Assembly (NCBI RefSeq): GCF_900176565.1
Contig: NZ_FXEH01000005.1
Location: 769,384-833,383, forward strand
Direction: 5' to 3'
DNA: 64,000 nucleotides
Origin: Thalassobacillus devorans
GTDB lineage: Bacteria > Bacillota > Bacilli > Bacillales > Halobacillaceae
The notes below the pieces were generated by a model. That model had not been told where the DNA came from. It saw nothing but the letters and a program-made list of their open reading frames with translations, and made no database searches. Of the stretch, positions 1 through 64,000 are shown in pieces. Every line of letters starts with the position of its first letter. Within the stretch, counting starts at the first letter, position 1. The translations under genes were made by a program, and so were the position numbers.

Positions 1-2995
1 CTGAAGGCGGTGTCGGATTCAAGTAAGTGTTTACGCCCACGATCGGCAGTTCGCCGGTATGCTTTTTGCTTTCATAGTATAGCGATTCTTCCTGGATCTT
101 ACCGCGCTGGTATTGGCGTTCCATGGCGCCTAATACCCCGCCGCGATCGTTGATTCGTTCGAACTCCTGAAGAACTGCTTCTTCCACCATATCGGTCAAC
201 TGTTCAATAATATACGCCCCTTGCAGGGAGTTTTCATTTTTGGTCAGACCGAATTCCTTGCTGATGATCATCTGGATCGCCATGGCCCGGCGGACGGATT
301 CCTCTGTCGGTGTGGTGATCGCCTCATCATAAGAATTGGTGTGAAGCGAATTACAGTTATCCTGGATAGCAATCAACGCCTGCAATGTCGTACGGATATC
401 ATTAAAGTTGATTTCCTGTGCGTGCAGGGAACGTCCAGACGTCTGGATATGGTACTTCAGCTTCTGGCTTCGCTCATTGGCACCATATTTTTCTTTCATA
501 ATGATTGCCCAGATTCTGCGGGCAACACGGCCCATGACGGTATATTCCGGATCAAGACCATTAGAGAAGAAGAAGGATAAGTTTGGTGCGAACTTATTGA
601 TATCCATACCACGGCTTAAATAGTACTCGACGTATGTGAAGCCGTTTGCCAGCGTGAACGCGAGCTGGGTAATCGGGTTGGCGCCTGCTTCTGCAATATG
701 ATAGCCGGAAATGGAGACAGAATAGTAGTTACGGACATCATGGTCGATGAAATACTGCTGAATATCCCCCATCATGCGCAATGCGAATTCCGTTGAGAAA
801 ATACACGTGTTCTGTCCCTGGTCTTCTTTCAAAATGTCAGCCTGGACGGTACCCCGGACAACGTGAAGCGTTTCCGCTTTAATCTGCTCCACTTCCTCTT
901 TGTCAGGTTTACGTCCATTCTCTTCTTCAAATTTTTCAAGCTGCTGGTCGATTGCTGTGTTCATAAACATGGCTAAAATGATTGGTGCAGGACCATTGAT
1001 CGTCATGGAAACAGACGTCAAAGGATTGGTCAAATCAAAGCCGTCATATAGCTTTTTCATATCTTCCAATGTACAGATGCTGACACCGCTTTCGCCGACT
1101 TTTCCGTAGATGTCGGGACGTTCATCCGGGTCTTCCCCGTACAATGTTACCGAATCAAATGCGGTACTCAGACGCTTCGCATCATCATCTTTCGATAAGT
1201 AATGGAATCGGCGGTTGGTACGTTCTGGCGTTCCTTCACCTGCAAACTGTCTCTTTGGATCTTCTCCTTTTCGCTTGAACGGGAATACCCCTGCGGTAAA
1301 TGGAAAAGCTCCTGGTACGTTTTCTTTTAACAGCCAGACGAGGCGATCGCCCCAATCGGTGTAAGATGGCAAGGCGACTTTCGGGATTTTCAGACCGGCA
1401 AGGCTTTCTGTCGTCAAATCCATCGTGATTTCCTTGTCACGTACCTTAAACGTATACGTATCTCCGCTGTAGCGCTCTTGGAGATCATCCCAATCATCCA
1501 GCTTTTCTTTCGCATCCGGGTCGATATCCCGCTCGTACTGCTGGATCAGTGCCTCGATTTTTTCCTTCGCTTCCTCATCATCCAGCGCTTCTGCAGTTCC
1601 CTTCAATTGATAGAGTTTGCGGGCTTTTTCGGCCTGCTGCTCGGCATTATCATGATAGTTGCGCACCAGCATGGCTATGTCGCGCAAGTATTGCTTCCGC
1701 TCATTCGGAATGATGACATTCTGCTTTTCCACACTGGCTGTTCTTTCAAAGGAAGTGGTGTCTTCCCAGGCATAGTCTTCATTCAGCTTATCAACGATCG
1801 CAGCAAAAAGGGTGTTTGTGCCCGGATCATTGAACTGGCTTGCAATCGTTCCGAATACCGGGAATGTCGACGGGTCTTCATGGAAGAGCATATGACTGCG
1901 CTCATATTGCTTCCGCACTTGCTGGAACGCATCCTCCGAGCCCTTCTGTTCGAATTTATTAATAACAATAAAGTCAGCAAAATCGATCATATCAATTTTC
2001 TCAAGCTGGGAAGGAGCACCAAATTCAGCGGTCATCACATACATGGATAAATCGGAAACATCTGTGACAGCCGCATTCCCTTGACCGATACCGCTAGTTT
2101 CGACGATGACAAAATCCACACCTGCAGCTTTCACGACCTGGATCGCTTCTTCGATCGCTTTTGATAATTCAGATCTGGAATCACGTGTTGCCAGCGAGCG
2201 CATGTAGACGCGGGGGTTAAAAATTGCGTTCATACGAATACGGTCACCTAGTAAGGCCCCACCTGTCTTTTTCTTCGTCGGGTCAATCGACAGGATGGCC
2301 ACTTTCTTATCCGGAATCTCATTAAGGAAGCGGCGGATCAATTCGTCTGTCAGTGAGCTTTTCCCCGCTCCTCCTGTACCTGTAATCCCTAATACCGGAA
2401 TATTTTTCGTTTCACTTTGTTTCACGGCAGCTTCAAACTGGGCAGCCGCTTCCCGTTCCTGTTCTGGTGTATTCTCCACGTAAGTGATGAACCGGGCAAT
2501 CGCCTGATGGTTTCCGCTTTCCAGTTCCTTGACGGTTTCTTCGGGTACTAGTGGTGGAAGGAAGTCGCATTCTTCTATCATCTGATTGATCATGCCTTGA
2601 AGACCGTTCTCCCTGCCATCCTCCGGTGAGAAAATGCGGGCGACACCATAATCATGGAGCTCTTTGATTTCACGTGGCAGAATGACACCACCGCCACCTC
2701 CGTACACTCGGATATGGCCCGCTCCTTTTTCATTCAATAAGTCAATCATATACTTGAAGTATTCGACGTGTCCCCCTTGATAGGAAGAAACGGCGATCCC
2801 TTGAACATCCTCCTGTATCGCTGCATTGACGACCTCTTCGACTGAGCGGTTATGACCAAGGTGGATCACTTCGGCACCAGTTGATTGGAGAATCCGGCGC
2901 ATGATATTGATCGAAGCATCGTGACCGTCGAATAAGCTGGAAGCTGTCACGAATCGGACGGGATACTTCGGCTGATATACCTTTGGTTGTTCCAT
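1..2995 (-). CDS. icmF: Fused isobutyryl-CoA mutase IcmF (3' end outside window)
   Basis: Open frame of 998 codons from ATG at 2995 (GGGGGATGG ribosome site just upstream) running off the left edge; full-length IcmF is about 1,085 residues, so roughly 90 C-terminal residues are missing. Adenosylcobalamin-dependent interconversion of isobutyryl-CoA and butyryl-CoA is the family's reaction. N-terminal B12-binding domain (residues ~10-140, motif DGHDAS), then a MeaI-type GTPase domain with P-loop GTGGAGKSS at ~residue 205 and ETSGIGQG near ~300, then the substrate-binding mutase barrel (conserved PIVGVNTYL close to the window edge). The order B12-GTPase-mutase distinguishes IcmF from methylmalonyl-CoA mutase. 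It is the last visible gene of the acyl-CoA block and feeds branched acyl-CoA into the neighbouring beta-oxidation enzymes. Confidence 0.93.
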
Positions 2996-3010
2996 CGTTC
3001 CATCCCCCTT

Positions 3011-3652
3011 TTAGTTAGGAAGTTTGTGATTCTTTAAGCTGTTGACGTTGAGACCTTCTAATAAAAAATGAACCTGGCGTTCGGTATAGCTCTCGAGCGT
3101 GAATTCTTTTTGCAGCATCCAGCGCCGGAACCCCCACATTTGGCCCTGGATGAATATATTGTTGGCAACGAGTGAAATATCCTGCTCCGACATCGGTTCG
3201 GCAATGCTGTTGCGTATCACCTGCGTCAGCATTTCGAGCATATCTTTCTCTTTTTGCAGCACATATTCCTGCGAATCACGAGGAAGAGACTTGACTTCCT
3301 GATACATGACTACGACTTCATCCTGCATATCGTCCATCAGTTGGAAGTAAGAAGTGACCGCATGGATGAGGCTGTCGATCGTCTTTTTTTCTGTATCGAT
3401 CACCTGCTCCATCCTGTCCTTCACTCGTTCATAAATCGAATCACAGACAAGAAACAGCACATCTTCTTTGGTACGGATATATTCATAGAGAGTACCGATG
3501 CTGAACCCGGAAGCTTTCGCGATTTCCCTTGTCGTCGTTTTATGGAACCCTTTTTCGATGAAAAGAGATACGGCACCCTTGATCATCTGGTTGCGTCTTT
3601 TTTCAACGAGGTTCTGATCCTTGATGGAAGAGGGAACCTGTTGATCAGTCAT
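3011..3652 (-). CDS. TetR/AcrR-family regulator of the acyl-CoA block
   Basis: 213-residue protein. The TetR helix-turn-helix occupies about residues 20-65 (TTREIAKASGFSIGTLYEYI), followed by an all-helical ligand/dimer domain. I chose ATG 3652 because it has GGAGGGAATAGCC upstream; the longer frame lies inside meaB. The start overlaps the meaB stop by 8 nt, so it is translationally linked to meaB, and icmF follows 15 nt after its stop. Location inside a fatty/branched acyl-CoA operon and general similarity to the FadR (YsiA) type suggest an acyl-CoA-responsive repressor of this locus. The TGAATGAACATTCA palindrome in the fadF promoter or the palindrome at 9137-9154 are candidate operators. 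Which of the two it binds is not known. Confidence 0.85.
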   Translation of the reverse strand: MTDQQVPSSIKDQNLVEKRRNQMIKGAVSLFIEKGFHKTTTREIAKASGFSIGTLYEYIRTKEDVLFLVCDSIYERVKDRMEQVIDTEKKTIDSLIHAVTSYFQLMDDMQDEVVVMYQEVKSLPRDSQEYVLQKEKDMLEMLTQVIRNSIAEPMSEQDISLVANNIFIQGQMWGFRRWMLQKEFTLESYTERQVHFLLEGLNVNSLKNHKLPN

Positions 3653-4595
3653 GGCTATTCCCTCCTTTCCCTTTCCACTCCTGAAACCATTCCTTAGCCA
3701 ACTGATACGGGTCGGCACTGGCATTATGAAAAACCTGCTGTTTCTCCTGGTCGCTTTCTATCGTTCGTTCGACATCGCGCCAGATTTCTTCCCGGATTAA
3801 ATCATAGACTTCCAGTTTCAACTGCTGTTGGCGCTGTTCTTCCCCTTTGGCTGTTTGGTACAAATAATCATGATGCCGACGGATTTCACTCCATAGCTCA
3901 CCAATTCCTTCATTTTGAGTGGAAATCGTCTGGACGATCGGCGGCACCCAGCCTTTCGGGTTGGCGATCATCATGTATTCTTCCAGTGTCGTCTTTAACC
4001 GCTGAACTCCTGGCAAGTCGGCTTTATTAATGATAAAAAGGTTGGCGATTTCCATGATTCCTGCCTTGAAAATCTGTAAGACGTCGCCACTGTTCGGCGT
4101 AAGCACAAGCCCTGTCGTATCGGCAACTTTCATAATATCCAGCTCGGACTGGCCGACCCCCACTGTTTCTACGAGAATGACGTCAAATCCGTAAGCATCA
4201 CAGACACGGATCGTATCCTTGGTAGCCCGGGCAAGACCACCGAGGCTCCCCCGCGTCGCCATACTGCGGATAAAAATACCGGGATCCGTAAAATGCTGGT
4301 TCATACGGACACGATCCCCTAACAGGGCACCGCCGCTGAACGGACTGGTCGGGTCTACCGCGATGACTGCCACCGTCAGGTCCTGTTCACGCAGATGGGT
4401 AAGCAGCCGATTGACGAGCGAGCTCTTACCGGCTCCTGGTGAGCCGGTAATACCGATATAGTGAGCGTTCTTTTTCAAGGAAAATATTTCACTCAGCATA
4501 TCCAATTTTTCCGGCGCATCATTTTCTACGAGGGTGATAGCTCTCGCCAGCGCTCTCATATCCTGTTGTTGGATCCGTTCAGCTAATGGGTGCAT
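3645..4595 (-). CDS. meaB: MeaB/ArgK GTPase, chaperone for a B12-dependent mutase
   Basis: 316 residues, the usual MeaB length. P-loop GSPGAGKSS near residue 53, a [15 protein letters not shown] switch region, ETVGVGQSE and the NKAD base-specificity motif are all present. MeaB proteins load and protect adenosylcobalamin in methylmalonyl-CoA mutase-type enzymes. The gene lies 16 nt after an acyl-CoA dehydrogenase gene and overlaps the tetR gene by 8 nt. IcmF, encoded two genes downstream, already carries a fused GTPase domain, so this stand-alone copy either serves a separate mutase encoded elsewhere or is an ancestral passenger. Confidence 0.92.
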   Translation of the reverse strand: MHPLAERIQQQDMRALARAITLVENDAPEKLDMLSEIFSLKKNAHYIGITGSPGAGKSSLVNRLLTHLREQDLTVAVIAVDPTSPFSGGALLGDRVRMNQHFTDPGIFIRSMATRGSLGGLARATKDTIRVCDAYGFDVILVETVGVGQSELDIMKVADTTGLVLTPNSGDVLQIFKAGIMEIANLFIINKADLPGVQRLKTTLEEYMMIANPKGWVPPIVQTISTQNEGIGELWSEIRRHHDYLYQTAKGEEQRQQQLKLEVYDLIREEIWRDVERTIESDQEKQQVFHNASADPYQLAKEWFQEWKGKGGNSHD

Positions 4596-4611
4596 AATAG
4601 CTTCCTTTCTA

Positions 4612-5754
4612 CTATTCTTTCGTCAGCATCCGTCCGATGACGAGACGCTGGATTTCATTCGTACCTTCATAGATTTGGGTGATTTTCGCGTCACGCATAT
4701 AACGCTCGACCGGATAGTCCTTTGTATAGCCATAGCCGCCGTAAACCTGGACAGCTTCGACTGTAATCCGCATTGCTGCATCACCAGCGTATAACTTAGC
4801 CATGGCAGATGCTTTGGCATATGGCTTACCTTCTGATTCCAGGTAAGCTGCCTGATAAGTCAACAGACGAGCAGCTTCGACTTCTGTCGCCATATCCGCA
4901 AGTTTAAAAGAAACACCCTGGTTCTGAGCGATCGGCTTACCGAACTGTTCGCGCTCTTTCGCATAGCCAACAGATGCATCCAAGGCTCCCTGGGCAATAC
5001 CGACAGCCTGGGCTGCGATGCCGTTACGGCCGCCATCCAAGGTCATCATCGCAATTTTGAACCCTTTGCCCTCTTCGCCTAATAGATTTTCTTTTGGTAC
5101 CTTGCAATCTTCAAAAATCAATTCTGTGGTTGGAGAGGAACGAATGCCAAGTTTCTTTTCTTTTTTACCAAACGTAAAACCAGGTGTACCTTTTTCTACG
5201 ATGAAAGCACTAATTCCGCGGCTCCCTGCGTCCGGGTCGGTTTTAGCGAATACAATGTAGATATCCGCTACCCCGCCATTGGTAATCCAGACCTTGCTTC
5301 CATTCAGGACATAATGTTCGCCGTCCAGTTTCGCCTGCGTGCGCATCGATGACACGTCACTGCCGGCGCCGGGCTCAGACAACGCGTAAGCTCCAAGTTT
5401 CTCACCGGAAGCGAGCTGAGCAAGGAATGTCTTTTTCTGGTCCTCGTTCCCAAACTTATAAATCGGCCAGCTGGCAAGGGAAATATGGGCAGACAGTGTT
5501 ACACCGGTAGATGCACATACCCGGGATAATTCTTCTACTGCAATGACATAGCTGACAAAGTCTGATCCGATTCCATTGTATTCCTCCGGCCAAGGTATAC
5601 CGGTCAGTCCGAGTTCTGCCATCTTATCGAAAATTTCCCGGTCGAAGCGTTCTTCTTCATCCCGCTCAGCAGCTGTCGGCTCCACTTCATTTTTTGCGAA
5701 GTCGCGCACCATTTTACGGAGCATTTCTTGTTCTTCTGTCAATTGAAAATTCAT
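4612..5754 (-). CDS. Acyl-CoA dehydrogenase (short/branched chain type)
   Basis: 380 residues, full length for the family. It has the FAD/substrate signature [10 protein letters not shown] near residue 122, WITNGG, the TxxGGxxG-type core and the C-terminal catalytic-Glu segment [10 protein letters not shown]. The flavoenzyme oxidises acyl-CoA to 2-enoyl-CoA and passes electrons to ETF. It is co-directional with a second acyl-CoA dehydrogenase (about 21 nt upstream) and meaB (16 nt downstream). The closest B. subtilis equivalents by context are mmgC/acdA. Chain-length or branch preference cannot be read from sequence alone, but the icmF/meaB context favours short or branched substrates. Confidence 0.93.
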
Positions 5755-5775
5755 GTCGGTATCCCCCTTGATATA

Positions 5776-6921
5776 TTAGTCCTTCAGTAGATGTTTGCTG
5801 ATGACGATATGCTGTATTTCATTCGTTCCTTCATAGATTTCACAAACTTTTGCATCACGGAACAGCCGTTCAACTGGATAATCTTCCGTATATCCATATC
5901 CGCCATAAACCTGAACAGCTTCAATGGCATTTTTCATTGCGGTTTTCGAAGCGTACATTTTCGCCATCGATACTTCTTTGTTGCACGGAGCCCCAGCTTC
6001 TTTCAGAGCAGCAGCATGATAGGTCAATAGTTTTGCCGCCTCCACTTCAGTTGCCATGTCGGCAAGCTTGAAAGAAAGTCCCTGCTGTTTAGCAATTGGC
6101 TTTCCGAATTGCTCCCGTTCTTTTGCATAAGCGACTGCATGTTCCATGGCAGCTTCAGCGATACCAAGTGACTGGGCAGCAATTCCAATTCGCCCGGAGT
6201 TGAGGTTAGACATCGCTATCCTGAAGCCTTCCCCTTCATTACCAAGCATCTGCTCTGCCGGGACCTCACAGTTATCGAAAGTCAATTGAACCGTATTTGA
6301 CCCATGAAGGCCCATCTTTTTCTCCTTTTTGCCGATGACAAGTCCCGGGGTATCTTTTTCGACAATGAACGTGCTGACTCCCTGATAGCCTCTTTCCTCC
6401 ATATTCGTGCGTGCGAACACGATATAGGTGTCCGCCTCTCCCCCATTGGTGATGAACACTTTCGAGCCGTTCAGAATGTATGTGTCACCCTGTTTGACTG
6501 CACGCGTTTTCAGACTTCCAGCATCAGAACCGGCGCTCGGTTCTGTCAGCGCGAAAGCTCCGAGATATTCCCCTGACGCCAGCTTCGGAATATATTTCTG
6601 CTTTTGCTCCTCGGTTCCAAAGTTAAGGATCGGCAGCGTCCCAACAGAGGTGTGTACCGACAGGATGACACCGACCGTTGCACTCACTTTCGACAATTCG
6701 TGGATGGCAATGATATAGGACGTATAATCCATTTCAGAACCGCCGTATTTTTCCGGAATCGGAATCCCCATTAACCCCAATTCACCCATTTTGGTGACAA
6801 CTTCCCTCGGAAAGCGGTCCTCCGTTTCCATTCTCTCTATGGCTGGAGCCACTTCTTTTTGAGCAAAGTCGCGCACCATTTTACGCATCATTTCCTGTTC
6901 ATCTGTAAAATGCAGATTCAT
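5776..6921 (-). CDS. Acyl-CoA dehydrogenase (second paralogue)
   Basis: 381 residues and clearly paralogous to the next gene downstream: same MVRDFAQ start region, ALTEPSAGSD, FITNGGEAD, and [10 protein letters not shown] holding the catalytic Glu near the C-terminus. It oxidises acyl-CoA to 2,3-enoyl-CoA using FAD and ETF. It lies 21 nt downstream of the 3-hydroxyacyl-CoA dehydrogenase gene and 21 nt upstream of the second acyl-CoA dehydrogenase, so the two form a tandem duplicated pair within one transcript. Divergence across the body suggests two different substrate ranges. Confidence 0.93.
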   Translation of the reverse strand: MNLHFTDEQEMMRKMVRDFAQKEVAPAIERMETEDRFPREVVTKMGELGLMGIPIPEKYGGSEMDYTSYIIAIHELSKVSATVGVILSVHTSVGTLPILNFGTEEQKQKYIPKLASGEYLGAFALTEPSAGSDAGSLKTRAVKQGDTYILNGSKVFITNGGEADTYIVFARTNMEERGYQGVSTFIVEKDTPGLVIGKKEKKMGLHGSNTVQLTFDNCEVPAEQMLGNEGEGFRIAMSNLNSGRIGIAAQSLGIAEAAMEHAVAYAKEREQFGKPIAKQQGLSFKLADMATEVEAAKLLTYHAAALKEAGAPCNKEVSMAKMYASKTAMKNAIEAVQVYGGYGYTEDYPVERLFRDAKVCEIYEGTNEIQHIVISKHLLKD

Positions 6922-6942
6922 TGTTGTTCTCTCCCCTGAGAA

Positions 6943-7797
6943 TCAATTTTCATACGTATAGAAGCCGCGTCCCGATTTCTTACCTAGCCAGCCAGCTTTG
7001 ACATATTTACGAAGCAATGGACATGGCCGGTATTTGCTGTCGCCGAAACCTTCATGCAATACTTCCATGATGTATAAACATGTATCGAGTCCGATAAAAT
7101 CAGCCAACGTCAACGGTCCCATTGGATGGTTCATGCCGAGCTTCATGACCGTATCGACGTCTTCCGGTGTCGCGACCCCTTCATAGACCGTGTAGATAGC
7201 CTCGTTGATCATTGGCATAAGGACACGGTTGGATACGAAACCAGGAAAGTCATTGACTTCTACTGGTGACTTGCATATCTTTTCAGTCATATCTTTGATA
7301 GATTGATAGGTTGCATCACTTGTCTGCAAGCCACGAATGATTTCTACCAGTTTCATGACAGGAACCGGGTTCATGAAATGCATGCCAATCACCTGTGAAG
7401 GACGGTTAGTGACTGCCGCGATTTCTGTAATTGGGAGGGATGATGTATTGGATGCAAGAATCGCGTGCTCCGGGGCAATCTCATCCAATTTTTTAAACAG
7501 GCTCGTTTTGACGTCCATATTTTCCACGATCGCTTCAATAACAAGGTCACAGGATGAAGCCTCATTAAGGTCGGTTGTATAAGACAGATTTTCCAGCGTC
7601 TTTTGCTGCTCTTCTTCTGCAAGGCGGCCTTTTTCCACCGAGCGTGCCAGCCTTTTTTCAATCCCTGCCTTCCCTTTTTCCAATGCTTCATCTGCAATAT
7701 CATTCAACTTTACGGAAAAGCCGTACTGGGCACACACTTGCGCGATTCCTGCCCCCATTTGTCCGGCTCCGACTACCATTACTTGTTTAATTGACAT
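6943..7797 (-). CDS. mmgB: 3-hydroxybutyryl-CoA dehydrogenase
   Basis: 284 residues, complete. The N-terminal Rossmann motif [13 protein letters not shown] (residues ~8-20) binds NAD. The catalytic His lies in [16 protein letters not shown], and the C-terminal domain contains [17 protein letters not shown] and the ending [10 protein letters not shown]. It oxidises (S)-3-hydroxyacyl-CoA to 3-ketoacyl-CoA. It sits 37 nt after the thiolase gene and before the acyl-CoA dehydrogenases, the order mmgA-mmgB-mmgC seen in the B. subtilis mother-cell metabolic operon; the symbol is given on that basis. Confidence 0.93.
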
Positions 7798-7834
7798 AGA
7801 AAAACTCCTCCCTGACTAACGTGTTCGACATTAA

Positions 7835-9022
7835 TTATTGCTTGGGAACTTCGATCAGGACAGCATCACCCTGACCGCCGCCACTGCAGATAGCTGCGAT
7901 ACCAAGACCACCGCCACGGCGCTTCAATTCATATGCGAGTGTCAGGATAATACGCGCCCCGCTGGCACCGATCGGATGACCCAAAGCCACGGCTCCACCA
8001 TTGACGTTAACTTTTTCTTTGTCCAAACCGGCGATTTTCCCACTGGCAAGTGATACTGCAGCAAATGCCTCATTCACTTCGAAAAGATCGATATCATCCA
8101 ACGATTTTCCTGCCTTTTTCAATAGAGAATTGATGACAATCCCTGGCGTTTTCGGGAAATCCTTCGCTTCGACAGCCACTTCATCGTGTGCGAGGATGGT
8201 TGCCAATGTTTCTGCTCCCATCTCTTTCGCTTTTTCATCAGACATCAATAGCATCGCACAAGCACCATCGTTGACCCCTGGCGCGTTACCAGCTGTGATT
8301 GTTCCATTTGATCCGAATACCGGACGAAGTTTTGCCAAGGATTCCTTTGAAGTATCTTTGCGAGGAGCTTCATCGTTTTCGACAACGACCGGATCGCCTT
8401 TTCGCTGTGGCACATCAACAGCAACAATTTCTTCTGCCAGTTTGCCTTCTTCCATGGCCTGTACGGCACGCTGGTGGCTGCGATAAGCCCAGTCATCCTG
8501 TGCTTCACGGCTCAACTCGTATTCATCAGCGACATTGTTTCCGTAGTTGCCCATATGCACCCCATCAAACGAACATGTCAGACCATCGTGTACCATCAAA
8601 TCCTTCACAGCTGCATCGCCCATACGTAATCCCCAGCGTGCTTTTGGCATGAAGTAAGGCGCGTTACTCATGCTCTCCATACCACCAGCAACGATTACGC
8701 CTTCATCACCAAGGCGAATGAATTGATCAGCCATCGTGACACTGCGCATTCCGGAAGCACAGACTTTATTGATCGTTTCTGTCTTCACTTCCCATGGAAT
8801 TCCTGCTTCACGTGCTGCCTGACGGGAAGGTATCTGTCCCTGGCCTCCCTGCAGAACAGTCCCCATGATCACTTCATTGATATCTTCCGCTTTGAAGTTG
8901 GCGCGATCCAATGCAGCTTTGATCGCTTTGCCTCCAAGCTGGGATGCAGTCAATGTACTCAATGCTCCTCCAAACTTTGCAAATGGCGTTCTTGCTCCTG
9001 AAACAATCACCGTTTTTGTCAT
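7835..9022 (-). CDS. mmgA: Acetyl-CoA C-acetyltransferase (thiolase)
   Basis: 395 residues, full-length thiolase II. The nucleophilic Cys88 lies in [11 protein letters not shown], the catalytic His in [12 protein letters not shown] and the second Cys in [10 protein letters not shown] (about residue 379). It cleaves or forms acetoacetyl-CoA and is the last step of the beta-oxidation cycle encoded here. AGGGAGG precedes ATG 9022. A strong cre-like site lies about 20 bp upstream of the start codon and a stem-loop with a T-run lies in the leader, so its expression probably responds to carbon source. The 193-bp gap to fadF suggests it starts its own transcript. Confidence 0.95.
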
Positions 9023-9042
9023 AATAAAAATCCTCCCTTATG

Positions 9043-9056
9043 TGATAACGCTTTCA
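9043..9056. promoter_or_regulatory. Candidate cre (CcpA) site before thiolase gene
   Basis: TGATAACGCTTTCA fits the CcpA consensus TGWAARCGYTWNCW at 13 of 14 positions. It lies between the probable promoter and the thiolase start, a position where CcpA blocks elongation. Fat-degradation operons of Bacillus are known to be catabolite-repressed. Confidence 0.6.
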
Positions 9057-9072
9057 AAACTTATGGTATAAA

Positions 9073-9116
9073 AAGAGAGGTGGAAACAGTCCGTAACACC
9101 TGCTGCAGCCTCTCTT
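9073..9116 (-). terminator. Stem-loop with T-run in thiolase leader
   Basis: Read on the minus strand, AAGAGAGG pairs with CCTCTCTT followed by TTTTA. It may terminate readthrough from fadF or act as an attenuator in the thiolase leader, because the candidate operator/promoter region lies upstream of it. Confidence 0.45.
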
Positions 9117-9136
9117 GCAAAAACTTCCCCAGTACG

Positions 9137-9154
9137 ATTGAACGCTCGCTCAAT
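9137..9154. promoter_or_regulatory. Candidate TetR-type operator
   Basis: ATTGAACGCTCGCTCAAT is an 18-bp imperfect palindrome (7 of 9 base pairs match across the dyad) in the fadF-thiolase gap. Its length and symmetry suit a TetR-family dimer. It differs from the FadR-like site upstream of fadF, so it could be the target of the local TetR protein. This is inference only. Confidence 0.4.
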
Positions 9155-9166
9155 ATACCCTCATAA

Positions 9167-9198
9167 GGAAAGTGTACAAAACTTTCTGTACACTTTCC
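9167..9198. other. Perfect 12-bp inverted repeat after fadF
   Basis: GGAAAGTGTACA and TGTACACTTTCC are separated by 8 nt, starting 18 nt beyond the fadF stop. There is no clear T-run, so it may be a transcript-stabilising hairpin, a weak terminator or a protein site. Confidence 0.45.
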
Positions 9199-9215
9199 AC
9201 TAAAAATTCAAAATA

Positions 9216-11348
9216 TTAGGCTGATTTTTCCTGTTTTTCTTCAAAAATCGACTTAGCCAAAATCTCCGCAATATCCATCGTTCCAACGGATTCTTCCACT
9301 TCCTTCGCTTTCGTTCCATCGGAAAGCATCGTCAGGCAGTAAGGGCATCCACTGGAAATCATCGTCGGACTGGTTTCTAACGCCTGTTCTGTTCGTGCCA
9401 CATTGACGCGGTGGCCTGCTTTTTCTTCCATCCACATCATACCGCCGCCGGCTCCACAGCACATGCCGTTTTCGCGATTACGCTTCATTTCTACCAGTTT
9501 GACACCTGGAATCATTTCCAGTACTTCCCTAGGCGGCTGATATACCTCGTTGTAACGTCCGAGGTAGCAGCTGTCATGGTAGGTGATCGTTTCTTTCACT
9601 TCATGGACAGGCTTCAAACGGCCATCCTTCAGCCATTCGGCAAGCAATTCGGTATGATGATAGACTTCTGCTTCAAAGCCAAAGTCCGGATATTCATTTT
9701 TGAATGTGTTATAAGCATGAGGGTCGATGGTAATAATCTTCTTCACATCATTCTTCTCGAATTCTTTGATATTCTTTTCCACAAGCTCCTGGTATAAGAA
9801 TTCATTGCCCATCCGGCGCGCAGTGTCCCCGGAGTTACGTTCTTTGTTACCAAGAATGGCGAACTTGATTCCCGCTTCATTCATCAGTTTGGCAAAAGCA
9901 AGCGCGATTTTCTGACTGCGGTTATCATAGGCACCCATGGAACTTACCCAGAATAGATAGTCAAATTCTTCGCCTTCTTTTTTCAATTCTTTTACCGTCG
10001 GAATCCGGACATCCGGTTCCTGGTCACGCCAGTCTTCCCGCTCTTTCTTAGACAACCCCCATGGATTACCCTGCCGCTCGATATTCGTCATCGCCCGTTG
10101 TGCATCCGGATCCATTTTTCCTTCTGTTAACACCAGATAACGGCGAAGGTCGATGATTTTATCCACATGTTCATTCATCACCGGACATTGGTCTTCACAG
10201 TTACGGCAAGTGGTACATGCCCACAGCTCTTCCTCTGTAATGACATCGCCGATCAGGTTATGGTTCTGCGCAGCCTCTACAGAAGCCGCGGCTTCTCCAC
10301 TACCTTGAGTCTGAGCCATTTTGGCAAGTTGATTTCCCTGTGTATTGGAAAAGGCATAGGCCGGTACCCACGGTGATTTTCCAGTTACCGCTGCTCCTTT
10401 TTCCGTCAGCTGATCACGCAATTTAATGATCAGGTCCATCGGTGACAGCATTTTTCCTGTACCAGTTGCCGGACAGACATTGGTACAACGGCCGCATTCG
10501 ACACAAGCATAAAAGTCGATCATTTGCAGCTGGCTGAAGTCTTCGATTTTGCCGACCCCAAAGGATACATCTTCTTCCGCAGTCTCATCATCGACATCAA
10601 AGTCGATTTTGGAAAGCTTTCCAGGCGGTGTCTGGCGAGTTAAGAAAACGTTGACCGGAGCCGCCAGCAAGTGGGCGTGCTTGGATTGTGGTACATAGAC
10701 AAGAAAGCTTAATAACACCAATAGATGAATCCACCACATGATGAAAAACACAACCGCTGCAGCAGTCGGGCTTATCCATCCGAAAACGCTTGCAATCGAG
10801 GTCGCAACAGGTTCTGTCCAGGCGCCTTCATGGCCGTGCCAGATTAAGCCCATACCATTACCAATCAATACACTTAACATTAATGCTCCGATAAATAATA
10901 GCACAAGCCCCGCTTTAAAGCCTCGCTTCAAGCGGACAAGCTTTTCCACATAACGGCGGTGGAATGCCCATACGACAGCGACCAGGATCATCAATGTGAC
11001 CAGTTCCTGGAAAAATGTGAACCCTGGATAAAAAGGTCCTAACGGAAGATGACTGTCAGGAGCCAGACCTTTCCATATAAAATCAATGGCACCGAACTGT
11101 ACCAAAATAAAACCGTAGAACATCATCACATGGATGATTCCGGATTTTTTATCTTTCAATAATTTCTTTTGACCAAAAACGTAAATCCAAATATTTTTCA
11201 ATCTTTCTTTGATTTCGCCATCGAACTCGAATTTTCTTCCGAGCCTGATATAAGCGATCCTCGTCATGACGACGCGCACGAATAGATAAAATCCATAAAT
11301 GGTTACGCCTAAAAATAATATCCAGTTCAATAATAACAGCGTGCTCAT
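9216..11348 (-). CDS. fadF: FadF-like membrane iron-sulfur oxidoreductase
   Basis: 710 residues. The N-terminal ~250 residues hold several membrane segments (NarI-like). Two 4Fe-4S clusters follow (CVECGRCTNVCPATG and CTTCRNCEDQCPV, residues ~285-420), and then two cysteine-rich CCG domains ending in ENGMCCGAGGGMMW and SSGCPYCLTML. Such proteins pass electrons from ETF/acyl-CoA dehydrogenases to menaquinone in Bacillus; B. subtilis fadF (ywjF) is the counterpart. It heads the acyl-CoA block and has its own promoter overlapped by a FadR-type palindrome. ATG 11348 has GAGGGGGTAAGACGG upstream. It is the likely respiratory link for the two acyl-CoA dehydrogenases downstream. Confidence 0.9.
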   Translation of the reverse strand: MSTLLLLNWILFLGVTIYGFYLFVRVVMTRIAYIRLGRKFEFDGEIKERLKNIWIYVFGQKKLLKDKKSGIIHVMMFYGFILVQFGAIDFIWKGLAPDSHLPLGPFYPGFTFFQELVTLMILVAVVWAFHRRYVEKLVRLKRGFKAGLVLLFIGALMLSVLIGNGMGLIWHGHEGAWTEPVATSIASVFGWISPTAAAVVFFIMWWIHLLVLLSFLVYVPQSKHAHLLAAPVNVFLTRQTPPGKLSKIDFDVDDETAEEDVSFGVGKIEDFSQLQMIDFYACVECGRCTNVCPATGTGKMLSPMDLIIKLRDQLTEKGAAVTGKSPWVPAYAFSNTQGNQLAKMAQTQGSGEAAASVEAAQNHNLIGDVITEEELWACTTCRNCEDQCPVMNEHVDKIIDLRRYLVLTEGKMDPDAQRAMTNIERQGNPWGLSKKEREDWRDQEPDVRIPTVKELKKEGEEFDYLFWVSSMGAYDNRSQKIALAFAKLMNEAGIKFAILGNKERNSGDTARRMGNEFLYQELVEKNIKEFEKNDVKKIITIDPHAYNTFKNEYPDFGFEAEVYHHTELLAEWLKDGRLKPVHEVKETITYHDSCYLGRYNEVYQPPREVLEMIPGVKLVEMKRNRENGMCCGAGGGMMWMEEKAGHRVNVARTEQALETSPTMISSGCPYCLTMLSDGTKAKEVEESVGTMDIAEILAKSIFEEKQEKSA

Positions 11349-11442
11349 CCGTCTTACCCCCTCGTTAAGTATGAATCTCTCTCACTTGCTGTCTCGTGAT
11401 TTTCAGGAAACGAGCCGTGAAAATTCTGAATCTTATAGCTTT

Positions 11443-11472
11443 ACTATAAAATATGAATGAACATTCAGTCAA
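11443..11472 (-). promoter_or_regulatory. fadF promoter with embedded FadR-type operator
   Basis: On the minus strand, TTGACT (11472-11467), an 18-bp spacer and TATAGT (11448-11443) form a sigma-A-like promoter. The spacer contains TGAATGTTCATTCA (11467-11454), with perfect 6-bp arms that fit the half-sites of the B. subtilis FadR box (TGAATGA/TCATTCA). Repressor binding here would occlude RNA polymerase. Confidence 0.65.
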
Positions 11473-11553
11473 CATATTTTCTTTGCTTTTATGTACAAAT
11501 TTTGGTGGATTTGGGGAAGCTAAGGGCATGTGAAGCGATGGAGGAGGGAAAAA

Positions 11554-12744
11554 ATGACTATTTTACTATGGTTTCTCGTTATCATTTTAATTGTTTTTCT
11601 ATTGGTTATATTAGATTTTCAGGCGGGGAAGAAAAACCATAAAAAGAACCTGAGAAAGCTCACTTTCCCAGAGACTACTGGCAGCTACCGTTTCTTTCAA
11701 AGTGGTAATCGTCTGTTTGAAGCCATGTTCACCGATATCAAAAACGCGGAAGCCCACATTGATATTCTTTTTTTCATAATCAAAAAGGATGAAACCAGCC
11801 AGCGTTTCTTTCAATTACTCCAGCAGAAAGCGGAGGAAGGTGTGACTGTCAGGCTGATGGTAGACCGGCTTGGAGGATTTCGGATTGACAAATCCCTGCA
11901 AACCCAATTAGAAAATTCAGGTATACGATTTATATTCGCCGCAAAGCCTGAATTTCCTTTTTTTATTTACAAATTGAATCGTCGAAACCACCGGAAAATT
12001 GTTGTAATCGATGGAAAAATCGCCTATGCCGGCGGCTATAACATTGCTGACGAGTATGTCGGCAAAGATGCTGAAATGGGGGATTGGCGCGACTATCACT
12101 TGCGATTTACCGGCGAAATTGTAGAACAGATGCATGCCGTCTTCTTAGATGATTGGTTTTTAAATACAAATGAGAAATTATTTCCGACTGAAAACAAAGA
12201 AAAAGGCAGCCATGCGCTCCAAATACTGCCGACAGAATACGGAGAATTAGAGGAAGTACTCGTGGAAAAGTTCTCTGAAGCCAAAGGGGAAATTCTGCTT
12301 GGAAGCCCCTATTTCATCCCACCACGCCGTGTGATGGACGCACTGATACAGGCTGTAGAGCGAGGCATTACAGTCAAGTTGCTCTGTCCGTTGAAATCGG
12401 ATCACCCCTTCGTGAAAGAAGGCGGCATCCCTTTTTATGAAGAATTATATCAGGCCGGTGGAGATGTGCGTTTCTACGACGCAGGTTTCTATCATACGAA
12501 AGTGTTTATTGTTGACGGAAACTTCTGCGATATTGGTACTTCTAACTTAGATCTAAGAAGTTTTTATCTCAACAAAGAAATCAATGTTTTTTTCTATGAC
12601 AAGGAATTCATTGAGGAAATGAGACAGCGCTTTATAAAAGATTTCGAAATAGGCTTACCTTTTGATGAAAATTGGCTTGCGAAGCGCTCCATCGGTACAA
12701 AAATCAATATAAAAATCGCGCGGCTGCTCCGCCCGATTTTATAA
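11554..12744 (+). CDS. Cardiolipin synthase (phospholipase D family)
   Basis: 396 residues from ATG 11554 (GGAGGAGGG just upstream; the longer frame from 11530 has no site). One N-terminal membrane segment (ILLWFLVIILIVFLLVI) precedes two HKD motifs, HRKIVVIDGKIAYAGG (~residue 150) and HTKVFIVDGNFCDIGTSN (~residue 325), which define the phosphatidyl-transfer active site. It is expected to make cardiolipin from two phosphatidylglycerols at the membrane. It is shorter than two-membrane-segment Cls proteins (~480-500 residues), so it resembles the single-anchor type (B. subtilis YwiE/YwjE group). The neighbouring small gene is convergent. Confidence 0.87.
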   Translation: MTILLWFLVIILIVFLLVILDFQAGKKNHKKNLRKLTFPETTGSYRFFQSGNRLFEAMFTDIKNAEAHIDILFFIIKKDETSQRFFQLLQQKAEEGVTVRLMVDRLGGFRIDKSLQTQLENSGIRFIFAAKPEFPFFIYKLNRRNHRKIVVIDGKIAYAGGYNIADEYVGKDAEMGDWRDYHLRFTGEIVEQMHAVFLDDWFLNTNEKLFPTENKEKGSHALQILPTEYGELEEVLVEKFSEAKGEILLGSPYFIPPRRVMDALIQAVERGITVKLLCPLKSDHPFVKEGGIPFYEELYQAGGDVRFYDAGFYHTKVFIVDGNFCDIGTSNLDLRSFYLNKEINVFFYDKEFIEEMRQRFIKDFEIGLPFDENWLAKRSIGTKINIKIARLLRPIL

Positions 12745-12746
12745 TG

Positions 12747-12926
12747 TCATCGTATTAAATTTGAGAGCATCGGCCCTACCCATGCAAATACTTTAAAACC
12801 CATGTAAATACCAATGATTCCGGCAACTCCGGCAAAAGCAGGCGGTGCTGGAATCGGAAGTTTAAATAAAGCGAATAAAAAACCTACGATAAACCCTGTC
12901 AGCAGCGCTAAAATTACTTCTTTCAT
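12747..12926 (-). CDS. XapX-domain (DUF1427) small membrane protein
   Basis: 59 residues from ATG 12926 with AAAGGAGC upstream. Two hydrophobic helices flank LPIPAPPAFAGVAGIIGIYMG, the XapX signature. Function is unknown; the family is common in bacteria as tiny integral membrane proteins. It is convergent with the cardiolipin synthase gene, with only 2 bp between the stop codons and no room for a terminator between them. Confidence 0.8.
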   Translation of the reverse strand: MKEVILALLTGFIVGFLFALFKLPIPAPPAFAGVAGIIGIYMGFKVFAWVGPMLSNLIR

Positions 12927-12985
12927 GACATAGCTCCTTTCCTGTAGAGACAATCCCTCTTAGTATAACGTTTACACAGGATATT

Positions 12986-13022
12986 AAAAAAAGATTTCTC
13001 ACATACGTGGGAAATCTTTTTT
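12986..13022. terminator. Bidirectional-looking terminator hairpin
   Basis: AAAAAAGATTTC and GAAATCTTTTTT flank a 12-nt loop. It lies upstream of the xapX gene and downstream of argS, and can stop argS readthrough. Confidence 0.6.
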
Positions 13023-13069
13023 GATCACTCTGCTTTCTTAACAGCGATAATCAATGGTATTAAATAATA

Positions 13070-13111
13070 AAGCTTGCAGAAAACCAATTCCGGTTTTTCT
13101 GCAAGCTTTAT
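13070..13111. terminator. argS terminator
   Basis: A long stem with arms AAGCTTGCAGAAAA and TTTTTCTGCAAGCTT lies 16 nt past the argS stop. It is followed on the minus strand by a TTATTATTTAA stretch. Confidence 0.7.
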
Positions 13112-13126
13112 TCACGCATTTTAAAG

Positions 13127-14797
13127 TTACATCCGTTCTGGTGCGGATACGCCGATTAGTTCCAATGCATTAGATAGCGTTGTGCGGACGGCCTTCATTA
13201 GACCAACACGGGCTTTGGTGCGTTCTGGCTGCTCTTGATCCAATACTTTTGCAGCATTGTAGAAGCTGTGCAGGTTAGAAGCCAGGTCGAATACATACTG
13301 CGTCACCCGATGAGGCGTGCGTTTTTCGGCTGCATCGGCTACTACTTGTGGAAATTCACCAAGCCGTTTCAGCAAATCTTCTTCTTTTTCAGAATCAAGC
13401 AACGTGGCATCGAAGTTCTTATCGAACGTGACACCCTTTTCTTCTGCCTGGCGAAGCATCGAGCAAATGCGCGCATGGGCATACTGGACATAATAGACCG
13501 GGTTTTCGTTCGATTCGGAACGTGCCAGATCCATATCGAAGTCCAGGTGAGAGTCTGCCGAACGCATCGAGAAGAAATAGCGCATGGCATCGATGCCCAC
13601 TTCCTCCATCAATTCGCGAAGCGTGACAGCTTTCCCCGTACGCTTACTCATCTTCACTTTTTCACCGTCCTGGAACAGGTTGACCATCTGGATAATCGCT
13701 ACTTCCAATGTATCTTTTTTGTAACCAAGTGCCTGGATAGCCGCTTTCATACGCGGGATATATCCATGGTGGTCTGCTCCCCAGATATTGATCAGCGTAT
13801 TGAAGCCACGATCCATCTTATTTTTGTGGTAAGCGATATCAGGTGTCAGATACGTGTAGCTCCCATCCTGTTTGATCAAGACACGGTCTTTGTCATCACC
13901 AAATTCCGTAGTCTTGAACCAGGTTGCGCCATCCTGCTCATATGTGTAGCCCTGATCTTCCAGGACTTTCAACGCTTCATCAATTTTCCCATCCTCGTAT
14001 AGAGAGGTTTCAGAAAACCACTCATCAAAAGGGACACGGAAATCTTCCAGGTCAACTTTGATTTTATCGAGCTCAAACTTCAAACCGTACTCCCGGAAGT
14101 AAGTGAGGCGTTCCTGTTCCGGTTTATCTGCCCACTCGGAACCATGTTCTTCTGCAAGCTTTTTACCTAGTTCAATGATATCCTTCCCATGGTACCCATC
14201 TTCCGGCATATCCCACTCCTTACCAAGCGCCTGCATATAACGTGCTTCGACGGAATAAGCCAGGTTATTGATCTGGTTTCCGGCATCATTGATATAGTAT
14301 TCACGGGAAACGTCATATCCTGCCTTTGCCAAAATATTGGAAAGGGAATCACCAACTGCAGCACCGCGCGCGTGTCCCAGATGAAGAGTGCCTGTCGGGT
14401 TAGCTGAAACGAATTCGACCTGGATTTTTTCGCCTTTTCCAGTATCGCTTTCTCCATAAGCATCTCCTGCTTCCAAAATGGTGGATACAAGGTTAGTCAA
14501 ATACTGATTGTCCATATAGAAATTGATGAAACCGGGACCGGCAATCTCAATTTTATCGATGGAGGCTTTTGTATTATCAAAATTCGCAACGATATCCTCC
14601 GCGATCATGCGCGGAGCTTTTTTGGCGATTCGTGCCAGCTGCATCGCCATGTTAGTCGCATAATCACCGTGCGCTTTATCTTTCGGCTGCTCGAGTACGA
14701 CTTCCGGCATTTCCTCCTCGGTCGCCAACCCTGCCTTTAATACCGCCTGCTGGATCTCCTGTTTCAGTTTCGTTTCCGTCTGCTCCACAATATTCAT
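13127..14797 (-). CDS. argS: Arginyl-tRNA synthetase
   Basis: 556 residues, complete class I synthetase. The HIGH-equivalent [15 protein letters not shown] lies near residue 135 and the KMSK-equivalent [14 protein letters not shown] near residue 375. The N-terminal arginyl additional domain and C-terminal anticodon-binding DALR domain (ending [12 protein letters not shown]) are present. It charges tRNA-Arg. The start overlaps the ywiB stop by 4 nt (ATGA arrangement), so the two are translationally coupled, as in B. subtilis. No T-box leader was seen because translation is coupled to ywiB. Confidence 0.97.
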
Positions 14798-15237
14798 TGC
14801 GCTGTTTCCTCCTTACGATAGCTCAAAGTTAATCGATGACGCTGAGTGATTTCCTGATTTAAAGTCAACTGGTAGCTGATGAACAGCCGTCCTTTTGCTC
14901 CCTTGGATAAGGATTGGTGTTCAATCTGATCCGTAAACGTGTTCATATGAAAAATACCATACGTATGATGGTAGTTGTTCTCTGTTGTATGTTTTTTTCG
15001 GAAAATCTGATGCATTTTGACAGCACCAGAGCGTTTGATGCTGACTTTTCCAGGCTGGATGGTAATCATGGTATCGATTGGTCCGCCTTCGTCGGGATGT
15101 TCGGTGAACTTGAGGACTTGTGTGTTTCCCCGTTCGTATAGTCCTCCCTGTTCTTCCATGACGACTGTTTCTTTTCGGCCGCTGTCCCTGATTTCTGTCA
15201 CAAGGCGAATCGACACTGGTGTCTCGGCAGCACTCAT
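14794..15237 (-). CDS. ywiB: DUF1934 family protein YwiB
   Basis: 147 residues, matching the usual ~140-150 of DUF1934 (a calycin-like beta-barrel family). Recognisable features are [11 protein letters not shown] at the N-terminus and the central [22 protein letters not shown] stretch. The biochemical role is unknown. It lies directly upstream of argS, overlapping by 4 nt, as in B. subtilis. AAGGAGAGATAGT precedes ATG 15237. The region upstream, normally adjacent to speB, is here interrupted by a repeat element and an IS110 insertion. Confidence 0.88.
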
Positions 15238-15337
15238 ACTATCTCTCCTTACGTTCCTCTTAACCTATCCATTATAAAAACTAAAAAAGAAAAGCGCAAG
15301 CCCTCCATAAATAACTCTTTGGTTGTTGATTATTTAT

Positions 15338-15500
15338 ACCCGAAAAGTCGAAGACTTGATTTCAAGTTATCAAGGGTTCTTTGCCATAACAGTGTAAGGG
15401 CTGGCTGGGAAACTACTCGCTTTCCTGCGGGGGAACTGGCAAGCCTCCTCGGTCGTTACACTCCCTGTGGGGTCTTGCCTAGTCCCTTCTCCCGCGGGAG
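15338..15500 (+). repeat. Composite palindromic element C1, left part (core R1, 5' portion)
   Basis: Contains the outer-end segment GTCGAAGACTTGATTTCAAG (15348 onward) and most of a long imperfect palindrome beginning GGGAAAC at 15407 (arms such as GGCAAG/CTTGCC inside). The core stops abruptly after CCCGCGGGAG at 15500 where the IS110 element starts, and its missing 3' arm resumes at 17237. The intact homologue at 57919-58027, read in reverse, shows how the halves join. The rest of the ywiB-transposase gap (15238-15337) shows nothing further. Confidence 0.85.
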
Positions 15501-15604
15501 ATTCCTGTGGGATTCAGTAGAGGGGTCTTGAATGAAAAAAAGCCCTCCGTTATGATGCATTTGTACAACCAAATACAAACAAACATCAAAAGGAGGACTT
15601 CCCC

Positions 15605-16882
15605 TTGAATTCTAATAGGAATGCTAAAATAAATCAAATCTCTGGAGAATCCTTAGTGATCGGTATCGATATCGCTAAAAAAACCCATTATGCATGCGCG
15701 GTCGATGATCGCGGACGGGAACTCCAACGTCCCGTTGGATTTACTCAGAGTAGGGCTGGCTTCGAAGGGTTTCACAAACAGATAAAGGAATGGCTGCACC
15801 AACATGGAAAAAGTGAGGTTATCATCGGGTTTGAACCCACAGGTCATTACTGGATGAACCTGGCTGCTTTCCTCCTTGAAGAGGACATCTCTTTTGTGGT
15901 CGTCAATCCTGCGCATGTGAAACAATCGAAAGAGTTTGATGATAATCTTCAAACAAAAAACGATAAAAAGGACGCAAGATTGATTGCGAAACTCATGATT
16001 GGTGGTAATTTCAGCTATCCCAGAATTCCAGAAGGTATAGAAGCTGAACTGAAAAACGGCTCCATAACGCGGTGGAAACTGAAAGACAAACAAGCGATGT
16101 TGAAAAACCAAATGACGGGGTTGATCGACCAGTACTTTCCTGAATTTAAAACCGTCATCAAAGGGTTTGGTCAATTGGCTTGCGCCATTTTGAAATACAC
16201 GCCTTTTCCTGAGGATCTACTAAACCAGGAGGTAGAGGAACTGGCACTGATGTATAAAGAAAAAGCGGGTATATCCTCTCCTTCGAAAAGTAAGATTCGA
16301 GAGATGAAACGGGCAGCTGAAAACTCCATTGGTATTTCGACAGGCAAAGAGGTGGCACGCTTTGAAATCGCCGCACTTGTCGATCAGTTTCTTCTAATCG
16401 AACGTCAACTGACAGAACTCAATCATCACTTAGAAGATTTAGTCACCCAGCTGGATGAATACGAATACCTGATATCGATTCCCGGCATTGGAAAGCATAC
16501 GATCATTGATTTGATTGCGGAAACGGGTTCACTTAAGCAGTACACACATTCACGCCAACTCATTAAATTAGCGGGATTAACACTGCGCGAGAACTCTTCC
16601 GGTTACCATAAAGGTCAAAAGAAAATTTCCAAACGGGGACGAAAACGGCTCAGAAACCTTCTTTTTCGCGCCATATTGCCTTTGATTCAAAATAATCGTG
16701 CGTTTAAAGAATTGTACCAGTACTACATTACTCGTCCCGTTAATCCTTTGAAAAAGAAGGAAGCAATGGTCGTGTTGTGCGGAAAACTGTTAAAGATCTT
16801 TTTTGGTTTATCGAACCGCCAGGTTCACTTCAATGAGGACCGAATGAAACAGGACCTCCACTGTCTTCAACAGGCAGCGTAA
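15605..16882 (+). CDS. IS110-family DEDD transposase/recombinase
   Basis: 425 residues from TTG 15605 (AAGGAGG at 15591-15597). The N-terminal RuvC-like DEDD domain shows GIDIAKKTHYACAVD (~residue 21), GFEPTGHYW (~80) and NDKKDARLIAKLM (~120). A coiled middle region leads to the C-terminal Transposase_20 domain, with a helix-hairpin-helix-like ISIPGIGKHTIIDLIAETGS (~295) and the serine-containing RENSSGYHKGQKKISKRGRK (~335) expected to hold the catalytic Ser. IS110 recombinases act with an element-encoded RNA that pairs with donor and target DNA. The frame is intact, so the element may be active. Confidence 0.93.
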   Translation: MNSNRNAKINQISGESLVIGIDIAKKTHYACAVDDRGRELQRPVGFTQSRAGFEGFHKQIKEWLHQHGKSEVIIGFEPTGHYWMNLAAFLLEEDISFVVVNPAHVKQSKEFDDNLQTKNDKKDARLIAKLMIGGNFSYPRIPEGIEAELKNGSITRWKLKDKQAMLKNQMTGLIDQYFPEFKTVIKGFGQLACAILKYTPFPEDLLNQEVEELALMYKEKAGISSPSKSKIREMKRAAENSIGISTGKEVARFEIAALVDQFLLIERQLTELNHHLEDLVTQLDEYEYLISIPGIGKHTIIDLIAETGSLKQYTHSRQLIKLAGLTLRENSSGYHKGQKKISKRGRKRLRNLLFRAILPLIQNNRAFKELYQYYITRPVNPLKKKEAMVVLCGKLLKIFFGLSNRQVHFNEDRMKQDLHCLQQAA

Positions 16883-16892
16883 CCTATATTTC

Positions 16893-17050
16893 TGACCCAT
16901 AAGATGACACGGAGAAGCTGGCGCAAAGCGAGACAACAGACTACGAGTCTATGCGGGAGAATAAAGCCGGCCTCTGCCTTATGATGAGACCAAACGAAGG
17001 AATGTAGGCGCACGACGCCAAGAGACATGGGAGGGTAAGTCCTCATAAGA
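16893..17050 (+). ncRNA. Candidate bridge RNA / seekRNA of the IS110 element
   Basis: Two consecutive stem-internal-loop structures lie directly after the transposase. Target-type loop 16898-16983: outer pairs CATAAG/CTTATG and GCTGGC/GCCGGC, apical hairpin AGACT-ACG-AGTCT (16938-16950). The 5' loop strand carries GCGAGAC (16928-16934), complementary to target GTCTCGC at 17241-17247. The 3' strand carries GCGGGAG (16953-16959), identical to target 15494-15500. Donor-type loop 16984-17046: outer pairs ATGAG/CTCAT, apical GGCG-CACGA-CGCC. Its 5' strand carries AGGAAT (16998-17003), complementary to the element's left end ATTCCT. Its 3' strand carries GGAGGG (17030-17035), identical to the right end at 17234-17239. 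Exact RNA ends are unknown. Pairings were traced by eye. Confidence 0.8.
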
Positions 17051-17236
17051 AAGCAGGGATCCAAGGTGCATCGATTCATACAAAAAAGATCGCCTAATAC
17101 AGTTAGGAAACGCAACGCGTCCCTTCGATTTCCTTAATATTGAAGAAAAGGAATAACTTGTTTAACAAATGAAGTATAAAAAAAATTTAAAAGTGTTAAA
17201 ACGATCTTTAACCCTTGGTGTATCAACATTTCCGGA

Positions 17237-17310
17237 GGGAGTCTCGCAGTTTCCCAACCACCCCATTCGAAGAATGGGAGAAACGAAACCTGCCATACAT
17301 GCAACTGTCT
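17237..17310 (+). repeat. Composite element C1, resumed 3' arm of core R1
   Basis: GGGAGTCTCGCAGTTTCCC (17237-17255) is the arm missing from the core broken at 15500. The following CCACCCCATTCGAAG and CTGTCTTC segments match the linker next to the intact core at 57919-58027 in reverse. Between it and core R3 lies about 150 bp of linker with no credible gene. Confidence 0.82.
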
Positions 17311-17359
17311 TCCGCGAACTCTGGTTACAAGCACGATTTTATAAGGAGCTCACCCTCTG

Positions 17360-17545
17360 GTTGAAGGACTACATATCCGTGTTTCCGTTTCTCCCATAAA
17401 CACAAGGAGGTCAGGGAAATTGCGAGACTCCGATGGGAGGATAGTACATGGTGAGATCCCGCAAGGCGAAGCCTGAGGAAGCTCACCGTACGCCCATGGA
17501 AAGCGAGTGATTTCCCGGACCTTCACACCGTTACTACCGTAACGG
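17360..17545 (-). repeat. Composite element C1, second core (R3, inverted)
   Basis: Palindromic core 17414-17516, nearly identical in reverse to the core at 28542-28645, including flanks such as GTTACTACCGTAACGG. It is inverted relative to R1, so with 15338-15500 and 17237-17310 it makes one composite unit of about 0.48 kb once the IS110 is removed. The outer end is truncated or diverged after 17545. Confidence 0.82.
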
Positions 17546-17575
17546 AAACAACACATCAAGAAAGGGAGGTTATGT

Positions 17576-17606
17576 AAAAAACTGCCGCATGTGGGGGGGC
17601 GGCAGT
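17576..17606 (-). terminator. speB terminator
   Basis: ACTGCCGC and GCGGCAGT pair; a run of six T follows on the minus strand, 10 nt beyond the speB stop. Confidence 0.8.
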
Positions 17607-17615
17607 TTGCTGTTA

Positions 17616-18488
17616 TTATTTCACCCAGCCAAGCAGCATTTCGCGGACGAATTTGCTGGCTGCAATGGCAGTCTGTTCTGTTGGATCATAAGCAGGCGCT
17701 ACTTCTACAAGGTCGCCGCCTACCACTTGAATATCTGAACCGGCAATCATATGGATGGCTGCCAGAAGTTCCTTAGAAGAAATCCCCCCTGCTTCAGCTG
17801 TTCCTGTTCCGGGGGCGAACGCAGGGTCCAGCACATCGATGTCAATCGTGACATAGACAGGCCGGCCCGCCAGTTTTGGCAGTACTTCTTTCAGCGGTTC
17901 GACGACGTCATACTTCGCCAGGTACATGCCGCTCTCTTTCGCGTACTGGAACTCTTCGCGCATGCCGGAACGGATACCAAAGGAATAAACATGTTCAGGC
18001 CCCATCAGTTCGCATGCTTTTCTAATTGGGGTCGAATGGGAAAGCGGTTCCCCTTCATATTCCTCCCTTAAATCAGTATGGGCATCAATATGGATGACGG
18101 CCAGATCGGGATATTTACGATACATTGCTTTCAACACTGGCCAGGTAACCAGATGCTCACCGCCCAGCCCTAAAGGAAACTTCCCTTTGTCTAATAGTGT
18201 TCCGATATACTCCTCGATCATATCAATGCTCCGCTGCGGGTTTCCGAATGGCAGTGGAATGTCACCGGCGTCGAAGAAATTCACTTCTTCCAGGTGACGA
18301 TCCAGGTACGGACTGTATTCCTCAAGGCCAATGGATGCTTCCCGAATCCGGTTCGGACCGAAACGGGACCCAGGACGGAAGCTGACTGTCCAGTCCATCG
18401 GCATACCATAGATGACGGCGTCAGCTGCTTCACCGTCCTGTCTGCTCATAATAAAAACTTTTCCTGAGTAAGCTTCGTCAAAGCGCAT
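17616..18488 (-). CDS. speB: Agmatinase
   Basis: 290 residues, the same length as B. subtilis SpeB and very similar from MRFDEAYSGKVFI to MLLGWVK. The Mn-binding signatures of the ureohydrolase fold, GGEHL, HIDAHTDLR and TIDIDVLDPAFAPGTGT, are all present. It hydrolyses agmatine to putrescine and urea. I use ATG 18488 (GGAGGACTTCC upstream) rather than the longer frame. It lies 11 nt after speE, forming the conserved polyamine pair: putrescine made here is the substrate of SpeE. The usual downstream neighbour ywiB is separated by IS110 and repeats. Confidence 0.96.
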   Translation of the reverse strand: MRFDEAYSGKVFIMSRQDGEAADAVIYGMPMDWTVSFRPGSRFGPNRIREASIGLEEYSPYLDRHLEEVNFFDAGDIPLPFGNPQRSIDMIEEYIGTLLDKGKFPLGLGGEHLVTWPVLKAMYRKYPDLAVIHIDAHTDLREEYEGEPLSHSTPIRKACELMGPEHVYSFGIRSGMREEFQYAKESGMYLAKYDVVEPLKEVLPKLAGRPVYVTIDIDVLDPAFAPGTGTAEAGGISSKELLAAIHMIAGSDIQVVGGDLVEVAPAYDPTEQTAIAASKFVREMLLGWVK

Positions 18489-18499
18489 GGAAGTCCTCC

Positions 18500-19327
18500 T
18501 CACTCGGTCAGATCTTTCACGAATTTCGGCAGAGCAAATGCCGCTTGATGTAATTCTTTTGTATAATACTTCGTCTCGATTTCATGGAAACGTTCGTCTG
18601 GCACTTCCAGTGGATCATGCTGTTTGCTTCCTATCGTGAAGGTCCATAGTCCGCTTGGATAGGTCGGAATATTAGCCGTATACACCCGTGTGATCGGGAA
18701 GGTTTCTTTTACATCACGGTAGACTTGTCGAATCAAATCGGCTTTGAACCATGGGTTGTCGGTCTGAGCGACGAAAATGCCATCACTTTTCAAAGCTTTG
18801 GCTATCCCCTCATAAAAACCTCTGCTGAACAAGTTGACCGCCGGCCCTACGGGTTCAGTAGAATCCACCATGATTACGTCATATTCATTGTCGCTCTCTG
18901 CAATATGCATGAAGCCATCTGCCACCTTCACTTCGACACGAGTATCGTCCAGCTGTCCGGCGATCTCTGGCAGATACTCTTTGGAATACTCAATTACTTT
19001 ACCGTCGATTTCTACGAGGGTCGCTTTTTCCACTTCCGGGTGTTTTAACACTTCACGGATGACCCCGCCGTCTCCCCCACCGACTACGAGTACATTCCCA
19101 GGCTTCGGATGCGTAAACAACGGCACGTGGGCTACCATTTCGTGGTAGACAAACTCATCTTTCTGCGTTGTCATCACCATATCGTCCAGAACGAGCATGT
19201 TGCCCCACTCTTCTGTTTCAAGCATGTCCAGCTGTTGGAAATCTGTTTTTTCTGTATGAAGCGACCGTTTGATTTTCGCTGTAATACCGAAATTTTCGGT
19301 CTGTTTTTCTGTAAACCAAGTGCTCAT
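18500..19327 (-). CDS. speE: Spermidine synthase
   Basis: 275 residues, full length. The decarboxylated-SAM binding motif [16 protein letters not shown] is near residue 82, [16 protein letters not shown] near 105, and the putrescine-site segment [15 protein letters not shown] near 155. It transfers aminopropyl from decarboxylated SAM to putrescine to yield spermidine. AAAGGAGTTACAATAG precedes ATG 19327. It is co-transcribed with speB and divergent from pbpG. Confidence 0.96.
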
Positions 19328-19523
19328 CTATTGTAACTCCTTTCGTTTATAAGACAGGTATCCTTCTATTTATTCCAGTAAACAATCAAATTATAGAGAA
19401 TTCCAGAAAAAAAGCAATAGTTTTTTTAAAAATGCCGATGATCAGCCTGATGTTTAAATTCTTACCCATTATCCCATAATGTAAGAAAACATTCGAAAAA
19501 ATCGGATAACGGGAGCGCTTACG

Positions 19524-21572
19524 ATGAAAAAATGGTTCCACCGTCAAAACAAGTGGATACGAAGGGGGCTTTTGCTCGGCTCATTCTCCATCGCATTGAT
19601 TGCGATAGCAATGACGCTGATCCTTTTGTATGCGCTCATCAGTGGTCCTCCATCTTTGACGACTGAGCAAAATACGATTTATTACAGCCAGGATGGCAGT
19701 GTTATTGAAGAAGATTTCGGAAGCAAACGTCGGTACTGGGTCGATTTGGATGACATTTCCCCCTATATCATCCAGGCGACACTCACTTCCGAAGACCAGC
19801 ATTTCTATGACCATTCCGGATTTGACATGAAGCGGATCGGAGCAGCGGTATTGAAGAATATCCGCAACCTGGCTAAGGTCGAAGGTGCAAGTACAATCAC
19901 CCAGCAATACGCCCGCAACCTTTATTTATCCCATGAAAAAACGTGGGTTCGTAAAACCAAAGAAGCCATCTACGCACTCAGACTGGAGATGTTCTATGAT
20001 AAAGATGAAATACTTGCCGGTTACTTGAACACCATTTATTACGGACATGGCGCTTACGGTATAGAAGCAGCCAGCCGTTACTTTTTTGACAAGCATGCCA
20101 ATGAGCTTTCACTCTCTGAAGCTGCTATGCTTGCCGGTATCCCAAAAGGGCCAAGCTATTATTCTCCTTTTAATAATGAAGAGAATGCCAACGACAGGCA
20201 GAAGCAGATATTGGCCAGCATGGAAGCAGCAGGCCATATTGATGCCAGTAAAAGTACACTAGCTGCTCAGGAGAAACTGGAGTATCACGAGCCGAACGAA
20301 GAAGTTGCCCCCGATATTGCTCCCTATTTTCAAGATGCAGTAGCTGTAGAAGCCATGAACAGGCTGGATATCGACCGGGAGCAGCTCACAGTCGGCGGCT
20401 ATCATATTCATACGACACTCGATATTCCAACCCAAAAAGTATTAGAGAAATCCATGGAGCAGCATATCGATAAAAATTCGGAAATTCAAGCTGCTGGTAT
20501 TGTTATACAACCAGAGACAGGGTCAATTCAGGCTTTGGCGGGAGGACGCGATTATGAAGAAAGCTCATTCAACCGGGTGACCCAGGCAAAACGAATGGTC
20601 GGGTCCACCATCAAACCATTTTTATATTACGAAGCATTAGGGAGTGGTTTTACACCGACGACCCAACTGGTCAGTAAACCAACGAAATTCGAGCTTGGTA
20701 ATGGCGAAGTTTATGCGCCGAGCAACTTCGACGGATATTATGCCAACGAACCGATTACGATGGCACAGGCACTCGCGCTCTCTGATAATATTTACGCTGT
20801 GAAGACCAATGTCTACCTTGGTCCGGATCGATTAAAGGAAACGCTTGAGAAGTTTGGAATTTCAGGAAAGATTCCTGCTGTACCTTCTCTTGCGTTAGGA
20901 ACAGCCACCCTCTCCTTATATGATATGACGAAAGCCTATAGCAAACTTGCTCGCCCTGAAGAAGAAAATGTCCCGCACACCATTACGAAAATAACGGACA
21001 GTCATGGAAATACGTTATACGAATACGAGCCACCTGATAATGAGAACATGATTGACCCTAAGCGGGCCTTCTTGACTGCTCATATGATGACAGGCATGTT
21101 TGATTCATCACTCGACGGCTATATGCGAGTTACTGGTTCAAGCATTGCCGGGAAGCTAAGCCGCCCATACTCCGGAAAATCAGGAACAACAAACACAGAC
21201 AGCTGGATGATTGGGTTCAGCCCTGATCTTGTGACAGGCATATGGACAGGATATGATCAGGGAAAACAAATCACTCGAACGAGCGAGCTGCAGTATTCGA
21301 AAGACATATGGGCCGATGTGATGGAACAATCTCATCAGGATAGAACATTCTCCACGCTGAAAGCACCTGAGGGAGTCGTGGGGGTATATGTAGACCCGGC
21401 AACAGGACTGCGGGCAACACCATATTGTGACGCCCAGCGTTTAATGTATTTTGAAGAAGATAAGATCCCGGAAAGTTTTTGTACAGAGCATACGTTTGAG
21501 GAGAATAGACACCCGCGGGAGAAGGAAAAGAACAAAGGTGGCTGGAAAGATTTACTGGACTGGCTATTTTAA
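19524..21572 (+). CDS. pbpG: Class A penicillin-binding protein (PbpG-like)
   Basis: 682 residues. A short cytoplasmic arm and one membrane anchor (residues ~18-40) precede the glycosyltransferase domain with SEDQHFYDHSGFD (~92) and ASTITQQYARNLYL (~120). The transpeptidase domain has the SxxK serine in VGSTIKP (~367), SDN (~420) and KSGTTNTDS (~553). It polymerises and cross-links peptidoglycan. In B. subtilis the gene next to speE-speB is pbpG (ywhE), a forespore PBP2d active in spore germ-cell-wall synthesis; context and length support the same assignment. The stop is followed by a strong hairpin. Confidence 0.9.
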   Translation: MKKWFHRQNKWIRRGLLLGSFSIALIAIAMTLILLYALISGPPSLTTEQNTIYYSQDGSVIEEDFGSKRRYWVDLDDISPYIIQATLTSEDQHFYDHSGFDMKRIGAAVLKNIRNLAKVEGASTITQQYARNLYLSHEKTWVRKTKEAIYALRLEMFYDKDEILAGYLNTIYYGHGAYGIEAASRYFFDKHANELSLSEAAMLAGIPKGPSYYSPFNNEENANDRQKQILASMEAAGHIDASKSTLAAQEKLEYHEPNEEVAPDIAPYFQDAVAVEAMNRLDIDREQLTVGGYHIHTTLDIPTQKVLEKSMEQHIDKNSEIQAAGIVIQPETGSIQALAGGRDYEESSFNRVTQAKRMVGSTIKPFLYYEALGSGFTPTTQLVSKPTKFELGNGEVYAPSNFDGYYANEPITMAQALALSDNIYAVKTNVYLGPDRLKETLEKFGISGKIPAVPSLALGTATLSLYDMTKAYSKLARPEEENVPHTITKITDSHGNTLYEYEPPDNENMIDPKRAFLTAHMMTGMFDSSLDGYMRVTGSSIAGKLSRPYSGKSGTTNTDSWMIGFSPDLVTGIWTGYDQGKQITRTSELQYSKDIWADVMEQSHQDRTFSTLKAPEGVVGVYVDPATGLRATPYCDAQRLMYFEEDKIPESFCTEHTFEENRHPREKEKNKGGWKDLLDWLF

Positions 21573-21580
21573 CGAGGTCA

Positions 21581-21622
21581 AAAAGAAGAAGGTCGAGGGT
21601 TACATCCCCGACCTTCTTCTTT
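21581..21622 (+). terminator. pbpG terminator
   Basis: A stem between AAAGAAGAAGGTCG and CGACCTTCTTCTTT with a short G/C extension, 9 nt past the pbpG stop. Confidence 0.75.
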
Positions 21623-21730
21623 GTCCTAGTAAAACATGTATAACCCATGTGATACACATTTTACAAATTTCACAAAAAAACCTCAAGATTTTCACACATC
21701 ATTCACAATTTAGACACATTTTCTATACTT

Positions 21731-22273
21731 TTATACACTTAACCCTTGCTTTAATTCGTCAGAAGAGTTCTCCCACATTTCTTCGCTGTGCTCCTGCAGG
21801 AATTTCTTAAGAACAGCTTTGGATTTATCATCCATATGCTCGACAACAAACTTTCCTTTCAAGGATTTGTCCATATGGTTGACATGTTCAGGAAGCAGTT
21901 TATACCCCCGGCGAATTTCCCGGTCCACAAGAATTTCACTGCTGGCGACTCCATAATAATACGGGCCTTGCTCGCCTCTCTCAATTGTCACCCACGTAAT
22001 CCAATACAGCAATCCATTAGGCACTTCTGATTTATCTGTAAGGAATTTAATCCGCTTTTCTACAGCACTGCGGGCATGCATCGCACCCATATCCACATAG
22101 GCTTTTTCTTCATTGGGATCCACAATGACCGGTGACATATTCTCTAATGTAATCGCCCCGACCCCATAACCACCGTGCCCATCGGTAGAGTCATCTTTCA
22201 ATATAGTAAATTGATTCTTCTTTTTGTCTTTTTCATTATCATTGCCTTTTTTGAACTGATCAAATTCTTTCAC
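21731..22273 (-). CDS. ywhD: YwhD family protein
   Basis: 180 residues from GTG 22273 with AAGGAGGACCACATA upstream. It is a soluble protein with a Lys/Asp-rich N-terminus followed by the conserved GHGGYGVGAITLENMSPVI and WITWVTIERGEQGPYYYGV. It matches the YwhD family, found beside pbpG in B. subtilis; function unknown. The adjacent ywhC (membrane metalloprotease) of B. subtilis is absent here. Confidence 0.85.
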   Translation of the reverse strand: MKEFDQFKKGNDNEKDKKKNQFTILKDDSTDGHGGYGVGAITLENMSPVIVDPNEEKAYVDMGAMHARSAVEKRIKFLTDKSEVPNGLLYWITWVTIERGEQGPYYYGVASSEILVDREIRRGYKLLPEHVNHMDKSLKGKFVVEHMDDKSKAVLKKFLQEHSEEMWENSSDELKQGLSV

Positions 22274-22431
22274 TATGTGGTCCTCCTTTTACCGTTCGTT
22301 TTGTTTATTTTTTCATTCTAACATAATGTCCCTATTTCCTTCAGATTATAAACCTTACGTTCTTGTAATGGCGCTGCTTATGAATTATTGTTACGATTGA
22401 TAGTGAATGACTAATTGAGGGAGCGGATATT

Positions 22432-22614
22432 ATGCCGATTGTAACTGTACAAATGCTGGAAGGTCGCTCGGATGAGCAAAAGAAAGCGTTAGTGGCAGAA
22501 GTGACGGATGCGGTGACTAACACAACAGGCGCACGAAAGGAAGCAGTCACTGTGGTGATCGAAGAAATGGCTAAGAATCATTATGCTGTTGGTGGTAAAC
22601 GCTTGAGTGACTGA
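22432..22614 (+). CDS. ywhB: 4-oxalocrotonate tautomerase family enzyme
   Basis: 60 residues beginning MPIVTVQMLEGRSDEQK; removal of Met exposes the catalytic Pro1 of the 4-OT family, and Arg11-type residues follow. Small hexameric tautomerases of this family isomerise unsaturated ketoacids. The physiological substrate is not known for the Bacillus YwhB. It is a single gene on the plus strand, divergent from ywhD and closed by a hairpin at about 22669. Confidence 0.9.
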   Translation: MPIVTVQMLEGRSDEQKKALVAEVTDAVTNTTGARKEAVTVVIEEMAKNHYAVGGKRLSD

Positions 22615-22668
22615 TTAGAGAAACCCGTTTTGTCTAACAAAGTTAAACTTTATTAAAGTAGAAATATT

Positions 22669-22700
22669 AAAAATCCCGCTGCACAGGTGCCCGGGATTTT
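22669..22700. terminator. Bidirectional terminator between ywhB and amidinohydrolase
   Basis: AAAAATCCCG pairs with CGGGATTTTT, leaving T-runs on both strands. It serves two convergent genes. Confidence 0.8.
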
Positions 22701-22705
22701 TAAAA

Positions 22706-23581
22706 TTATTTATTTGTAGAGCGTTGTAACGGCATGGTGCAGCAACGGAAAGACCCGCCAGATTTGATGATTTCCGAAAAGTCAACTTCAATGACTTCAA
22801 AACCTTTATCCCTCATGGCTTTATTCACCTTTTCATTTTGAGGCAGACTGATTACTTTCCCGGGCGCGATCGATAATACATTCACTCCCATTGTAAACTG
22901 TTCATCCTCCTCTACTTCGATCAGCTGATAGCTATGACTTAGCCTTTCATATTCTTCTTGCCGCAATGCCCCAGGAAAAATCAACGCATACTCAGAAGAG
23001 AGAATGTTGAACACACAATCCAGGTGAAGGTATTCTTCTTTTATCGGTACCGCTGTCACCTGATGATTTGGCAGCAGCTCCTGAAGACTTTTCACTCCAG
23101 ATTCATTGGTGCGGTCACTTATCCCAACCCATACCTTGTTCTTATCAAGTATGATGTCTCCGCCTTCAATCGTCCCCGTTTGAATCTTTTCCCAATAAGA
23201 ATTTTCCTGCTGCAAGGTTTCCTCCAGTAACTCCTCTTCTCCTTTACGAATTTCGTTGCCCATATTGGAGACGATTACTTTATCATCAATGCAAACTCCG
23301 ATGTCTCTCGTGAAAACTTGTTCATTATATTGCTGCGCAGGCTCTAATTCGATCACTTCTATGTTGTGGTTGCGCATCACTTCCACAAATGAGTGGTGCT
23401 GTCTGCATGCTTTTTCAATATCTATATTTTCATCGACATATTTTTTTTGCGTTTCATTTATTGCTTCTTCAATCTTCATATATGCAGGTGAGCAGACAAC
23501 GACTCGTTTTAAAGAATCGAACTCTGACCGGCATCCGATTTTTTGATTCCGTTTATTTTTATCCCTGAATACTACGGCCAA
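22706..23581 (-). CDS. Arginine deiminase / dimethylargininase-like amidinohydrolase
   Basis: About 291 residues from TTG 23581 (GAGGTGG upstream; a GTG at 23590 lies inside the ribosome site). The pentein fold is visible from conserved GCRSEFDSLKRVVVCSP near the start, EPAQQYNEQVFTRDIGVCID, EGGDIILDKNKVWVG, the catalytic His in LHLDCVFNIL and the C-terminal active-site Cys in GGSFRCCTMPLQR. Such enzymes hydrolyse arginine, methylated arginines or related guanidines. The exact substrate is not resolved. Two adjacent cysteines occupy the nucleophile site (FRCC), where relatives often have FRC followed by Met or Leu. Confidence 0.82.
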   Translation of the reverse strand: MAVVFRDKNKRNQKIGCRSEFDSLKRVVVCSPAYMKIEEAINETQKKYVDENIDIEKACRQHHSFVEVMRNHNIEVIELEPAQQYNEQVFTRDIGVCIDDKVIVSNMGNEIRKGEEELLEETLQQENSYWEKIQTGTIEGGDIILDKNKVWVGISDRTNESGVKSLQELLPNHQVTAVPIKEEYLHLDCVFNILSSEYALIFPGALRQEEYERLSHSYQLIEVEEDEQFTMGVNVLSIAPGKVISLPQNEKVNKAMRDKGFEVIEVDFSEIIKSGGSFRCCTMPLQRSTNK

Positions 23582-23715
23582 CTTTACCACCTCTATACGA
23601 TTTATTATTCACAATAATTCCCTGTTTCGTATGAAACAAACCATCTGCAACATTCAATACCATTTATTTTGTCCTAAACCGTCTGATTCATTATTCACAT
23701 CTTTCACATTGACTA

Positions 23716-23741
23716 GTTTAAATATGTAGAAGATTGGCAAT
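23716..23741 (+). promoter_or_regulatory. Sigma-B-like promoter before KGG-family cluster
   Basis: GTTTAA (23716-23721), 14-bp spacer, GGCAAT (23736-23741) approximates the sigma-B pattern GTTTAA-N12-15-GGGWAW, with one -10 mismatch. It lies 56 bp upstream of the first small stress-protein gene. Confidence 0.5.
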
Positions 23742-23797
23742 TGAACTTATGTAGCATTCAAGAAATTCAAATTTCATAAGAAAAGGAGGTAACCCGA

Positions 23798-23998
23798 TTG
23801 GCAAAGGATAAAAGCGACCAAAAGCAGATGGGCTATGATGAAGCAGGTCCTAAAAACAAACGTAAACCAGAAGAAAAATATAATCCATCCAGACTTTCTA
23901 ATATTGCAGATAAAGATGAACAAGATCCTGTCAGTCATAAATATAAACAGGATAATTTCAAAGATGTCAGGAAGAATGACAACCCTTCTGACACGTAA
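23798..23998 (+). CDS. Diverged KGG-repeat-like small hydrophilic protein
   Basis: 66 residues from TTG 23798 with AAGGAGGTAACCCGA upstream. Very hydrophilic and charged. Aligned with the three downstream paralogues it keeps the frame of the repeat (GYDEAGPK, EKYNPSRLSNIA, HKYKQDNFKDV), but every diagnostic Gly-Gly is replaced (NK, EQ, DN). It is probably a stress or desiccation protein of the same lineage. Its position first in the cluster behind a sigma-B-like promoter fits that. Function is inferred from neighbours only. Confidence 0.7.
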   Translation: MAKDKSDQKQMGYDEAGPKNKRKPEEKYNPSRLSNIADKDEQDPVSHKYKQDNFKDVRKNDNPSDT

Positions 23999-24102
23999 AA
24001 ATTACAAAATAATTACAGATAGGTAAAAAAAAGGTTTTTAAGTTTTAAGTTTTAAAATAGGTGGTAACTTTAACAACAACTACTCAAAAGGAGGTTTAAA
24101 CA

Positions 24103-24315
24103 ATGGCTAACAACAAAAACAATAATCAAAAAATGAGTTATGAACAAGCTGGTCAAAAAGGTGGAGAGAAAACAAGCAACAAATACAGCCAGGAGCACTT
24201 TGAGGAAATCGGTAAAAAAGGCGGAGAAAAAGTAAGCGATAAGTACAGTAAGAAGCATTTTGAAGAGATTGGTAAAAAAGGCGGCAGAAATTCCAACTCT
24301 AACAATAATTCTTAA
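24103..24315 (+). CDS. KGG-motif general stress protein, two-repeat form
   Basis: 70 residues from ATG 24103 (AAAGGAGGTTTAAACA). After an Asn/Lys-rich start and MSYEQAGQ come two 20-residue repeats of the form KGGEKxSxKYSxxHFEEIGK and a terminal KGGR-N/S-rich tail. This is the KGG/Con-10 repeat seen in GsiB-type stress proteins: highly hydrophilic, probably disordered, linked to glucose starvation, heat, salt and desiccation responses. It is one of three close tandem paralogues, each with its own leader and ribosome site. A GTTTTA-N15-GGTAAC sequence upstream may be a sigma-B promoter. Confidence 0.88.
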   Translation: MANNKNNNQKMSYEQAGQKGGEKTSNKYSQEHFEEIGKKGGEKVSDKYSKKHFEEIGKKGGRNSNSNNNS

Positions 24316-24386
24316 TTTGACAAGGCGATCAAACTTCATTGTTTGACATATAAGCGACACATAATCATTATTAGGAGGTTTTTTCA

Positions 24387-24602
24387 TTGGCTAACAACAA
24401 TAAGAACAACAACCGTAAAATGAGTTATGAGGAAGCTGGTCAAAAAGGCGGCGAGAAGGTAAGTAACAAATACAGCCAGGAACACTTTGAAGAAATCGGT
24501 AAAAAAGGCGGAGAAAAAGTAAGCGATAAGTACAGCAAGAAGCATTTCGAAGAGATTGGCAAAAAAGGCGGCAGAAATTCCAACTCTAACAACAATTCTT
24601 AA
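24387..24602 (+). CDS. KGG-motif general stress protein, second copy
   Basis: 71 residues from TTG 24387 with AGGAGG upstream. Nearly identical to the preceding gene: same MSYEEAGQ entry, two KGGEKVSxKYS repeats, identical KKHFEEIGKKGGRNSNSNNNS tail. The duplicated tail at nucleotide level indicates a recent tandem duplication or gene conversion. The role is expected to be the same as the neighbours: soluble hydrophilic stress protectant. Confidence 0.88.
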   Translation: MANNNKNNNRKMSYEEAGQKGGEKVSNKYSQEHFEEIGKKGGEKVSDKYSKKHFEEIGKKGGRNSNSNNNS

Positions 24603-24690
24603 TAGTGAAGAGTCTCTACAGAATTTTTAAGCGATTGTTCGACACCTGATTCGGGAAAGACATCACGAAATTTCTAAGGAGGTTTTTCAA

Positions 24691-25080
24691 TTGGCTAACA
24701 ATAACAAGAACAACAACCGTAAGATGAGTTATGAACAAGCTGGTCAAAAAGGCGGAGAGAAAGTAAGCAACAAGTACAACCAGGAACACTTTGAAGAGAT
24801 CGGCCAAAAAGGCGGAGAAAAAACGAGCGAGAAGTATAGCCAGGAACATTTCGAGGATATCGGTCAAAAGGGTGGAAAAACAACAAGCAGCAAATACAAC
24901 CAAGACCACTTTGAAGAAATCGGTAAAAAAGGTGGAGAATCCACCAGCCAGAATAAAGATAAAGATTTTTATCAGGAGATTGGTAAAAAAGGCGGAGAAA
25001 CAACAAGTGAGAAGCACGGAGAGGAATTCTATGAAGATATCGGTAAAAAAGGCGGTAGAAATTCCAACTCCAACCGTTAA
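24691..25080 (+). CDS. KGG-motif general stress protein, five-repeat form
   Basis: 129 residues from TTG 24691 with AAGGAGG upstream. Same N-terminus as the previous two genes (MSYEQAGQKGGEK) but five 20-residue repeats: two canonical KYxQEHFEEIG units, one KTTSSKYNQDHFEEIG, then two diverged units (QNKDKDFYQEIG, EKHGEEFYEDIG) before the shared KGGRNSNSNR end. Repeat-number growth inside a duplicated gene is typical of GsiB-like proteins. GGGAAA at the proper distance from GTTC in the upstream gap could be a sigma-B -10 element. A hairpin follows. Confidence 0.9.
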   Translation: MANNNKNNNRKMSYEQAGQKGGEKVSNKYNQEHFEEIGQKGGEKTSEKYSQEHFEDIGQKGGKTTSSKYNQDHFEEIGKKGGESTSQNKDKDFYQEIGKKGGETTSEKHGEEFYEDIGKKGGRNSNSNR

Positions 25081-25100
25081 TACTTCTCACCTGATGATAT

Positions 25101-25137
25101 AGAGGGCTGTCCTGTGACGAGGGCAGTCCTCTTTTGC
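25101..25137 (+). terminator. Terminator closing the KGG cluster
   Basis: GAGGGCTGTCC pairs with GGGCAGTCCTC (G-U pairs allowed) and is followed by TTTT. Confidence 0.65.
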
Positions 25138-25214
25138 ATAGGGTTATCCCCTGATGCGCCTTCATTATAACAGAATTAAGTTCATGTGCAAACAAAAGGC
25201 CATACTTCCCATTA

Positions 25215-25718
25215 TCAATGGGTGGTATGGCGTATTTCTTCGATAAAACCCCAGGCATCTTCTATTTCTTCCTCACTATAGTTCTGTTTACTTTTGACAG
25301 TAAATACCTTTTCCTCTACTTCTTCCCGAGGAAGATGCTCAAAATACAACATAGTGGAAACAAGTTCCAAAAAGCGCGAACTTTTTTCTTTCATCTTTGC
25401 CACCGGTTCTCCGATATCCGGGAGTTCGACCTGGTAATGATTTAAAAAATCCTTTCCAGCATCCGTCAATCGATAACGGTATTGATAATAGTTCTTCTTT
25501 TCTTCTCTCGTCTCATTAATAAAACCTAAATTGCACAATTCCTCAATTCTCAGTGTCAATTCCTCGGAATAAGGACCATAAAAATGAAACTGATAGCGAT
25601 CTTCAAATGGCACATCGCACTTTTTTAGTATATAAATAATCTTTTGCAGCTTCTTTCTTCCTATTATTTCATCAGAGCTTGCGAAGAAGTGCATTAATTT
25701 CGCATGATTTTCTAACAC
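25215..25718 (-). CDS. ywgA: YwgA family protein
   Basis: 167 residues from GTG 25718 (GGGGATGAGCC upstream). Hydrophilic helical protein with ASSDEIIGRKKLQKIIYILKKC and the HFYGPYSEEL motif, typical of the YwgA family, which shows winged-helix-like features. Function unknown. The start lies 13 nt after the ywfO stop and the two are probably co-transcribed, as in B. subtilis. A hairpin with a TTTTGTTT run overlaps its 3' end at 25198-25230. Confidence 0.85.
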   Translation of the reverse strand: MLENHAKLMHFFASSDEIIGRKKLQKIIYILKKCDVPFEDRYQFHFYGPYSEELTLRIEELCNLGFINETREEKKNYYQYRYRLTDAGKDFLNHYQVELPDIGEPVAKMKEKSSRFLELVSTMLYFEHLPREEVEEKVFTVKSKQNYSEEEIEDAWGFIEEIRHTTH

Positions 25719-25731
25719 AACGGCTCATCCC

Positions 25732-27027
25732 CTATCCGTACAAAATTTCCAGGATCCGCTTTTTAGTCTTACTACGATTGGACATTTCCTCCAGGCGATC
25801 AAGCGGAAAATATAGTTTATGATCGGTCCGCTTCTTCCCTGAGATCGATTCGACGATTTCTGATTGACGGGAAAGTTCTTTCAATTCCTGATTCGGCATC
25901 AATAAATGAATCGGCAGACGTTCTTCTTCCTCTCCAGGACGATAAAAATCATATGGTAAATCGGAGCTTGAGTCGACTACAAGATAATAATCCGGATTGA
26001 GACCGGCTTTGTTAAATAAACGATACAGCTCCATCCACTCACTCATTTGGAGGTTCGGATTGAACTCAATATATTTAAATAGGCGCCGATTCACGAAACG
26101 TTCGCATAAATCACTCAGAATCGGATCTTCTTCATTGATCCAGATTTGAAAATAATACATCGCGACCGCTTCGTCTAATTCTAAGTACTCTTTCAATGTA
26201 GGTTTTTCTTTGAAAAAAGATAAAAAATGCGTCGGTTTAAGCGAGAACTCGTATCCTGTTTCATGAAGTTCTTTGGCACGGTGAAGGATTTTTGAAAGAA
26301 TCACTTCCGCACTACGGGTCACTGGATGAAAATAGACCTGCCAGTACATCTGATAGCGGCTCATGATATAATCTTCAACCGCATGCATGCCACTTTCTTT
26401 GATAACTACCTGATCTTCCATCGGACGCATTACCCTCAAAATCCTCTCCATATCGAAGTGGCCATAACTGACACCAGTAAAATAGGCATCACGCTGCAGG
26501 TAATCCATCCGATCCGCATCGATTTGGCTGGAGATCAAACTGACGACTAATTTATTATGGTAAGTCTTGTTGATGACATCGGCTACTTTTTTGGGAAAAC
26601 CATTTTCCACTTTACTAAGTATGGCGTTGATCTTCGTATCTCCCAACAATATTTCCTGGGTAAAATCCTCATGATCGAGCTTGAAAACTTTTTCGAAGGA
26701 ATGGGAAAATGGCCCGTGACCTAAATCATGCAACAATGCGGCACATAAGCACAGCAGTCGTTCATTCGGATCCCAATTCGGGCGGTCCTCAAAATTATGA
26801 ATAATCCGACGCACGATTTCATAAACACCAAGCGAATGGTTGAAACGGCTATGCTCAGCGCCATGGAAAGTTAAATAAGAGGTACCCAGTTGTTTGATAC
26901 GGCGCAGACGCTGAAACTCAGGGGCTCCGACTAAATCCCAAATGACACGATCCCTAATATGTACATACCTGTGAACGGGGTCTTTAAAAACCTTTTCTTC
27001 ATTTAATTTTTCATCTTTATAAGCCAT
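25732..27027 (-). CDS. ywfO: HD-superfamily phosphohydrolase YwfO
   Basis: 431 residues. The metal-binding HD motif set is present: HSRFNHSLGVY (~residue 60), LLHDLGHGPFSHSFE (~95), and the Asp in IDADRMDYLQRD (~170). Family members resemble dNTP/dGTP triphosphohydrolases of the SAMHD1 type. The substrate of the Bacillus protein is not established from sequence. It is followed immediately by ywgA. Confidence 0.88.
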   Translation of the reverse strand: MAYKDEKLNEEKVFKDPVHRYVHIRDRVIWDLVGAPEFQRLRRIKQLGTSYLTFHGAEHSRFNHSLGVYEIVRRIIHNFEDRPNWDPNERLLCLCAALLHDLGHGPFSHSFEKVFKLDHEDFTQEILLGDTKINAILSKVENGFPKKVADVINKTYHNKLVVSLISSQIDADRMDYLQRDAYFTGVSYGHFDMERILRVMRPMEDQVVIKESGMHAVEDYIMSRYQMYWQVYFHPVTRSAEVILSKILHRAKELHETGYEFSLKPTHFLSFFKEKPTLKEYLELDEAVAMYYFQIWINEEDPILSDLCERFVNRRLFKYIEFNPNLQMSEWMELYRLFNKAGLNPDYYLVVDSSSDLPYDFYRPGEEEERLPIHLLMPNQELKELSRQSEIVESISGKKRTDHKLYFPLDRLEEMSNRSKTKKRILEILYG

Positions 27028-27086
27028 CGGCTACCCCTTCCAATCGCCATTTTTTTCTATTATAGCTGTTTTCTGCATTTAAAAAA

Positions 27087-27107
27087 ACACCTTGACAGAC
27101 AAGGTGC
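27087..27107 (-). terminator. Minus-strand terminator upstream of ywfO
   Basis: On the minus strand CACCTTG-TCTGT-CAAGGTG is followed by seven T. It precedes ywfO, and no minus-strand gene lies upstream of it, so it may end a short RNA or guard ywfO from antisense transcription of lipL. Confidence 0.6.
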
Positions 27108-27273
27108 GTATTATTTTTGTCAGGGTATAGACTCCTGACGGAATACATTACCCATAATGTTCTTCTTTCCCTTTGAACCAATACAATATTTTACCGAGAA
27201 TCCAGGATACATGCAAGCCAGTTGTTCTGTTATACTAGGAAAGGTTGAATGTGAACGGAAGGAGCATATCGCA

Positions 27274-28113
27274 ATGTCTGAAATCCATCCTTTATTGAAA
27301 ACAGAACAGTACCGCTTCATCGACCAAAGTACACTCGGGCCTGAATTCTCGGCGCTGCAGTCCTTCGCCATGGATGATGCGTTATGCATGTCCGTTGGGC
27401 AAGGTACTTCTCCCACTACGGCTCGTCTATGGGTGCACCATAACACAGTAGTACTTGGCATACCTGATGCCAGGCTTCCTTATATTGCGGAAAGCGTCGA
27501 ATACTTAAAAACACAAGGCTACCAGGTGATTGTCAGGAATTCTGGAGGTCTCGGAGTGGTGCTTGATGAAGGCGTTTTGAACCTGTCGCTGATCTTTCCA
27601 GATTCAAAAACTGTAAATATTCATGAGGGATATGATGCAATGGTGGCTTTTGTCCGGTATTTATTTAAAGATTATACAGACCGGATTGAAGCGTATGAAA
27701 TCACCCAATCCTACTGCCCTGGCACCTATGATTTAAGCATCGATGGAAAAAAGTTTGCCGGCATTTCTCAGCGCCGCGTCAAAAATGGTTCGGCTGTACA
27801 GGTTTATTTAGATATTACCGGTAATGGTTCGGCGCGTGGCCGTATTATGCATGACTTCTATAAAATTGGAAAACAAGATGAAATGACACGCTTCCACTAC
27901 CCTGATATCGATCCGGAGGTCATGGCTTCATTAAATGAACTGCTAGATACGGACTTAACTGTTTCCAAGGTTCGAGACATGATACTAATGACACTGCATG
28001 AATGGAGTGGAGATATTTCTATGCAGCAGCTCGATGGCGCGGAAATTGAATGGTTCCATAAACGTTTCGAGCAAATGATCGAACGGAATAAGAAAGCGTT
28101 GGAATCTCTATAA
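27274..28113 (+). CDS. lipL: Octanoyl-[GcvH]:protein N-octanoyltransferase
   Basis: 279 residues from ATG 27274 (GGAAGGAGCATATCGCA upstream; the longer frame from 27157 is not supported). It belongs to the LplA/BirA-like lipoyl-transferase family. RNSGGLGVVLDEGVLNLSLI near residue 88 and the catalytic Cys148 in TQSYCPGTYDLSIDGKK match LipL, which moves octanoyl from GcvH to the E2 subunits of 2-oxoacid dehydrogenases. Location between ywfO and pta matches B. subtilis ywfL. It is monocistronic. Confidence 0.9.
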   Translation: MSEIHPLLKTEQYRFIDQSTLGPEFSALQSFAMDDALCMSVGQGTSPTTARLWVHHNTVVLGIPDARLPYIAESVEYLKTQGYQVIVRNSGGLGVVLDEGVLNLSLIFPDSKTVNIHEGYDAMVAFVRYLFKDYTDRIEAYEITQSYCPGTYDLSIDGKKFAGISQRRVKNGSAVQVYLDITGNGSARGRIMHDFYKIGKQDEMTRFHYPDIDPEVMASLNELLDTDLTVSKVRDMILMTLHEWSGDISMQQLDGAEIEWFHKRFEQMIERNKKALESL

Positions 28114-28228
28114 TAGCCGCCTAGCCACACACTTTCGATTCCTGTAACGAAACAAATACTTTCTTGTGTATCCACCTTAAGCTGCTTGGCCATGTTAAAA
28201 TAGAAATAATTATTCAGGGGGTGGGGTT

Positions 28229-28471
28229 ATGTTCACGATTTTCGTAATCATAGCTATTATTTTAAGTGTTATCGCATTGGTCGCTACGATTTATGTGGGA
28301 AAAGATGTCAATAAGACGATTGATAGGTATGAGCGGGAAGGTGACACGCCGGAGAATGAATTAGCCAGGTCGCATGAATATGAAAAAGCTTCTAACCTTC
28401 GCACCTTATCGGTTATTTATATTATAACTTTTATCGTTACGATTGCGTTAGTATTCATATTTATCCTTTAA
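28229..28471 (+). CDS. Small two-helix membrane protein
   Basis: 80 residues with AGGGGGTGGGGTT before ATG 28229. An N-terminal hydrophobic helix (residues ~2-24), a charged central stretch (DVNKTIDRYEREGDTPENELARSHEYEKASN) and a C-terminal hydrophobic helix (~58-79) give a hairpin topology. I do not recognise a characterised family. The stop codon coincides with the first bases of the repeat element at 28468, so the original 3' end may have been altered. Confidence 0.7.
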   Translation: MFTIFVIIAIILSVIALVATIYVGKDVNKTIDRYEREGDTPENELARSHEYEKASNLRTLSVIYIITFIVTIALVFIFIL

Positions 28472-28785
28472 GCTCCCTTTAATTGAAGACTCAATTTCGA
28501 GACATATTGTTTCCGTTACGGTAGTAACGGTATGGAGGTCCGGGAAATTACTCGCTTTCCATGGGTGTACGGTGAGCTTCCTCGGGCTAAAGCCCTGCGG
28601 GATCTCACCATGTACTATCCTCCCATAGGAGTCTCACAATTTCCCGGACCTCCTTGCGTTTAAGAGAGAAACGGTAACATCGATATAAATCACTTCAAAC
28701 TTAGAAAGTGTACTTCTCAAAAAATGCCTACTACCTGAATCCTTGTTTACAGTTCGAAAACGGAGGACATCTTCATCCATGGTAG
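28468..28785 (+). repeat. Partial composite palindromic element C4 (core R4)
   Basis: Outer end TTAAGCTCCCTTT then GAAGACTCAATTTCGAGA (28484 onward), palindromic core 28542-28645 bracketed by GGTCC/GGACC, then a linker homologous to that following the core at 57636 (GTTTA.GAGA.ACGG, and GGACATCTTC near 28766). The second inverted core expected about 170 bp further on is missing, so this is a half or decayed element. The remainder of the gap to pta (28786-28855) is A/T-rich with no gene. Confidence 0.8.
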
Positions 28786-28855
28786 TAGCCCGTACATAAT
28801 AAATTAATCATTAGAACACTTTAATTATTAAATTCACACCTAATAAAGCTTTATA

Positions 28856-28885
28856 AAAACGAGCCCCCATGGGAGGCTCGTTTTG
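28856..28885 (-). terminator. pta terminator
   Basis: AAAACGAGCC and GGCTCGTTTTG pair around CCCATGGGA, 5 nt past the pta stop. Confidence 0.8.
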
Positions 28886-28889
28886 TTTG

Positions 28890-29861
28890 TTATAGTGATT
28901 GGGCTGCTGTGATTAGGGCTAGTTTGTAGACGTCATCTGCGTTGCAGCCTCGGGACAGGTCGTTAACCGGCTGGTTCAGACCTTGAAGCACCGGTCCTAC
29001 GGCATCAAATCCACCGAGACGCTGGGCAATTTTATAGCCGATGTTCCCTGCTTCCAGGCTCGGGAAGATAAACGTGTTTGCTTCCCCTTTTAATGGAGAT
29101 TCTGGTGCTTTTTTCTCCGCTACTGATGGAACAAAAGCAGCATCAAACTGGAACTCGCCATCGATCATCAAATCTGGATTCTTTTCTTTTGCCATCTTAA
29201 CTGCCTCTACTACTTTTTCCGTTTCCGGAGACTTGGCTGATCCTTTCGTGGAAAAGCTGAGCATCGCGACTTTTGGATCAACATCGAATAGTTTCGCTGT
29301 TTCGGAGCTTGCAAGTGCAATTTCTGCAAGATCCTCGCTGTCTGGAGTCATATTGATGGCGCAATCCGCAAACACATACTTTTCCTCTTCACGGACCATG
29401 ATGAAGACTCCTGATGTCTTCTTGATACCAGGCTTTGTTTTAATGATTTGCAGTGCAGGGCGTACAGTATCGGCAGTTGAATGCACCGCACCACTTACAA
29501 GGCCATCTGCTTTCCCCATATAGACAAGCATGGTTCCGAAATAGTTGCCATTCTTCAGAATTTCTTTAGCATCTGCTTCTGTCGCTTTCCCTTTTCTGCG
29601 TTCCACAAAGCTTTGAACCATTTCCTCCATACCTTCGTAGCTCTCCGGATCAAGTATCTCTGCGGAGGAAATATCAACACCTAATTCGCCCGCTTTCTGT
29701 TTCACTTCATCTTCATTGCCAACTAGTACAGGAATCACTAACCCTTTCGTTGCCAATCGGCTTGCAGCTGTCAGGATTCTTTCGTCTAATGCTTCTGGAA
29801 GTACAATTCGCTTACCTTTACCATGAACTTTATCTGTCAATGTCTCAAAAAGATCACTCAT
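28890..29861 (-). CDS. pta: Phosphate acetyltransferase
   Basis: 323 residues, the length of the short Bacillus Pta without the N-terminal DRTGG/P-loop domain. Conserved GKGKRIVLPEALDERIL, LVSGAVHSTADTVRPALQII, FADCAINMTPDS and the final GFDAVGPVLQGLNQPVNDLSRGC-type segment identify the PTA fold. It converts acetyl-CoA plus phosphate to acetyl phosphate in overflow metabolism. It is divergent from hemQ, as in B. subtilis. Confidence 0.96.
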   Translation of the reverse strand: MSDLFETLTDKVHGKGKRIVLPEALDERILTAASRLATKGLVIPVLVGNEDEVKQKAGELGVDISSAEILDPESYEGMEEMVQSFVERRKGKATEADAKEILKNGNYFGTMLVYMGKADGLVSGAVHSTADTVRPALQIIKTKPGIKKTSGVFIMVREEEKYVFADCAINMTPDSEDLAEIALASSETAKLFDVDPKVAMLSFSTKGSAKSPETEKVVEAVKMAKEKNPDLMIDGEFQFDAAFVPSVAEKKAPESPLKGEANTFIFPSLEAGNIGYKIAQRLGGFDAVGPVLQGLNQPVNDLSRGCNADDVYKLALITAAQSL

Positions 29862-30081
29862 ATTTTTCCCTCCAATATCTTATCCTGTTATATATGATAA
29901 GACAATTTGTGTGTGAATGAAAGTATTATGTAGCCGAAACCGGTTTCCTCTATAAAATGTGTCAAAAGCGTGAAATCATACCAGATAATTACTTCCGGCA
30001 TGAAGGGGAGTTTTGATTATGTTATATTAATTAAGGAGAATATTACTAATAGTAGTTTATTAATAAAGGAGCGTATGATCT

Positions 30082-30825
30082 ATGCCAGAACCAGCGATCA
30101 CCCTTGATGGATGGTATTGCCTTCACGATTTCCGTTCCATCGACTGGACTGCCTGGAAAATGATATCCAGCGATGAGCGTGAAAGCGCCATTCACGAGTT
30201 CAATCAATTAATCAGCAAATGGGAAAAAACAGAAAGCAACAAAGCAGGAAGCCATGCTATCTATTCCATCGTCGGACAGAAAGCAGAATTCATGATGATG
30301 ATTCTCAGACCAACCATGGAAGAATTGAATGAAATTGAATTGGAATTCAATAAGACCAAATTGGCAGAATTCACTATTCCTACTTATTCCTACGTGTCTG
30401 TCGTTGAACTTTCCAACTATATGGCTCAAGGCAAAGACCCGGAGACAGACCCTGAAATTCAGGCCCGTTTGAAACCAATTCTCCCTAAATGGAAATACGC
30501 TTGCTTCTATCCAATGGACAAGCGCCGCCAGGGTAATGACAACTGGTACATGCTTGAAAAAGAAGACCGTGGAAAAATGATGTACTCGCACGGGATGATC
30601 GGGCGGCAATACGCCGGTAAAGTGCGACAGATCATTACCGGTTCCGTAGGATTCGATGATTGGGAGTGGGGCGTCACCCTATTTGCACATGATGTCCTTC
30701 AATTCAAAAAGTTAGTCTATGAGATGCGCTTTGATGAAGTGAGTGCCCGTTTCGGTGAATTTGGCTCTTTCTATGTCGGGCATCTGCTTGAAAAAGAAGC
30801 ACTCCCTAAATTCCTTTCCGTCTGA
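30082..30825 (+). CDS. hemQ: Coproheme decarboxylase HemQ
   Basis: 247 residues of the chlorite-dismutase-like fold. Signature regions include [16 protein letters not shown] (carrying the catalytic Tyr just before, YACFYPM), [20 protein letters not shown] with the proximal His, and [15 protein letters not shown] plus [18 protein letters not shown]. HemQ oxidatively decarboxylates coproheme III to protoheme, the last step of Gram-positive haem synthesis. It is divergent from pta. AAGGAGCG lies before ATG 30082. Confidence 0.96.
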
Positions 30826-30840
30826 ATATAATGTTTCTAC

Positions 30841-30873
30841 AGCACGCAGCCTTTTCAGCTGCGTGCTTTTTTT
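30841..30873 (+). terminator. hemQ terminator
   Basis: AGCACGCAGC pairs with GCTGCGTGCT, followed by seven T. Confidence 0.85.
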
Positions 30874-31035
30874 ATTTTCATAAACGATTAACCCGTACAT
30901 ATATATTTACAGAGAAGCTCATCTTGTGGAATCGAAGCGGGGTGAAAAGATAGCGGTGATTCCTTCCACTGCTTCTTTTCCCCACTACAAAACGAGTGCC
31001 CAAACGTTTATTAATCACAAAAAGGAGTGATTGTA

Positions 31036-31599
31036 TTGTCACAAAATAATAAGGAGAATAAAACTTCTTCTAACACGCAACAAAACCAGCCTTATTATGC
31101 AGCAAACCCATACCTTTATTATTACCCATCCTCTCCCGCACAGACAGGATATTATAAAGCCGCCAGATCTGACGGTGGGCAACAAGGCATGGGAATGATG
31201 GATATGGCAGGTGCAGGTCAACAAGGAATGATGCCTGGAATGATGTGGGCAGGTCAACAGGGAATGATGCCTGGAATGATGGGCGGTACTGGTAATCAAG
31301 GTGGTATGGCACCACCTGGCACACCAGGAGGTATGCTACAGACAGAAGAATCGTACATTGAAAACATTCTTCGGTTGAACCGCGGAAAAGAAGCTACTGT
31401 GTATATGACTTTTGAAAATAATGACCAATGGAATGCGAAGATTTTCAAGGGTATCATTGAAGCTGCCGGAAGAGACCATATTATTTTAAGCGACCCGCAA
31501 TCAGGAAAACGATACTTATTATTAATGGTTTACCTGGATTATATCACTTTTGATGAAGAGATTGAGTACAGCTATCCCTTCAACAATACCGGAAGATAA
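31036..31599 (+). CDS. gerQ: Spore coat protein GerQ
   Basis: 187 residues from TTG 31036 (AAAGGAG eight bases upstream). The N-terminal half is rich in Asn, Gln, Tyr and Pro with two direct MMPGMMxxGxQG units inside a Gly/Met/Gln-rich tract (residues ~48-105). The conserved C-terminal half (EESYIENILRLNRGKEATVYM to YLDYITFDEEIEY) is the GerQ domain. In B. subtilis GerQ sits in the inner coat, is cross-linked by transglutaminase Tgl, and is needed to localise CwlJ. cwlJ is not adjacent here. A hairpin terminator follows. Confidence 0.93.
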   Translation: MSQNNKENKTSSNTQQNQPYYAANPYLYYYPSSPAQTGYYKAARSDGGQQGMGMMDMAGAGQQGMMPGMMWAGQQGMMPGMMGGTGNQGGMAPPGTPGGMLQTEESYIENILRLNRGKEATVYMTFENNDQWNAKIFKGIIEAAGRDHIILSDPQSGKRYLLLMVYLDYITFDEEIEYSYPFNNTGR

Positions 31600-31669
31600 C
31601 TGGCGAATTACTCTCCAATATAAACCATAAGTAATCATTGTTCGTTCATATTCTTCCTACTCGTTGAAA

Positions 31670-31700
31670 AAAGCCACGCCGAATTCTCGTGCGTGGCTTT
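31670..31700 (+). terminator. gerQ terminator
   Basis: AAAGCCACGC pairs with GCGTGGCTTT. This hairpin explains why the apparent upstream extension of the next small gene is not coding. Confidence 0.75.
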
Positions 31701-31726
31701 ACCTTATCCAAGGTGGTGACATACTA

Positions 31727-31975
31727 GTGAAACACCCCTATGAAAAAATGCAGCGCTTCCAAGTATTAGCAATGGTGATTGCGCTCGTACTCGCTATCGT
31801 AGCACTTGCTCAACAGGCCTTTTCCTGGACCGTTCTAGCGATGTTTTACGCTCTATCTCTAAGCTTTATGTTTGAAGCGTTAGTAGAAATGCAAAAGAAA
31901 AATGCGTTCAATTTCATCTCTCAGATCATTCGCGCCTTCCTGATTGCTATCTTTTCCACCTTATTATTTTTCTAA
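31727..31975 (+). CDS. Small two-helix membrane protein
   Basis: 82 residues from GTG 31727, supported by AAGGTGGTGAC just upstream and by the terminator that ends before it. Starts KHPYEKMQRFQ; two or three hydrophobic segments (residues ~10-28, ~32-48, ~62-82) separated by a short charged loop (ALVEMQKKNAFN). Function unknown. It is convergent with the ywdK gene, only 2 bp between stops. Confidence 0.75.
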   Translation: MKHPYEKMQRFQVLAMVIALVLAIVALAQQAFSWTVLAMFYALSLSFMFEALVEMQKKNAFNFISQIIRAFLIAIFSTLLFF

Positions 31976-31977
31976 AT

Positions 31978-32346
31978 TCACAGCATTCGTGTTACAGCTA
32001 TTCCCAGCAGCACCCATCCTACTAAAAAGGTCAAGCCGCCGAACGGGGTGATCATAGCCAAAGCCTTAATTCCGGTCGGCGCATATACATACAAGCTTCC
32101 TGAAAATAATACGATACCTATAAAAAACAGCCATCCAGCTCCTGTAAGCAACCCAGACTGGGTTTTCATCATCAATATACCGACAGCCAAAAGCGCTCCG
32201 GTATGAAACATTTGATAGGTTACTGCTTTTTCCCAGGTCTTCAATGCTTTTTCAGTTATCTTGCCTTCCAGCCCATGGGCACCGAATGCGCCAAGCGCTA
32301 CAGCTAGAAACCCATTAATTACAGCCAATAAGAAAATTAATTTCAC
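31978..32346 (-). CDS. ywdK: DUF423 membrane protein YwdK
   Basis: 122 residues, four hydrophobic helices. The family hallmark AVALGAFGAHGLEGKI is near residue 15 and FSGSLYVYAPTGIKALAMITPFGG follows in the second half. It is an integral membrane protein of unknown function. It lies 12 nt after ywdI and close to gerQ, as in the B. subtilis ywd cluster. Confidence 0.9.
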   Translation of the reverse strand: MKLIFLLAVINGFLAVALGAFGAHGLEGKITEKALKTWEKAVTYQMFHTGALLAVGILMMKTQSGLLTGAGWLFFIGIVLFSGSLYVYAPTGIKALAMITPFGGLTFLVGWVLLGIAVTRML

Positions 32347-32358
32347 GTTACTCTCCCC

Positions 32359-32685
32359 TTAAAAATCGAATATAGAATCACCATTTGCTTCATCATGCTC
32401 GTCTTTCTGCTTTTTCTTTTCTTTTTTTTGATAGCTGGAACCAGCCATATCACCCATCATCGCCCGTACTTCATCAGCGGTCGGTTCCGATACATCCGTC
32501 GGATCGGGGTAACTTGATACCCTTTCCTCTGTATCTGGAGCAGGCCGATCATCCAGCATTAAATCACACAACAAGCGGACGGCACGCACGTGTTCACGAA
32601 CCGATGCTGTTTCTCCGTGATTCGCCATTGCTTCCTGTATCTCGTTCATCATTTTCTTTAATACAGTTTCGTTTGAAATAGCCAT
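32359..32685 (-). CDS. ywdI: YwdI family protein
   Basis: 108 residues. An N-terminal helix region, AISNETVLKKMMNEIQEAM...VREHVRAVRLLCDLML, is followed by an acidic, then Lys-rich tail ending GDSIFDF. This is the YwdI family pattern of Bacillaceae; function unknown. AAAAGGAGTCATAGCG precedes ATG 32685. Probably co-transcribed with ywdK. Confidence 0.82.
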   Translation of the reverse strand: MAISNETVLKKMMNEIQEAMANHGETASVREHVRAVRLLCDLMLDDRPAPDTEERVSSYPDPTDVSEPTADEVRAMMGDMAGSSYQKKEKKKQKDEHDEANGDSIFDF

Positions 32686-32914
32686 CGCTATGACTCCTTT
32701 TGTTATACTCCAATATTTTTACTGGGTTAAATAAAAGAAATACCAGGTCTTCACCATAGGCCACTAGCTATGTATTTCTAATGGCAATCTCCCATTATGT
32801 AGTTTAACATGTTCCTGCATTTTCGCACTAGAAAGAAGATAAACCCAAATCAATTTATAGGTTATCATTTACTTGCCAGGGAGAAATAGGAGGATTCTAT
32901 AGGAAAGACAAATG

Positions 32915-32944
32915 AAGGGGTGGAAAATAAGTCTTCCACCCCTT
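32915..32944 (-). terminator. Terminator of NSS/GNAT operon
   Basis: AAGGGGTGGAA pairs with TTCCACCCCTT, about 20 nt past the GNAT stop. Confidence 0.7.
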
Positions 32945-32961
32945 GAACTCAAATTCTTATT

Positions 32962-33417
32962 TTATTGTTCATAACAAAGAAGGGCTAGTGTGATCCCTTC
33001 TTCTGTCTTTACTTCTTGTATTTGTTGAAAACCATTCTTCTGGTAGAATCGCATCGCCGGCTCGTTCTTAGCCCCAGTTGTAACCCAGCATTTATTAGTG
33101 GGATTCAAGAACAATACACGGGAAAGAAGTTCTTTTCCCAGTCCCTGCCGCATCCACCGTGGATGTACGGCGAGCCTGGTAATCCAAAAGTCTCCAGCTT
33201 CCAATGTATAGGCGACAAGACCTACCAATTTCCTTTCTTTATAAATACCTAAAAAAGTTTCTTCTGCCCTGCTGATATCTTTATACGTTTCGATCAACGG
33301 AGGCAGTTTACGGTTATGGACATACCTCGCCTCCTGATGATAAGAAAGCTGCTGCAACGCTTCGATTTCTATAGCAACCTCTTCTCTGGTATGGTCCAAT
33401 TCAAAAATGATAGCCAT
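32962..33417 (-). CDS. GNAT family N-acetyltransferase
   Basis: 151 residues from ATG 33417; the longer frame overlaps the transporter. A GNAT fold is indicated by FLGIYKERKLVGLVAYTLE (beta strands 2-4), the acetyl-CoA loop LAVHPRWMRQGLGKELLSRVL and the C-terminal NEPAMRFYQKNGFQQIQ. Substrate unknown. The start lies 4 nt after the stop of the NSS transporter gene, so the pair forms an operon. A link between transporter solute and acetylation is possible but unproven. Confidence 0.85.
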   Translation of the reverse strand: MAIIFELDHTREEVAIEIEALQQLSYHQEARYVHNRKLPPLIETYKDISRAEETFLGIYKERKLVGLVAYTLEAGDFWITRLAVHPRWMRQGLGKELLSRVLFLNPTNKCWVTTGAKNEPAMRFYQKNGFQQIQEVKTEEGITLALLCYEQ

Positions 33418-33421
33418 CCGC

Positions 33422-34765
33422 TTACATTCCCAAAAGACCGATAGCATTCAAGAAGATCAAAATGATCAAAACAGGAGCGATATATTTTACGATTCCATAC
33501 CAGATGGGACCGAATGCGTTCCCGGTCAAATCAGTTGCTTCTAAAGCTGTGGCTTTTTTGAAATACCAGCCAACAAACAAAGCCATCGCTAAACCGCCAA
33601 GTGGCAGCAGAATATTAGAAGCGATAAAATCCATTGATTCCTGGATATCCCGATCACCGATTGGGGATACCCCGGCCAATACACCGTACCCAAGCGAGAC
33701 AACCAGCCCAAGAATGAACATGATAGACCCGGTCAGGACGCTCGCCATTTTACGGCTCCAGTGAAAAATGCGCATGAAATAAGCGACAGGTACCTCCAGA
33801 ATAGAGATAGCTGAAGACAAAGATGCAAGCGCTAATGCAAAGAAGAAAACCAGTCCGACAATACCTCCGAATGGCATCTGATCAAAGATACCAGGTAGTG
33901 TTATAAATACGAGTGGTGGTCCTGAACTTGGATTGATACCAAACGCGAAAACCGCCGGAAATATGACAATACCTGAAATGACGGCAAAAAAGCTGTCCAT
34001 AACGCCGATACCAATTGTAGCACTAGGCAGTTTATTCTCTTTTGACAAGTAACTACCGTAAGTAAGCATGGCCCCCATACCAAGACTTAATGAGAAGAAT
34101 GCCTGTCCCAATGCGGCTAAATAAACTGCCGGATTCGTTAATGCAGACCAGTTCGGCTGGAACAGAAAGCGCACGCCTTCCATTGCACCTTCCAATGTCA
34201 GGCTGTAAACAGCTAATCCAATCAACAGAATAGCCAGTGTTGGCATGAAAATTTTATTCGCTGCTTCAATTCCTTTTTTTATTCCTACCAGAACAATTCC
34301 GATGGTCATCACCATGAACAATGCATGCCAGAACAACGGCTGCCATGTGTGAGAAATAAAGCCGCCAAACGCTGCTTCATATCCGCCCTCCGGAGTAGTA
34401 AAGAAATCGCCGGTCACATATTTCCATAAATAATAGACAGACCAGCCTGCCACCACACTATAAAAACTTAAAATTAAGAAGGACGCGGCCACCCCAAAGA
34501 ATCCTGAAAAGAACCAAGGCGTCCCTGGTGATAATTTCGCAAAAGAGCCAACGACATCACTTTGCGCTTTTCTTCCAATACTTACTTCTGTCAATAGCAA
34601 TGGGATGCCAATTACGAATACAAAAAATAAGTACACAAGCAAGAAGGCTCCCCCGCCATTTTCACCGGCAACATAGGAAAATCGCCATATATTGCCAAGT
34701 CCGACAGCTGACCCCATAGCCGCGAGCATAAACCCGAGCTTGGAGGCCCATTTTTCCCTAGCCAA
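33422..34765 (-). CDS. Sodium-dependent transporter, NSS/SNF family
   Basis: 447 residues from TTG 34765 (GGGAG upstream). About 11-12 membrane helices. The N-terminal NSS signature GSAVGLGNIWRFSYVAGENGGGAF (helix 1, sodium and substrate site) and GQAFFSLSLGMGAMLTYGSY (helix 6) are clear. The transporter is a LeuT-fold Na+/amino-acid or amine symporter; B. subtilis YocR/YhdH are relatives. Sodium coupling fits a saline habitat. Substrate cannot be assigned. Confidence 0.92.
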   Translation of the reverse strand: MAREKWASKLGFMLAAMGSAVGLGNIWRFSYVAGENGGGAFLLVYLFFVFVIGIPLLLTEVSIGRKAQSDVVGSFAKLSPGTPWFFSGFFGVAASFLILSFYSVVAGWSVYYLWKYVTGDFFTTPEGGYEAAFGGFISHTWQPLFWHALFMVMTIGIVLVGIKKGIEAANKIFMPTLAILLIGLAVYSLTLEGAMEGVRFLFQPNWSALTNPAVYLAALGQAFFSLSLGMGAMLTYGSYLSKENKLPSATIGIGVMDSFFAVISGIVIFPAVFAFGINPSSGPPLVFITLPGIFDQMPFGGIVGLVFFFALALASLSSAISILEVPVAYFMRIFHWSRKMASVLTGSIMFILGLVVSLGYGVLAGVSPIGDRDIQESMDFIASNILLPLGGLAMALFVGWYFKKATALEATDLTGNAFGPIWYGIVKYIAPVLIILIFLNAIGLLGM

Positions 34766-34878
34766 TAGTATTCAACTCCCTCACTCAATTTTCTAATCTT
34801 TGTTAAATATGCCTCAGCATATCATAAAAATATCATTCCGACGACCTATATTCTGAAATTTCATATTATTTACAGTGG

Positions 34879-35094
34879 TTATATCCTAAAATCAAAGGAA
34901 GAGCTCCGGGGTGGCGGCTGCTCCGATATCTCCTTCTCTCTAAATTGTAAACATTTGAGTCCAGTCGTTTTCTTAACAAGATCAGCCGGCATTTCTCTTG
35001 TTTTAAACCCATAAGCTTTACATCCTCTAGGAAAATCAGTGTTCCAGGTAGTGAAGAAAAATTCACAGCGGAAGCAGTTGATCATCTTGACCAC
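34879..35094 (-). CDS. Small cysteine-containing protein (Bacillaceae conserved)
   Basis: 71 residues from GTG 35094 with AAAGGAGGG seven bases upstream. The pattern INCFRCEFFFTTWNTDFPRGCKAYGFKTREMP...TGLKCLQF has four cysteines (CxxC, then two singles) suited to metal binding. I recall similar short proteins in Bacillaceae, often mislabelled uracil-DNA glycosylase, but there is no glycosylase domain here. The role is unknown. Confidence 0.65.
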   Translation of the reverse strand: MVKMINCFRCEFFFTTWNTDFPRGCKAYGFKTREMPADLVKKTTGLKCLQFREKEISEQPPPRSSSFDFRI

Positions 35095-35164
35095 TTGTCG
35101 CCCTCCTTTTAGCCTATGGTAGAATGATAGCATAACAGCATTTATGATAATAGGATGATTAGCT

Positions 35165-35876
35165 ATGAATCAATGGTTCAGCAGTTATATGGATCACCCC
35201 TTTTCTATGTTCGGCGTTAGTCATATTGCGATGCTGATGATTTATTCAGCTGGGTTAGCGCTGATAATATTCGCGCATAAACCACTTCGAAAACAGCAGA
35301 CGAACTACCAGATTGTCCGGTGGGTGCTATTCGTCCTTTTAATCGTTTCTGAATTCTCTTATCAGACATGGGCTGCTGTCCACGGCTAGTATGAAGGAAT
35401 ACCTTCCGCTTCACTTATGCGGCATTGCTTCTCTGGTGGCTGCAGCTGCGCTAGTTACCCAGCATCATAACCTGATAAAAGTCACCTATTTCATTGCTAT
35501 TATCCCGGCTCTCATGGCCCTGGTAACGCCTGATCTCCCCCATGACTACCTTCACTACCGATTTTGGAAGTTTTTCTTTCATCACATGGCGATATCCTGG
35601 GCAGGAGTTCTGCTCATCCTTGTCCACCCGGTTACAATCACATGGAAAACTACTGTAAAGGTGTTTGGGCTGCTGGTTTTGTACACTATAGCGATGGGCT
35701 TCGTCAATCAAGCACTCGGTGCAAATTATTTATATTTATCCAGAACTCCGTATGTCGAGACTCCTCTCGACTGGTTAGGAGACGGGTTCTGGTATTATAT
35801 TAATCTCGGTCTCCTGGCTTTTGGATCCTTTTGGCTGCTTTACTTTATTTACCGGATTTTTTCAAAGTCCGTTTAA
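35165..35876 (+). pseudogene. YwaF-like (TIGR02206) membrane protein, split by a frameshift
   Basis: Two frames together make one YwaF-family protein of about 235 residues. 35165-35389 encodes the N-terminal helices (FGVSHIAMLMIYSAGLALII to YQTWAAVHG). 35391-35876 encodes the rest (YLPLHLCGIASL, ALVTPDL, NYLYLSRTPYVETPLDWLGDGFWYY). The first ends at TAG 35387-35389; ATG 35391 starts the second with one base between. Removing one base at the TAG would restore reading through G-Y-M-K-E-Y-LPLHLC, just as in family members. It is either a recent +1 mutation, a sequencing error, or two polypeptides coupled by termination-reinitiation. Confidence 0.75.
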
Positions 35877-35891
35877 GGTTCATCAATAAAT

Positions 35892-35918
35892 AAAGACCCG
35901 TAGATTCGGGTCTTTTTT
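35892..35918 (+). terminator. Terminator after YwaF-like gene
   Basis: AAGACCCG pairs with CGGGTCTT, followed by TTTT. Confidence 0.8.
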
Positions 35919-35964
35919 CATTAGGCTCTGTTAATCTTTATTGATCTAATCACTTACTCAATAA

Positions 35965-36466
35965 TAAGGCCGAAAAGTCGAAGACTTGATTTCGAGATGT
36001 TTGCCTGCATAACGGTCCGGTGGGGAACGACTCCCTTTCCGCGGACATGCGCTGAGCCTCCTCGAGCTTACGCTCTGCGGGGTCTCACCTGTCATGCTCA
36101 TCCCGCAGGAGTCTCGCCGTTCCCCACCGGACCTTGCCTTAGGAAATTCTCGAAATCACACTTGGAGAAACAGCCTTATGAATGTAGACGTGTTGGTAAT
36201 AAAAGCCTTGGCACCCCTGAAATTCTTTATAAATACGTTCAGATTAAGGGTGTTGTTTTACACTTTTTGAAGGGTCCGTTTATAACAAAAATAGCTGGAT
36301 GGTCAGGGAAACGGGGAGACTCCCGCGGGAGAAGGGGCTAGGCAAGATCCCACAGGGCTTTAGCCCGAGGAAGCTTGCCAGGTCCCCCGCAGGAAAGCGA
36401 GTCGTTTCCCTGCCCATCCTATTCCTTTCATAGTGACGGACCTAACTATCTTGTACCTGAGCCTTA
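35965..36466. repeat. Composite palindromic element C2 (cores R5 and R6)
   Basis: Left outer end CCGAAAAGTCGAAGACTTGA (from 35971), core R5 36014-36133 bracketed by GGTCC.../...GGACC, linker of about 170 bp, then core R6 36306-36420 in the opposite orientation, and a right end (ATCTTGTACCTGAGCCTTAT) that is a diverged inverse of the left end. Cores contain the family segments CTTTCC.C.GCGG, GCCTCCTCG and CCGCAGGAGTCTCGC. It fills the whole gap between the YwaF-like gene and the ctaE stop. No gene is credible inside it. Confidence 0.85.
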
Positions 36467-37039
36467 TATTAAATAAGGGATATAGACGATGATGAGAATG
36501 CCTACCCAGATGATATCGACAAAGTGCCAGTAGTAATTGAAGATCTTATGCTTTTCTTTGAAGAGATTATAAGGCAAAAGCTTCCGTTGGATTAACAGGA
36601 CGATCATCCAGAAAAGCCCAAACAGAACATGGGAGGCATGGAGACCGACCAGCACATAGAAAGAAGATAAAAAGTTATTGGTCGAAATGGTATGCCCTTC
36701 TGTGACAAACGTGTAGAATTCATGCACTTCAAAATACATAAAGATAGCTCCGAAAGTGAATGTGATCAATAAACCAGTAAGAATCATCTTTATATTCCGG
36801 CGATCCAGCCCTTTTTCCGCAATCATTAATGTACCACTGCTCAACAAAAGGAAGATAGAAGCCAGGACTACCGTTTTCACTTCGAAGACTTCACTTGGAT
36901 GTGGTCCTTGCGGAGCTGGGGTGTAAATCAAGTATGTCGCAAACAGCGTCGCAAACATGACCGCTTCTACAAAAAGGTAGATAAAAAAACCCATCCGTTT
37001 ATCACCAAACAAGTCTTTAGACATGGTTTTACTATTCAT
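36464..37039 (-). CDS. ctaE: Cytochrome c oxidase subunit III
   Basis: 191 residues from ATG 37039 (AGGAGGAACAGGACG upstream), which overlaps the ctaD stop by 8 nt. Five hydrophobic helices; MGFFIYLFVEAVMFATLFATY is the first and LHASHVLFGLFWMIVLL and YWHFVDIIWVGILIIVYIPYL are typical of COX3. Membrane subunit of the aa3-type haem-copper oxidase. ctaF (subunit IV), which normally follows in Bacillus, is absent; a composite repeat abuts this stop codon. Confidence 0.92.
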   Translation of the reverse strand: MNSKTMSKDLFGDKRMGFFIYLFVEAVMFATLFATYLIYTPAPQGPHPSEVFEVKTVVLASIFLLLSSGTLMIAEKGLDRRNIKMILTGLLITFTFGAIFMYFEVHEFYTFVTEGHTISTNNFLSSFYVLVGLHASHVLFGLFWMIVLLIQRKLLPYNLFKEKHKIFNYYWHFVDIIWVGILIIVYIPYLI

Positions 37040-38957
37040 CGTCCTGTTCCTCCTTCCTATAAGCCTCTGTCCGTTCATCATTAAATGCACGTAATAGGAA
37101 GAATCCTAACGAAGCGGCGCCGCCTAAGATCTGCATCCATACCCATCCATAAATGAACCCGAAACTCAGAATCGTCAGTGCTGCTGACAGGACGAGTGGC
37201 TGAACTGTACGGACGGCTATCGGGGAAGCGCGTGGATGGTCTGCAACAGGAAGCGATCTTCCTTCCTGTTTCGCCCACCATAGCGCATCGCGACGATCGA
37301 TAACCGGCATTTTTTCGAATGGGTGTTCAGGTACAGGTGATGGGACCGACCATTCCAGTGTCCGGCCATCCCATGGGTCCGGACCTACATTTTCCTCTTT
37401 CGTCCGGTGCGTTTTGTAAATGTTCCAAAGCACAAACAGCATGCTTGCTCCCATTAAAAACGCTCCGATCGTACTGATGAAGTTATAGACAAAAACCCCA
37501 TCTTCCCACGTATAGTCATAGACACGACGAGGCATGCCGTTCAAACCAGCTAAATGCTGCGGGAAGAAAGTCAGGTGGAAACCGATGAGGAACAACCAGA
37601 AATGCCATTTACCTAACTTATCATCGAGGACTTTACCGGTCATTTTCGGATACCAGTAATACAGCCCGGCGAACGCACCAAGCACCGTTGAACCAATAAT
37701 GACGTAGTGGAAGTGAGCAACTACAAAGTAAGTATCGTGATACTGCATATCCGCTGCGGCAGACGCCAGCATAACACCAGTCACCCCTCCCATAACGAAA
37801 GTAGGGATGAACCCTAAGGCAAATAGCATCGGAGTTTGCAATCGTATGACGCCCCGTCTCATCGTAAACAGCCAGTTGAAGACTTTTATACCGGTAGGAA
37901 CCGCAATCATCATCGTCGTAATCGCAAAGAATGTGTTTGCGAAAGGTCCCAGGCCAACCGTGAACATATGGTGGGCCCATACCATGAAGCCTAGCAGTCC
38001 AATCAGCGCTAGTGCGATCACCATCGAAGTGTAACCAAATACATTTTTCCTCGAAAAATTTGATATGATATCTGAAAAAATTCCGAACGCTGGAAGTGCC
38101 AGAATATAAACTTCCGGATGACCGAAGATCCAGAAAAGGTGCTGCCAATATACAGGATGTCCCATCTCTCCAATGAAAAAAGTCGCCCCGTAGAAACGGT
38201 CGAACTGTAATAACAGCAATGCGATTGCCAATACCGGAAAGGCAACCAGAATCAGAAAAGAAGTAATCAGGCTCGCCCATGGGAATAGTGGCATCCTTGT
38301 CAATTTAAGCCCCGGTGCCCGTAGCCTGAGAATCGTCACAATCATATTGATGGCTGCAAATATTGTACCCAGCCCCGACACTTGGAGTCCGAAGATATAG
38401 TAATTATTGTTTGGCCCGCTCGTAAATTCATAGGTCGATAATGGCGCGTAAGCAGTCCAGCCGGCATTGGGTGCAGCATTAAAAAAGAAAGCTGCGAAGA
38501 ATATCATCCCGCCGGTTAAAAACAAGTAGAAACCGATGGCATTCAAAAAAGGAAATGCCAGGTCATTCGCTCCGATTTGTAGTGGGACAGCAACGTTCAT
38601 GAGTCCGATTAACAGTGGCATGGCAACAAAGAAAATCATCATCGTCCCATGTGTGGTGAATATCTCATTATATTTATCGCCCTGGAATACCCAGAATTCG
38701 TTCTCCGCTGTGACTAGCTGCATCCGGATAAACAAGGCATCTATTCCGGCGCGAAAAAAGAACAGCAAAGCAAAGATGATATATAACATGCCAATTTTAC
38801 GATGGTTCGTGCTGGTGGCAAAATCCCACACAACGGGCCAGTAACGTTTCTTTGTAAACCAATATAAGACAAGCGGGGCTCCAATTATGACGGAAACCCA
38901 GGCGGCTATGACATCTGTTGGCAATACGATCAAATCTCCAAATAAGTAAAACTGCAT
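37032..38957 (-). CDS. ctaD: Cytochrome c oxidase subunit I
   Basis: 641 residues, about 14 membrane helices. Haem a/a3 and CuB ligands are recognisable: TTHGTMMIF, WIFGHPEVYILALPAFG (His and cross-linked Tyr), WAHHMFTVG, and YFVVAHFHYVIIGSTV. The proton-pumping terminal oxidase subunit reduces O2 to water. It starts 23 nt after ctaC, in the order ctaC-ctaD-ctaE. The C-terminus carries extra hydrophobic segments, as in Bacillus CtaD. Confidence 0.97.
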   Translation of the reverse strand: MQFYLFGDLIVLPTDVIAAWVSVIIGAPLVLYWFTKKRYWPVVWDFATSTNHRKIGMLYIIFALLFFFRAGIDALFIRMQLVTAENEFWVFQGDKYNEIFTTHGTMMIFFVAMPLLIGLMNVAVPLQIGANDLAFPFLNAIGFYLFLTGGMIFFAAFFFNAAPNAGWTAYAPLSTYEFTSGPNNNYYIFGLQVSGLGTIFAAINMIVTILRLRAPGLKLTRMPLFPWASLITSFLILVAFPVLAIALLLLQFDRFYGATFFIGEMGHPVYWQHLFWIFGHPEVYILALPAFGIFSDIISNFSRKNVFGYTSMVIALALIGLLGFMVWAHHMFTVGLGPFANTFFAITTMMIAVPTGIKVFNWLFTMRRGVIRLQTPMLFALGFIPTFVMGGVTGVMLASAAADMQYHDTYFVVAHFHYVIIGSTVLGAFAGLYYWYPKMTGKVLDDKLGKWHFWLFLIGFHLTFFPQHLAGLNGMPRRVYDYTWEDGVFVYNFISTIGAFLMGASMLFVLWNIYKTHRTKEENVGPDPWDGRTLEWSVPSPVPEHPFEKMPVIDRRDALWWAKQEGRSLPVADHPRASPIAVRTVQPLVLSAALTILSFGFIYGWVWMQILGGAASLGFFLLRAFNDERTEAYRKEEQDDE

Positions 38958-38980
38958 ATTTTCACCCTTTTCTCCCCCGA

Positions 38981-39658
38981 TTATTCTTCAAGCCACTGTT
39001 GAAATTCTTCCTGGTCAACCACTTCGGTATCAAAACGCATGTCTGTATGGAGGGTTCCACAATATTCCGCGCATTTCCCCTGGTATGTTCCCTCTTCGTT
39101 TGGAGTGATCTTCATTTGATTTTCTTCCCCAGGCAGCACATCTATTTTCCCGCCTAACTTAGGAACCCAAAAAGAATGAATGACATCATTAGAAGTTAAA
39201 TGTAAAACGACCTCCTGATCGACCGGAAGGACTAAATTTTTGTGCGTTTGTTTACCATTTTCATATTCAAATGTCCACCGGAACTGCTCCCCTGTCACAT
39301 TTACATGAAGCGTCTCATCTGAAGTGGCCCCTATATCGGATACATCATACGTAATCATTACAGTAGGAATAGCCAGGCCGATCAGCAGAATAATCGGAAG
39401 TACGGTCCAAATGATTTCAAGCGTCCGATTCCCTTCTTCATGCTTTGGAGTATCATATCGATTTTTTTCAGTCTCTCTGTATTTCCATGTAAAACCAATA
39501 AAAAGGACCGTCACTACAAGTACGACGAACATCATAATGCCAAAACTTAAATAAATTAAAAAGGCCTGATCAGAAGCTGTTTGGCTTTTCGGATCAAGCA
39601 CACGCAGATTGCACCCAGACAGGACCAGCAACACTGCCATCATCGCAAGTTTTTTCAT
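38981..39658 (-). CDS. ctaC: Cytochrome c oxidase subunit II (no fused cytochrome c)
   Basis: About 225 residues from ATG 39658. Lipoprotein signal MMAVLLVLSGC (lipobox LSGC), two membrane helices, then the CuA cupredoxin domain with HSFWVPKLGG and the complete CuA set in GKCAEYCGTLHTDM. The intact CuA site says cytochrome c, not quinol, is the donor. Unlike the ~350-residue caa3-type CtaC of B. subtilis, there is no C-terminal CXXCH cytochrome c domain, so a separate membrane cytochrome c would be needed. Confidence 0.93.
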   Translation of the reverse strand: MKKLAMMAVLLVLSGCNLRVLDPKSQTASDQAFLIYLSFGIMMFVVLVVTVLFIGFTWKYRETEKNRYDTPKHEEGNRTLEIIWTVLPIILLIGLAIPTVMITYDVSDIGATSDETLHVNVTGEQFRWTFEYENGKQTHKNLVLPVDQEVVLHLTSNDVIHSFWVPKLGGKIDVLPGEENQMKITPNEEGTYQGKCAEYCGTLHTDMRFDTEVVDQEEFQQWLEE

Positions 39659-39925
39659 AATGCCACGCAACCTTTGCCGATAAATTTTATTAGGAAAACG
39701 CTTAACAAGACTTATGTTACTTAAGGTAAAAAAACGTTATTATCCTTTTAACCTATCTATTTAGCTATCAAACATGTATTCTTTATCAATAATTGGGTAT
39801 ATACGGATGGAGACCCAATGAAATAAGCTGCAAATTTACGATTGTTAGGATAATTTAAATTTACTTAATTACGGTGACAATATATAATAATAGTAATTTA
39901 TTGCTAAAAGGGACTGAATTGCTTT

Positions 39926-40780
39926 ATGGTGCAAAAAGAACATGTGGTATTCTTCCAAAAGAAAATATCCGACAATGTTGATGAGTTGACTGAAAGAATA
40001 TTCACTATGTCTCAACATAGATATCCAGAAGAGCTTGAAAGTTTGTCAGAAGAAGAGCTCGAGAATAGTAAAAGAATTGTACATCAACTATTCGAAACCA
40101 TCGCTAAAACCATGCTGCACGTGGAAAAATCAAACGAAATCGCGACTCAATGGGGAGAAGAAATCGGAAAGAACTCTGTATCCCGAGGCGGTTCTCTAAG
40201 CCAGGCGTTGGAGAGAATTGGCATATATAAAGAAGTGTTGTGGACGTTCATCGAGGAGCAATCCCATGAAACGAATTATGAATTCAAACATATCATCGAA
40301 GTAGTGACACGTACGGATGATATCTTCAATCATATCGTTCATGGTTTCAGCCTGAGCTTCGCCAGAGAAGAAGAACGAATTCTCAAGAATTATGAAGAGA
40401 AATACTTAAAGCTTTCCACACCTATCGTCCCCATCAAGGATACCGTTGCCATCCTGCCAATCATCGGGGAAATCGATCAAATGCGGGCCGACGTGTTGAT
40501 GGATGAAACCTTAAAAGAAGTAAGCAACTGGAATATCGAATGGCTGATCATTGATCTGTCTGGCGTTTATGACGTCAACAATTCCTTCATGAGTCACTTA
40601 TACCGCCTGCTTGATTCCTTGACATTGCTCGGAATCACTCCACTCCTTACCGGTATGCGGCCGGACCTCAGCATGCAGGCGACTAAGCTGGGAATATTCC
40701 AGTCCAGTAAAAACCGGGTAACGACTTGCTCTTCACTGAAACAAGCTATCGAACTGCTCGACAAGAAAAATATATCTTAG
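39926..40780 (+). CDS. RsbR-like STAS-domain co-antagonist paralogue
   Basis: 284 residues. The N-terminal helical sensor region (1-160, non-haem-globin-like) is followed by a STAS domain (170-280). In RsbR the STAS domain has two phosphorylatable Thr. Here the first site reads DLSGVYDVNNS (residues 210-220), with Asn where Thr is expected, while the second, LLTGMRPD, keeps Thr242. RsbR paralogues scaffold the stressosome that controls sigma-B via RsbT/RsbU. No rsbS/rsbT is next to it, so it is an orphan input module. A hairpin terminator follows. Confidence 0.82.
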   Translation: MVQKEHVVFFQKKISDNVDELTERIFTMSQHRYPEELESLSEEELENSKRIVHQLFETIAKTMLHVEKSNEIATQWGEEIGKNSVSRGGSLSQALERIGIYKEVLWTFIEEQSHETNYEFKHIIEVVTRTDDIFNHIVHGFSLSFAREEERILKNYEEKYLKLSTPIVPIKDTVAILPIIGEIDQMRADVLMDETLKEVSNWNIEWLIIDLSGVYDVNNSFMSHLYRLLDSLTLLGITPLLTGMRPDLSMQATKLGIFQSSKNRVTTCSSLKQAIELLDKKNIS

Positions 40781-40781
40781 A

Positions 40782-40808
40782 AAAACTTGGCTTGTCGCCA
40801 AGTTTTTA
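40782..40808 (+). terminator. Terminator of RsbR-like gene
   Basis: ACTTGGC pairs with GCCAAGT around TTGTC, followed by TTTTA. Confidence 0.8.
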
Positions 40809-40882
40809 TGGCGAAAGCCTTAGTATTTTCTTATACTTTAATCATTTAACAAAGTTAAACTTCCTTAAAGTATTAAATGAAA

Positions 40883-40912
40883 CAAGCCAGCCTCTCTGTA
40901 GAGGCTGGCTTT
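40883..40912. repeat. Left 30-bp direct repeat (hairpin) of IS1182 insertion
   Basis: A 30-bp sequence starting CAAGCCAGCCTCT and forming a hairpin (AAGCCAGCCTCT/AGAGGCTGGCTTT) is repeated without mismatch at 42572-42601. It is the probable target duplication. The remainder of the 40809-40882 gap contains a motif shared with 22635-22665. Confidence 0.85.
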
Positions 40913-40966
40913 CAGCTTGTAGAGAAACCCCGTGTTTTTCTACAAGCTTTTTTTGTGCGCCCGTGC

Positions 40967-41081
40967 GGGCGAATACCACTCGCTTTCCGCGGACGAACGC
41001 CCGAGCCTCCTCGTGAAAACCACACTGCGGGGTCTCGGATCGCCCGTTTTTCCGCAGGAGTCTCCTGGTATTCGTCCGCCC
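40967..41081 (+). repeat. Palindromic core R9 located inside IS1182
   Basis: Outer arms GGGCGAATACCA and TGGTATTCGTCCGCCC enclose the family segments ACTCGCTTTCCGCGGACG, GAGCCTCCTCG, TGCGGGGTCTCGG and CCGCAGGAGTCTC. It is a single core without the outer GAAGACT ends or a partner core. It lies between the transposase stop and the IS left terminus, so it would move with the IS. Confidence 0.8.
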
Positions 41082-41106
41082 TTCACCGAAAAAGACTCTC
41101 CTTCAC

Positions 41107-42462
41107 CTAACTCACCTTGGATAGGTGAAGGGCAATCTTCTTCATGTTCTGGCAGGCAGCCGTCAGTAACGCTTGTTCGCGTACATTTTCTTTTCCGCGC
41201 AAGCGACAATAACGCAGCCCATGCAGTTCTTTTGAATCTGCGAAGCTACGTTCCACTTTCTCTTTTCTCATTCGATAAATCCATTTACCTTCATTAGAAA
41301 GTCGGTTCAATCGAACCTGCTCTTTCGAGCCTTCCCACACATGACGGGTAACGGTTTTCTGGTGTTTCTTATTTTGTGTACACTTCGTAAGAAGAGGACA
41401 GTCCGCACAATTTTCAGGGTTTGATTTGTAATGCCGATATCCCTCACGGTCGGTTGTCGCATAACTCAACACTTCACCCTGCGGGCACACATACACATCT
41501 CGCTTTTCATCATATGTATATTTCCATTTCGGAAGGAACCCCTTTTTTGACTGATACCTCCGATGAGCAATTACTCCGAATATTCCTCTTTCCATAATAA
41601 GCCCATGACATATAGGGTTCGTCAAATATCCGGAATCCAAACCTACGGCTTCCACGTCAAAGCCAAACCGTTCGATCTGACGATCCAACCGTTGTAAGTA
41701 AGGTCTGGAATCATGAATATTTCCCGGAGTCACATGAACATCAGTAATAATGTTATGCTTCAAATCTGTGGTGCGGTGATCAAGATAGAAGAAGCCTTCC
41801 GGCTTATTTTCCCGATAGAGATAACCACTCTCGCTATCCGTGTCACTGACCTTGATTTCTTTTTTCTTTTTCGCCTCCTCCTTTTCCTTCAGAGGCTTTT
41901 TTCCATGATCTTCACGATCTTTCCTTACTGCCTCTTCCAAATCTTCGATGTAGTCTAACGTTTCTTCTTCAACTTCTTGTTTCGAGAATTTCTTCTTATT
42001 CGCATTAGCTTTCAAGTGTGTGGAATCTGTAAATAACACACGCCCTGATACCATACGGTGATTCATCGCTTGTAATACAATTTCATCAAATATTTCTTGG
42101 AAGATATCCGTATCTTTGAAACGAGTACGGCGGTTCCAGCTAATGGTGGAATGATGGGGAACGGGATCTTTAAGGTTCAACCCTAAGAACCAACGATAAG
42201 CAATATTAGTTTCGATTTGTCGTGCCAATTCGCGTTCGGAACGAACGCCATAGATATAACCAATGAACATCATTTTAAATAATACAAGTGGATCTAGTGA
42301 AGGGCGACCATTATCTTCTGAATAGTAAGGACGAACCTTTTCAGGGATGAAAGAAAAATCTATGTATTGATCAATTTTACGGAGGAGATGATTTTCGGGC
42401 ACAAGCTCTTCAATCGTGACTATTTCCATTTCACTTTGTCGTTCTTTTTTTGATTGAAACAT
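41107..42462 (-). CDS. IS1182-family DDE transposase
   Basis: 451 residues from ATG 42462 (AAAGGTGATTTG upstream). N-terminal DUF772 domain (LDPLVLFKMMFIGYIYGVRSERELARQIETN), then the DDE domain with the first Asp in LFTDSTHLKANANK, the second in GLDSGYLTNP and the Glu in KEKVERSFADSKELHGLRY. A Lys/Glu-rich insertion and cysteines (CPQGEVL, CADCPLLTKC) are typical. The frame is intact, so it is potentially active. Confidence 0.93.
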   Translation of the reverse strand: MFQSKKERQSEMEIVTIEELVPENHLLRKIDQYIDFSFIPEKVRPYYSEDNGRPSLDPLVLFKMMFIGYIYGVRSERELARQIETNIAYRWFLGLNLKDPVPHHSTISWNRRTRFKDTDIFQEIFDEIVLQAMNHRMVSGRVLFTDSTHLKANANKKKFSKQEVEEETLDYIEDLEEAVRKDREDHGKKPLKEKEEAKKKKEIKVSDTDSESGYLYRENKPEGFFYLDHRTTDLKHNIITDVHVTPGNIHDSRPYLQRLDRQIERFGFDVEAVGLDSGYLTNPICHGLIMERGIFGVIAHRRYQSKKGFLPKWKYTYDEKRDVYVCPQGEVLSYATTDREGYRHYKSNPENCADCPLLTKCTQNKKHQKTVTRHVWEGSKEQVRLNRLSNEGKWIYRMRKEKVERSFADSKELHGLRYCRLRGKENVREQALLTAACQNMKKIALHLSKVS

Positions 42463-42571
42463 CAAATCACCTTTCAAATTATTAGTTATAAGTATTATAA
42501 CAAATTAACGCGGTGATTTATTAAAGATGAGTGAAATAAGTAAAGGCTGTCGAGACTTTCTCGACAGCCTG

Positions 42572-42601
42572 CAAGCCAGCCTCTCTGTAGAGGCTGGCTT
42601 T
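42572..42601. repeat. Right 30-bp direct repeat (hairpin) of IS1182 insertion
   Basis: Identical to 40883-40912. It lies 3 nt beyond the stop of the phasin-like gene, so the original hairpin was probably the terminator of that operon. Confidence 0.85.
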
Positions 42602-42604
42602 CTT

Positions 42605-42916
42605 CTATTGTTCATTATGATCCTGGTGAAGCTTCTCCAAACGCTGAATACGGGCTTCTAACAGTTCATATTCATCTCGGGTGACAAACCCCATTTCTTT
42701 CGCCCGCTGCTGCATTTTCGCTTTGCCCTGTTCGCTCCATTCGGCATCTTTCTGCATCCCTTTTGCTATGAATTCATCAAACATTTCACGGGCCTGCGAT
42801 GGACTGAGATCCCCGCGCTGTACGAGATCATCCAATAATTTTTCCGCTTTTTCTTTTCCGCTAAGCGCAGCTCCCAGCCCTAAATAAAATCCCTTTTTTA
42901 ATAGATCACTCATCAT
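42605..42916 (-). CDS. Phasin-like coiled-coil protein
   Basis: About 103 residues; ATG 42916 overlaps the upstream stop as ATGA, though ATG 42913 is better spaced from AGGAGGGG. The all-helical sequence SDLLKKGFYLGLGAALSGKEKAEKLLDDLVQRGDLSP resembles phasin/PhaF-type N-termini, and the C-terminal YELLEARIQRLEKLH is coiled coil. It is coupled to the UbiB-kinase gene, an arrangement frequent in bacteria. No polyhydroxyalkanoate synthase is nearby, so a storage-granule role is not indicated. Confidence 0.72.
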   Translation of the reverse strand: MMSDLLKKGFYLGLGAALSGKEKAEKLLDDLVQRGDLSPSQAREMFDEFIAKGMQKDAEWSEQGKAKMQQRAKEMGFVTRDEYELLEARIQRLEKLHQDHNEQ

Positions 42917-44574
42917 GGACCCCTCCTGTTAGTATTGATGGTCTGCATCATTTTGACATGTTTCCTTCCAAAAGCCAGCAGCCCCGCTGTCCCAATCAAA
43001 CCGATAGCGAACCCTATCCACATCAGCAGCAGATCAGCAGATTGGTACCAATATAAACCAAATACTCCTCCGGCTATCATAGTGAAAAAGGATATGCTTG
43101 TGTAAAATAAATAAAATTGGTGGAACATATGATTTTGCTGCTTTTCAGCAGCCCATTCCCGATCCCTGTCGCCACTCTCCAAGAAGCTTACTAGAGCCCT
43201 TGGAAGAGACAACAATGGTCTGGCTGTATCGGCTGCTATATCCTTGTAAAAACCATACTTGGAATCCGCCCCGCTCATCCATTCCCTGATGACCGGCTTT
43301 CCCCACGCCATCAAGTCGATTTGCGGATAGACTGCCGTCAATACCCCGATAATAATAGAGGTCGCCCTTCCTAAAAAGGCGTAATCCGCCGGCAGCTGGA
43401 TCGGCTGGTTTTTAACGAATTGCTGGATATCCTCCATAATGTCGTTCATGATTGTAGCATCAAGCTTTGTAAAATCACCTTCCAAATACATATCAACGGT
43501 TTCCCGCAGCATCTTTTTCACACGCTCTGTATCCGCATTGTCTAATAGAAAATTCATCTTATATAATGCATCAATGACCTGATCGTAATCATCGAGTATG
43601 AAACCTTGAATCATCATACGAAGGTAACTGGCATCTCGCTTCTTTATTTCCCCTACCATGCCAAAATCAATCACGACAACTGCGCCATCCGCTTTAAGCA
43701 TCAGGTTTCCAGAATGTGGATCCGAGTGGAACATCCCGGTATATAAGAACTGTTCGACACACAGATCAAACAATGTCCTTGCCACCTGTTCCCGACTGAT
43801 ACCATTTTCCTTAATGAATGGGATGTCGGTGACTCTGGCTCCTTCAATCCATTCCATAACGAGCACGCGTTGGGTCGAAAGATCATTATAATATTCCGGA
43901 ATATAAACATTCTCCATATCCTTGAACCGCTTTTTGAAATGGTTGCCGTTTTGGAGTTCCTTCTTAAAATCCAGTTCGTTGCTCATCACCGTGACAATTT
44001 CACGGTACAATGCCTGCAAATCTGCTTTTTTCCCATAGCTTGAGAACCGGCGGAGCATCCAGAAGACAATCCTCAGTGCTTTAAAATCCATCTGGAAAAT
44101 CTCTTTGACTCGATAACGCTGTACTTTGATAGCAACTGGCGTACCATCTTTTAACGAGGCTTTATATACCTCGCCTATCGAGGCGGATGCGACAGGTTCT
44201 TCCTCCATATCGTCGAGAAATTCTTCCAGATCCCCTCCCCATTCTTCCTCGATTATCTTCTTAGAATAGGAAAAGGGTACCGGTTTGACGCGATCGACCA
44301 GCCCTTCTAATTCCTTTATAAATACTTGGGGAAGCAGATCAGCCCGAGAACTGAGGAACTGTCCGAACTTTATCAGCAGCCCGCCTAATCGGATGGATTT
44401 AATTCGATACTCACGTGCTTGCTTTGCCATCATGTCGTCCCATTTACGCTTCGTTTCCTCATCCCAGATCCGGTTGGTCTTCTGGAACCAGAATAATTGC
44501 AGCATGAACTTGGATGACATCCAGACAATAACGAATACCCGATAAAACCCTATGTATTTCATCCGATCCCGCAC
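42913..44574 (-). CDS. ABC1/AarF/UbiB-family protein kinase-like protein
   Basis: 553 residues from GTG 44574 (GGGGGTGAG upstream). The ABC1 signature KxGQ is present as LLIKFGQFLSSRADLLP, with EFLDDMEEEPVASASIGEVYKA (Ala-rich loop replacing a P-loop) and the lysine in VAIKVQRY. Catalytic FHSDPHSGNLML and metal-binding VVIDFGMVGE follow. Two C-terminal hydrophobic helices (residues ~490-540) anchor it. UbiB proteins support isoprenoid quinone synthesis; in Bacillus the target would be menaquinone or lipid transport, which is unproven. Confidence 0.9.
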   Translation of the reverse strand: MRDRMKYIGFYRVFVIVWMSSKFMLQLFWFQKTNRIWDEETKRKWDDMMAKQAREYRIKSIRLGGLLIKFGQFLSSRADLLPQVFIKELEGLVDRVKPVPFSYSKKIIEEEWGGDLEEFLDDMEEEPVASASIGEVYKASLKDGTPVAIKVQRYRVKEIFQMDFKALRIVFWMLRRFSSYGKKADLQALYREIVTVMSNELDFKKELQNGNHFKKRFKDMENVYIPEYYNDLSTQRVLVMEWIEGARVTDIPFIKENGISREQVARTLFDLCVEQFLYTGMFHSDPHSGNLMLKADGAVVVIDFGMVGEIKKRDASYLRMMIQGFILDDYDQVIDALYKMNFLLDNADTERVKKMLRETVDMYLEGDFTKLDATIMNDIMEDIQQFVKNQPIQLPADYAFLGRATSIIIGVLTAVYPQIDLMAWGKPVIREWMSGADSKYGFYKDIAADTARPLLSLPRALVSFLESGDRDREWAAEKQQNHMFHQFYLFYTSISFFTMIAGGVFGLYWYQSADLLLMWIGFAIGLIGTAGLLAFGRKHVKMMQTINTNRRGP

Positions 44575-44886
44575 GGCCTCTCACCCCCCTGCTTTTTCTC
44601 TCTACTTATTAGTACCCTATTTTTTATCACTCAATCTTAGAATTCAGCACACGGATTTAGCTAATAAAAAGAAAGTTTTATTTTTTCGGTGACAAAAATA
44701 ATTATTAAATTACATATTTTTCTTTTTTAAATTGTATTAAGTAGTGCTTACGTCTCTATCTATCATTACTTTAGAACCATTTCTGGTATAAAATCCCTCC
44801 TATTTTACCATTCACAATTTTCCGAATTTTGCCGATAATTATAAACATATGGAAAATATCCATGAATTTTAGGGGGAGGAATCACA

Positions 44887-47004
44887 TTGAATAAAAAATT
44901 TACAGCCTTGCTGTCGGCTAGTGCGTTAACATTATCTTTGTTCGCGCCAGCTGCAGGAGCAGGAAACGTAAGTGCTGAAAGTAAGTACAGCAATTTCGAC
45001 ACGGAGCGGTACACAGACCGTATTGACATTGACGGATTGCTAGAAAAGCAGTCACAGGATGAAGACTTCCAAAAGGAAGCAAAGCAGAAGATTAAGGAAA
45101 ATGCGGATGGTATTAATTTTAATGAGGATGAAGTTACGGGAACTAGCGAAGGAAATGATGCCAACTTTACATACGATGGGGGCACAAAGCTATTCCTAGA
45201 CCGTGACCTGGCATTTAAAGAATTCACTTTACGCAGTGTAGGAGAAAATGTTGAAGTATGGGTTGCAGAAGATCTTTCATTTGGTGAAGATGACCCACGT
45301 GATGCGCATGTAATTACTCAACAACAAGTTGATAAAATGAAAGAAGAATTCGATTCGAATATCTACCCTACTGCTACAGAATTTTTCGGTACACCGGAAA
45401 CTTTAGATGGCAGTAATTCACCATTACCGGAAATGGTCGGTCTTCCATCCGGATACTATGAAGGTGATGGAGATAAAGTGCTTATCATGGTCGACAACGT
45501 AAAAGACGACAACTATTATGATCCCGAGTACCCTTTCTTTGTCGCTGGTTTTTTCTGGCAAACATTAGAAAACTATATGGATCGTAATATTATTACAATT
45601 GATTCAAGGGATTGGGAAACCCGTTTAGAATCAACATTTTTTGGAACAACTATCCATGAACTCCAGCACTTGATTCATGCAGATAATGATGGTGACGAAA
45701 CTTCCTGGCTAAACGAAGGAATGTCTACTTTTTCTGAATACCTTGGTGGTTATGGGATGGATGCTGGTTCGATCAACTTCCTTCTTGATCACCCAGAGAA
45801 CTCCTTAACTAACTGGGACGAACACCAAGGTGCTGAAACTGGCCCTGAAACAATCGCAGACTACGGCTTGGTACAGTTATTCACTCTTTACAGCTATGAG
45901 CAATTCGGACAGGAATTCATCCGTGCACTTGCTAAGAGTGAAGATAACAGTATTGAAAGCTTCAATACTGTATTAAAAGATTTTGGATATAATACAAGCT
46001 TTACTGAAGTTTATCAAAACTTCTCTACTGCATTGGCTATTGATGAAAATAAATTCAAAGGCGGTATATATGGATTTGAAAACATCAACCTCCGTGATCT
46101 CCCTGTAGGAGATGGAGAAACTCGTGGACAAACAGTAAACTTTGAAAAGGCGAAGGAATATGAAAAAGATGGCGTTCCTGCTTGGGGAACCGACTATAAA
46201 GTCTTCGATTTTGATAAAAACCAAAAAATTGATACTATCAATTTTGATGGCATAGACTTCTTCCCTACTAAATGGGAAACCGTTGCTGATCCATTGGGTT
46301 CTAATAATCAAGTCTTTTGGGCTAATGAAGGACATGAGATGGATAATAGCATTATTTTCGAAGCTGATCTGACTAATATCGATGAAGCGACACTTCAATT
46401 CGATAACTTTATCGATATCGAAGAAGGATGGGACTTTGGAATGGTCCAGGTGACTACGGATAATGGTCAAACTTGGACATCTCTGGAGAACGAAAGCACT
46501 AGCTCTGATGTTGTAGAACAAGGCTATCCTAAAATCAAAGCAAACGTTCCTGGCTTTACCGGTCATTATGAAGACTGGCAAGAAGAAACGTTTAACCTTT
46601 CTGACTTTGCTGGCGAGAAAGTACACATCGCTTTCCGCTACCTCACAGACTGGGGGTACAATGATTCTGGCTGGTTCGTTGATAATATCGAAATTCCTGA
46701 AATCGGACTCAGCTATGATGGTTCTTCGATTAAACCATTTATGTCTATGGATAAACTACAGGAAAACTATGTTGAATATGGTGTAAGCTTCATTAACGAG
46801 AAGAAGAATGGCAAACACCGTGTCCTTCATGTTGATCCGTTTAATGTTACTGAAGAAGATGCTCTGCAATTGAGACAATTGTTCAAAAGCGGGAAGACTT
46901 ACATGACTACTTACTATGCTGCTCCGCAAGACAGCCTGAACCCTGTTCCATTTGATTATAATATAGATTTTAAAGACAATGGTAAGGGTAAAGGTAATAA
47001 TTAA
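44887..47004 (+). CDS. Secreted immune inhibitor A-type metalloprotease (M6)
   Basis: 705 residues from TTG 44887 (AGGGGGAGG seven bases upstream). Signal peptide KKFTALLSASALTLSLFAPAAGAG. The M6 zinc site HELQHLIHADNDGDETSWLNEG (His and Glu near residue 256, downstream Glu) is complete. A jelly-roll-like C-terminal region with WDFGMVQVTTDNGQTW and GWFVDNIEI follows. Bacillus InhA degrades antibacterial peptides and other proteins. This copy is somewhat shorter than the ~790-residue B. cereus form. Asp/Glu richness suits a salt-exposed secreted enzyme. A hairpin terminator follows. Confidence 0.9.
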   Translation: MNKKFTALLSASALTLSLFAPAAGAGNVSAESKYSNFDTERYTDRIDIDGLLEKQSQDEDFQKEAKQKIKENADGINFNEDEVTGTSEGNDANFTYDGGTKLFLDRDLAFKEFTLRSVGENVEVWVAEDLSFGEDDPRDAHVITQQQVDKMKEEFDSNIYPTATEFFGTPETLDGSNSPLPEMVGLPSGYYEGDGDKVLIMVDNVKDDNYYDPEYPFFVAGFFWQTLENYMDRNIITIDSRDWETRLESTFFGTTIHELQHLIHADNDGDETSWLNEGMSTFSEYLGGYGMDAGSINFLLDHPENSLTNWDEHQGAETGPETIADYGLVQLFTLYSYEQFGQEFIRALAKSEDNSIESFNTVLKDFGYNTSFTEVYQNFSTALAIDENKFKGGIYGFENINLRDLPVGDGETRGQTVNFEKAKEYEKDGVPAWGTDYKVFDFDKNQKIDTINFDGIDFFPTKWETVADPLGSNNQVFWANEGHEMDNSIIFEADLTNIDEATLQFDNFIDIEEGWDFGMVQVTTDNGQTWTSLENESTSSDVVEQGYPKIKANVPGFTGHYEDWQEETFNLSDFAGEKVHIAFRYLTDWGYNDSGWFVDNIEIPEIGLSYDGSSIKPFMSMDKLQENYVEYGVSFINEKKNGKHRVLHVDPFNVTEEDALQLRQLFKSGKTYMTTYYAAPQDSLNPVPFDYNIDFKDNGKGKGNN

Positions 47005-47017
47005 TTGAGACTTTGAA

Positions 47018-47054
47018 AACCAACCGGAGACACATTCTCTGGTTGGTTTTTTCT
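47018..47054 (+). terminator. inhA-like gene terminator
   Basis: AACCAACCGGAGA pairs with TCTCTGGTTGGTT, followed by a T-rich run. Confidence 0.8.
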
Positions 47055-47097
47055 TTATTCTATGGCATGCTTAAAGAAAAAAGGCAGGCGAATACCT

Positions 47098-47994
47098 TTG
47101 CATATAAAAGAATTAGAAGTAAAAGATTTACAGAAGGTTTCGGAATGGCTCTATCATATGAATGAGCAGGACAAGCATTTTGTTGCCTGGCTCGCATCGG
47201 ACCAAAACGAAATCTATGAACAAATCTGGACCTTGACGCAATTCACCGATCCATTAGCTTACGTAGCATGGGAAAACGAGCAGATTATTGGTTTTCTTGG
47301 CATCCTGCCGTTTTTCGAACAGAAGCTATGCCGGCTGCTTGGCCCGTTCGCCATCGATCAGGAAGCGGAAGTGATGGAAGGTTTATGGGATAAAGCATCG
47401 TTAACGATGGAACTCCATTTCAAGGCTGTAAAGGTAGCCAGTTTCAAAGCGAACAAGCATTTGATCGATTTTTGTGAGCGACACCGCTTCCATCTGTATA
47501 ACATTGAAAAAACAATGGTACTCTACCGGGACGACTATCGCTCGGGAGAGTACGAAGCTCGTAATATCGTGGAAGTGACTGATCAGGACGAAGCGGAAAT
47601 TAGCCGACTTCATCCAGAAGGCGCCTATTACACCACTTCCGAGATGATGACCCTGTCCCGGAAAGAATCGAACAAATTATGGGGCTACCAGAGTGGCGGC
47701 GAGCTGAAGGGCTATCTCTATTTTGAAACAATCATTCCAGGAATTGAGGGAGAAATCTGTTTCGTAAACGTTGATCAGAGCGAGCGGAGTCAGGGGATTG
47801 GCTCTGTTTTGATCGATCATGCCCTTCAATACGCATTCCTGGCACTTGATTTAGAAGAAGTGACGATTTCGGTACGAACGAATAATGATGGAGCCGAAAG
47901 TCTCTACCGCGAGCTTGGTTTTGAAGAAGCTCAAACCATTTATGCTTACGAAAAATTGTTCCAGGAACCGGTTCTGAAAAACCCTTTCCATTAA
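47098..47994 (+). CDS. Tandem GNAT acetyltransferase
   Basis: 298 residues if started at TTG 47098 (AAAGGCAGG nine bases upstream). An ATG at 47062 lies in the preceding terminator and has no ribosome site. The first half is a degenerate GNAT-like domain (VAWENEQIIGFLGILPF). The second half is a complete GNAT domain with ICFVNVDQSERSQGIGSVLIDHAL for acetyl-CoA and NNDGAESLYRELGFEEAQ at the end. Substrate unknown. Single gene between two terminators. Confidence 0.82.
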   Translation: MHIKELEVKDLQKVSEWLYHMNEQDKHFVAWLASDQNEIYEQIWTLTQFTDPLAYVAWENEQIIGFLGILPFFEQKLCRLLGPFAIDQEAEVMEGLWDKASLTMELHFKAVKVASFKANKHLIDFCERHRFHLYNIEKTMVLYRDDYRSGEYEARNIVEVTDQDEAEISRLHPEGAYYTTSEMMTLSRKESNKLWGYQSGGELKGYLYFETIIPGIEGEICFVNVDQSERSQGIGSVLIDHALQYAFLALDLEEVTISVRTNNDGAESLYRELGFEEAQTIYAYEKLFQEPVLKNPFH

Positions 47995-47998
47995 ACAC

Positions 47999-48041
47999 AA
48001 AAAGCCGCAGCTACCCTAATCCAGGTTGCTGCGGCTTTTTT
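47999..48041. terminator. Bidirectional terminator, GNAT / maltose phosphorylase
   Basis: AAAAGCCGCAGC pairs with GCTGCGGCTTTTTT. It lies between convergent genes. Confidence 0.85.
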
Positions 48042-48061
48042 ACATATACAGGCCAACTCGC

Positions 48062-50356
48062 TTATAACTCTAACTTTCTAGTTTGACCAGGTACGATTTC
48101 TATTTTCTCTTCCTTTACAAACAGCTCTACCCTGTCTCCTTCAACAACCTCCAATTCTACGCCTTCCCGGGAAACCTTTACTTTGATTGCACTCCCGTGA
48201 TCATGCAGATGGAAGGCATAATTCTCCCATTGTTCCGGAAGCTGTGGTGACAAATGCAAGCCGTCCTCTTTGATACGCAATCCGGCAAACCCAAAGACAA
48301 TAGCCATCCAGGTGCCGCCCATATTAGCCATATGAAGACCGTCTTTTGTATTCCCATGGGTATTATCTAAATCGAGACGGGCTGTTTCTTCAAAATAATG
48401 ATAGGCCTTTTCCATGTTCCCAAGCTTAGCTGCCATCATACTGTACACGCAGGAAGACAGAGAAGAATCATGGGTAGTGATTGCTTCATAGTAATCATAA
48501 CTCTGTCGGATCGTATCGTCATCGCTGTAATCTTCCAATAGAAAATGAGCCAGTACGGTATCTGCCTGTTTGCAAACCTGGTAACGGTATAATGTCAAAG
48601 GATGATAGTTCAATAACAGCGGGTAATGCTCTTTCGGTGTATTTTCAAAATCCCAGACCGCCTTATTTAAAAAACTGTCATCCTGCGCGTTGATTTGCAG
48701 CTTGTCATCGTATGGCAGGTACATGGCTTCGGCAGCCTGTTTGAAGTAGTCGGCTTCTTCTGCCTGAAAATCAAGACGGGCAAATATCGTATCGGACTCG
48801 TCCTTTTCCCAGTCCTTCATTTTTTCATAGATTCGATAAGCCCATTCCAGATTAAATTTCGCCATGGCGTTTGTATAATAGTTGTTGTTGACGACGCAAG
48901 TATACTCGTCAGGACCTGTCACATCATCAATGGCAAATGTCCCGTCATCACAGAAATGCCCCATATCCATCCATAGTCGTGCTGTTTCCAATAGTACCTC
49001 TGCCCCGTAATCTTTCAGGAAATCGTCGTCCCCGGTGACATGGTAATATTGGATATAGCTATAGGCAATATCAGCGCTGATATGGTACTGCGCTGTTCCA
49101 GCCGGAAAATAACTGGAGCACTCCCCGCCATTGATTGTTCGCCATGGAAACAACGCTCCTTTTTCATGCCCCATTTCTTTCGCTCGCTCCCTGGCACGGT
49201 CAAGGATCGAGTGCCGGTAAATCAGCAACTGCTTGGCTAATTCTGGAGCGGTCATCAAAAAGACTGGAATCATATATATTTCGGTGTCCCAGAAATAGTG
49301 TCCTTCATAGCCTTCACCACTTAACCCTTTTGCTGAAATGTTACTGAATTTATCACGACCGGCAGATTGTAATAAATGGTACAGGTTAAAGCGAATCCCC
49401 TCCTGCAAAGCATCGTCCCCTTGCACCTCCACATCACTATGCTTCCAGAACTGGTGCAGATACTTTTCCTGAGCTTCCTTCAGCTGTTCTGCATCCATTG
49501 TATCCAGTTGACCTTTGACACGCAGTGCTTTTTGGCGTAAATCTCCATTGTGCCGCAGATCATCGACATAGATATTCCATTTACTGAACGCCAGGGACTG
49601 CCCCTCTTCTGCCTGCATCTCGTAAGTGTACACGAGCCGCTGGTCATCTGCCTCTTTTTCAATATCCACCAGTTTTCCATCGAGCCCTTTATGGTAACTT
49701 AGACAGGCCATTTCCAGTTCCGATCTTTCTGTTTTGCTTTTCATAAACGTGTTATCTTCGAAAGCATCTGCTTCCTGTACATGCAGCAGCTTGGCATGCC
49801 CTGCACCGACACGGGGGTCTGTCGGATCGACATGGTTTTCCACTTCTCCATCCACCGTAGAAACTATAGTGATGACATCACTGAAGTTCAACGGGGTAAT
49901 TGTTATCTGGATCAAAAACAATTCTCGGTGTACAAACGAGACGACTCGTTCAAAATGGATTTCCACTTCTTTTCCCAGCGGTGATTTCCATGTGACCCTC
50001 CGGTCTGTTTTTCCTTGATCAAGATGCAGTTTCCTTGCGTATTCCAGCACCTCTCCTTCCTGAATCGAAAAATGTTCTTTTTCTTTTCCCAGATAAATGT
50101 GAATGGTTTGGCTATCAATGACATTCAGCATTTTTTGCTGTGTATCAGGAAAGGCAAATAGTTTTTCACCATAAGGGATATCAATGATATCATGAAAAGC
50201 GTTCAGATACGTCCCGCGTACGGTGGGTACCGCTCGTCCATATGATTCTTCAAAGTTCCCTCTAACGCCGATATAGCCATTTCCAAGGAAAAACAAGCTT
50301 TCTTCGTTATTTAAATCTAATTCTTTCAAAGAATGCCGTTCAATTGTCCAACTCAT
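48062..50356 (-). CDS. Glycoside hydrolase family 65, probable maltose phosphorylase
   Basis: 764 residues from ATG 50356 (GAGGAGTGAGAAA upstream); the longer frame is unsupported. N-terminal beta-sandwich domain, a linker, and the (alpha/alpha)6 catalytic domain with the general acid Glu in DVTGPDEYTCVVNNNYYTNAMA (~residue 484), typical of maltose rather than trehalose phosphorylases. HYFWDTEIYMIPVF is also conserved. The reaction is maltose plus phosphate to beta-glucose-1-phosphate and glucose. No beta-phosphoglucomutase gene is adjacent, which is unusual. It is divergent from an AraC regulator with a cre-like site between them. Confidence 0.87.
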   Translation of the reverse strand: MSWTIERHSLKELDLNNEESLFFLGNGYIGVRGNFEESYGRAVPTVRGTYLNAFHDIIDIPYGEKLFAFPDTQQKMLNVIDSQTIHIYLGKEKEHFSIQEGEVLEYARKLHLDQGKTDRRVTWKSPLGKEVEIHFERVVSFVHRELFLIQITITPLNFSDVITIVSTVDGEVENHVDPTDPRVGAGHAKLLHVQEADAFEDNTFMKSKTERSELEMACLSYHKGLDGKLVDIEKEADDQRLVYTYEMQAEEGQSLAFSKWNIYVDDLRHNGDLRQKALRVKGQLDTMDAEQLKEAQEKYLHQFWKHSDVEVQGDDALQEGIRFNLYHLLQSAGRDKFSNISAKGLSGEGYEGHYFWDTEIYMIPVFLMTAPELAKQLLIYRHSILDRARERAKEMGHEKGALFPWRTINGGECSSYFPAGTAQYHISADIAYSYIQYYHVTGDDDFLKDYGAEVLLETARLWMDMGHFCDDGTFAIDDVTGPDEYTCVVNNNYYTNAMAKFNLEWAYRIYEKMKDWEKDESDTIFARLDFQAEEADYFKQAAEAMYLPYDDKLQINAQDDSFLNKAVWDFENTPKEHYPLLLNYHPLTLYRYQVCKQADTVLAHFLLEDYSDDDTIRQSYDYYEAITTHDSSLSSCVYSMMAAKLGNMEKAYHYFEETARLDLDNTHGNTKDGLHMANMGGTWMAIVFGFAGLRIKEDGLHLSPQLPEQWENYAFHLHDHGSAIKVKVSREGVELEVVEGDRVELFVKEEKIEIVPGQTRKLEL

Positions 50357-50477
50357 TTTCTCACTCCTCATTCTAATTAATCCAATGGAGCTATCCGTCC
50401 AACCTTTTTCACAGCTATCATTGTTCCCGTTATGCTTAACCAGCAAACACCGTCAAAGGACGGGTTTAAAAATATGT

Positions 50478-50491
50478 TGAAATCGCTTACA
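50478..50491. promoter_or_regulatory. Candidate cre site between GH65 and araC-type genes
   Basis: TGAAATCGCTTACA matches the CcpA consensus with one mismatch, and is well placed to repress either divergent gene. Confidence 0.5.
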
Positions 50492-50544
50492 ATGGTGATG
50501 GAATCATTACATAGCGAGATATTTTATGCTTAGGGGGCATCACG

Positions 50545-51294
50545 ATGTTGACAATTAAGCAAACGATGATCGACCAGTTTATGAGCATACGCACGGCTAA
50601 TACGAACCAGTACGCCCACCCACCCTACTTGATGGAACAACAATTGTTAGAGGCTATCACAAACAAAGATAGAAAACGGGCGATTCTGCTTTTGAAAAAC
50701 ATCAACCAATCGGATCGCATTATCCAGTCTAAGCAGCACTTGCGCTCATGGAAAAATTCTGTGATAAGCTCGTGTACTCTCTTTACAAGAGCGGCCATCA
50801 AGGGGGGAGTCGATCCGGATACAGCCTTCCGCTTGAACGATGCTTACCTCAATAAAATAGAAGCCATCAGGTCTCCTCGGGATATTTCTGAACTCGAGCA
50901 TATGATGCTGGAAGATTTTATACATACCGTCGAACAAGCAGATAATCTCCCCTACAGCCCGGTCATCAACAAGGCCATCGCTTATATTCACGATCATATA
51001 TTATCCGACTTAACGTTAGAGGAGATTTCCAGAGAATGTTATGTAAGCCCAAGCTATTTGTCCCACTTGTTCAAAAGAGAAGTCGGCGTTTCGATTGTTC
51101 AATTCATCAACGAAAAAAGAATCGATGAATCCAAGTATTTCTTACTTCATACTTCTACATCCATTTCAGATATCGCCAAGCTGTTTCAGTTTTGCAATCA
51201 AAGCTACTATACCTCTGTGTTCAAAAAGTATGTCAAGCAAACCCCGAGGCAATACCGCGAAGATCTGGCAACACCCATACAAGAGGAGTGCTGA
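50545..51294 (+). CDS. AraC-family transcriptional regulator
   Basis: 249 residues. The N-terminal ~140 residues are helical with no recognised sugar cupin. The C-terminal double HTH starts at INKAIAYIHDHILSDLTLEEISRECYVSPSYLSHLFKRE (~residue 145) and ends with FKKYVKQTPRQYRED. It is probably the activator or repressor of the divergent maltose phosphorylase gene. TAGGGGG precedes ATG 50545. The fructosamine-kinase-like gene follows after 38 nt. Confidence 0.85.
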   Translation: MLTIKQTMIDQFMSIRTANTNQYAHPPYLMEQQLLEAITNKDRKRAILLLKNINQSDRIIQSKQHLRSWKNSVISSCTLFTRAAIKGGVDPDTAFRLNDAYLNKIEAIRSPRDISELEHMMLEDFIHTVEQADNLPYSPVINKAIAYIHDHILSDLTLEEISRECYVSPSYLSHLFKREVGVSIVQFINEKRIDESKYFLLHTSTSISDIAKLFQFCNQSYYTSVFKKYVKQTPRQYREDLATPIQEEC

Positions 51295-51332
51295 ACAACA
51301 ATTCAGGGTATGAGTTTTGGTGGAGGGATAAT

Positions 51333-52202
51333 ATGAGAGAATTAATACAAGCCGCATTAGCTAAAGCGGGAGACAATCAGGAGATCAACACATTTAAGAA
51401 AATCTCAGGAGGAGATATCAACGAAGCTTTTCAAGTGACTACTTCAGAAACCAGCTATTTTATTAAAGCCAATCAGCAAATACCTCGCCACTTTTTTCAA
51501 ATGGAAGCAAAGGGACTGGAGCTTATCCGCGCAACTGAAACCATCCCCACACCGGCCGTCTACCATTATGACCTTCCAGAAAATGGAGGACCTGGGGTGA
51601 TGGTGATGGAGTGGATACATGGTACTCGAAAAGATGATACAGGGGAACGGTTAGGGAGACAGCTGGCGGCCATGCACCAATCCCAACAGGACTATTATGG
51701 ATTGGATGGTGACACATTTGTCGGGACGCTTCCTCAGCCAAATGGCTGGTATGAAGACTGGCCAAGTTATTATCATGAGCAAAGACTGCTTCCCCAGATG
51801 AAATTAGCAGACAGTCAAGGCCTGCTCCATGATGGACGCAGAAAAAGGCTAGAGCAACTGTTCACAAAGCTGGACGAATGGCTTCCAAAGCAACCTGGTG
51901 CCTCACTGCTCCATGGGGACCTTTGGGGCGGAAATTGGATGGCAGGTCCCGGTGGGCAGCCATATCTGATTGATCCTTCTGTGTTGTACGGAGACCGGTC
52001 ATTCGAGCTGGCCTTCACCGAACTGTTCGGTGGTTTTCCTGAAGACTTTTATGAGGCTTACAACGAAGTTTATCCACTGCCGGACAGCTATGCTGATCAG
52101 AAAGAATTTTATCAGTTATTCTACTTGTTAGTACACTTGAACTTATTTGGAGAAAGTTACGGGTCATCCGTAGATCGTGTCCTGCAGCACTACATTGGCT
52201 GA
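51333..52202 (+). CDS. Fructosamine kinase family protein
   Basis: 289 residues from ATG 51333 (GGAGGGATAAT upstream). APH/FN3K kinase fold: ISGGDINEAFQVTTSETSYFIKAN (nucleotide Lys), VMVMEWIHG hinge, catalytic LLHGDLWGGNWM and metal site LIDPSVLYGDRSFELAFTELFGGF. Family members phosphorylate protein- or amino-acid-bound sugars (deglycation). It is probably co-transcribed with the AraC gene. The sugar-phosphorylase neighbourhood suggests a role in handling glycation by-products, which is inference. Confidence 0.88.
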   Translation: MRELIQAALAKAGDNQEINTFKKISGGDINEAFQVTTSETSYFIKANQQIPRHFFQMEAKGLELIRATETIPTPAVYHYDLPENGGPGVMVMEWIHGTRKDDTGERLGRQLAAMHQSQQDYYGLDGDTFVGTLPQPNGWYEDWPSYYHEQRLLPQMKLADSQGLLHDGRRKRLEQLFTKLDEWLPKQPGASLLHGDLWGGNWMAGPGGQPYLIDPSVLYGDRSFELAFTELFGGFPEDFYEAYNEVYPLPDSYADQKEFYQLFYLLVHLNLFGESYGSSVDRVLQHYIG

Positions 52203-52206
52203 CGAC

Positions 52207-52661
52207 TTACGAGTAAGCCCTCCCCTTGCCGGAGTCTGATATTTCTACCAGTTCGAGCGGGTATGGTTCGAAATACGTCTGCCGCTTCAAATATTTTTGA
52301 TCAAACCGGATGGTCCAGGCCTTCAAGATAGCCAGCACCGTGCTGAGCGGCACTTTTTCTTCCTCGTACTGACGCAGTTTAAACTGTCCAGGTAGCCTCT
52401 GGTGAAACGGACCATTTTTTCCGTAAGGTCTTTCTCCGTCGCAGGCTGGACAAGCCGTGGTCCATTCTCTGCATCAACAAGACGAATGACATCACGAGGT
52501 ATACCAAGCCCGATTTCAACTTCCGGACATACCGGCATAAATTCAACAAATTCATCCAGTCGCTGTACTACCTTGTCCGGGATTGCTTCCCCATTGTACC
52601 GGACAGGACCAAACTCTAAACATTTGCTCACTACAACTATTGGGGTAGGAAAGTAACGCAT
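52207..52661 (-). pseudogene. DUF523-DUF1722 protein, internal deletion plus frameshift
   Basis: The frame from ATG 52661 encodes a DUF523 N-terminus (VVSKCLEFGPVRYNGE, MPVCPEVEIGLGIPRDVIRL) up to RGYLDSL, then switches to a nonsense tail ending at 52323. In another frame the DNA continues from that point as LRQYEEEKVPLSTVLAILKA...DQKYLKRQTYFEPYPLELVEIS to a stop at 52207, which is the C-terminal end of a DUF1722 domain. More than 100 residues joining the two domains are absent. It is a remnant, convergent with the fructosamine-kinase-like gene. Confidence 0.82.
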
Positions 52662-52794
52662 TTTTGCATATCCTCCTCAGAAACTATGATGCTCGTTTTA
52701 TCGCTTCTAAATTTTTCTATTGGCAATTCATATATTTTGTATTAAAATAAATCGTGCTGTATTTTTATGAATAATCTTATAGGAGTGTACAATC

Positions 52795-54144
52795 ATGAAA
52801 AACTATCGCGCTGTCGATCACTTGAAATTTATTATTCCATCCTTAATCGGTATCATCCTGTTTATGGTGCCTTTTTATGATAAAAACCAAGAAGTTGTCA
52901 CCATTCCAATCGCTATTTTATCCGGGTGGCTGGAAACCGCACTTGCGGATCATCTCTCCTTCATTATGATGATTATTATTTCCATCACTGCCATCGGTTC
53001 GATTGTTATCAGACTGACAGGTCCGGCATTTCTCGACCAATTCCCTTTTTTCCAATCCTTATTCTATGTGTCTCCTGTTTGGCTGATTACAAGGATTCTG
53101 GGAATGGTTTTTGCCATCATGGTTTATTATCAAATCGGACCGGAGGCGATTATTTCAGAAAATACAGGTGGATTACTCCTGGACTCACTGCTTCATGTCC
53201 TGTTTGCTGTATTTTTGTTCGCCGGTTTATTCCTGCCATTATTACTTAACTATGGACTATTAGAGCTTGTCGGTGTGTTATTGACAAAAGTCATGCGGCC
53301 ACTTTTCACACTACCGGGACGCTCATCCATCGATTCCATTGCCTCCTGGCTTGGCGATGGTACGATCGGTGTTCTTTTGACAAGCAAGCAATATGAGGAA
53401 GGTTATTATTCCAAACGTGAAGCAGCAGTTATAGGGACAACCTTCTCTGTCGTTTCCATCACGTTCAGTCTGGTGGTTATCAGTGAAGTCGGTTTATCTC
53501 ATATGTTCGTTCCATTTTATTTAACAGTGGCCTTTGCCGGGTTCGTAGCAGCCCTGATCATGCCAAGAATTCCGCCGCTATCCCGTAAACCTCGGACGTA
53601 TGTAACCGAAGAAGCAGAAGATATCGAAGAGGAAATTCCTGAAGAACATAGTATGTTCAGCTATGCCTACCAGCAGGCAGTGGAACGTGGAAGTAAAGAA
53701 ACCAGTGTGAAGAAATTCTTCAAACAAGGGGCCCAGAACATCCTGGATATGTGGATGGGGGTAGCACCAATTGTAATGGCGCTTGGGACGATCGCACTCG
53801 TCATTGCTGAATTCACTCCATTTTTCACATGGCTCGGCTACCCGTTCATTCCATTGTTGGAATTAATGCAGGTACCATATGCAGCGGAAGCATCCGAAAC
53901 GATTCTCGTCGGTTTTGCTGACATGTTCCTGCCTGCAATCATTGGTGCCTCCATTGAAAGTGAAATGACACGATTCATCATTGCTACTTTGTCGGTCACC
54001 CAGTTGATTTATATGTCTGAGGTCGGTGGCTTGTTGCTCGGTTCCAAAATACCAGTGAATATGAAGGATCTATTCATCATCTTCCTTCTACGTACTCTGA
54101 TCACGCTGCCGATCATCGTCCTTGCCGCTCACCTGATATTTTGA
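52795..54144 (+). CDS. YjiH-family (nucleoside-recognition/Gate) membrane protein
   Basis: 449 residues, about ten membrane helices. Gate-domain features are SWLGDGTIGVLLTSKQYEEGYY and the C-terminal ETILVGFADMFLPAIIGASIESEMTRF, flanking an acidic cytosolic loop (EEAEDIEEEIPEEHS). The family is annotated YjiH; the transported substrate is not known. AGGAGTGTACAATC precedes ATG 52795. A strong hairpin ends the gene. Confidence 0.83.
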   Translation: MKNYRAVDHLKFIIPSLIGIILFMVPFYDKNQEVVTIPIAILSGWLETALADHLSFIMMIIISITAIGSIVIRLTGPAFLDQFPFFQSLFYVSPVWLITRILGMVFAIMVYYQIGPEAIISENTGGLLLDSLLHVLFAVFLFAGLFLPLLLNYGLLELVGVLLTKVMRPLFTLPGRSSIDSIASWLGDGTIGVLLTSKQYEEGYYSKREAAVIGTTFSVVSITFSLVVISEVGLSHMFVPFYLTVAFAGFVAALIMPRIPPLSRKPRTYVTEEAEDIEEEIPEEHSMFSYAYQQAVERGSKETSVKKFFKQGAQNILDMWMGVAPIVMALGTIALVIAEFTPFFTWLGYPFIPLLELMQVPYAAEASETILVGFADMFLPAIIGASIESEMTRFIIATLSVTQLIYMSEVGGLLLGSKIPVNMKDLFIIFLLRTLITLPIIVLAAHLIF

Positions 54145-54150
54145 TTGATA

Positions 54151-54196
54151 AAACACACCCCGGAGCCCTCCAAAATCTGGAGGCTCCGGGGTGTTA
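54151..54196. terminator. Bidirectional terminator, YjiH / DJ-1 genes
   Basis: AACAC.CCCCGGAGCC pairs with GGCTCCGGGGTGTT, with an additional CTCCA/TGGAG inner stem. It lies between convergent genes. Confidence 0.85.
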
Positions 54197-54199
54197 CTT

Positions 54200-54865
54200 T
54201 TATTTATTCATTTCATCGACGAAGGCACGACCGGCGCTTAGGCTGGATTGTGGGTTTTGTCCAGTGATGAAGTTTCCATCTACTCGAATATGGTCTTCCC
54301 AATTCTCCTTCGTTACAAATTCTGCACCTTCTTCACGGAGTTTGCTTTCCAGCATGAATGGCATTAATCCATCAAGTCCTGTATCACGTTCTTCCGCGTC
54401 CGTAAATCCTGTGATTGTTTTTCCTTTCACAATAGAATCTCCATTGCTGTCTTTCACACCGACAAAGCCAGCTGGCCCGTGGCATACCGCACCGATCAGC
54501 TTACTGTTATCGGCAAAATGCCTGAGCACGGACTGTAATGTTTCATTCTCAGGGAAATCGAACATGGTACCATGTCCACCCGGAAGAAAAACGCCATCGT
54601 AATTCTCAGGTGTAATATCATCCAGCTTCACGGTACTGTTCAGGGGATCCATTACGCTGTCATCCCACTCATCCGGCAGCTCGTTGGAGTAGCTGTTCGG
54701 ATCAATATGAATCTTCCCTCCCTTAGGGCTTGCAGTTGTTACATCATATCCTGCTTGCGTAAATTCCATATAAGGCTCGACAAACTCAGATAGCCAAAGA
54801 CCTGTTTCATGCTCTTCATCAATTTTTTGGGTACTTGTTACAATCATTAATACTTTCTTAGCCAT
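54200..54865 (-). CDS. DJ-1/PfpI (Hsp31-like) class I glutamine amidotransferase-fold protein
   Basis: 221 residues. The nucleophile elbow Cys is in GAVCHGPAGF (~residue 134), with the conserved Glu in LWLSEFVEPYMEF near the N-terminus and LPGGHGTMFDFPEN. Relatives act as chaperones, glyoxalase III or protein deglycases. Which applies cannot be read here. Single gene with GGAGGAGATGGCGACGCC upstream of ATG 54865. Confidence 0.87.
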   Translation of the reverse strand: MAKKVLMIVTSTQKIDEEHETGLWLSEFVEPYMEFTQAGYDVTTASPKGGKIHIDPNSYSNELPDEWDDSVMDPLNSTVKLDDITPENYDGVFLPGGHGTMFDFPENETLQSVLRHFADNSKLIGAVCHGPAGFVGVKDSNGDSIVKGKTITGFTDAEERDTGLDGLMPFMLESKLREEGAEFVTKENWEDHIRVDGNFITGQNPQSSLSAGRAFVDEMNK

Positions 54866-54943
54866 GGCGTCGCCATCTCCTCCTTTATAGTTGAAACTCT
54901 CTCTACTTACTATTTCACATTTCCTGTTATTTCAAACAAATGA

Positions 54944-54983
54944 AAAACCGTACCTGTCCGGAAAGATACCGGAAGATACGGTT
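54944..54983 (-). terminator. Terminator of acyltransferase gene
   Basis: AAACCGTA and TACGGTTT with inner CCGG pairing, about 14 nt past the stop. Confidence 0.65.
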
Positions 54984-54996
54984 TAATGTTTTTCTT

Positions 54997-55986
54997 TTAT
55001 GAAGTTTGCTGCCTTTTTCTTAGGAATGCAAACTTACCTTCAATAAATGGCTGCGCAAGTGTCAATGCGGGTTTGCTGGATAATAACAACACAATCAGCA
55101 TGGATAACACGGCTAAACCGAAGACATCAAGAATACCGTCGACCTTGAAAGCGTCAATTTGCCGGAAATATTGGATAAAAAATCCATGGAGCAAATAGAC
55201 ATACAACGTGCGTTGGCCTAAGCTGGTCCATCTTATTTCTCGCCCTGGCATCCAGGCGATTACACTAACAATCATCAGACCGGCAAGCATATAGGTGCCT
55301 AAGCGAATCAAACCGCCCCAATTTTCCATATTCAATACCGCATAAGATTTAGAACCTAACAGCCAGCCTGAGTTGATTTCAGGCAATGTTATTAACAGTC
55401 CTGCCACTACTGCCATGACTGCTAATGAGACGATTCTTACAGGAACCGTCCGCCATTGGGCGATATTTTCTTTCGACAGCCAGTAGCCCGCCAGGAAAAA
55501 TGGGAAAAACACGAATGTCCGTGACAAACTGTAAGCGTGGCCAATGGTATCAAAGTACCCGACCAACACCCCAATGCTTACGGTTATAGCCATCCCGGCA
55601 AGCGGCGGTATTCTGCTGAATAACTGTAAAAGAAGATGCCAGCAGAACATACTCACTAAGAACCATAGTGACCAATGGGGATAAAAAAGCCCCGTTGCCC
55701 AGCTTTCTTTTCCTATAAAAAAGAAATAACCGGTATAAATGGTCTGGAAGATTAAATATGGGAAAAGCAGCTTTTTAGCTAATTTAGCTATATAGCCTTT
55801 ATTGCCTGCACCTTTCGCAAAGAATCCCGCCAGCAGGATGAAAGCCGGCATGTGAAAGGTGTAAATCCACATATACAGGGTATACATCGGTTTGGATCCA
55901 TCTGTAAACGGCTGAATCATGTGACCGAATACCACAAGAAATATCAAAATGAATTTGGCATTATCAAACAATGCATCGCGTTTCAT
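54997..55986 (-). CDS. Acyltransferase family 3 membrane protein
   Basis: 329 residues, about ten membrane helices. The family-3 signature FILIFLVVFGHMIQPF near the start contains the catalytic His, and FHMPAFILLAGFFAKG follows. Such proteins O-acylate cell-surface sugars or secondary metabolites (fucose 4-O-acetylase/OafA relatives). Substrate unknown. AAGGACTGAGGCGT precedes ATG 55986. No polysaccharide genes are adjacent. Confidence 0.85.
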   Translation of the reverse strand: MKRDALFDNAKFILIFLVVFGHMIQPFTDGSKPMYTLYMWIYTFHMPAFILLAGFFAKGAGNKGYIAKLAKKLLFPYLIFQTIYTGYFFFIGKESWATGLFYPHWSLWFLVSMFCWHLLLQLFSRIPPLAGMAITVSIGVLVGYFDTIGHAYSLSRTFVFFPFFLAGYWLSKENIAQWRTVPVRIVSLAVMAVVAGLLITLPEINSGWLLGSKSYAVLNMENWGGLIRLGTYMLAGLMIVSVIAWMPGREIRWTSLGQRTLYVYLLHGFFIQYFRQIDAFKVDGILDVFGLAVLSMLIVLLLSSKPALTLAQPFIEGKFAFLRKRQQTS

Positions 55987-56166
55987 ACGCCTCAGTCCTT
56001 TTTTGCTTCATAAGTGTTCGCTTTCCTATTCACCGTTTCGCTTAATTCTAAACGGCTATTCTCCATTATTTTATTAGAAAAAAACAATAGGTAGTGCAAT
56101 TTGAATAAGATGTTATGAGATTTTAAGCAGGGTGACAAACTATGTAAATAACCTGTAACAGAAAGA

Positions 56167-56195
56167 AAAGCAGCTGATGCTATACCAGCTGCTTT
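56167..56195 (-). terminator. Terminator of M29 aminopeptidase gene
   Basis: AAAGCAGCTG pairs with CAGCTGCTTT, 12 nt past the stop. Confidence 0.8.
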
Positions 56196-56206
56196 CGTCA
56201 TTCTTA

Positions 56207-57448
56207 TTATTTGAAATCAATCGCCCAGGATCCGTCGATGAACAGGGGCTCCGTATGGCCATTATCTGTCTCCCCCTGAATTTGCAGATCTGCTGATCCC
56301 ATCATGAAGTCCACATGGATGAGGCTGTCATTGACCCCTTGCTTGTCCATTTGTTCCTTGCTCATATCGGAACCGCCTTCGATGTTGGTCGGATATGCCT
56401 TCCCCAGTGCCAGGTGGCAGGAAGCATTTTCGTCATACAACGTATTGAAAAAGATATGACCGGACTGGGAAATTGGTGATTCATGCGGGACCAAAGCGAC
56501 TTCACCCAATCGTTTAGCTCCTTCATCGGTGTCGAGCAGGTGCTTCAAGGTATCTTCTCCTGCTTCTGCTGAGTAATCAACCACTTTCCCCTCTTCAAAC
56601 GTAAGTGTAAAGTTTTCTATTAAGCTTCCGCCATAGTTTAATGGCTTCGTGCTGGTCACTTTACCATTTACTCCATACTTATGAGGCATTGTAAAGACTT
56701 CTTCGGTTGGAATATTAGGGTTGAATTCAACCCCCTTGTTCGTCTTTGTAGAACCGCCATGCCAGATATGTCCTTCCGGCAAATCGATGGTCAAATCGGT
56801 CCCGGGCGCTTTGTAATGGAGCTTCCGATATTGCTTTTTGTTTAAAAACTCTCGAGCGTGGCGAAGGTTTTCATTATGCTGGTTCCAGGCTTCCAATGGA
56901 TCTTCTTGATCGACACGCGAAATTTTGAAGATTTGGTTCCACATCTTGTTGACGGCCATTTTCTCCGGAAGATTCGGGAATACCTTTTTCGCCCATGCCG
57001 CTTGTGGAAAGGCGATTATACTCCATGAAACCTTATCATTCATGACATAATCGCGGTAGTTGCTTAAAGCTTGAGCACTTGCTTTGTTGGCTTCTGCAAT
57101 TCGTTCAGAATTTACGTCATTCATTAAGTCAGGATCTGGGCCATAAATAGTCAACAAGGAGTAACCATCCTGGACCATTTCTTCTAGTCCTTCTGCTTTC
57201 CACTTTGGATAATTTTTCAGGACATCTAATGGAGCGTTTTTCATTTTCATGTAGGAAACCAGTTCATCATTCCATTCTACATGAACGTTTTTTGCTCCTT
57301 TCCCATAAGCCTTCGCTACAATAACACGTGCGAGATCGGAGGCTTCTATGGGTGCATTCACGATTAACCCTTGTCCTTTTTGTAGGTTGACTCCCTTGGT
57401 AAGAGCTAAGTCTGCATATTTTTCAAGATTTTGCTGGTGGTTTTTCAT
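56207..57448 (-). CDS. Aminopeptidase, M29 family (AmpS/PepS-like)
   Basis: 413 residues, the standard length. Thermophilic-aminopeptidase family features: N-terminal LEKYADLALTKGVNLQKGQGLIV, metal-ligand Glu and His in VALVPHESPISQSG, FNTLYDENASCHLALGKAYP, and HVDFMMGSADLQIQG near the end. It is a co-catalytic metal enzyme releasing N-terminal amino acids, cytosolic. GGAGGTAAAAAG precedes ATG 57448. Single gene. B. subtilis AmpS is the nearest functional parallel. Confidence 0.92.
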   Translation of the reverse strand: MKNHQQNLEKYADLALTKGVNLQKGQGLIVNAPIEASDLARVIVAKAYGKGAKNVHVEWNDELVSYMKMKNAPLDVLKNYPKWKAEGLEEMVQDGYSLLTIYGPDPDLMNDVNSERIAEANKASAQALSNYRDYVMNDKVSWSIIAFPQAAWAKKVFPNLPEKMAVNKMWNQIFKISRVDQEDPLEAWNQHNENLRHAREFLNKKQYRKLHYKAPGTDLTIDLPEGHIWHGGSTKTNKGVEFNPNIPTEEVFTMPHKYGVNGKVTSTKPLNYGGSLIENFTLTFEEGKVVDYSAEAGEDTLKHLLDTDEGAKRLGEVALVPHESPISQSGHIFFNTLYDENASCHLALGKAYPTNIEGGSDMSKEQMDKQGVNDSLIHVDFMMGSADLQIQGETDNGHTEPLFIDGSWAIDFK

Positions 57449-57576
57449 CTTTTTACCTCCATTAATCCGTTTTTCTTTCTAACTATAATTATTTCATAAT
57501 TTTTGCTTCTTTCCCAGCAAGAGCCTCACCAACATTCCTATAATTCCACCCTAAAACCTCTATGTTAATTTTCCAG

Positions 57577-58100
57577 TTAAGCTCCCTTTTGCTGAAGACT
57601 CAGTTTCGAGACGTTAGGTAGCGATTATGGTGGCCGGGAAAACGGATCGCTTTCCGTGGGCATGTGGTGAGCTTCCTCAGGCTCCGCCTTGCGGGATCTC
57701 ACCGCTCATGTTCATCCCACAGGAGTCTCGCAATTTCCCGGACCTCCTTGCGTTTATGAGAGATACGGAAACATCGGTATATCGTTCTTCAAACCAAGAG
57801 TGAGCTATGCATGAAATGTGAGCTTAAAACCGCGTCTTTATTCAATTATCCATTAAAAGTAGAAGACATCTGCAATATAACAGGGGTTCTTTTCTCCCAT
57901 CCTTCGGATGGGGTGGCAGGGAAACTGCGAGACTCCCGCGGGAGAAGGGACTAGGCAAGACCCCACAGGGAGTGAAAACGACCGAGGAGGCTTGCCGGTT
58001 CCCCCGCAGGAAAGCGAGTAGTTTCCCGGACATCCCTGACGCTATTATGGTAAAGAACCCTCACTATCTTGAAACTGAGTCTTCCACAATTCGGCCCTAT
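57577..58100. repeat. Composite palindromic element C3 (cores R7 and R8), most complete copy
   Basis: About 0.52 kb filling most of the 57449-58158 gap. The left end TTAAGCTCCC... with GAAGACTCAGTTTCGAGA (from 57594) is mirrored at the right end (TCTTGAAACTGAGTCTTC, 58066-58083). Core R7 57636-57739 and core R8 57919-58027 lie in opposite orientation with about 180 bp of linker containing GTAGAAGACATCTGC. Core R8 contains GCGAGACTCCCGC (57927-57939), the exact unoccupied form of the IS110 target. There is no credible gene inside. Confidence 0.87.
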
Positions 58101-58111
58101 TATTGAATAAA

Positions 58112-58151
58112 AAAACTCCTGTTGATCAAACGTTTGATCAACAGGAGTTTT
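58112..58151 (-). terminator. tcyP terminator (near-perfect palindrome)
   Basis: Arms AAAACTCCTGTTGATCAAA and TTTGATCAACAGGAGTTTT are separated by only CG, ending 7 nt past the tcyP stop. Confidence 0.8.
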
Positions 58152-58158
58152 CGTTCAT

Positions 58159-59544
58159 TTAAACAGCAATATCTTTATCAATGGCAGCTTTGTCATTGAA
58201 CATTTCGTTATTGAATTTACCAAGAATACGTGAGGTTAATGTACCCGATGTCATGGCTCCATTAACATTCAAAGCGGTTCTTCCCATATCGATCAGTGGC
58301 TCTACAGAGATAAGGAGACCAGCCAGATAAACAGGGAGATTCATGGAAGACAAAACAATCAAGGCTGCAAAGGTTGCCCCTCCCCCTACTCCGGCAACAC
58401 CGAATGAGCTGATTCCAACTAACAAAATCAGTTGGATGAGGAACCCGGGACTGAGTGGATCAATACCTACTGTAGGGGCTATCATGACAGCAAGCATAGC
58501 TGGATAAATCCCGGCACAGCCATTTTGACCGATTGTAGCTCCGAATGAAGCCGACATGTTTGCAGTTCCTTCATCCACTCCCAAACTGTTCTTTTGAGCA
58601 GAAATGTTTAATGGAATGGTTCCGGCACTCGAACGGGACGTGAAAGCGAAGCCTAATACCGGCAAAACTTTTTTCAAATAAGTCAACGGGTTCAAACCGC
58701 TTAATGCTATTAATGACAAATGAAGTAAAAACATGACGAGTAAAGCTACATAGGAAGCCAGCACAAACTTCCCAAGCTCCATTATTCCGGCAACGTTTGT
58801 TTGTGCAACGGTGTTGGCCATCAATCCCATGATTCCAAATGGAGTTAAACGAAGAACGAGTGTAACGATTCGCATGACTACGGCATAAATCGCATTGATT
58901 CCTTTAATGAAAACCGCTGCCTGTTCCGGGTTCTTTCTCCTTACTCCCAGCACTGCTACCCCGATGAAAGCAGAAAATATGACAACCGCAATCGTTGAGG
59001 TGGCCCTATCACCCGTCATATCCAGGAATGGGTTGGCAGGAATAAATTGTAGTATCTTTTGCGGAGTACTCATTCCTTCCACATCCGCAAGCCGCTCTTC
59101 CATAAAGCTGCCACGTTCCTGTTCCGCCTGGCCTGCTTCAATTTGATCTGCGTTCAAATCGAAGGCAAGGGAACTGCCAATTCCAACAACCGCGGCAACC
59201 ATGGCTGTCGCTACTAATATACCGATAATCCATCCAGACATTTTTCCTAATTCCGATGATTTTTCAAGATTTATAATCGATTGAATAATGGAAACCATAA
59301 CAAGCGGAATAACAATCATCATCAATAATCGAACATACCCGCTTCCCAGTATACTGTACCAGTCTGTCGTTTGAGCTACGACATTTGAATCCGCCCCATA
59401 AATCACTTGCATAGCGATTCCCAACAGAATACCGAAGCCTAAACCAGCAAACACTCGCTTGCTGAAAGAAAAATGTTTTTGCTGCATTTTTACGAGAATA
59501 CCGATAAGGACAAGTAAAACAGCAATATTCAAGCCAACTAACAT
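58159..59544 (-). CDS. tcyP: L-cystine symporter TcyP
   Basis: 461 residues from ATG 59544 (AAAGGG nine bases upstream); ATG 59553 would give the B. subtilis length but lies against the ribosome site. Dicarboxylate/amino acid:cation symporter fold. SRSSAGTIPLNI (HP1), GATIGQNGCAGIYPAMLAVMIAP and SFGVAGVGGGATFAALIVLS (HP2) match TcyP closely, as do the N-terminal helices. It imports cystine with a sodium or proton gradient. Single gene with its own terminator. Confidence 0.92.
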   Translation of the reverse strand: MLVGLNIAVLLVLIGILVKMQQKHFSFSKRVFAGLGFGILLGIAMQVIYGADSNVVAQTTDWYSILGSGYVRLLMMIVIPLVMVSIIQSIINLEKSSELGKMSGWIIGILVATAMVAAVVGIGSSLAFDLNADQIEAGQAEQERGSFMEERLADVEGMSTPQKILQFIPANPFLDMTGDRATSTIAVVIFSAFIGVAVLGVRRKNPEQAAVFIKGINAIYAVVMRIVTLVLRLTPFGIMGLMANTVAQTNVAGIMELGKFVLASYVALLVMFLLHLSLIALSGLNPLTYLKKVLPVLGFAFTSRSSAGTIPLNISAQKNSLGVDEGTANMSASFGATIGQNGCAGIYPAMLAVMIAPTVGIDPLSPGFLIQLILLVGISSFGVAGVGGGATFAALIVLSSMNLPVYLAGLLISVEPLIDMGRTALNVNGAMTSGTLTSRILGKFNNEMFNDKAAIDKDIAV

Positions 59545-59697
59545 ATGAATCATCCCTTTCTCATCTAAAACTTTATAATTCCTATAAGTTTAATTGGTAT
59601 TAAATAAGATACACTCATTCTATGCAGTTGTCAATAAATAGTTTCCTGCTTTATCCTATGAAAATTTGGCCTTGTCCTAGTCATAGTCTTACTAAAA

Positions 59698-59729
59698 TAA
59701 AAAAGCCCACGCATTTAAGCGTGAGCCAT
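59698..59729 (-). terminator. rib operon terminator
   Basis: On the minus strand GGCTCACGC-TTAAAT-GCGTGGGC is followed by TTTTTT. Confidence 0.85.
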
Positions 59730-59741
59730 ATGAAGCTATTA

Positions 59742-60212
59742 TTATTGGTCGAACATTTTATTCAAATTAGCCATTTCAATAGCAGCAGATGCTGCCTCCC
59801 AGCCTTTGTTTCCGGCTTTTGTACCAGCGCGTTCAATCGCCTGCTCAATCGTATCGGTTGTAATCACACCGAAAATGACTGGAATACCGCTCTTGCTGGC
59901 AGCCTGGGAGACACCTTTTGCAGCTTCACTGCAGACATAATCAAAGTGAGGCGTTGAGCCACGGATGACTGCGCCAAGTGTTATGACTGCATCATATTTT
60001 CCGGATTCCGCCATACGGGAAGCAATCATTGGAATTTCAAATGCACCCGGGACCCAGGCAGCTTCTACCTGTTCCAAATCGACACCATGTCGCTTCAAGC
60101 CATCCAGTGCTCCTTCATAGAGTTTGCTTGTAATAAAATCATTGAATCGCCCGATGACAATTCCTATTTTCAAGTCTGTACCGACTAGATTACCTTCATA
60201 TTGTTTTACCAT
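59742..60212 (-). CDS. ribH: 6,7-dimethyl-8-ribityllumazine synthase
   Basis: 156 residues from ATG 60212 (GGAGGAGAAGGAT upstream). Conserved [44 protein letters not shown] and [19 protein letters not shown] define the lumazine synthase fold. It condenses the ribBA-derived butanone phosphate with the ribD product. Last gene of ribD-ribE-ribBA-ribH. Confidence 0.97.
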
Positions 60213-60233
60213 ATCCTTCTCCTCCTTCAACAT

Positions 60234-61427
60234 TTAAAAGTGAAATAGATGACCTAGTTTTGATTTCTTCGTTTGTAAATATTTTTCATTTTCTGTTCGG
60301 CTTGGCATCTCAATTGGAAGCCGTTCAACTACTTCTAGTCCATGCCCGCCTAAACCGGATATTTTTCTTGGATTATTGGTAAGCAGGCGCAATTTTGTAA
60401 TGCCCAAGTCTTTTAATATTTGTGCACCGATGCCATAGTCCCGAAGGTCAGGGGCGAACCCCAGCTTCTGGTTGGCTTCTACGGTATCAAGCCCTTGTTC
60501 CTGTAATTTATAGGCGTGCATTTTATTCAAAAGGCCAATTCCACGGCCTTCCTGGCGCATATATAGCAGTACACCGCTGCCATTTACCTCAATTTGACGG
60601 AGTGCCGCTTCAAGCTGCGGGCCACAGTCACAACGGTAGGAGCCAAAAACATCACCGGTCAAACACTCGGAGTGTACCCTTACTAACGTCGGTTCATCCG
60701 GACTTATTTCTCCTTTGACCAATGCCACATGTTCACGAAAATCAACGTCATTGGTATAGCCATAAGCTTTAAAGTCCCCATATTCTGTCGGGAGATTGAT
60801 TTCTACCTCTCGTTTTACATGATTCTCATAACGGTTACGGTATTTAATCAAGTCAGCAATCGTAATCATGGTGAGATCGAATTCATCTGCCATCTTACGC
60901 AAGTCGGGAACCCTGGCCATTGTTCCATCTTCTTTAATGATTTCACAAATTACACCTGCAGGAGCTGATCCTGATAGCTTAGCCAAATCGACAGCGGCTT
61001 CCGTATGACCGGCCCGGCGCATCACGCCTCCGTCTTTTGCCAGCAAAGGGAAAATATGACCTGGTTTATTGAAATCTTCCGGCACGGATTCCGGATTCAG
61101 TAACTGCTTAATGGTTTTAGCGCGTTCTGCAGCTGAGATTCCTGTGGTCGTATTTTTATGATCGATACTGACAGTGAACGCAGTAGCAAGAGAATCCGTG
61201 TTTTTCTCCACCATCGGGAATAAATTTAATTTTTCAGCAATCGGCTGACTGACAGGGGCACACACTAACCCTTTTCCATAGGTTATCATGAAATTGATCA
61301 TTTCCGGTGTCGCATATTCGGCCAGCCCGATGAGATCCCCTTCATTTTCCCTATCCTCATCATCACATACAATGACTACTTTACCTTGTTTCAAGTCTTC
61401 CAGCGCTTGCTCTATCTTATCAAACAT
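60234..61427 (-). CDS. ribBA: Bifunctional DHBP synthase / GTP cyclohydrolase II
   Basis: 397 residues from ATG 61427. N-terminal RibB domain: [43 protein letters not shown]-type segment, [18 protein letters not shown]-terminal RibA domain from ~residue 200: [24 protein letters not shown] with zinc cysteines, and [13 protein letters not shown]. It makes both riboflavin precursors, from ribulose-5-phosphate and from GTP. It is 14 nt after ribE and 21 nt before ribH. Confidence 0.97.
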
Positions 61428-61441
61428 CTCGGTCACCTCTC

Positions 61442-62101
61442 TCAATTTCCTCCAAATCCGTGTTCATCCAGGAATGCCTTCGTCAAGTTTGAAGGTTGGC
61501 TCTTTTGGCTTTGCTGTCCTGATAGAAAATGTGCCACATACTTACTAATCATGTCACATTCTATGTTCACACTGTCTCCGACACTTTTTGCCCCAAGTAC
61601 GGTATGTTCCATCGTGTGCGGGATTAATGAAATGGTGATGGTGTCCTCACTTACACCAAACACCGTCAAGCTGGTTCCATCCACTGCAACAGAACCTTTA
61701 TAAACAAAATATCCAAGTAAATCGTCCGATAAGGAAATATCATAATATACCGCATTAGACCGGTTATTTTTGCTTACTATCGTTCCTTTACCATCAATAT
61801 GACCGGAAACTAAATGGCCACCGAACCGGCCATCAGCTGCCATCGCTCTCTCTAAATTAACTTTGCTGCCTTTTTTCAGTTCATTTAAATTCGTTGCATG
61901 GTACGTTTCCGGCATAACATCGAAGGAAAGGTTGTTATTTTTTATATCAGTAATCGTCAAACATACTCCGTTAATCGAAATACTGTCACCCAGCTTGGCG
62001 TCTCTTACAATAGTATTAGCAGTTATCGTCAGTTCCATCGCTTCTGTTTTTGATGTAATCGCCTGGATTTCACCAATTTCTTCTACAATACCTGTAAACA
62101 T
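61442..62101 (-). CDS. ribE: Riboflavin synthase alpha subunit
   Basis: 219 residues with the internal duplication of the lumazine-binding domain: [15 protein letters not shown] starts the first half and [12 protein letters not shown] the second. [15 protein letters not shown] and [15 protein letters not shown] are the paired ligand sites. It dismutates two lumazines to riboflavin. Its ATG directly abuts the ribD stop (TAAATG). Confidence 0.97.
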
Positions 62102-63202
62102 TTATGTTCTCCCCTTTGGAATGGCTGTCAATTTGATATCTTCGCCCACCATCTCTGTCGATTGAATACGTAAATCCAGGGCCTGCTTTAATTGCTCGAA
62201 GCCTTTTCCTTCTACGGGAGTAAGCGCGTTTTTACCACCTAGCAGTTTTGGAGCGATGTAGGTGATTAATTCGTTAATTTTACCTGCGCGTACAAAAGCA
62301 TCAGCTATCGTTCCTCCGCCTTCTACCAGCAGGGAGGTGACCTCTTTCTCCCCTAAATAGCTGAGAACTTCCGCAATTTTAATGGCAGGAGATTTAAGGG
62401 AAATTACTTCGACATGATTTTTAGAGCGATATGCTTTCAATTGATGAGGAGAGACTCTGCTGCTTGTAATAATCCAGGTCGGGGCCTCATCATTTTGAAG
62501 CAATTGAGAAGAAAGCGGCGTCCTTAAATGGTTATCCAGAATAATACGAATTGGATTCTTACCGTTTCCATCGATTCGGGTAGTCAACTTCGGATCATCG
62601 TTGATAACCGTCTGCACGCCGACCAGGATAGCATCACAGCGGCGACGGTAATTATGTCCGTCGTTCCTTGCCGCCTCTCCGGTTATCCATTTACTTTCCC
62701 CGGAGGAGGTAGCAATTTTTCCATCCAGCGTCATCGCGGTTTTTAAAAATACATACGGTGTGCCCGTTTCAATGTAATGAAAAAAGTCGGTGTTCAGGTG
62801 GTCTGCCTGTTCCTTCAATACGCCGGTCACTACTTCAATCCCGGCATTTTCCAACATCTTCACGCCTCTTCCCGCCACTTGGGGATTCGGATCGTTTGAT
62901 GCGATGACCACCCGCTTCATACCAGCGTCAATGATAGCCTGGGCGCACGGCGGAGTTTTTCCATAATGGCTGCAAGGTTCCAATGTCACATAAATGGTAG
63001 CGTCTTTTGCCTTATCTCCAGCCATCTTTAATGCGTTTATCTCCGCATGGGCTTCCCCCGCTTTAATATGGACACCAAGCCCGACTACTTCATTATCTTT
63101 AACGACTACCGCTCCTACAGCGGGGTTCGGCGAGGTCTGGCCTACTGTAGGTTTCGCCATATCAATGGCAAGCTTGATATATTGTTCATCTCTCTCCATC
63201 AT
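62102..63202 (-). CDS. ribD: Riboflavin deaminase/reductase
   Basis: 366 residues from ATG 63202 (GTGGAG seven bases upstream). N-terminal deaminase domain with zinc motif HAEINAL and PCSHYGKTPPCAQAI. C-terminal reductase domain with KTAMTLDGKIATSSGESKWITG and SLLVEGGGTIADAFVRAGKINE. It catalyses steps two and three of the GTP branch. First gene of the rib operon, downstream of an FMN riboswitch. Confidence 0.97.
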   Translation of the reverse strand: MMERDEQYIKLAIDMAKPTVGQTSPNPAVGAVVVKDNEVVGLGVHIKAGEAHAEINALKMAGDKAKDATIYVTLEPCSHYGKTPPCAQAIIDAGMKRVVIASNDPNPQVAGRGVKMLENAGIEVVTGVLKEQADHLNTDFFHYIETGTPYVFLKTAMTLDGKIATSSGESKWITGEAARNDGHNYRRRCDAILVGVQTVINDDPKLTTRIDGNGKNPIRIILDNHLRTPLSSQLLQNDEAPTWIITSSRVSPHQLKAYRSKNHVEVISLKSPAIKIAEVLSYLGEKEVTSLLVEGGGTIADAFVRAGKINELITYIAPKLLGGKNALTPVEGKGFEQLKQALDLRIQSTEMVGEDIKLTAIPKGRT

Positions 63203-63240
63203 TTCCTCACTCCACATCTTTGCTGCAGAAATTCTACAAA

Positions 63241-63275
63241 GAAAAACCCTGAAGAAGGCATACTTCTCCAGGGTC
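63241..63275 (-). terminator. Riboswitch-controlled terminator in rib leader
   Basis: ACCCTGGAGAAGTATGCC...TTCAGGGT on the minus strand is followed by TTTTTC, between the aptamer and ribD. It is the expression platform. Confidence 0.85.
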
Positions 63276-63345
63276 TGTAAACGTCTTTATTTTTGAGTAT
63301 GCTAAAGAAGCCATACTAACAGAATTTATGACCATTTACTTTTTT

Positions 63346-63520
63346 CCTTCTCCCATCCAGACTGTCACTGTCGGCTTTGGAATTTCACCAAATCAGGGGG
63401 AGAACCAGATGCAAAAGCACTTTTTCCATAGCCATTTATGGAGGTACTCCCCGTCGCGGGCTGAAAGCAATACGCTTATAACCGCCGGTTGAGAATTTCA
63501 CTCGACCCCGAAGGAACTTG
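63346..63520 (-). promoter_or_regulatory. FMN riboswitch (RFN element)
   Basis: On the minus strand the aptamer consensus is clear: CTTCGGGGTCGAGTGAAATT, CAACCGGCGGT, AGCCCGCGAC, then GGTGAAATTCC, AAAGCCGACAGT and CAGTCTGGATGGGAGAAGG at the 3' end. FMN binding would favour the downstream terminator and shut off ribD-ribE-ribBA-ribH. Confidence 0.95.
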
Positions 63521-63545
63521 ATACGTATTCGATTGACTTATACTA

Positions 63546-63574
63546 AATATAAAGGAAAAAGTCGTATTTAGCAA
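63546..63574 (-). promoter_or_regulatory. Candidate rib operon promoter
   Basis: TTGCTA (63574-63569), 17-bp spacer, TATATT (63551-63546) on the minus strand, ending about 26 bp upstream of the aptamer. Confidence 0.6.
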
Positions 63575-63670
63575 TTCATTAGTTTAATTAAGGCTTTACA
63601 CATATATTTCCACTATATTTTTCTTTTGCACGGCTACACTAAACATAAACATCATGAAGAGGTGCTGAGT

Positions 63671-63985
63671 ATGAAGCATAAAGAAAAACGAAAAGAACAA
63701 AAGTATACGGACTTCTCTAACGTAGAAACACAACGCAACTTTCTGGTACCAGAGGACTTTCCAGATGGCCCTTACGGTTCACCAATTCGAAAAGATGAGC
63801 CGGTGGAATATAAAAGCACCCCTTGGAAAGAGGGTCAACAATATTATAGTAATTTCGCTTATGAAAATCGCAATTTGCACGAGGATTTGCCCCGGCAATA
63901 TCCAGGAGCACATCCGACTCATGACGATAAAGAAATGGACAGTGAAGCCCCTTACGACAATGCTTCAAATAAAGGAGATAGTTAA
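63671..63985 (+). CDS. Small hydrophilic cytosolic protein
   Basis: 104 residues from ATG 63671 (GAGGTG upstream). No hydrophobic segment; rich in Lys, Glu, Asp, Tyr and Pro. The central VPEDFPDGPYGSP and WKEGQQYYSNFAYENRNLHEDLPRQYPGAHPTHDD are reminiscent of short Bacillaceae-specific proteins of unknown role. It is divergent from the rib operon. Confidence 0.7.
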   Translation: MKHKEKRKEQKYTDFSNVETQRNFLVPEDFPDGPYGSPIRKDEPVEYKSTPWKEGQQYYSNFAYENRNLHEDLPRQYPGAHPTHDDKEMDSEAPYDNASNKGDS

Positions 63986-64000
63986 AAAAAGTGCAAAGAG

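Follow-up and report, generated by a model that had tools for sequence, protein, structure and literature searches.

In the IS110 family element IS621, the left guide is the 5′ guide. The bridge RNA of this element is described as lying upstream of the transposase gene (tnp), with CT cores and with left guides ahead of right guides (PMC11208160; PMC11208158). For the seekRNAs of IS1111 elements, the match to the top strand is reported to come first, which is the opposite of the order given for ISEc21, and their transposases are described as 330–350 aa long and as related over their full length (PMC11187229). The sub-terminal inverted repeats of IS1111 elements are stated to measure 7–17 bp (PMC11208160) or usually 11–13 bp (PMC11187229). 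Some IS110 family elements with a downstream non-coding region (NCR), the ‘green group’, are also mentioned in the latter source. The bridge-RNA principle is already known, and the mechanism discussed below is known in kind.

In the stretch of DNA analyzed here (64,000 nucleotides in total, referred to as the window), an IS110-type insertion sequence of 1741 bp occupies positions 15501–17241, and like all features of the element and its target halves described below it is given on the plus strand. Its size was derived from the comparison with a congener (genome G398), which contains the same locus (L290) without the element and with an uninterrupted CTCCCGCGGGAGTCTCGCAG. This empty site aligns to positions 14701–15500 of the window at 96.5% identity and from position 17231 onward at 92.2% identity. 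The left end of the element reads ATTCCTG (15501–15507; CATTCCTG in most relatives) and the right end GGAGGGAG (17234–17241), with the left end as well as the GAGGGAG of the right end being conserved in homologues. The element separates the left target half GCGGGAG (15494–15500, including the core AG at 15499–15500) from the right half TCTCGC (17242–17247), which becomes GTCTCGC if the G at 17241 is included. The placement of the element is ambiguous, as GGGAG is present at both junctions and the whole element can be shifted left by up to 5 nt. A preliminary description of this DNA had set the ends at 15501 and 17236. The left end stands, but the right end lies at 17241, or at 17236 only if the whole element is shifted; two placements had been mixed. 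The GGGAG at both junctions was also considered as a 5-bp target duplication. Against this, the right end remains GAGGGAG in relatives whose targets are GCAG or AAAG, and only AG is common to both of their junctions; the idea was therefore dropped. The empty site shows no target duplication beyond the core, which is one of the criteria for IS110 elements.

The target itself is part of an interspersed host repeat of about 490 bp, which was aligned to 28 empty-site loci of the same genome. Its left part covers 15340–15500 and its right part, whose end is formed by the REP-like segment in inverted orientation, 17242–17583, both with approximate borders. A search of Rfam yielded no match for positions 15200–17600 and none for the empty-site locus. 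A consensus scan placed a promoter-like TTGAAT-17-TATGAT in the left end of the element (15528–15556), with such sites occurring in the region at chance level (3 versus 2.7 in shuffles).

The recombinase gene (15605–16882) encodes 425 aa and has a TTG start after AAAGGAGG. Its product matches PF01548 (DEDD domain; E = 1.9e-34), PF02371 (C-terminal domain; E = 5.4e-22) and NCBIfam NF033542 ‘IS110 family RNA-guided transposase’ (E = 3.5e-68; 230.3 bits versus a cut-off of 140). The only solved relatives found by sequence were ISCro4 (E = 1.2e-16) and IS621 (E = 2.5e-15), and in the alignment with ISCro4 the catalytic D, E, D, D and S, whose roles are described in PMC11208158, coincide with GIDIAKK, FEPTGHYW, KNDKKDAR and SSG. 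As judged by its domains, its catalytic residues and the lack of a duplication beyond the core, the element belongs to the IS110 family sensu lato. Its long transposase (425 aa) and the absence of sub-terminal inverted repeats set it apart from the IS1111 type on sequence criteria. In an ungapped search of the outer 45 nt of each end the best inverted repeat matched at 7 of 11 positions, compared with 6 to 10, mostly 7–8, in 300 shuffles. On the choice between IS1111 and IS110, a tree of recombinases in which IS5075 and ISSep2 served as outgroup was uninformative (end branches of 8.6 and 9.4, outgroups not on one side), and the answer consequently rests on protein length and on the missing repeats; IS5075 matches residues 272–415 of the recombinase only (E about 5e-6). 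With a predicted structured RNA 3′ of the gene and a left non-coding end of 104 bp, the element is also not a standard IS110/IS621 element.

This predicted bridge-RNA- or seekRNA-like region (16898–17062) was delimited by an alignment of 44 sequences and by pair counts, and it comprises two loop units. Loop unit 1 (16917–16971), the putative target-binding unit, is enclosed by the stem GCTGGC/GCCGGC and contains the strands GCGAGAC (16928–16934) and GCGGGAG (16953–16959) on either side of an apical hairpin AGACT-ACG-AGTCT (AGACTACGAGTCT; 16938–16950). Loop unit 2 (16973–17057), the putative donor-binding unit, contains AGGAAT (16998–17003) and GGAGGG (17030–17035) around the apical hairpin GGCG-CACGA-CGCC (GGCGCACGACGCC; 17007–17019). 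Direct reading finds all four strings where the preliminary description had seen them, and the two-unit structure proposed there is conserved in the 44 homologues by pair counts. In helix 1 of unit 1, 85.6% of cells are paired and all six pairs are changed on both sides, and in helices 3–5 of unit 2 between 97.7 and 99.2% of cells are paired. The first hairpin held up in part: its three middle pairs (GAC/GTC) are conserved, with GAC/GTC being replaced by GGG/CCC in 14–16 of 44 rows, but the pairs at its two extremes, outermost and innermost, cannot form in 37 of 44 rows. In the second hairpin, two pairs have both partners exchanged, one of them in 14 and the other in 13 of 44 rows.

Across the 44 divergent RNAs, 88.6% of the 1268 cells of the two-unit fold are standard pairs, compared with 74.5 ± 0.6% in shuffled alignments (0 of 500 as high), and both partners are changed in 23 of 29 pairs. 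The covariation score of the fold was 0.467 versus 0.203 for shuffles. Pairing drops to 32–41% when the fold is slid by 1–3 columns, a control that flatters the fold as the structure was drawn partly from the same sequences. The number of further pair types was not beyond that of shuffles (48 versus 44.6, 46 of 500 as high). RNAalifold, applied unguided to the alignment, returned 21 pairs, 13 of them with double changes. The single-sequence fold of the window RNA was ordinary compared with shuffles (z = −0.99); what argues for an RNA structure is covariation, not single-sequence folding energy. The alignment (A1) consists of 44 of the 47 divergent RNAs chosen, with L075, L240 and L128 left out, and the 3′ region could be aligned across recombinases that are about 40–76% identical to the 425-aa recombinase. 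The RNA motif AGACATGGGAGGGTNNGTC was present in 37 of 397 genomes and had no control match.

The strands of both loops correspond to the junctions of the element. GCGAGAC is complementary to the right half of the target on the tnp strand and GCGGGAG is identical to the left half, while AGGAAT is complementary to the left end of the element and GGAGGG is identical to its right end. Among 37 relatives checked, GGAAT in the RNA together with ATTCC in the left end was found in 33, GAGGG in RNA and right end in 36, and both matches in 32; these donor strings are nearly invariant, hence no covariation signal is possible for them. The string matches between loop 1 and the target are more than chance. 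When both strands of the window were scanned, 127,960 junction positions in all, there were 100 right-half matches of 7 nt, 126 left-half matches and a single position with both, the latter because an uninterrupted GCGGGAGTCTCGCAG is present elsewhere in the window (L026). The natural target of the element is GCGGGAGTCTCGC. Intact GCGGGAGTCTC sites occur 28 times in the genome, all of them within copies of the longer, REP-like repeat, and the reversed pattern occurs 0 and 1 times on the two strands. Five near-identical copies of the element were found in this genome, with GCGGGAG (four) or GCAGGAG (one) as left flank and TCTCGC (four) or TCTCAC (one) as right flank. In a second congener (G397), the RNA region is 93% identical over the last 360 nt and has the same guides. 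Its end matches, five left and six right, lie in 11 of 11 cases at CGCGGGAG or TCTC[GA], with two of the right ends having identical flanks and perhaps not being independent. The other copies, which the preliminary description had named as a check on its reading, are found only at sites fitting the guides, both in this genome (5 of 5) and in G397 (11 of 11).

Read on the tnp strand, the core is AG and the guide order is IS1111-like. Read on the opposite strand, the target becomes GCGAGA-CT-CCCGC and the donor AGGAAT-CT-CCCTCC, both with CT. In this frame, both loops match the left half with an identical 5′ guide and the right half with a complementary 3′ guide, GCGAGAC being the left guide and GCGGGAG the right guide of loop 1.

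The collection of relatives of the element covered 397 Bacillales genomes, of which 150 had a recombinase match at E ≤ 1e-20, a genome-contig scan (80 of 92 loci kept) and 80 extra regions in multi-copy genomes. Removal of one duplicate reduced 167 recombinase places to 166, of which 154 passed the filters, which required 230 nt or more of downstream sequence, an identity of 39.5% or higher and a recognized flank. Four without an anchor (L102, L268, L259 and L258) were dropped, and the remaining 150 correspond to 148 distinct insertions and 79 RNA types. Usable flanks were available on the left for 143 insertions (77 RNA types) and on the right for 135 (71 types). Further copies were sought with patterns across the family; 1 of 18 genomes had matches in one search and 5 of 43 in a second, with only G420 being new. 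Loops were parsed by regular expression, with known misparses, L115 and L117 included, lowering the agreement. For the right end, the last GAGGGAG within range was used, a choice that affects L059, L094, L121, L198 and L250; taking the first one gave the same result.

In this set, the guide strands of loop 1 covary with the target halves, more weakly on the right beyond position +2. Left flanks were identical to the 3′ strand of loop 1 at 6.89 of 8 positions, compared with 5.25 ± 0.11 after permutation, and right flanks were complementary to the 5′ strand at 5.34 of 8 positions, compared with 4.19 ± 0.11 (5.36 versus 4.18 under the corrected end rule). None of 20,000 permutations reached the observed agreement on either side. 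Over 7 nt, the left guide matched its flank exactly in 99 of 143 insertions, with one mismatch in 37 and with two in 7. Agreement at positions −7, −6, −5, −4 and −3 amounted to 0.82, 0.89, 0.94, 0.99 and 1.00 versus 0.29, 0.33, 0.60, 0.94 and 0.60 in permutations. No agreement was observed at position −8, which adjoins the guide (0.23 versus 0.24). The original patterns for left flank and guide required AG; recounted without that requirement, AG is the dinucleotide before the left end in 154 of 155 cases, corresponding on the opposite strand to the CT core of IS621, and the remaining one reads N. On the right, agreement is clear at +1 (0.75 versus 0.47) and +2 (0.66 versus 0.28), reaches 0.53 versus 0.30 at +6 and is otherwise weaker and patchy between and beyond these positions; the core G does not vary among the flanks and is, therefore, uninformative.

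As relatives could share guide and target by descent, swaps were also restricted to four target classes. The agreement was still 4.63 of 5 versus 3.95 ± 0.06, with 0 of 5000 swaps as high, and in each class alone its own value was reached in at most 13 of 5000 swaps. At position −6 of the AAGGAG class, for example, guide and target read A/A in 58 cases, T/T in 16, A/T in 5 and T/A in 1, with three others. Matching changes of guide and target over 7 nt are seen in L096 (GCGGCAG), L097 (GAAGCAG), L103 (GGTGCAG) and L095 (GGAGCAG). Imperfect cases are L098 with one mismatch, L265 with two left mismatches and L086 with a poor right match. A plasmid set of 14 loci, fetched once the pattern was known and analyzed with a similar script, provided the left junction in 8 loci and both junctions in 7. 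Its left junctions matched over 7 nt exactly in 4 of 8 cases (L303, L311, L313 and L314) and with one mismatch in the other 4 (L305, L306, L307 and L312), with GTGGCAG/GTGGCAG in L313 being a new guide/target pair. Whether guide changes follow target changes, a question raised by the preliminary description, can thus be answered positively, far beyond permutation and also within target classes.

It is very likely that the 3′ end of the element encodes a bridge RNA (seekRNA) which directed the insertion at GCGGGAG-TCTCGC, a reading put forward in the preliminary description and now well supported by the copies, the fold and the co-variation. As the guides of the RNA spell out its own site, and as guides and sites change together in relatives, the RNA very probably chooses the site. 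In the proposed mechanism, the region would be transcribed and processed and the RNA bound by the recombinase, with base pairing as the cause of site choice. Loop 1 would read the target. In the right half, its strand GCGAGAC would pair with the tnp strand; in the left half, GCGGGAG would pair with the strand opposite to tnp. Both guides would meet over a 2-nt core, AG on the tnp strand and CT on the other. Loop 2 would function as donor loop and read the abutted ends of a circular intermediate, AGGAAT pairing with the left end and GGAGGG with the right end, and the recombinase, a relative of those of IS621 and ISCro4, would join target and donor at the core. Insertion at this locus would be expected because the guides spell GCGGGAG-TCTCGC and because GCGGGAGTCTC is offered intact 28 times by the host.

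A different explanation would be that the recombinase protein itself recognizes the target and that the RNA matches are by-products of common ancestry. This fits with related recombinases tending to share target classes, as the recombinase tree (66 types) requires at least 9 changes of class, compared with 28.4 after shuffling. This tree is a quick one with SH-aLRT support only and flagged long branches, comprises 66 of the 79 RNA types (interrupted or short frames being out) and uses classes set from guide strings, with the GAGGAG class lumping L252, which has Shine-Dalgarno-like sites, with repeat-targeting elements. Recombinase and element ends, in turn, are still recognizable across target-class changes. 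The persistence of the guide-target agreement under permutation inside each target class and the concerted differences of guide and target among the close relatives L095, L096, L097 and L103 make target recognition by the protein very improbable.

Agreement between guide and flank alone cannot separate cause from effect, and the RNA might instead have copied its flank after insertion, e.g., by imprecise excision, and then serve another role. This appears equally improbable, as one and the same RNA is found at many loci whose flanks are alike little beyond the guided bases (copies in G261, G290 and G071), and as position −8 beside the guide shows no agreement. Sub-terminal DNA of IS ends is often bound by the transposase, and the 3′ region could accordingly be only a DNA-level end-recognition region, or an untranslated regulatory RNA. 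However, compensatory changes fit an RNA fold, and the variable loop bases track the target, which renders such a role on its own the least credible of these explanations. Site choice by the guide RNA remains the preferred reading.

Guides ending in (A/T)AGGAG account for 80 of the 148 insertions, and these insertions tend to sit in Shine-Dalgarno sequences. A start codon (ATG, GTG or TTG) at a distance of 5–14 nt from the core, with a stretch of 60 or more open codons behind it, was found just downstream of 53 of the 74 such insertions with enough flank (ATG in 40 of the 53), compared with 2 of 54 insertions with other guides. The border of this class was set by the guide string alone, but was drawn after the flanks had been seen. 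An earlier and looser count, which included four looser guides and an uncorrected right end, gave 57 of 81 (41 ATG) versus 4 of 54 for other guides, 52 of 270 for flanking AGGAG sites and 483 of 6680 for random positions (Fisher p = 5e-14 versus other guides and 4e-17 versus AGGAG sites). Part of the excess over other AGGAG sites may reflect selection against insertions within genes and not targeting. In the plasmid set, an AAAGGAG guide occurs at L303, L304 and L305. An annotated gene begins 9 nt past the right end at L303 and 12 nt past it at L304; at L305, the next annotated gene is 409 nt off. The elements of this branch are co-directional with the downstream gene, and their right end puts GAGGGAG in place of the native signal. 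Because elements with other targets end in this way too, the right end is not claimed to have evolved as a replacement of the Shine-Dalgarno signal. A literature search, covering mostly the main text of open-access papers, found no report of IS110 elements guided to Shine-Dalgarno sequences. An apparent link between IS110 and AAGGAG in PMC8024623 was discarded, since the passages in question concern the transposition of other IS families and IS110 is represented by one table row.

It is moderately probable that the element is a member of a broad lineage of IS110-type elements in Bacillales that have a 3′ bridge RNA, lack IS1111 repeats and use a mirrored frame, in which the CT core and the guide order appear on the strand opposite tnp. 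The guides of this lineage would have been reprogrammed many times, with the Shine-Dalgarno sequence as one recurring program; co-directional entry would split the native signal from its gene and leave the GAGGGAG right end instead. The 79 RNA types and 148 insertions provide a computational series of naturally reprogrammed bridge RNAs from an IS110-type branch with 3′ RNAs. Such elements have been mentioned before (PMC11187229), in passages that do not dissect them. As far as seen, novelty lies in the 3′ RNA of this lineage in an IS110-type element without IS1111 repeats, in its mirrored frame, in how large the series of naturally reprogrammed RNAs is and in the guides to Shine-Dalgarno sequences. 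The lineage offers a further recombinase for programmable DNA insertion. If true, its Shine-Dalgarno branch would be an RNA-guided element exploiting one of the most repeated short signals of bacterial genomes, and would illustrate how such an element can reach many sites at gene starts.

Among described systems, ISPpu9 resembles the element in residing in repetitive extragenic palindromic sequences, in seven copies and with small RNAs around tnp; these RNAs are, however, presented in the account of PMC8450116 as regulators of tnp and not as target guides. The IS1111 elements ISEc11, ISKpn4 and ISPa11 share the RNA in the 3′ NCR and a top-strand match 5′ of the bottom-strand match, and natural redirection through guide changes is reported for their group as well (PMC11187229). 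Unlike these, the element has no sub-terminal inverted repeat and a recombinase of 425 aa instead of the 330–350 aa described. The ‘green group’ of PMC11187229, IS110-type with a 3′ NCR, is by its description probably the nearest named kind. With IS621 and ISCro4, the element shares a homologous DEDD and serine recombinase, an RNA with a target loop and a donor loop, two guides per loop joining at a core dinucleotide and, according to the published descriptions, the guide order on the CT strand. It differs from them in the position of the RNA, 3′ of the gene here and 5′ in the two described systems, in the mirror-imaged core and guide order on the tnp strand, and in the length of the recombinase (425 aa versus chains of 341 and 328 aa). 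This suggests that the ‘reversed’ guide order of elements with 3′ RNAs is the geometry of IS621 viewed from the other strand, and the chemistry would presumably be the same as in IS621, with the transcription unit pointing the other way.

The target of the window's element lies inside an interspersed host repeat of about 490 bp (window 15340-15500 and 17242-17583), which is also present at the 28 empty sites, the intact target copies without insertion in the same genome. This repeat consists of a spacer flanked by two inverted REP-like segments, a layout which we take to be BIME-like. The window's genome and three congeners gave 54 to 57 matches each, and a fourth congener gave one; these counts include the neighbouring gene. 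An Rfam search with an empty-site locus of the repeat yielded no match.

Some related elements occupy other kinds of sites. Where a relative's guide ends in (A/T)AGGAG, the element tends to lie within a Shine-Dalgarno sequence, in the same direction as the downstream gene (53 of 74 insertions, versus 2 of 54 with other guides; for example, L107, L193, L222, L255 and L303, among others). Relatives of the GCAG-guide class interrupt a palindrome of the host, of the type TTCTTATTCAACTAA-GGGGCAG-GTTAGTTGAATAAG, at its centre, as derived from the left and right flanks of L095, L101, L229 and L231. The RNA of the Priestia plasmid elements L307-L310 and L316 is divergent, with the guide region GCAAACTAG. 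The only left flank found among these five, AAACCAG at L307, represents a further target class.

L197 and L202 (genome G270) combine the left end ATTCCCGT with GAGGGAATG in the RNA, the usual pair being ATTCCTGT and GAAGGAATG. This joint change may possibly represent a co-change of donor guide and element end; L073 and L078, which carry the RNA change without the left-end change, count against it.

The recombinase gene (window 15605-16879) weakly matched the model of the TIGR-Tas RNA-guided endonuclease (E = 7.8e-05; 22.7 bits versus a cut-off of 100). Tas and IS110 proteins may be linked.
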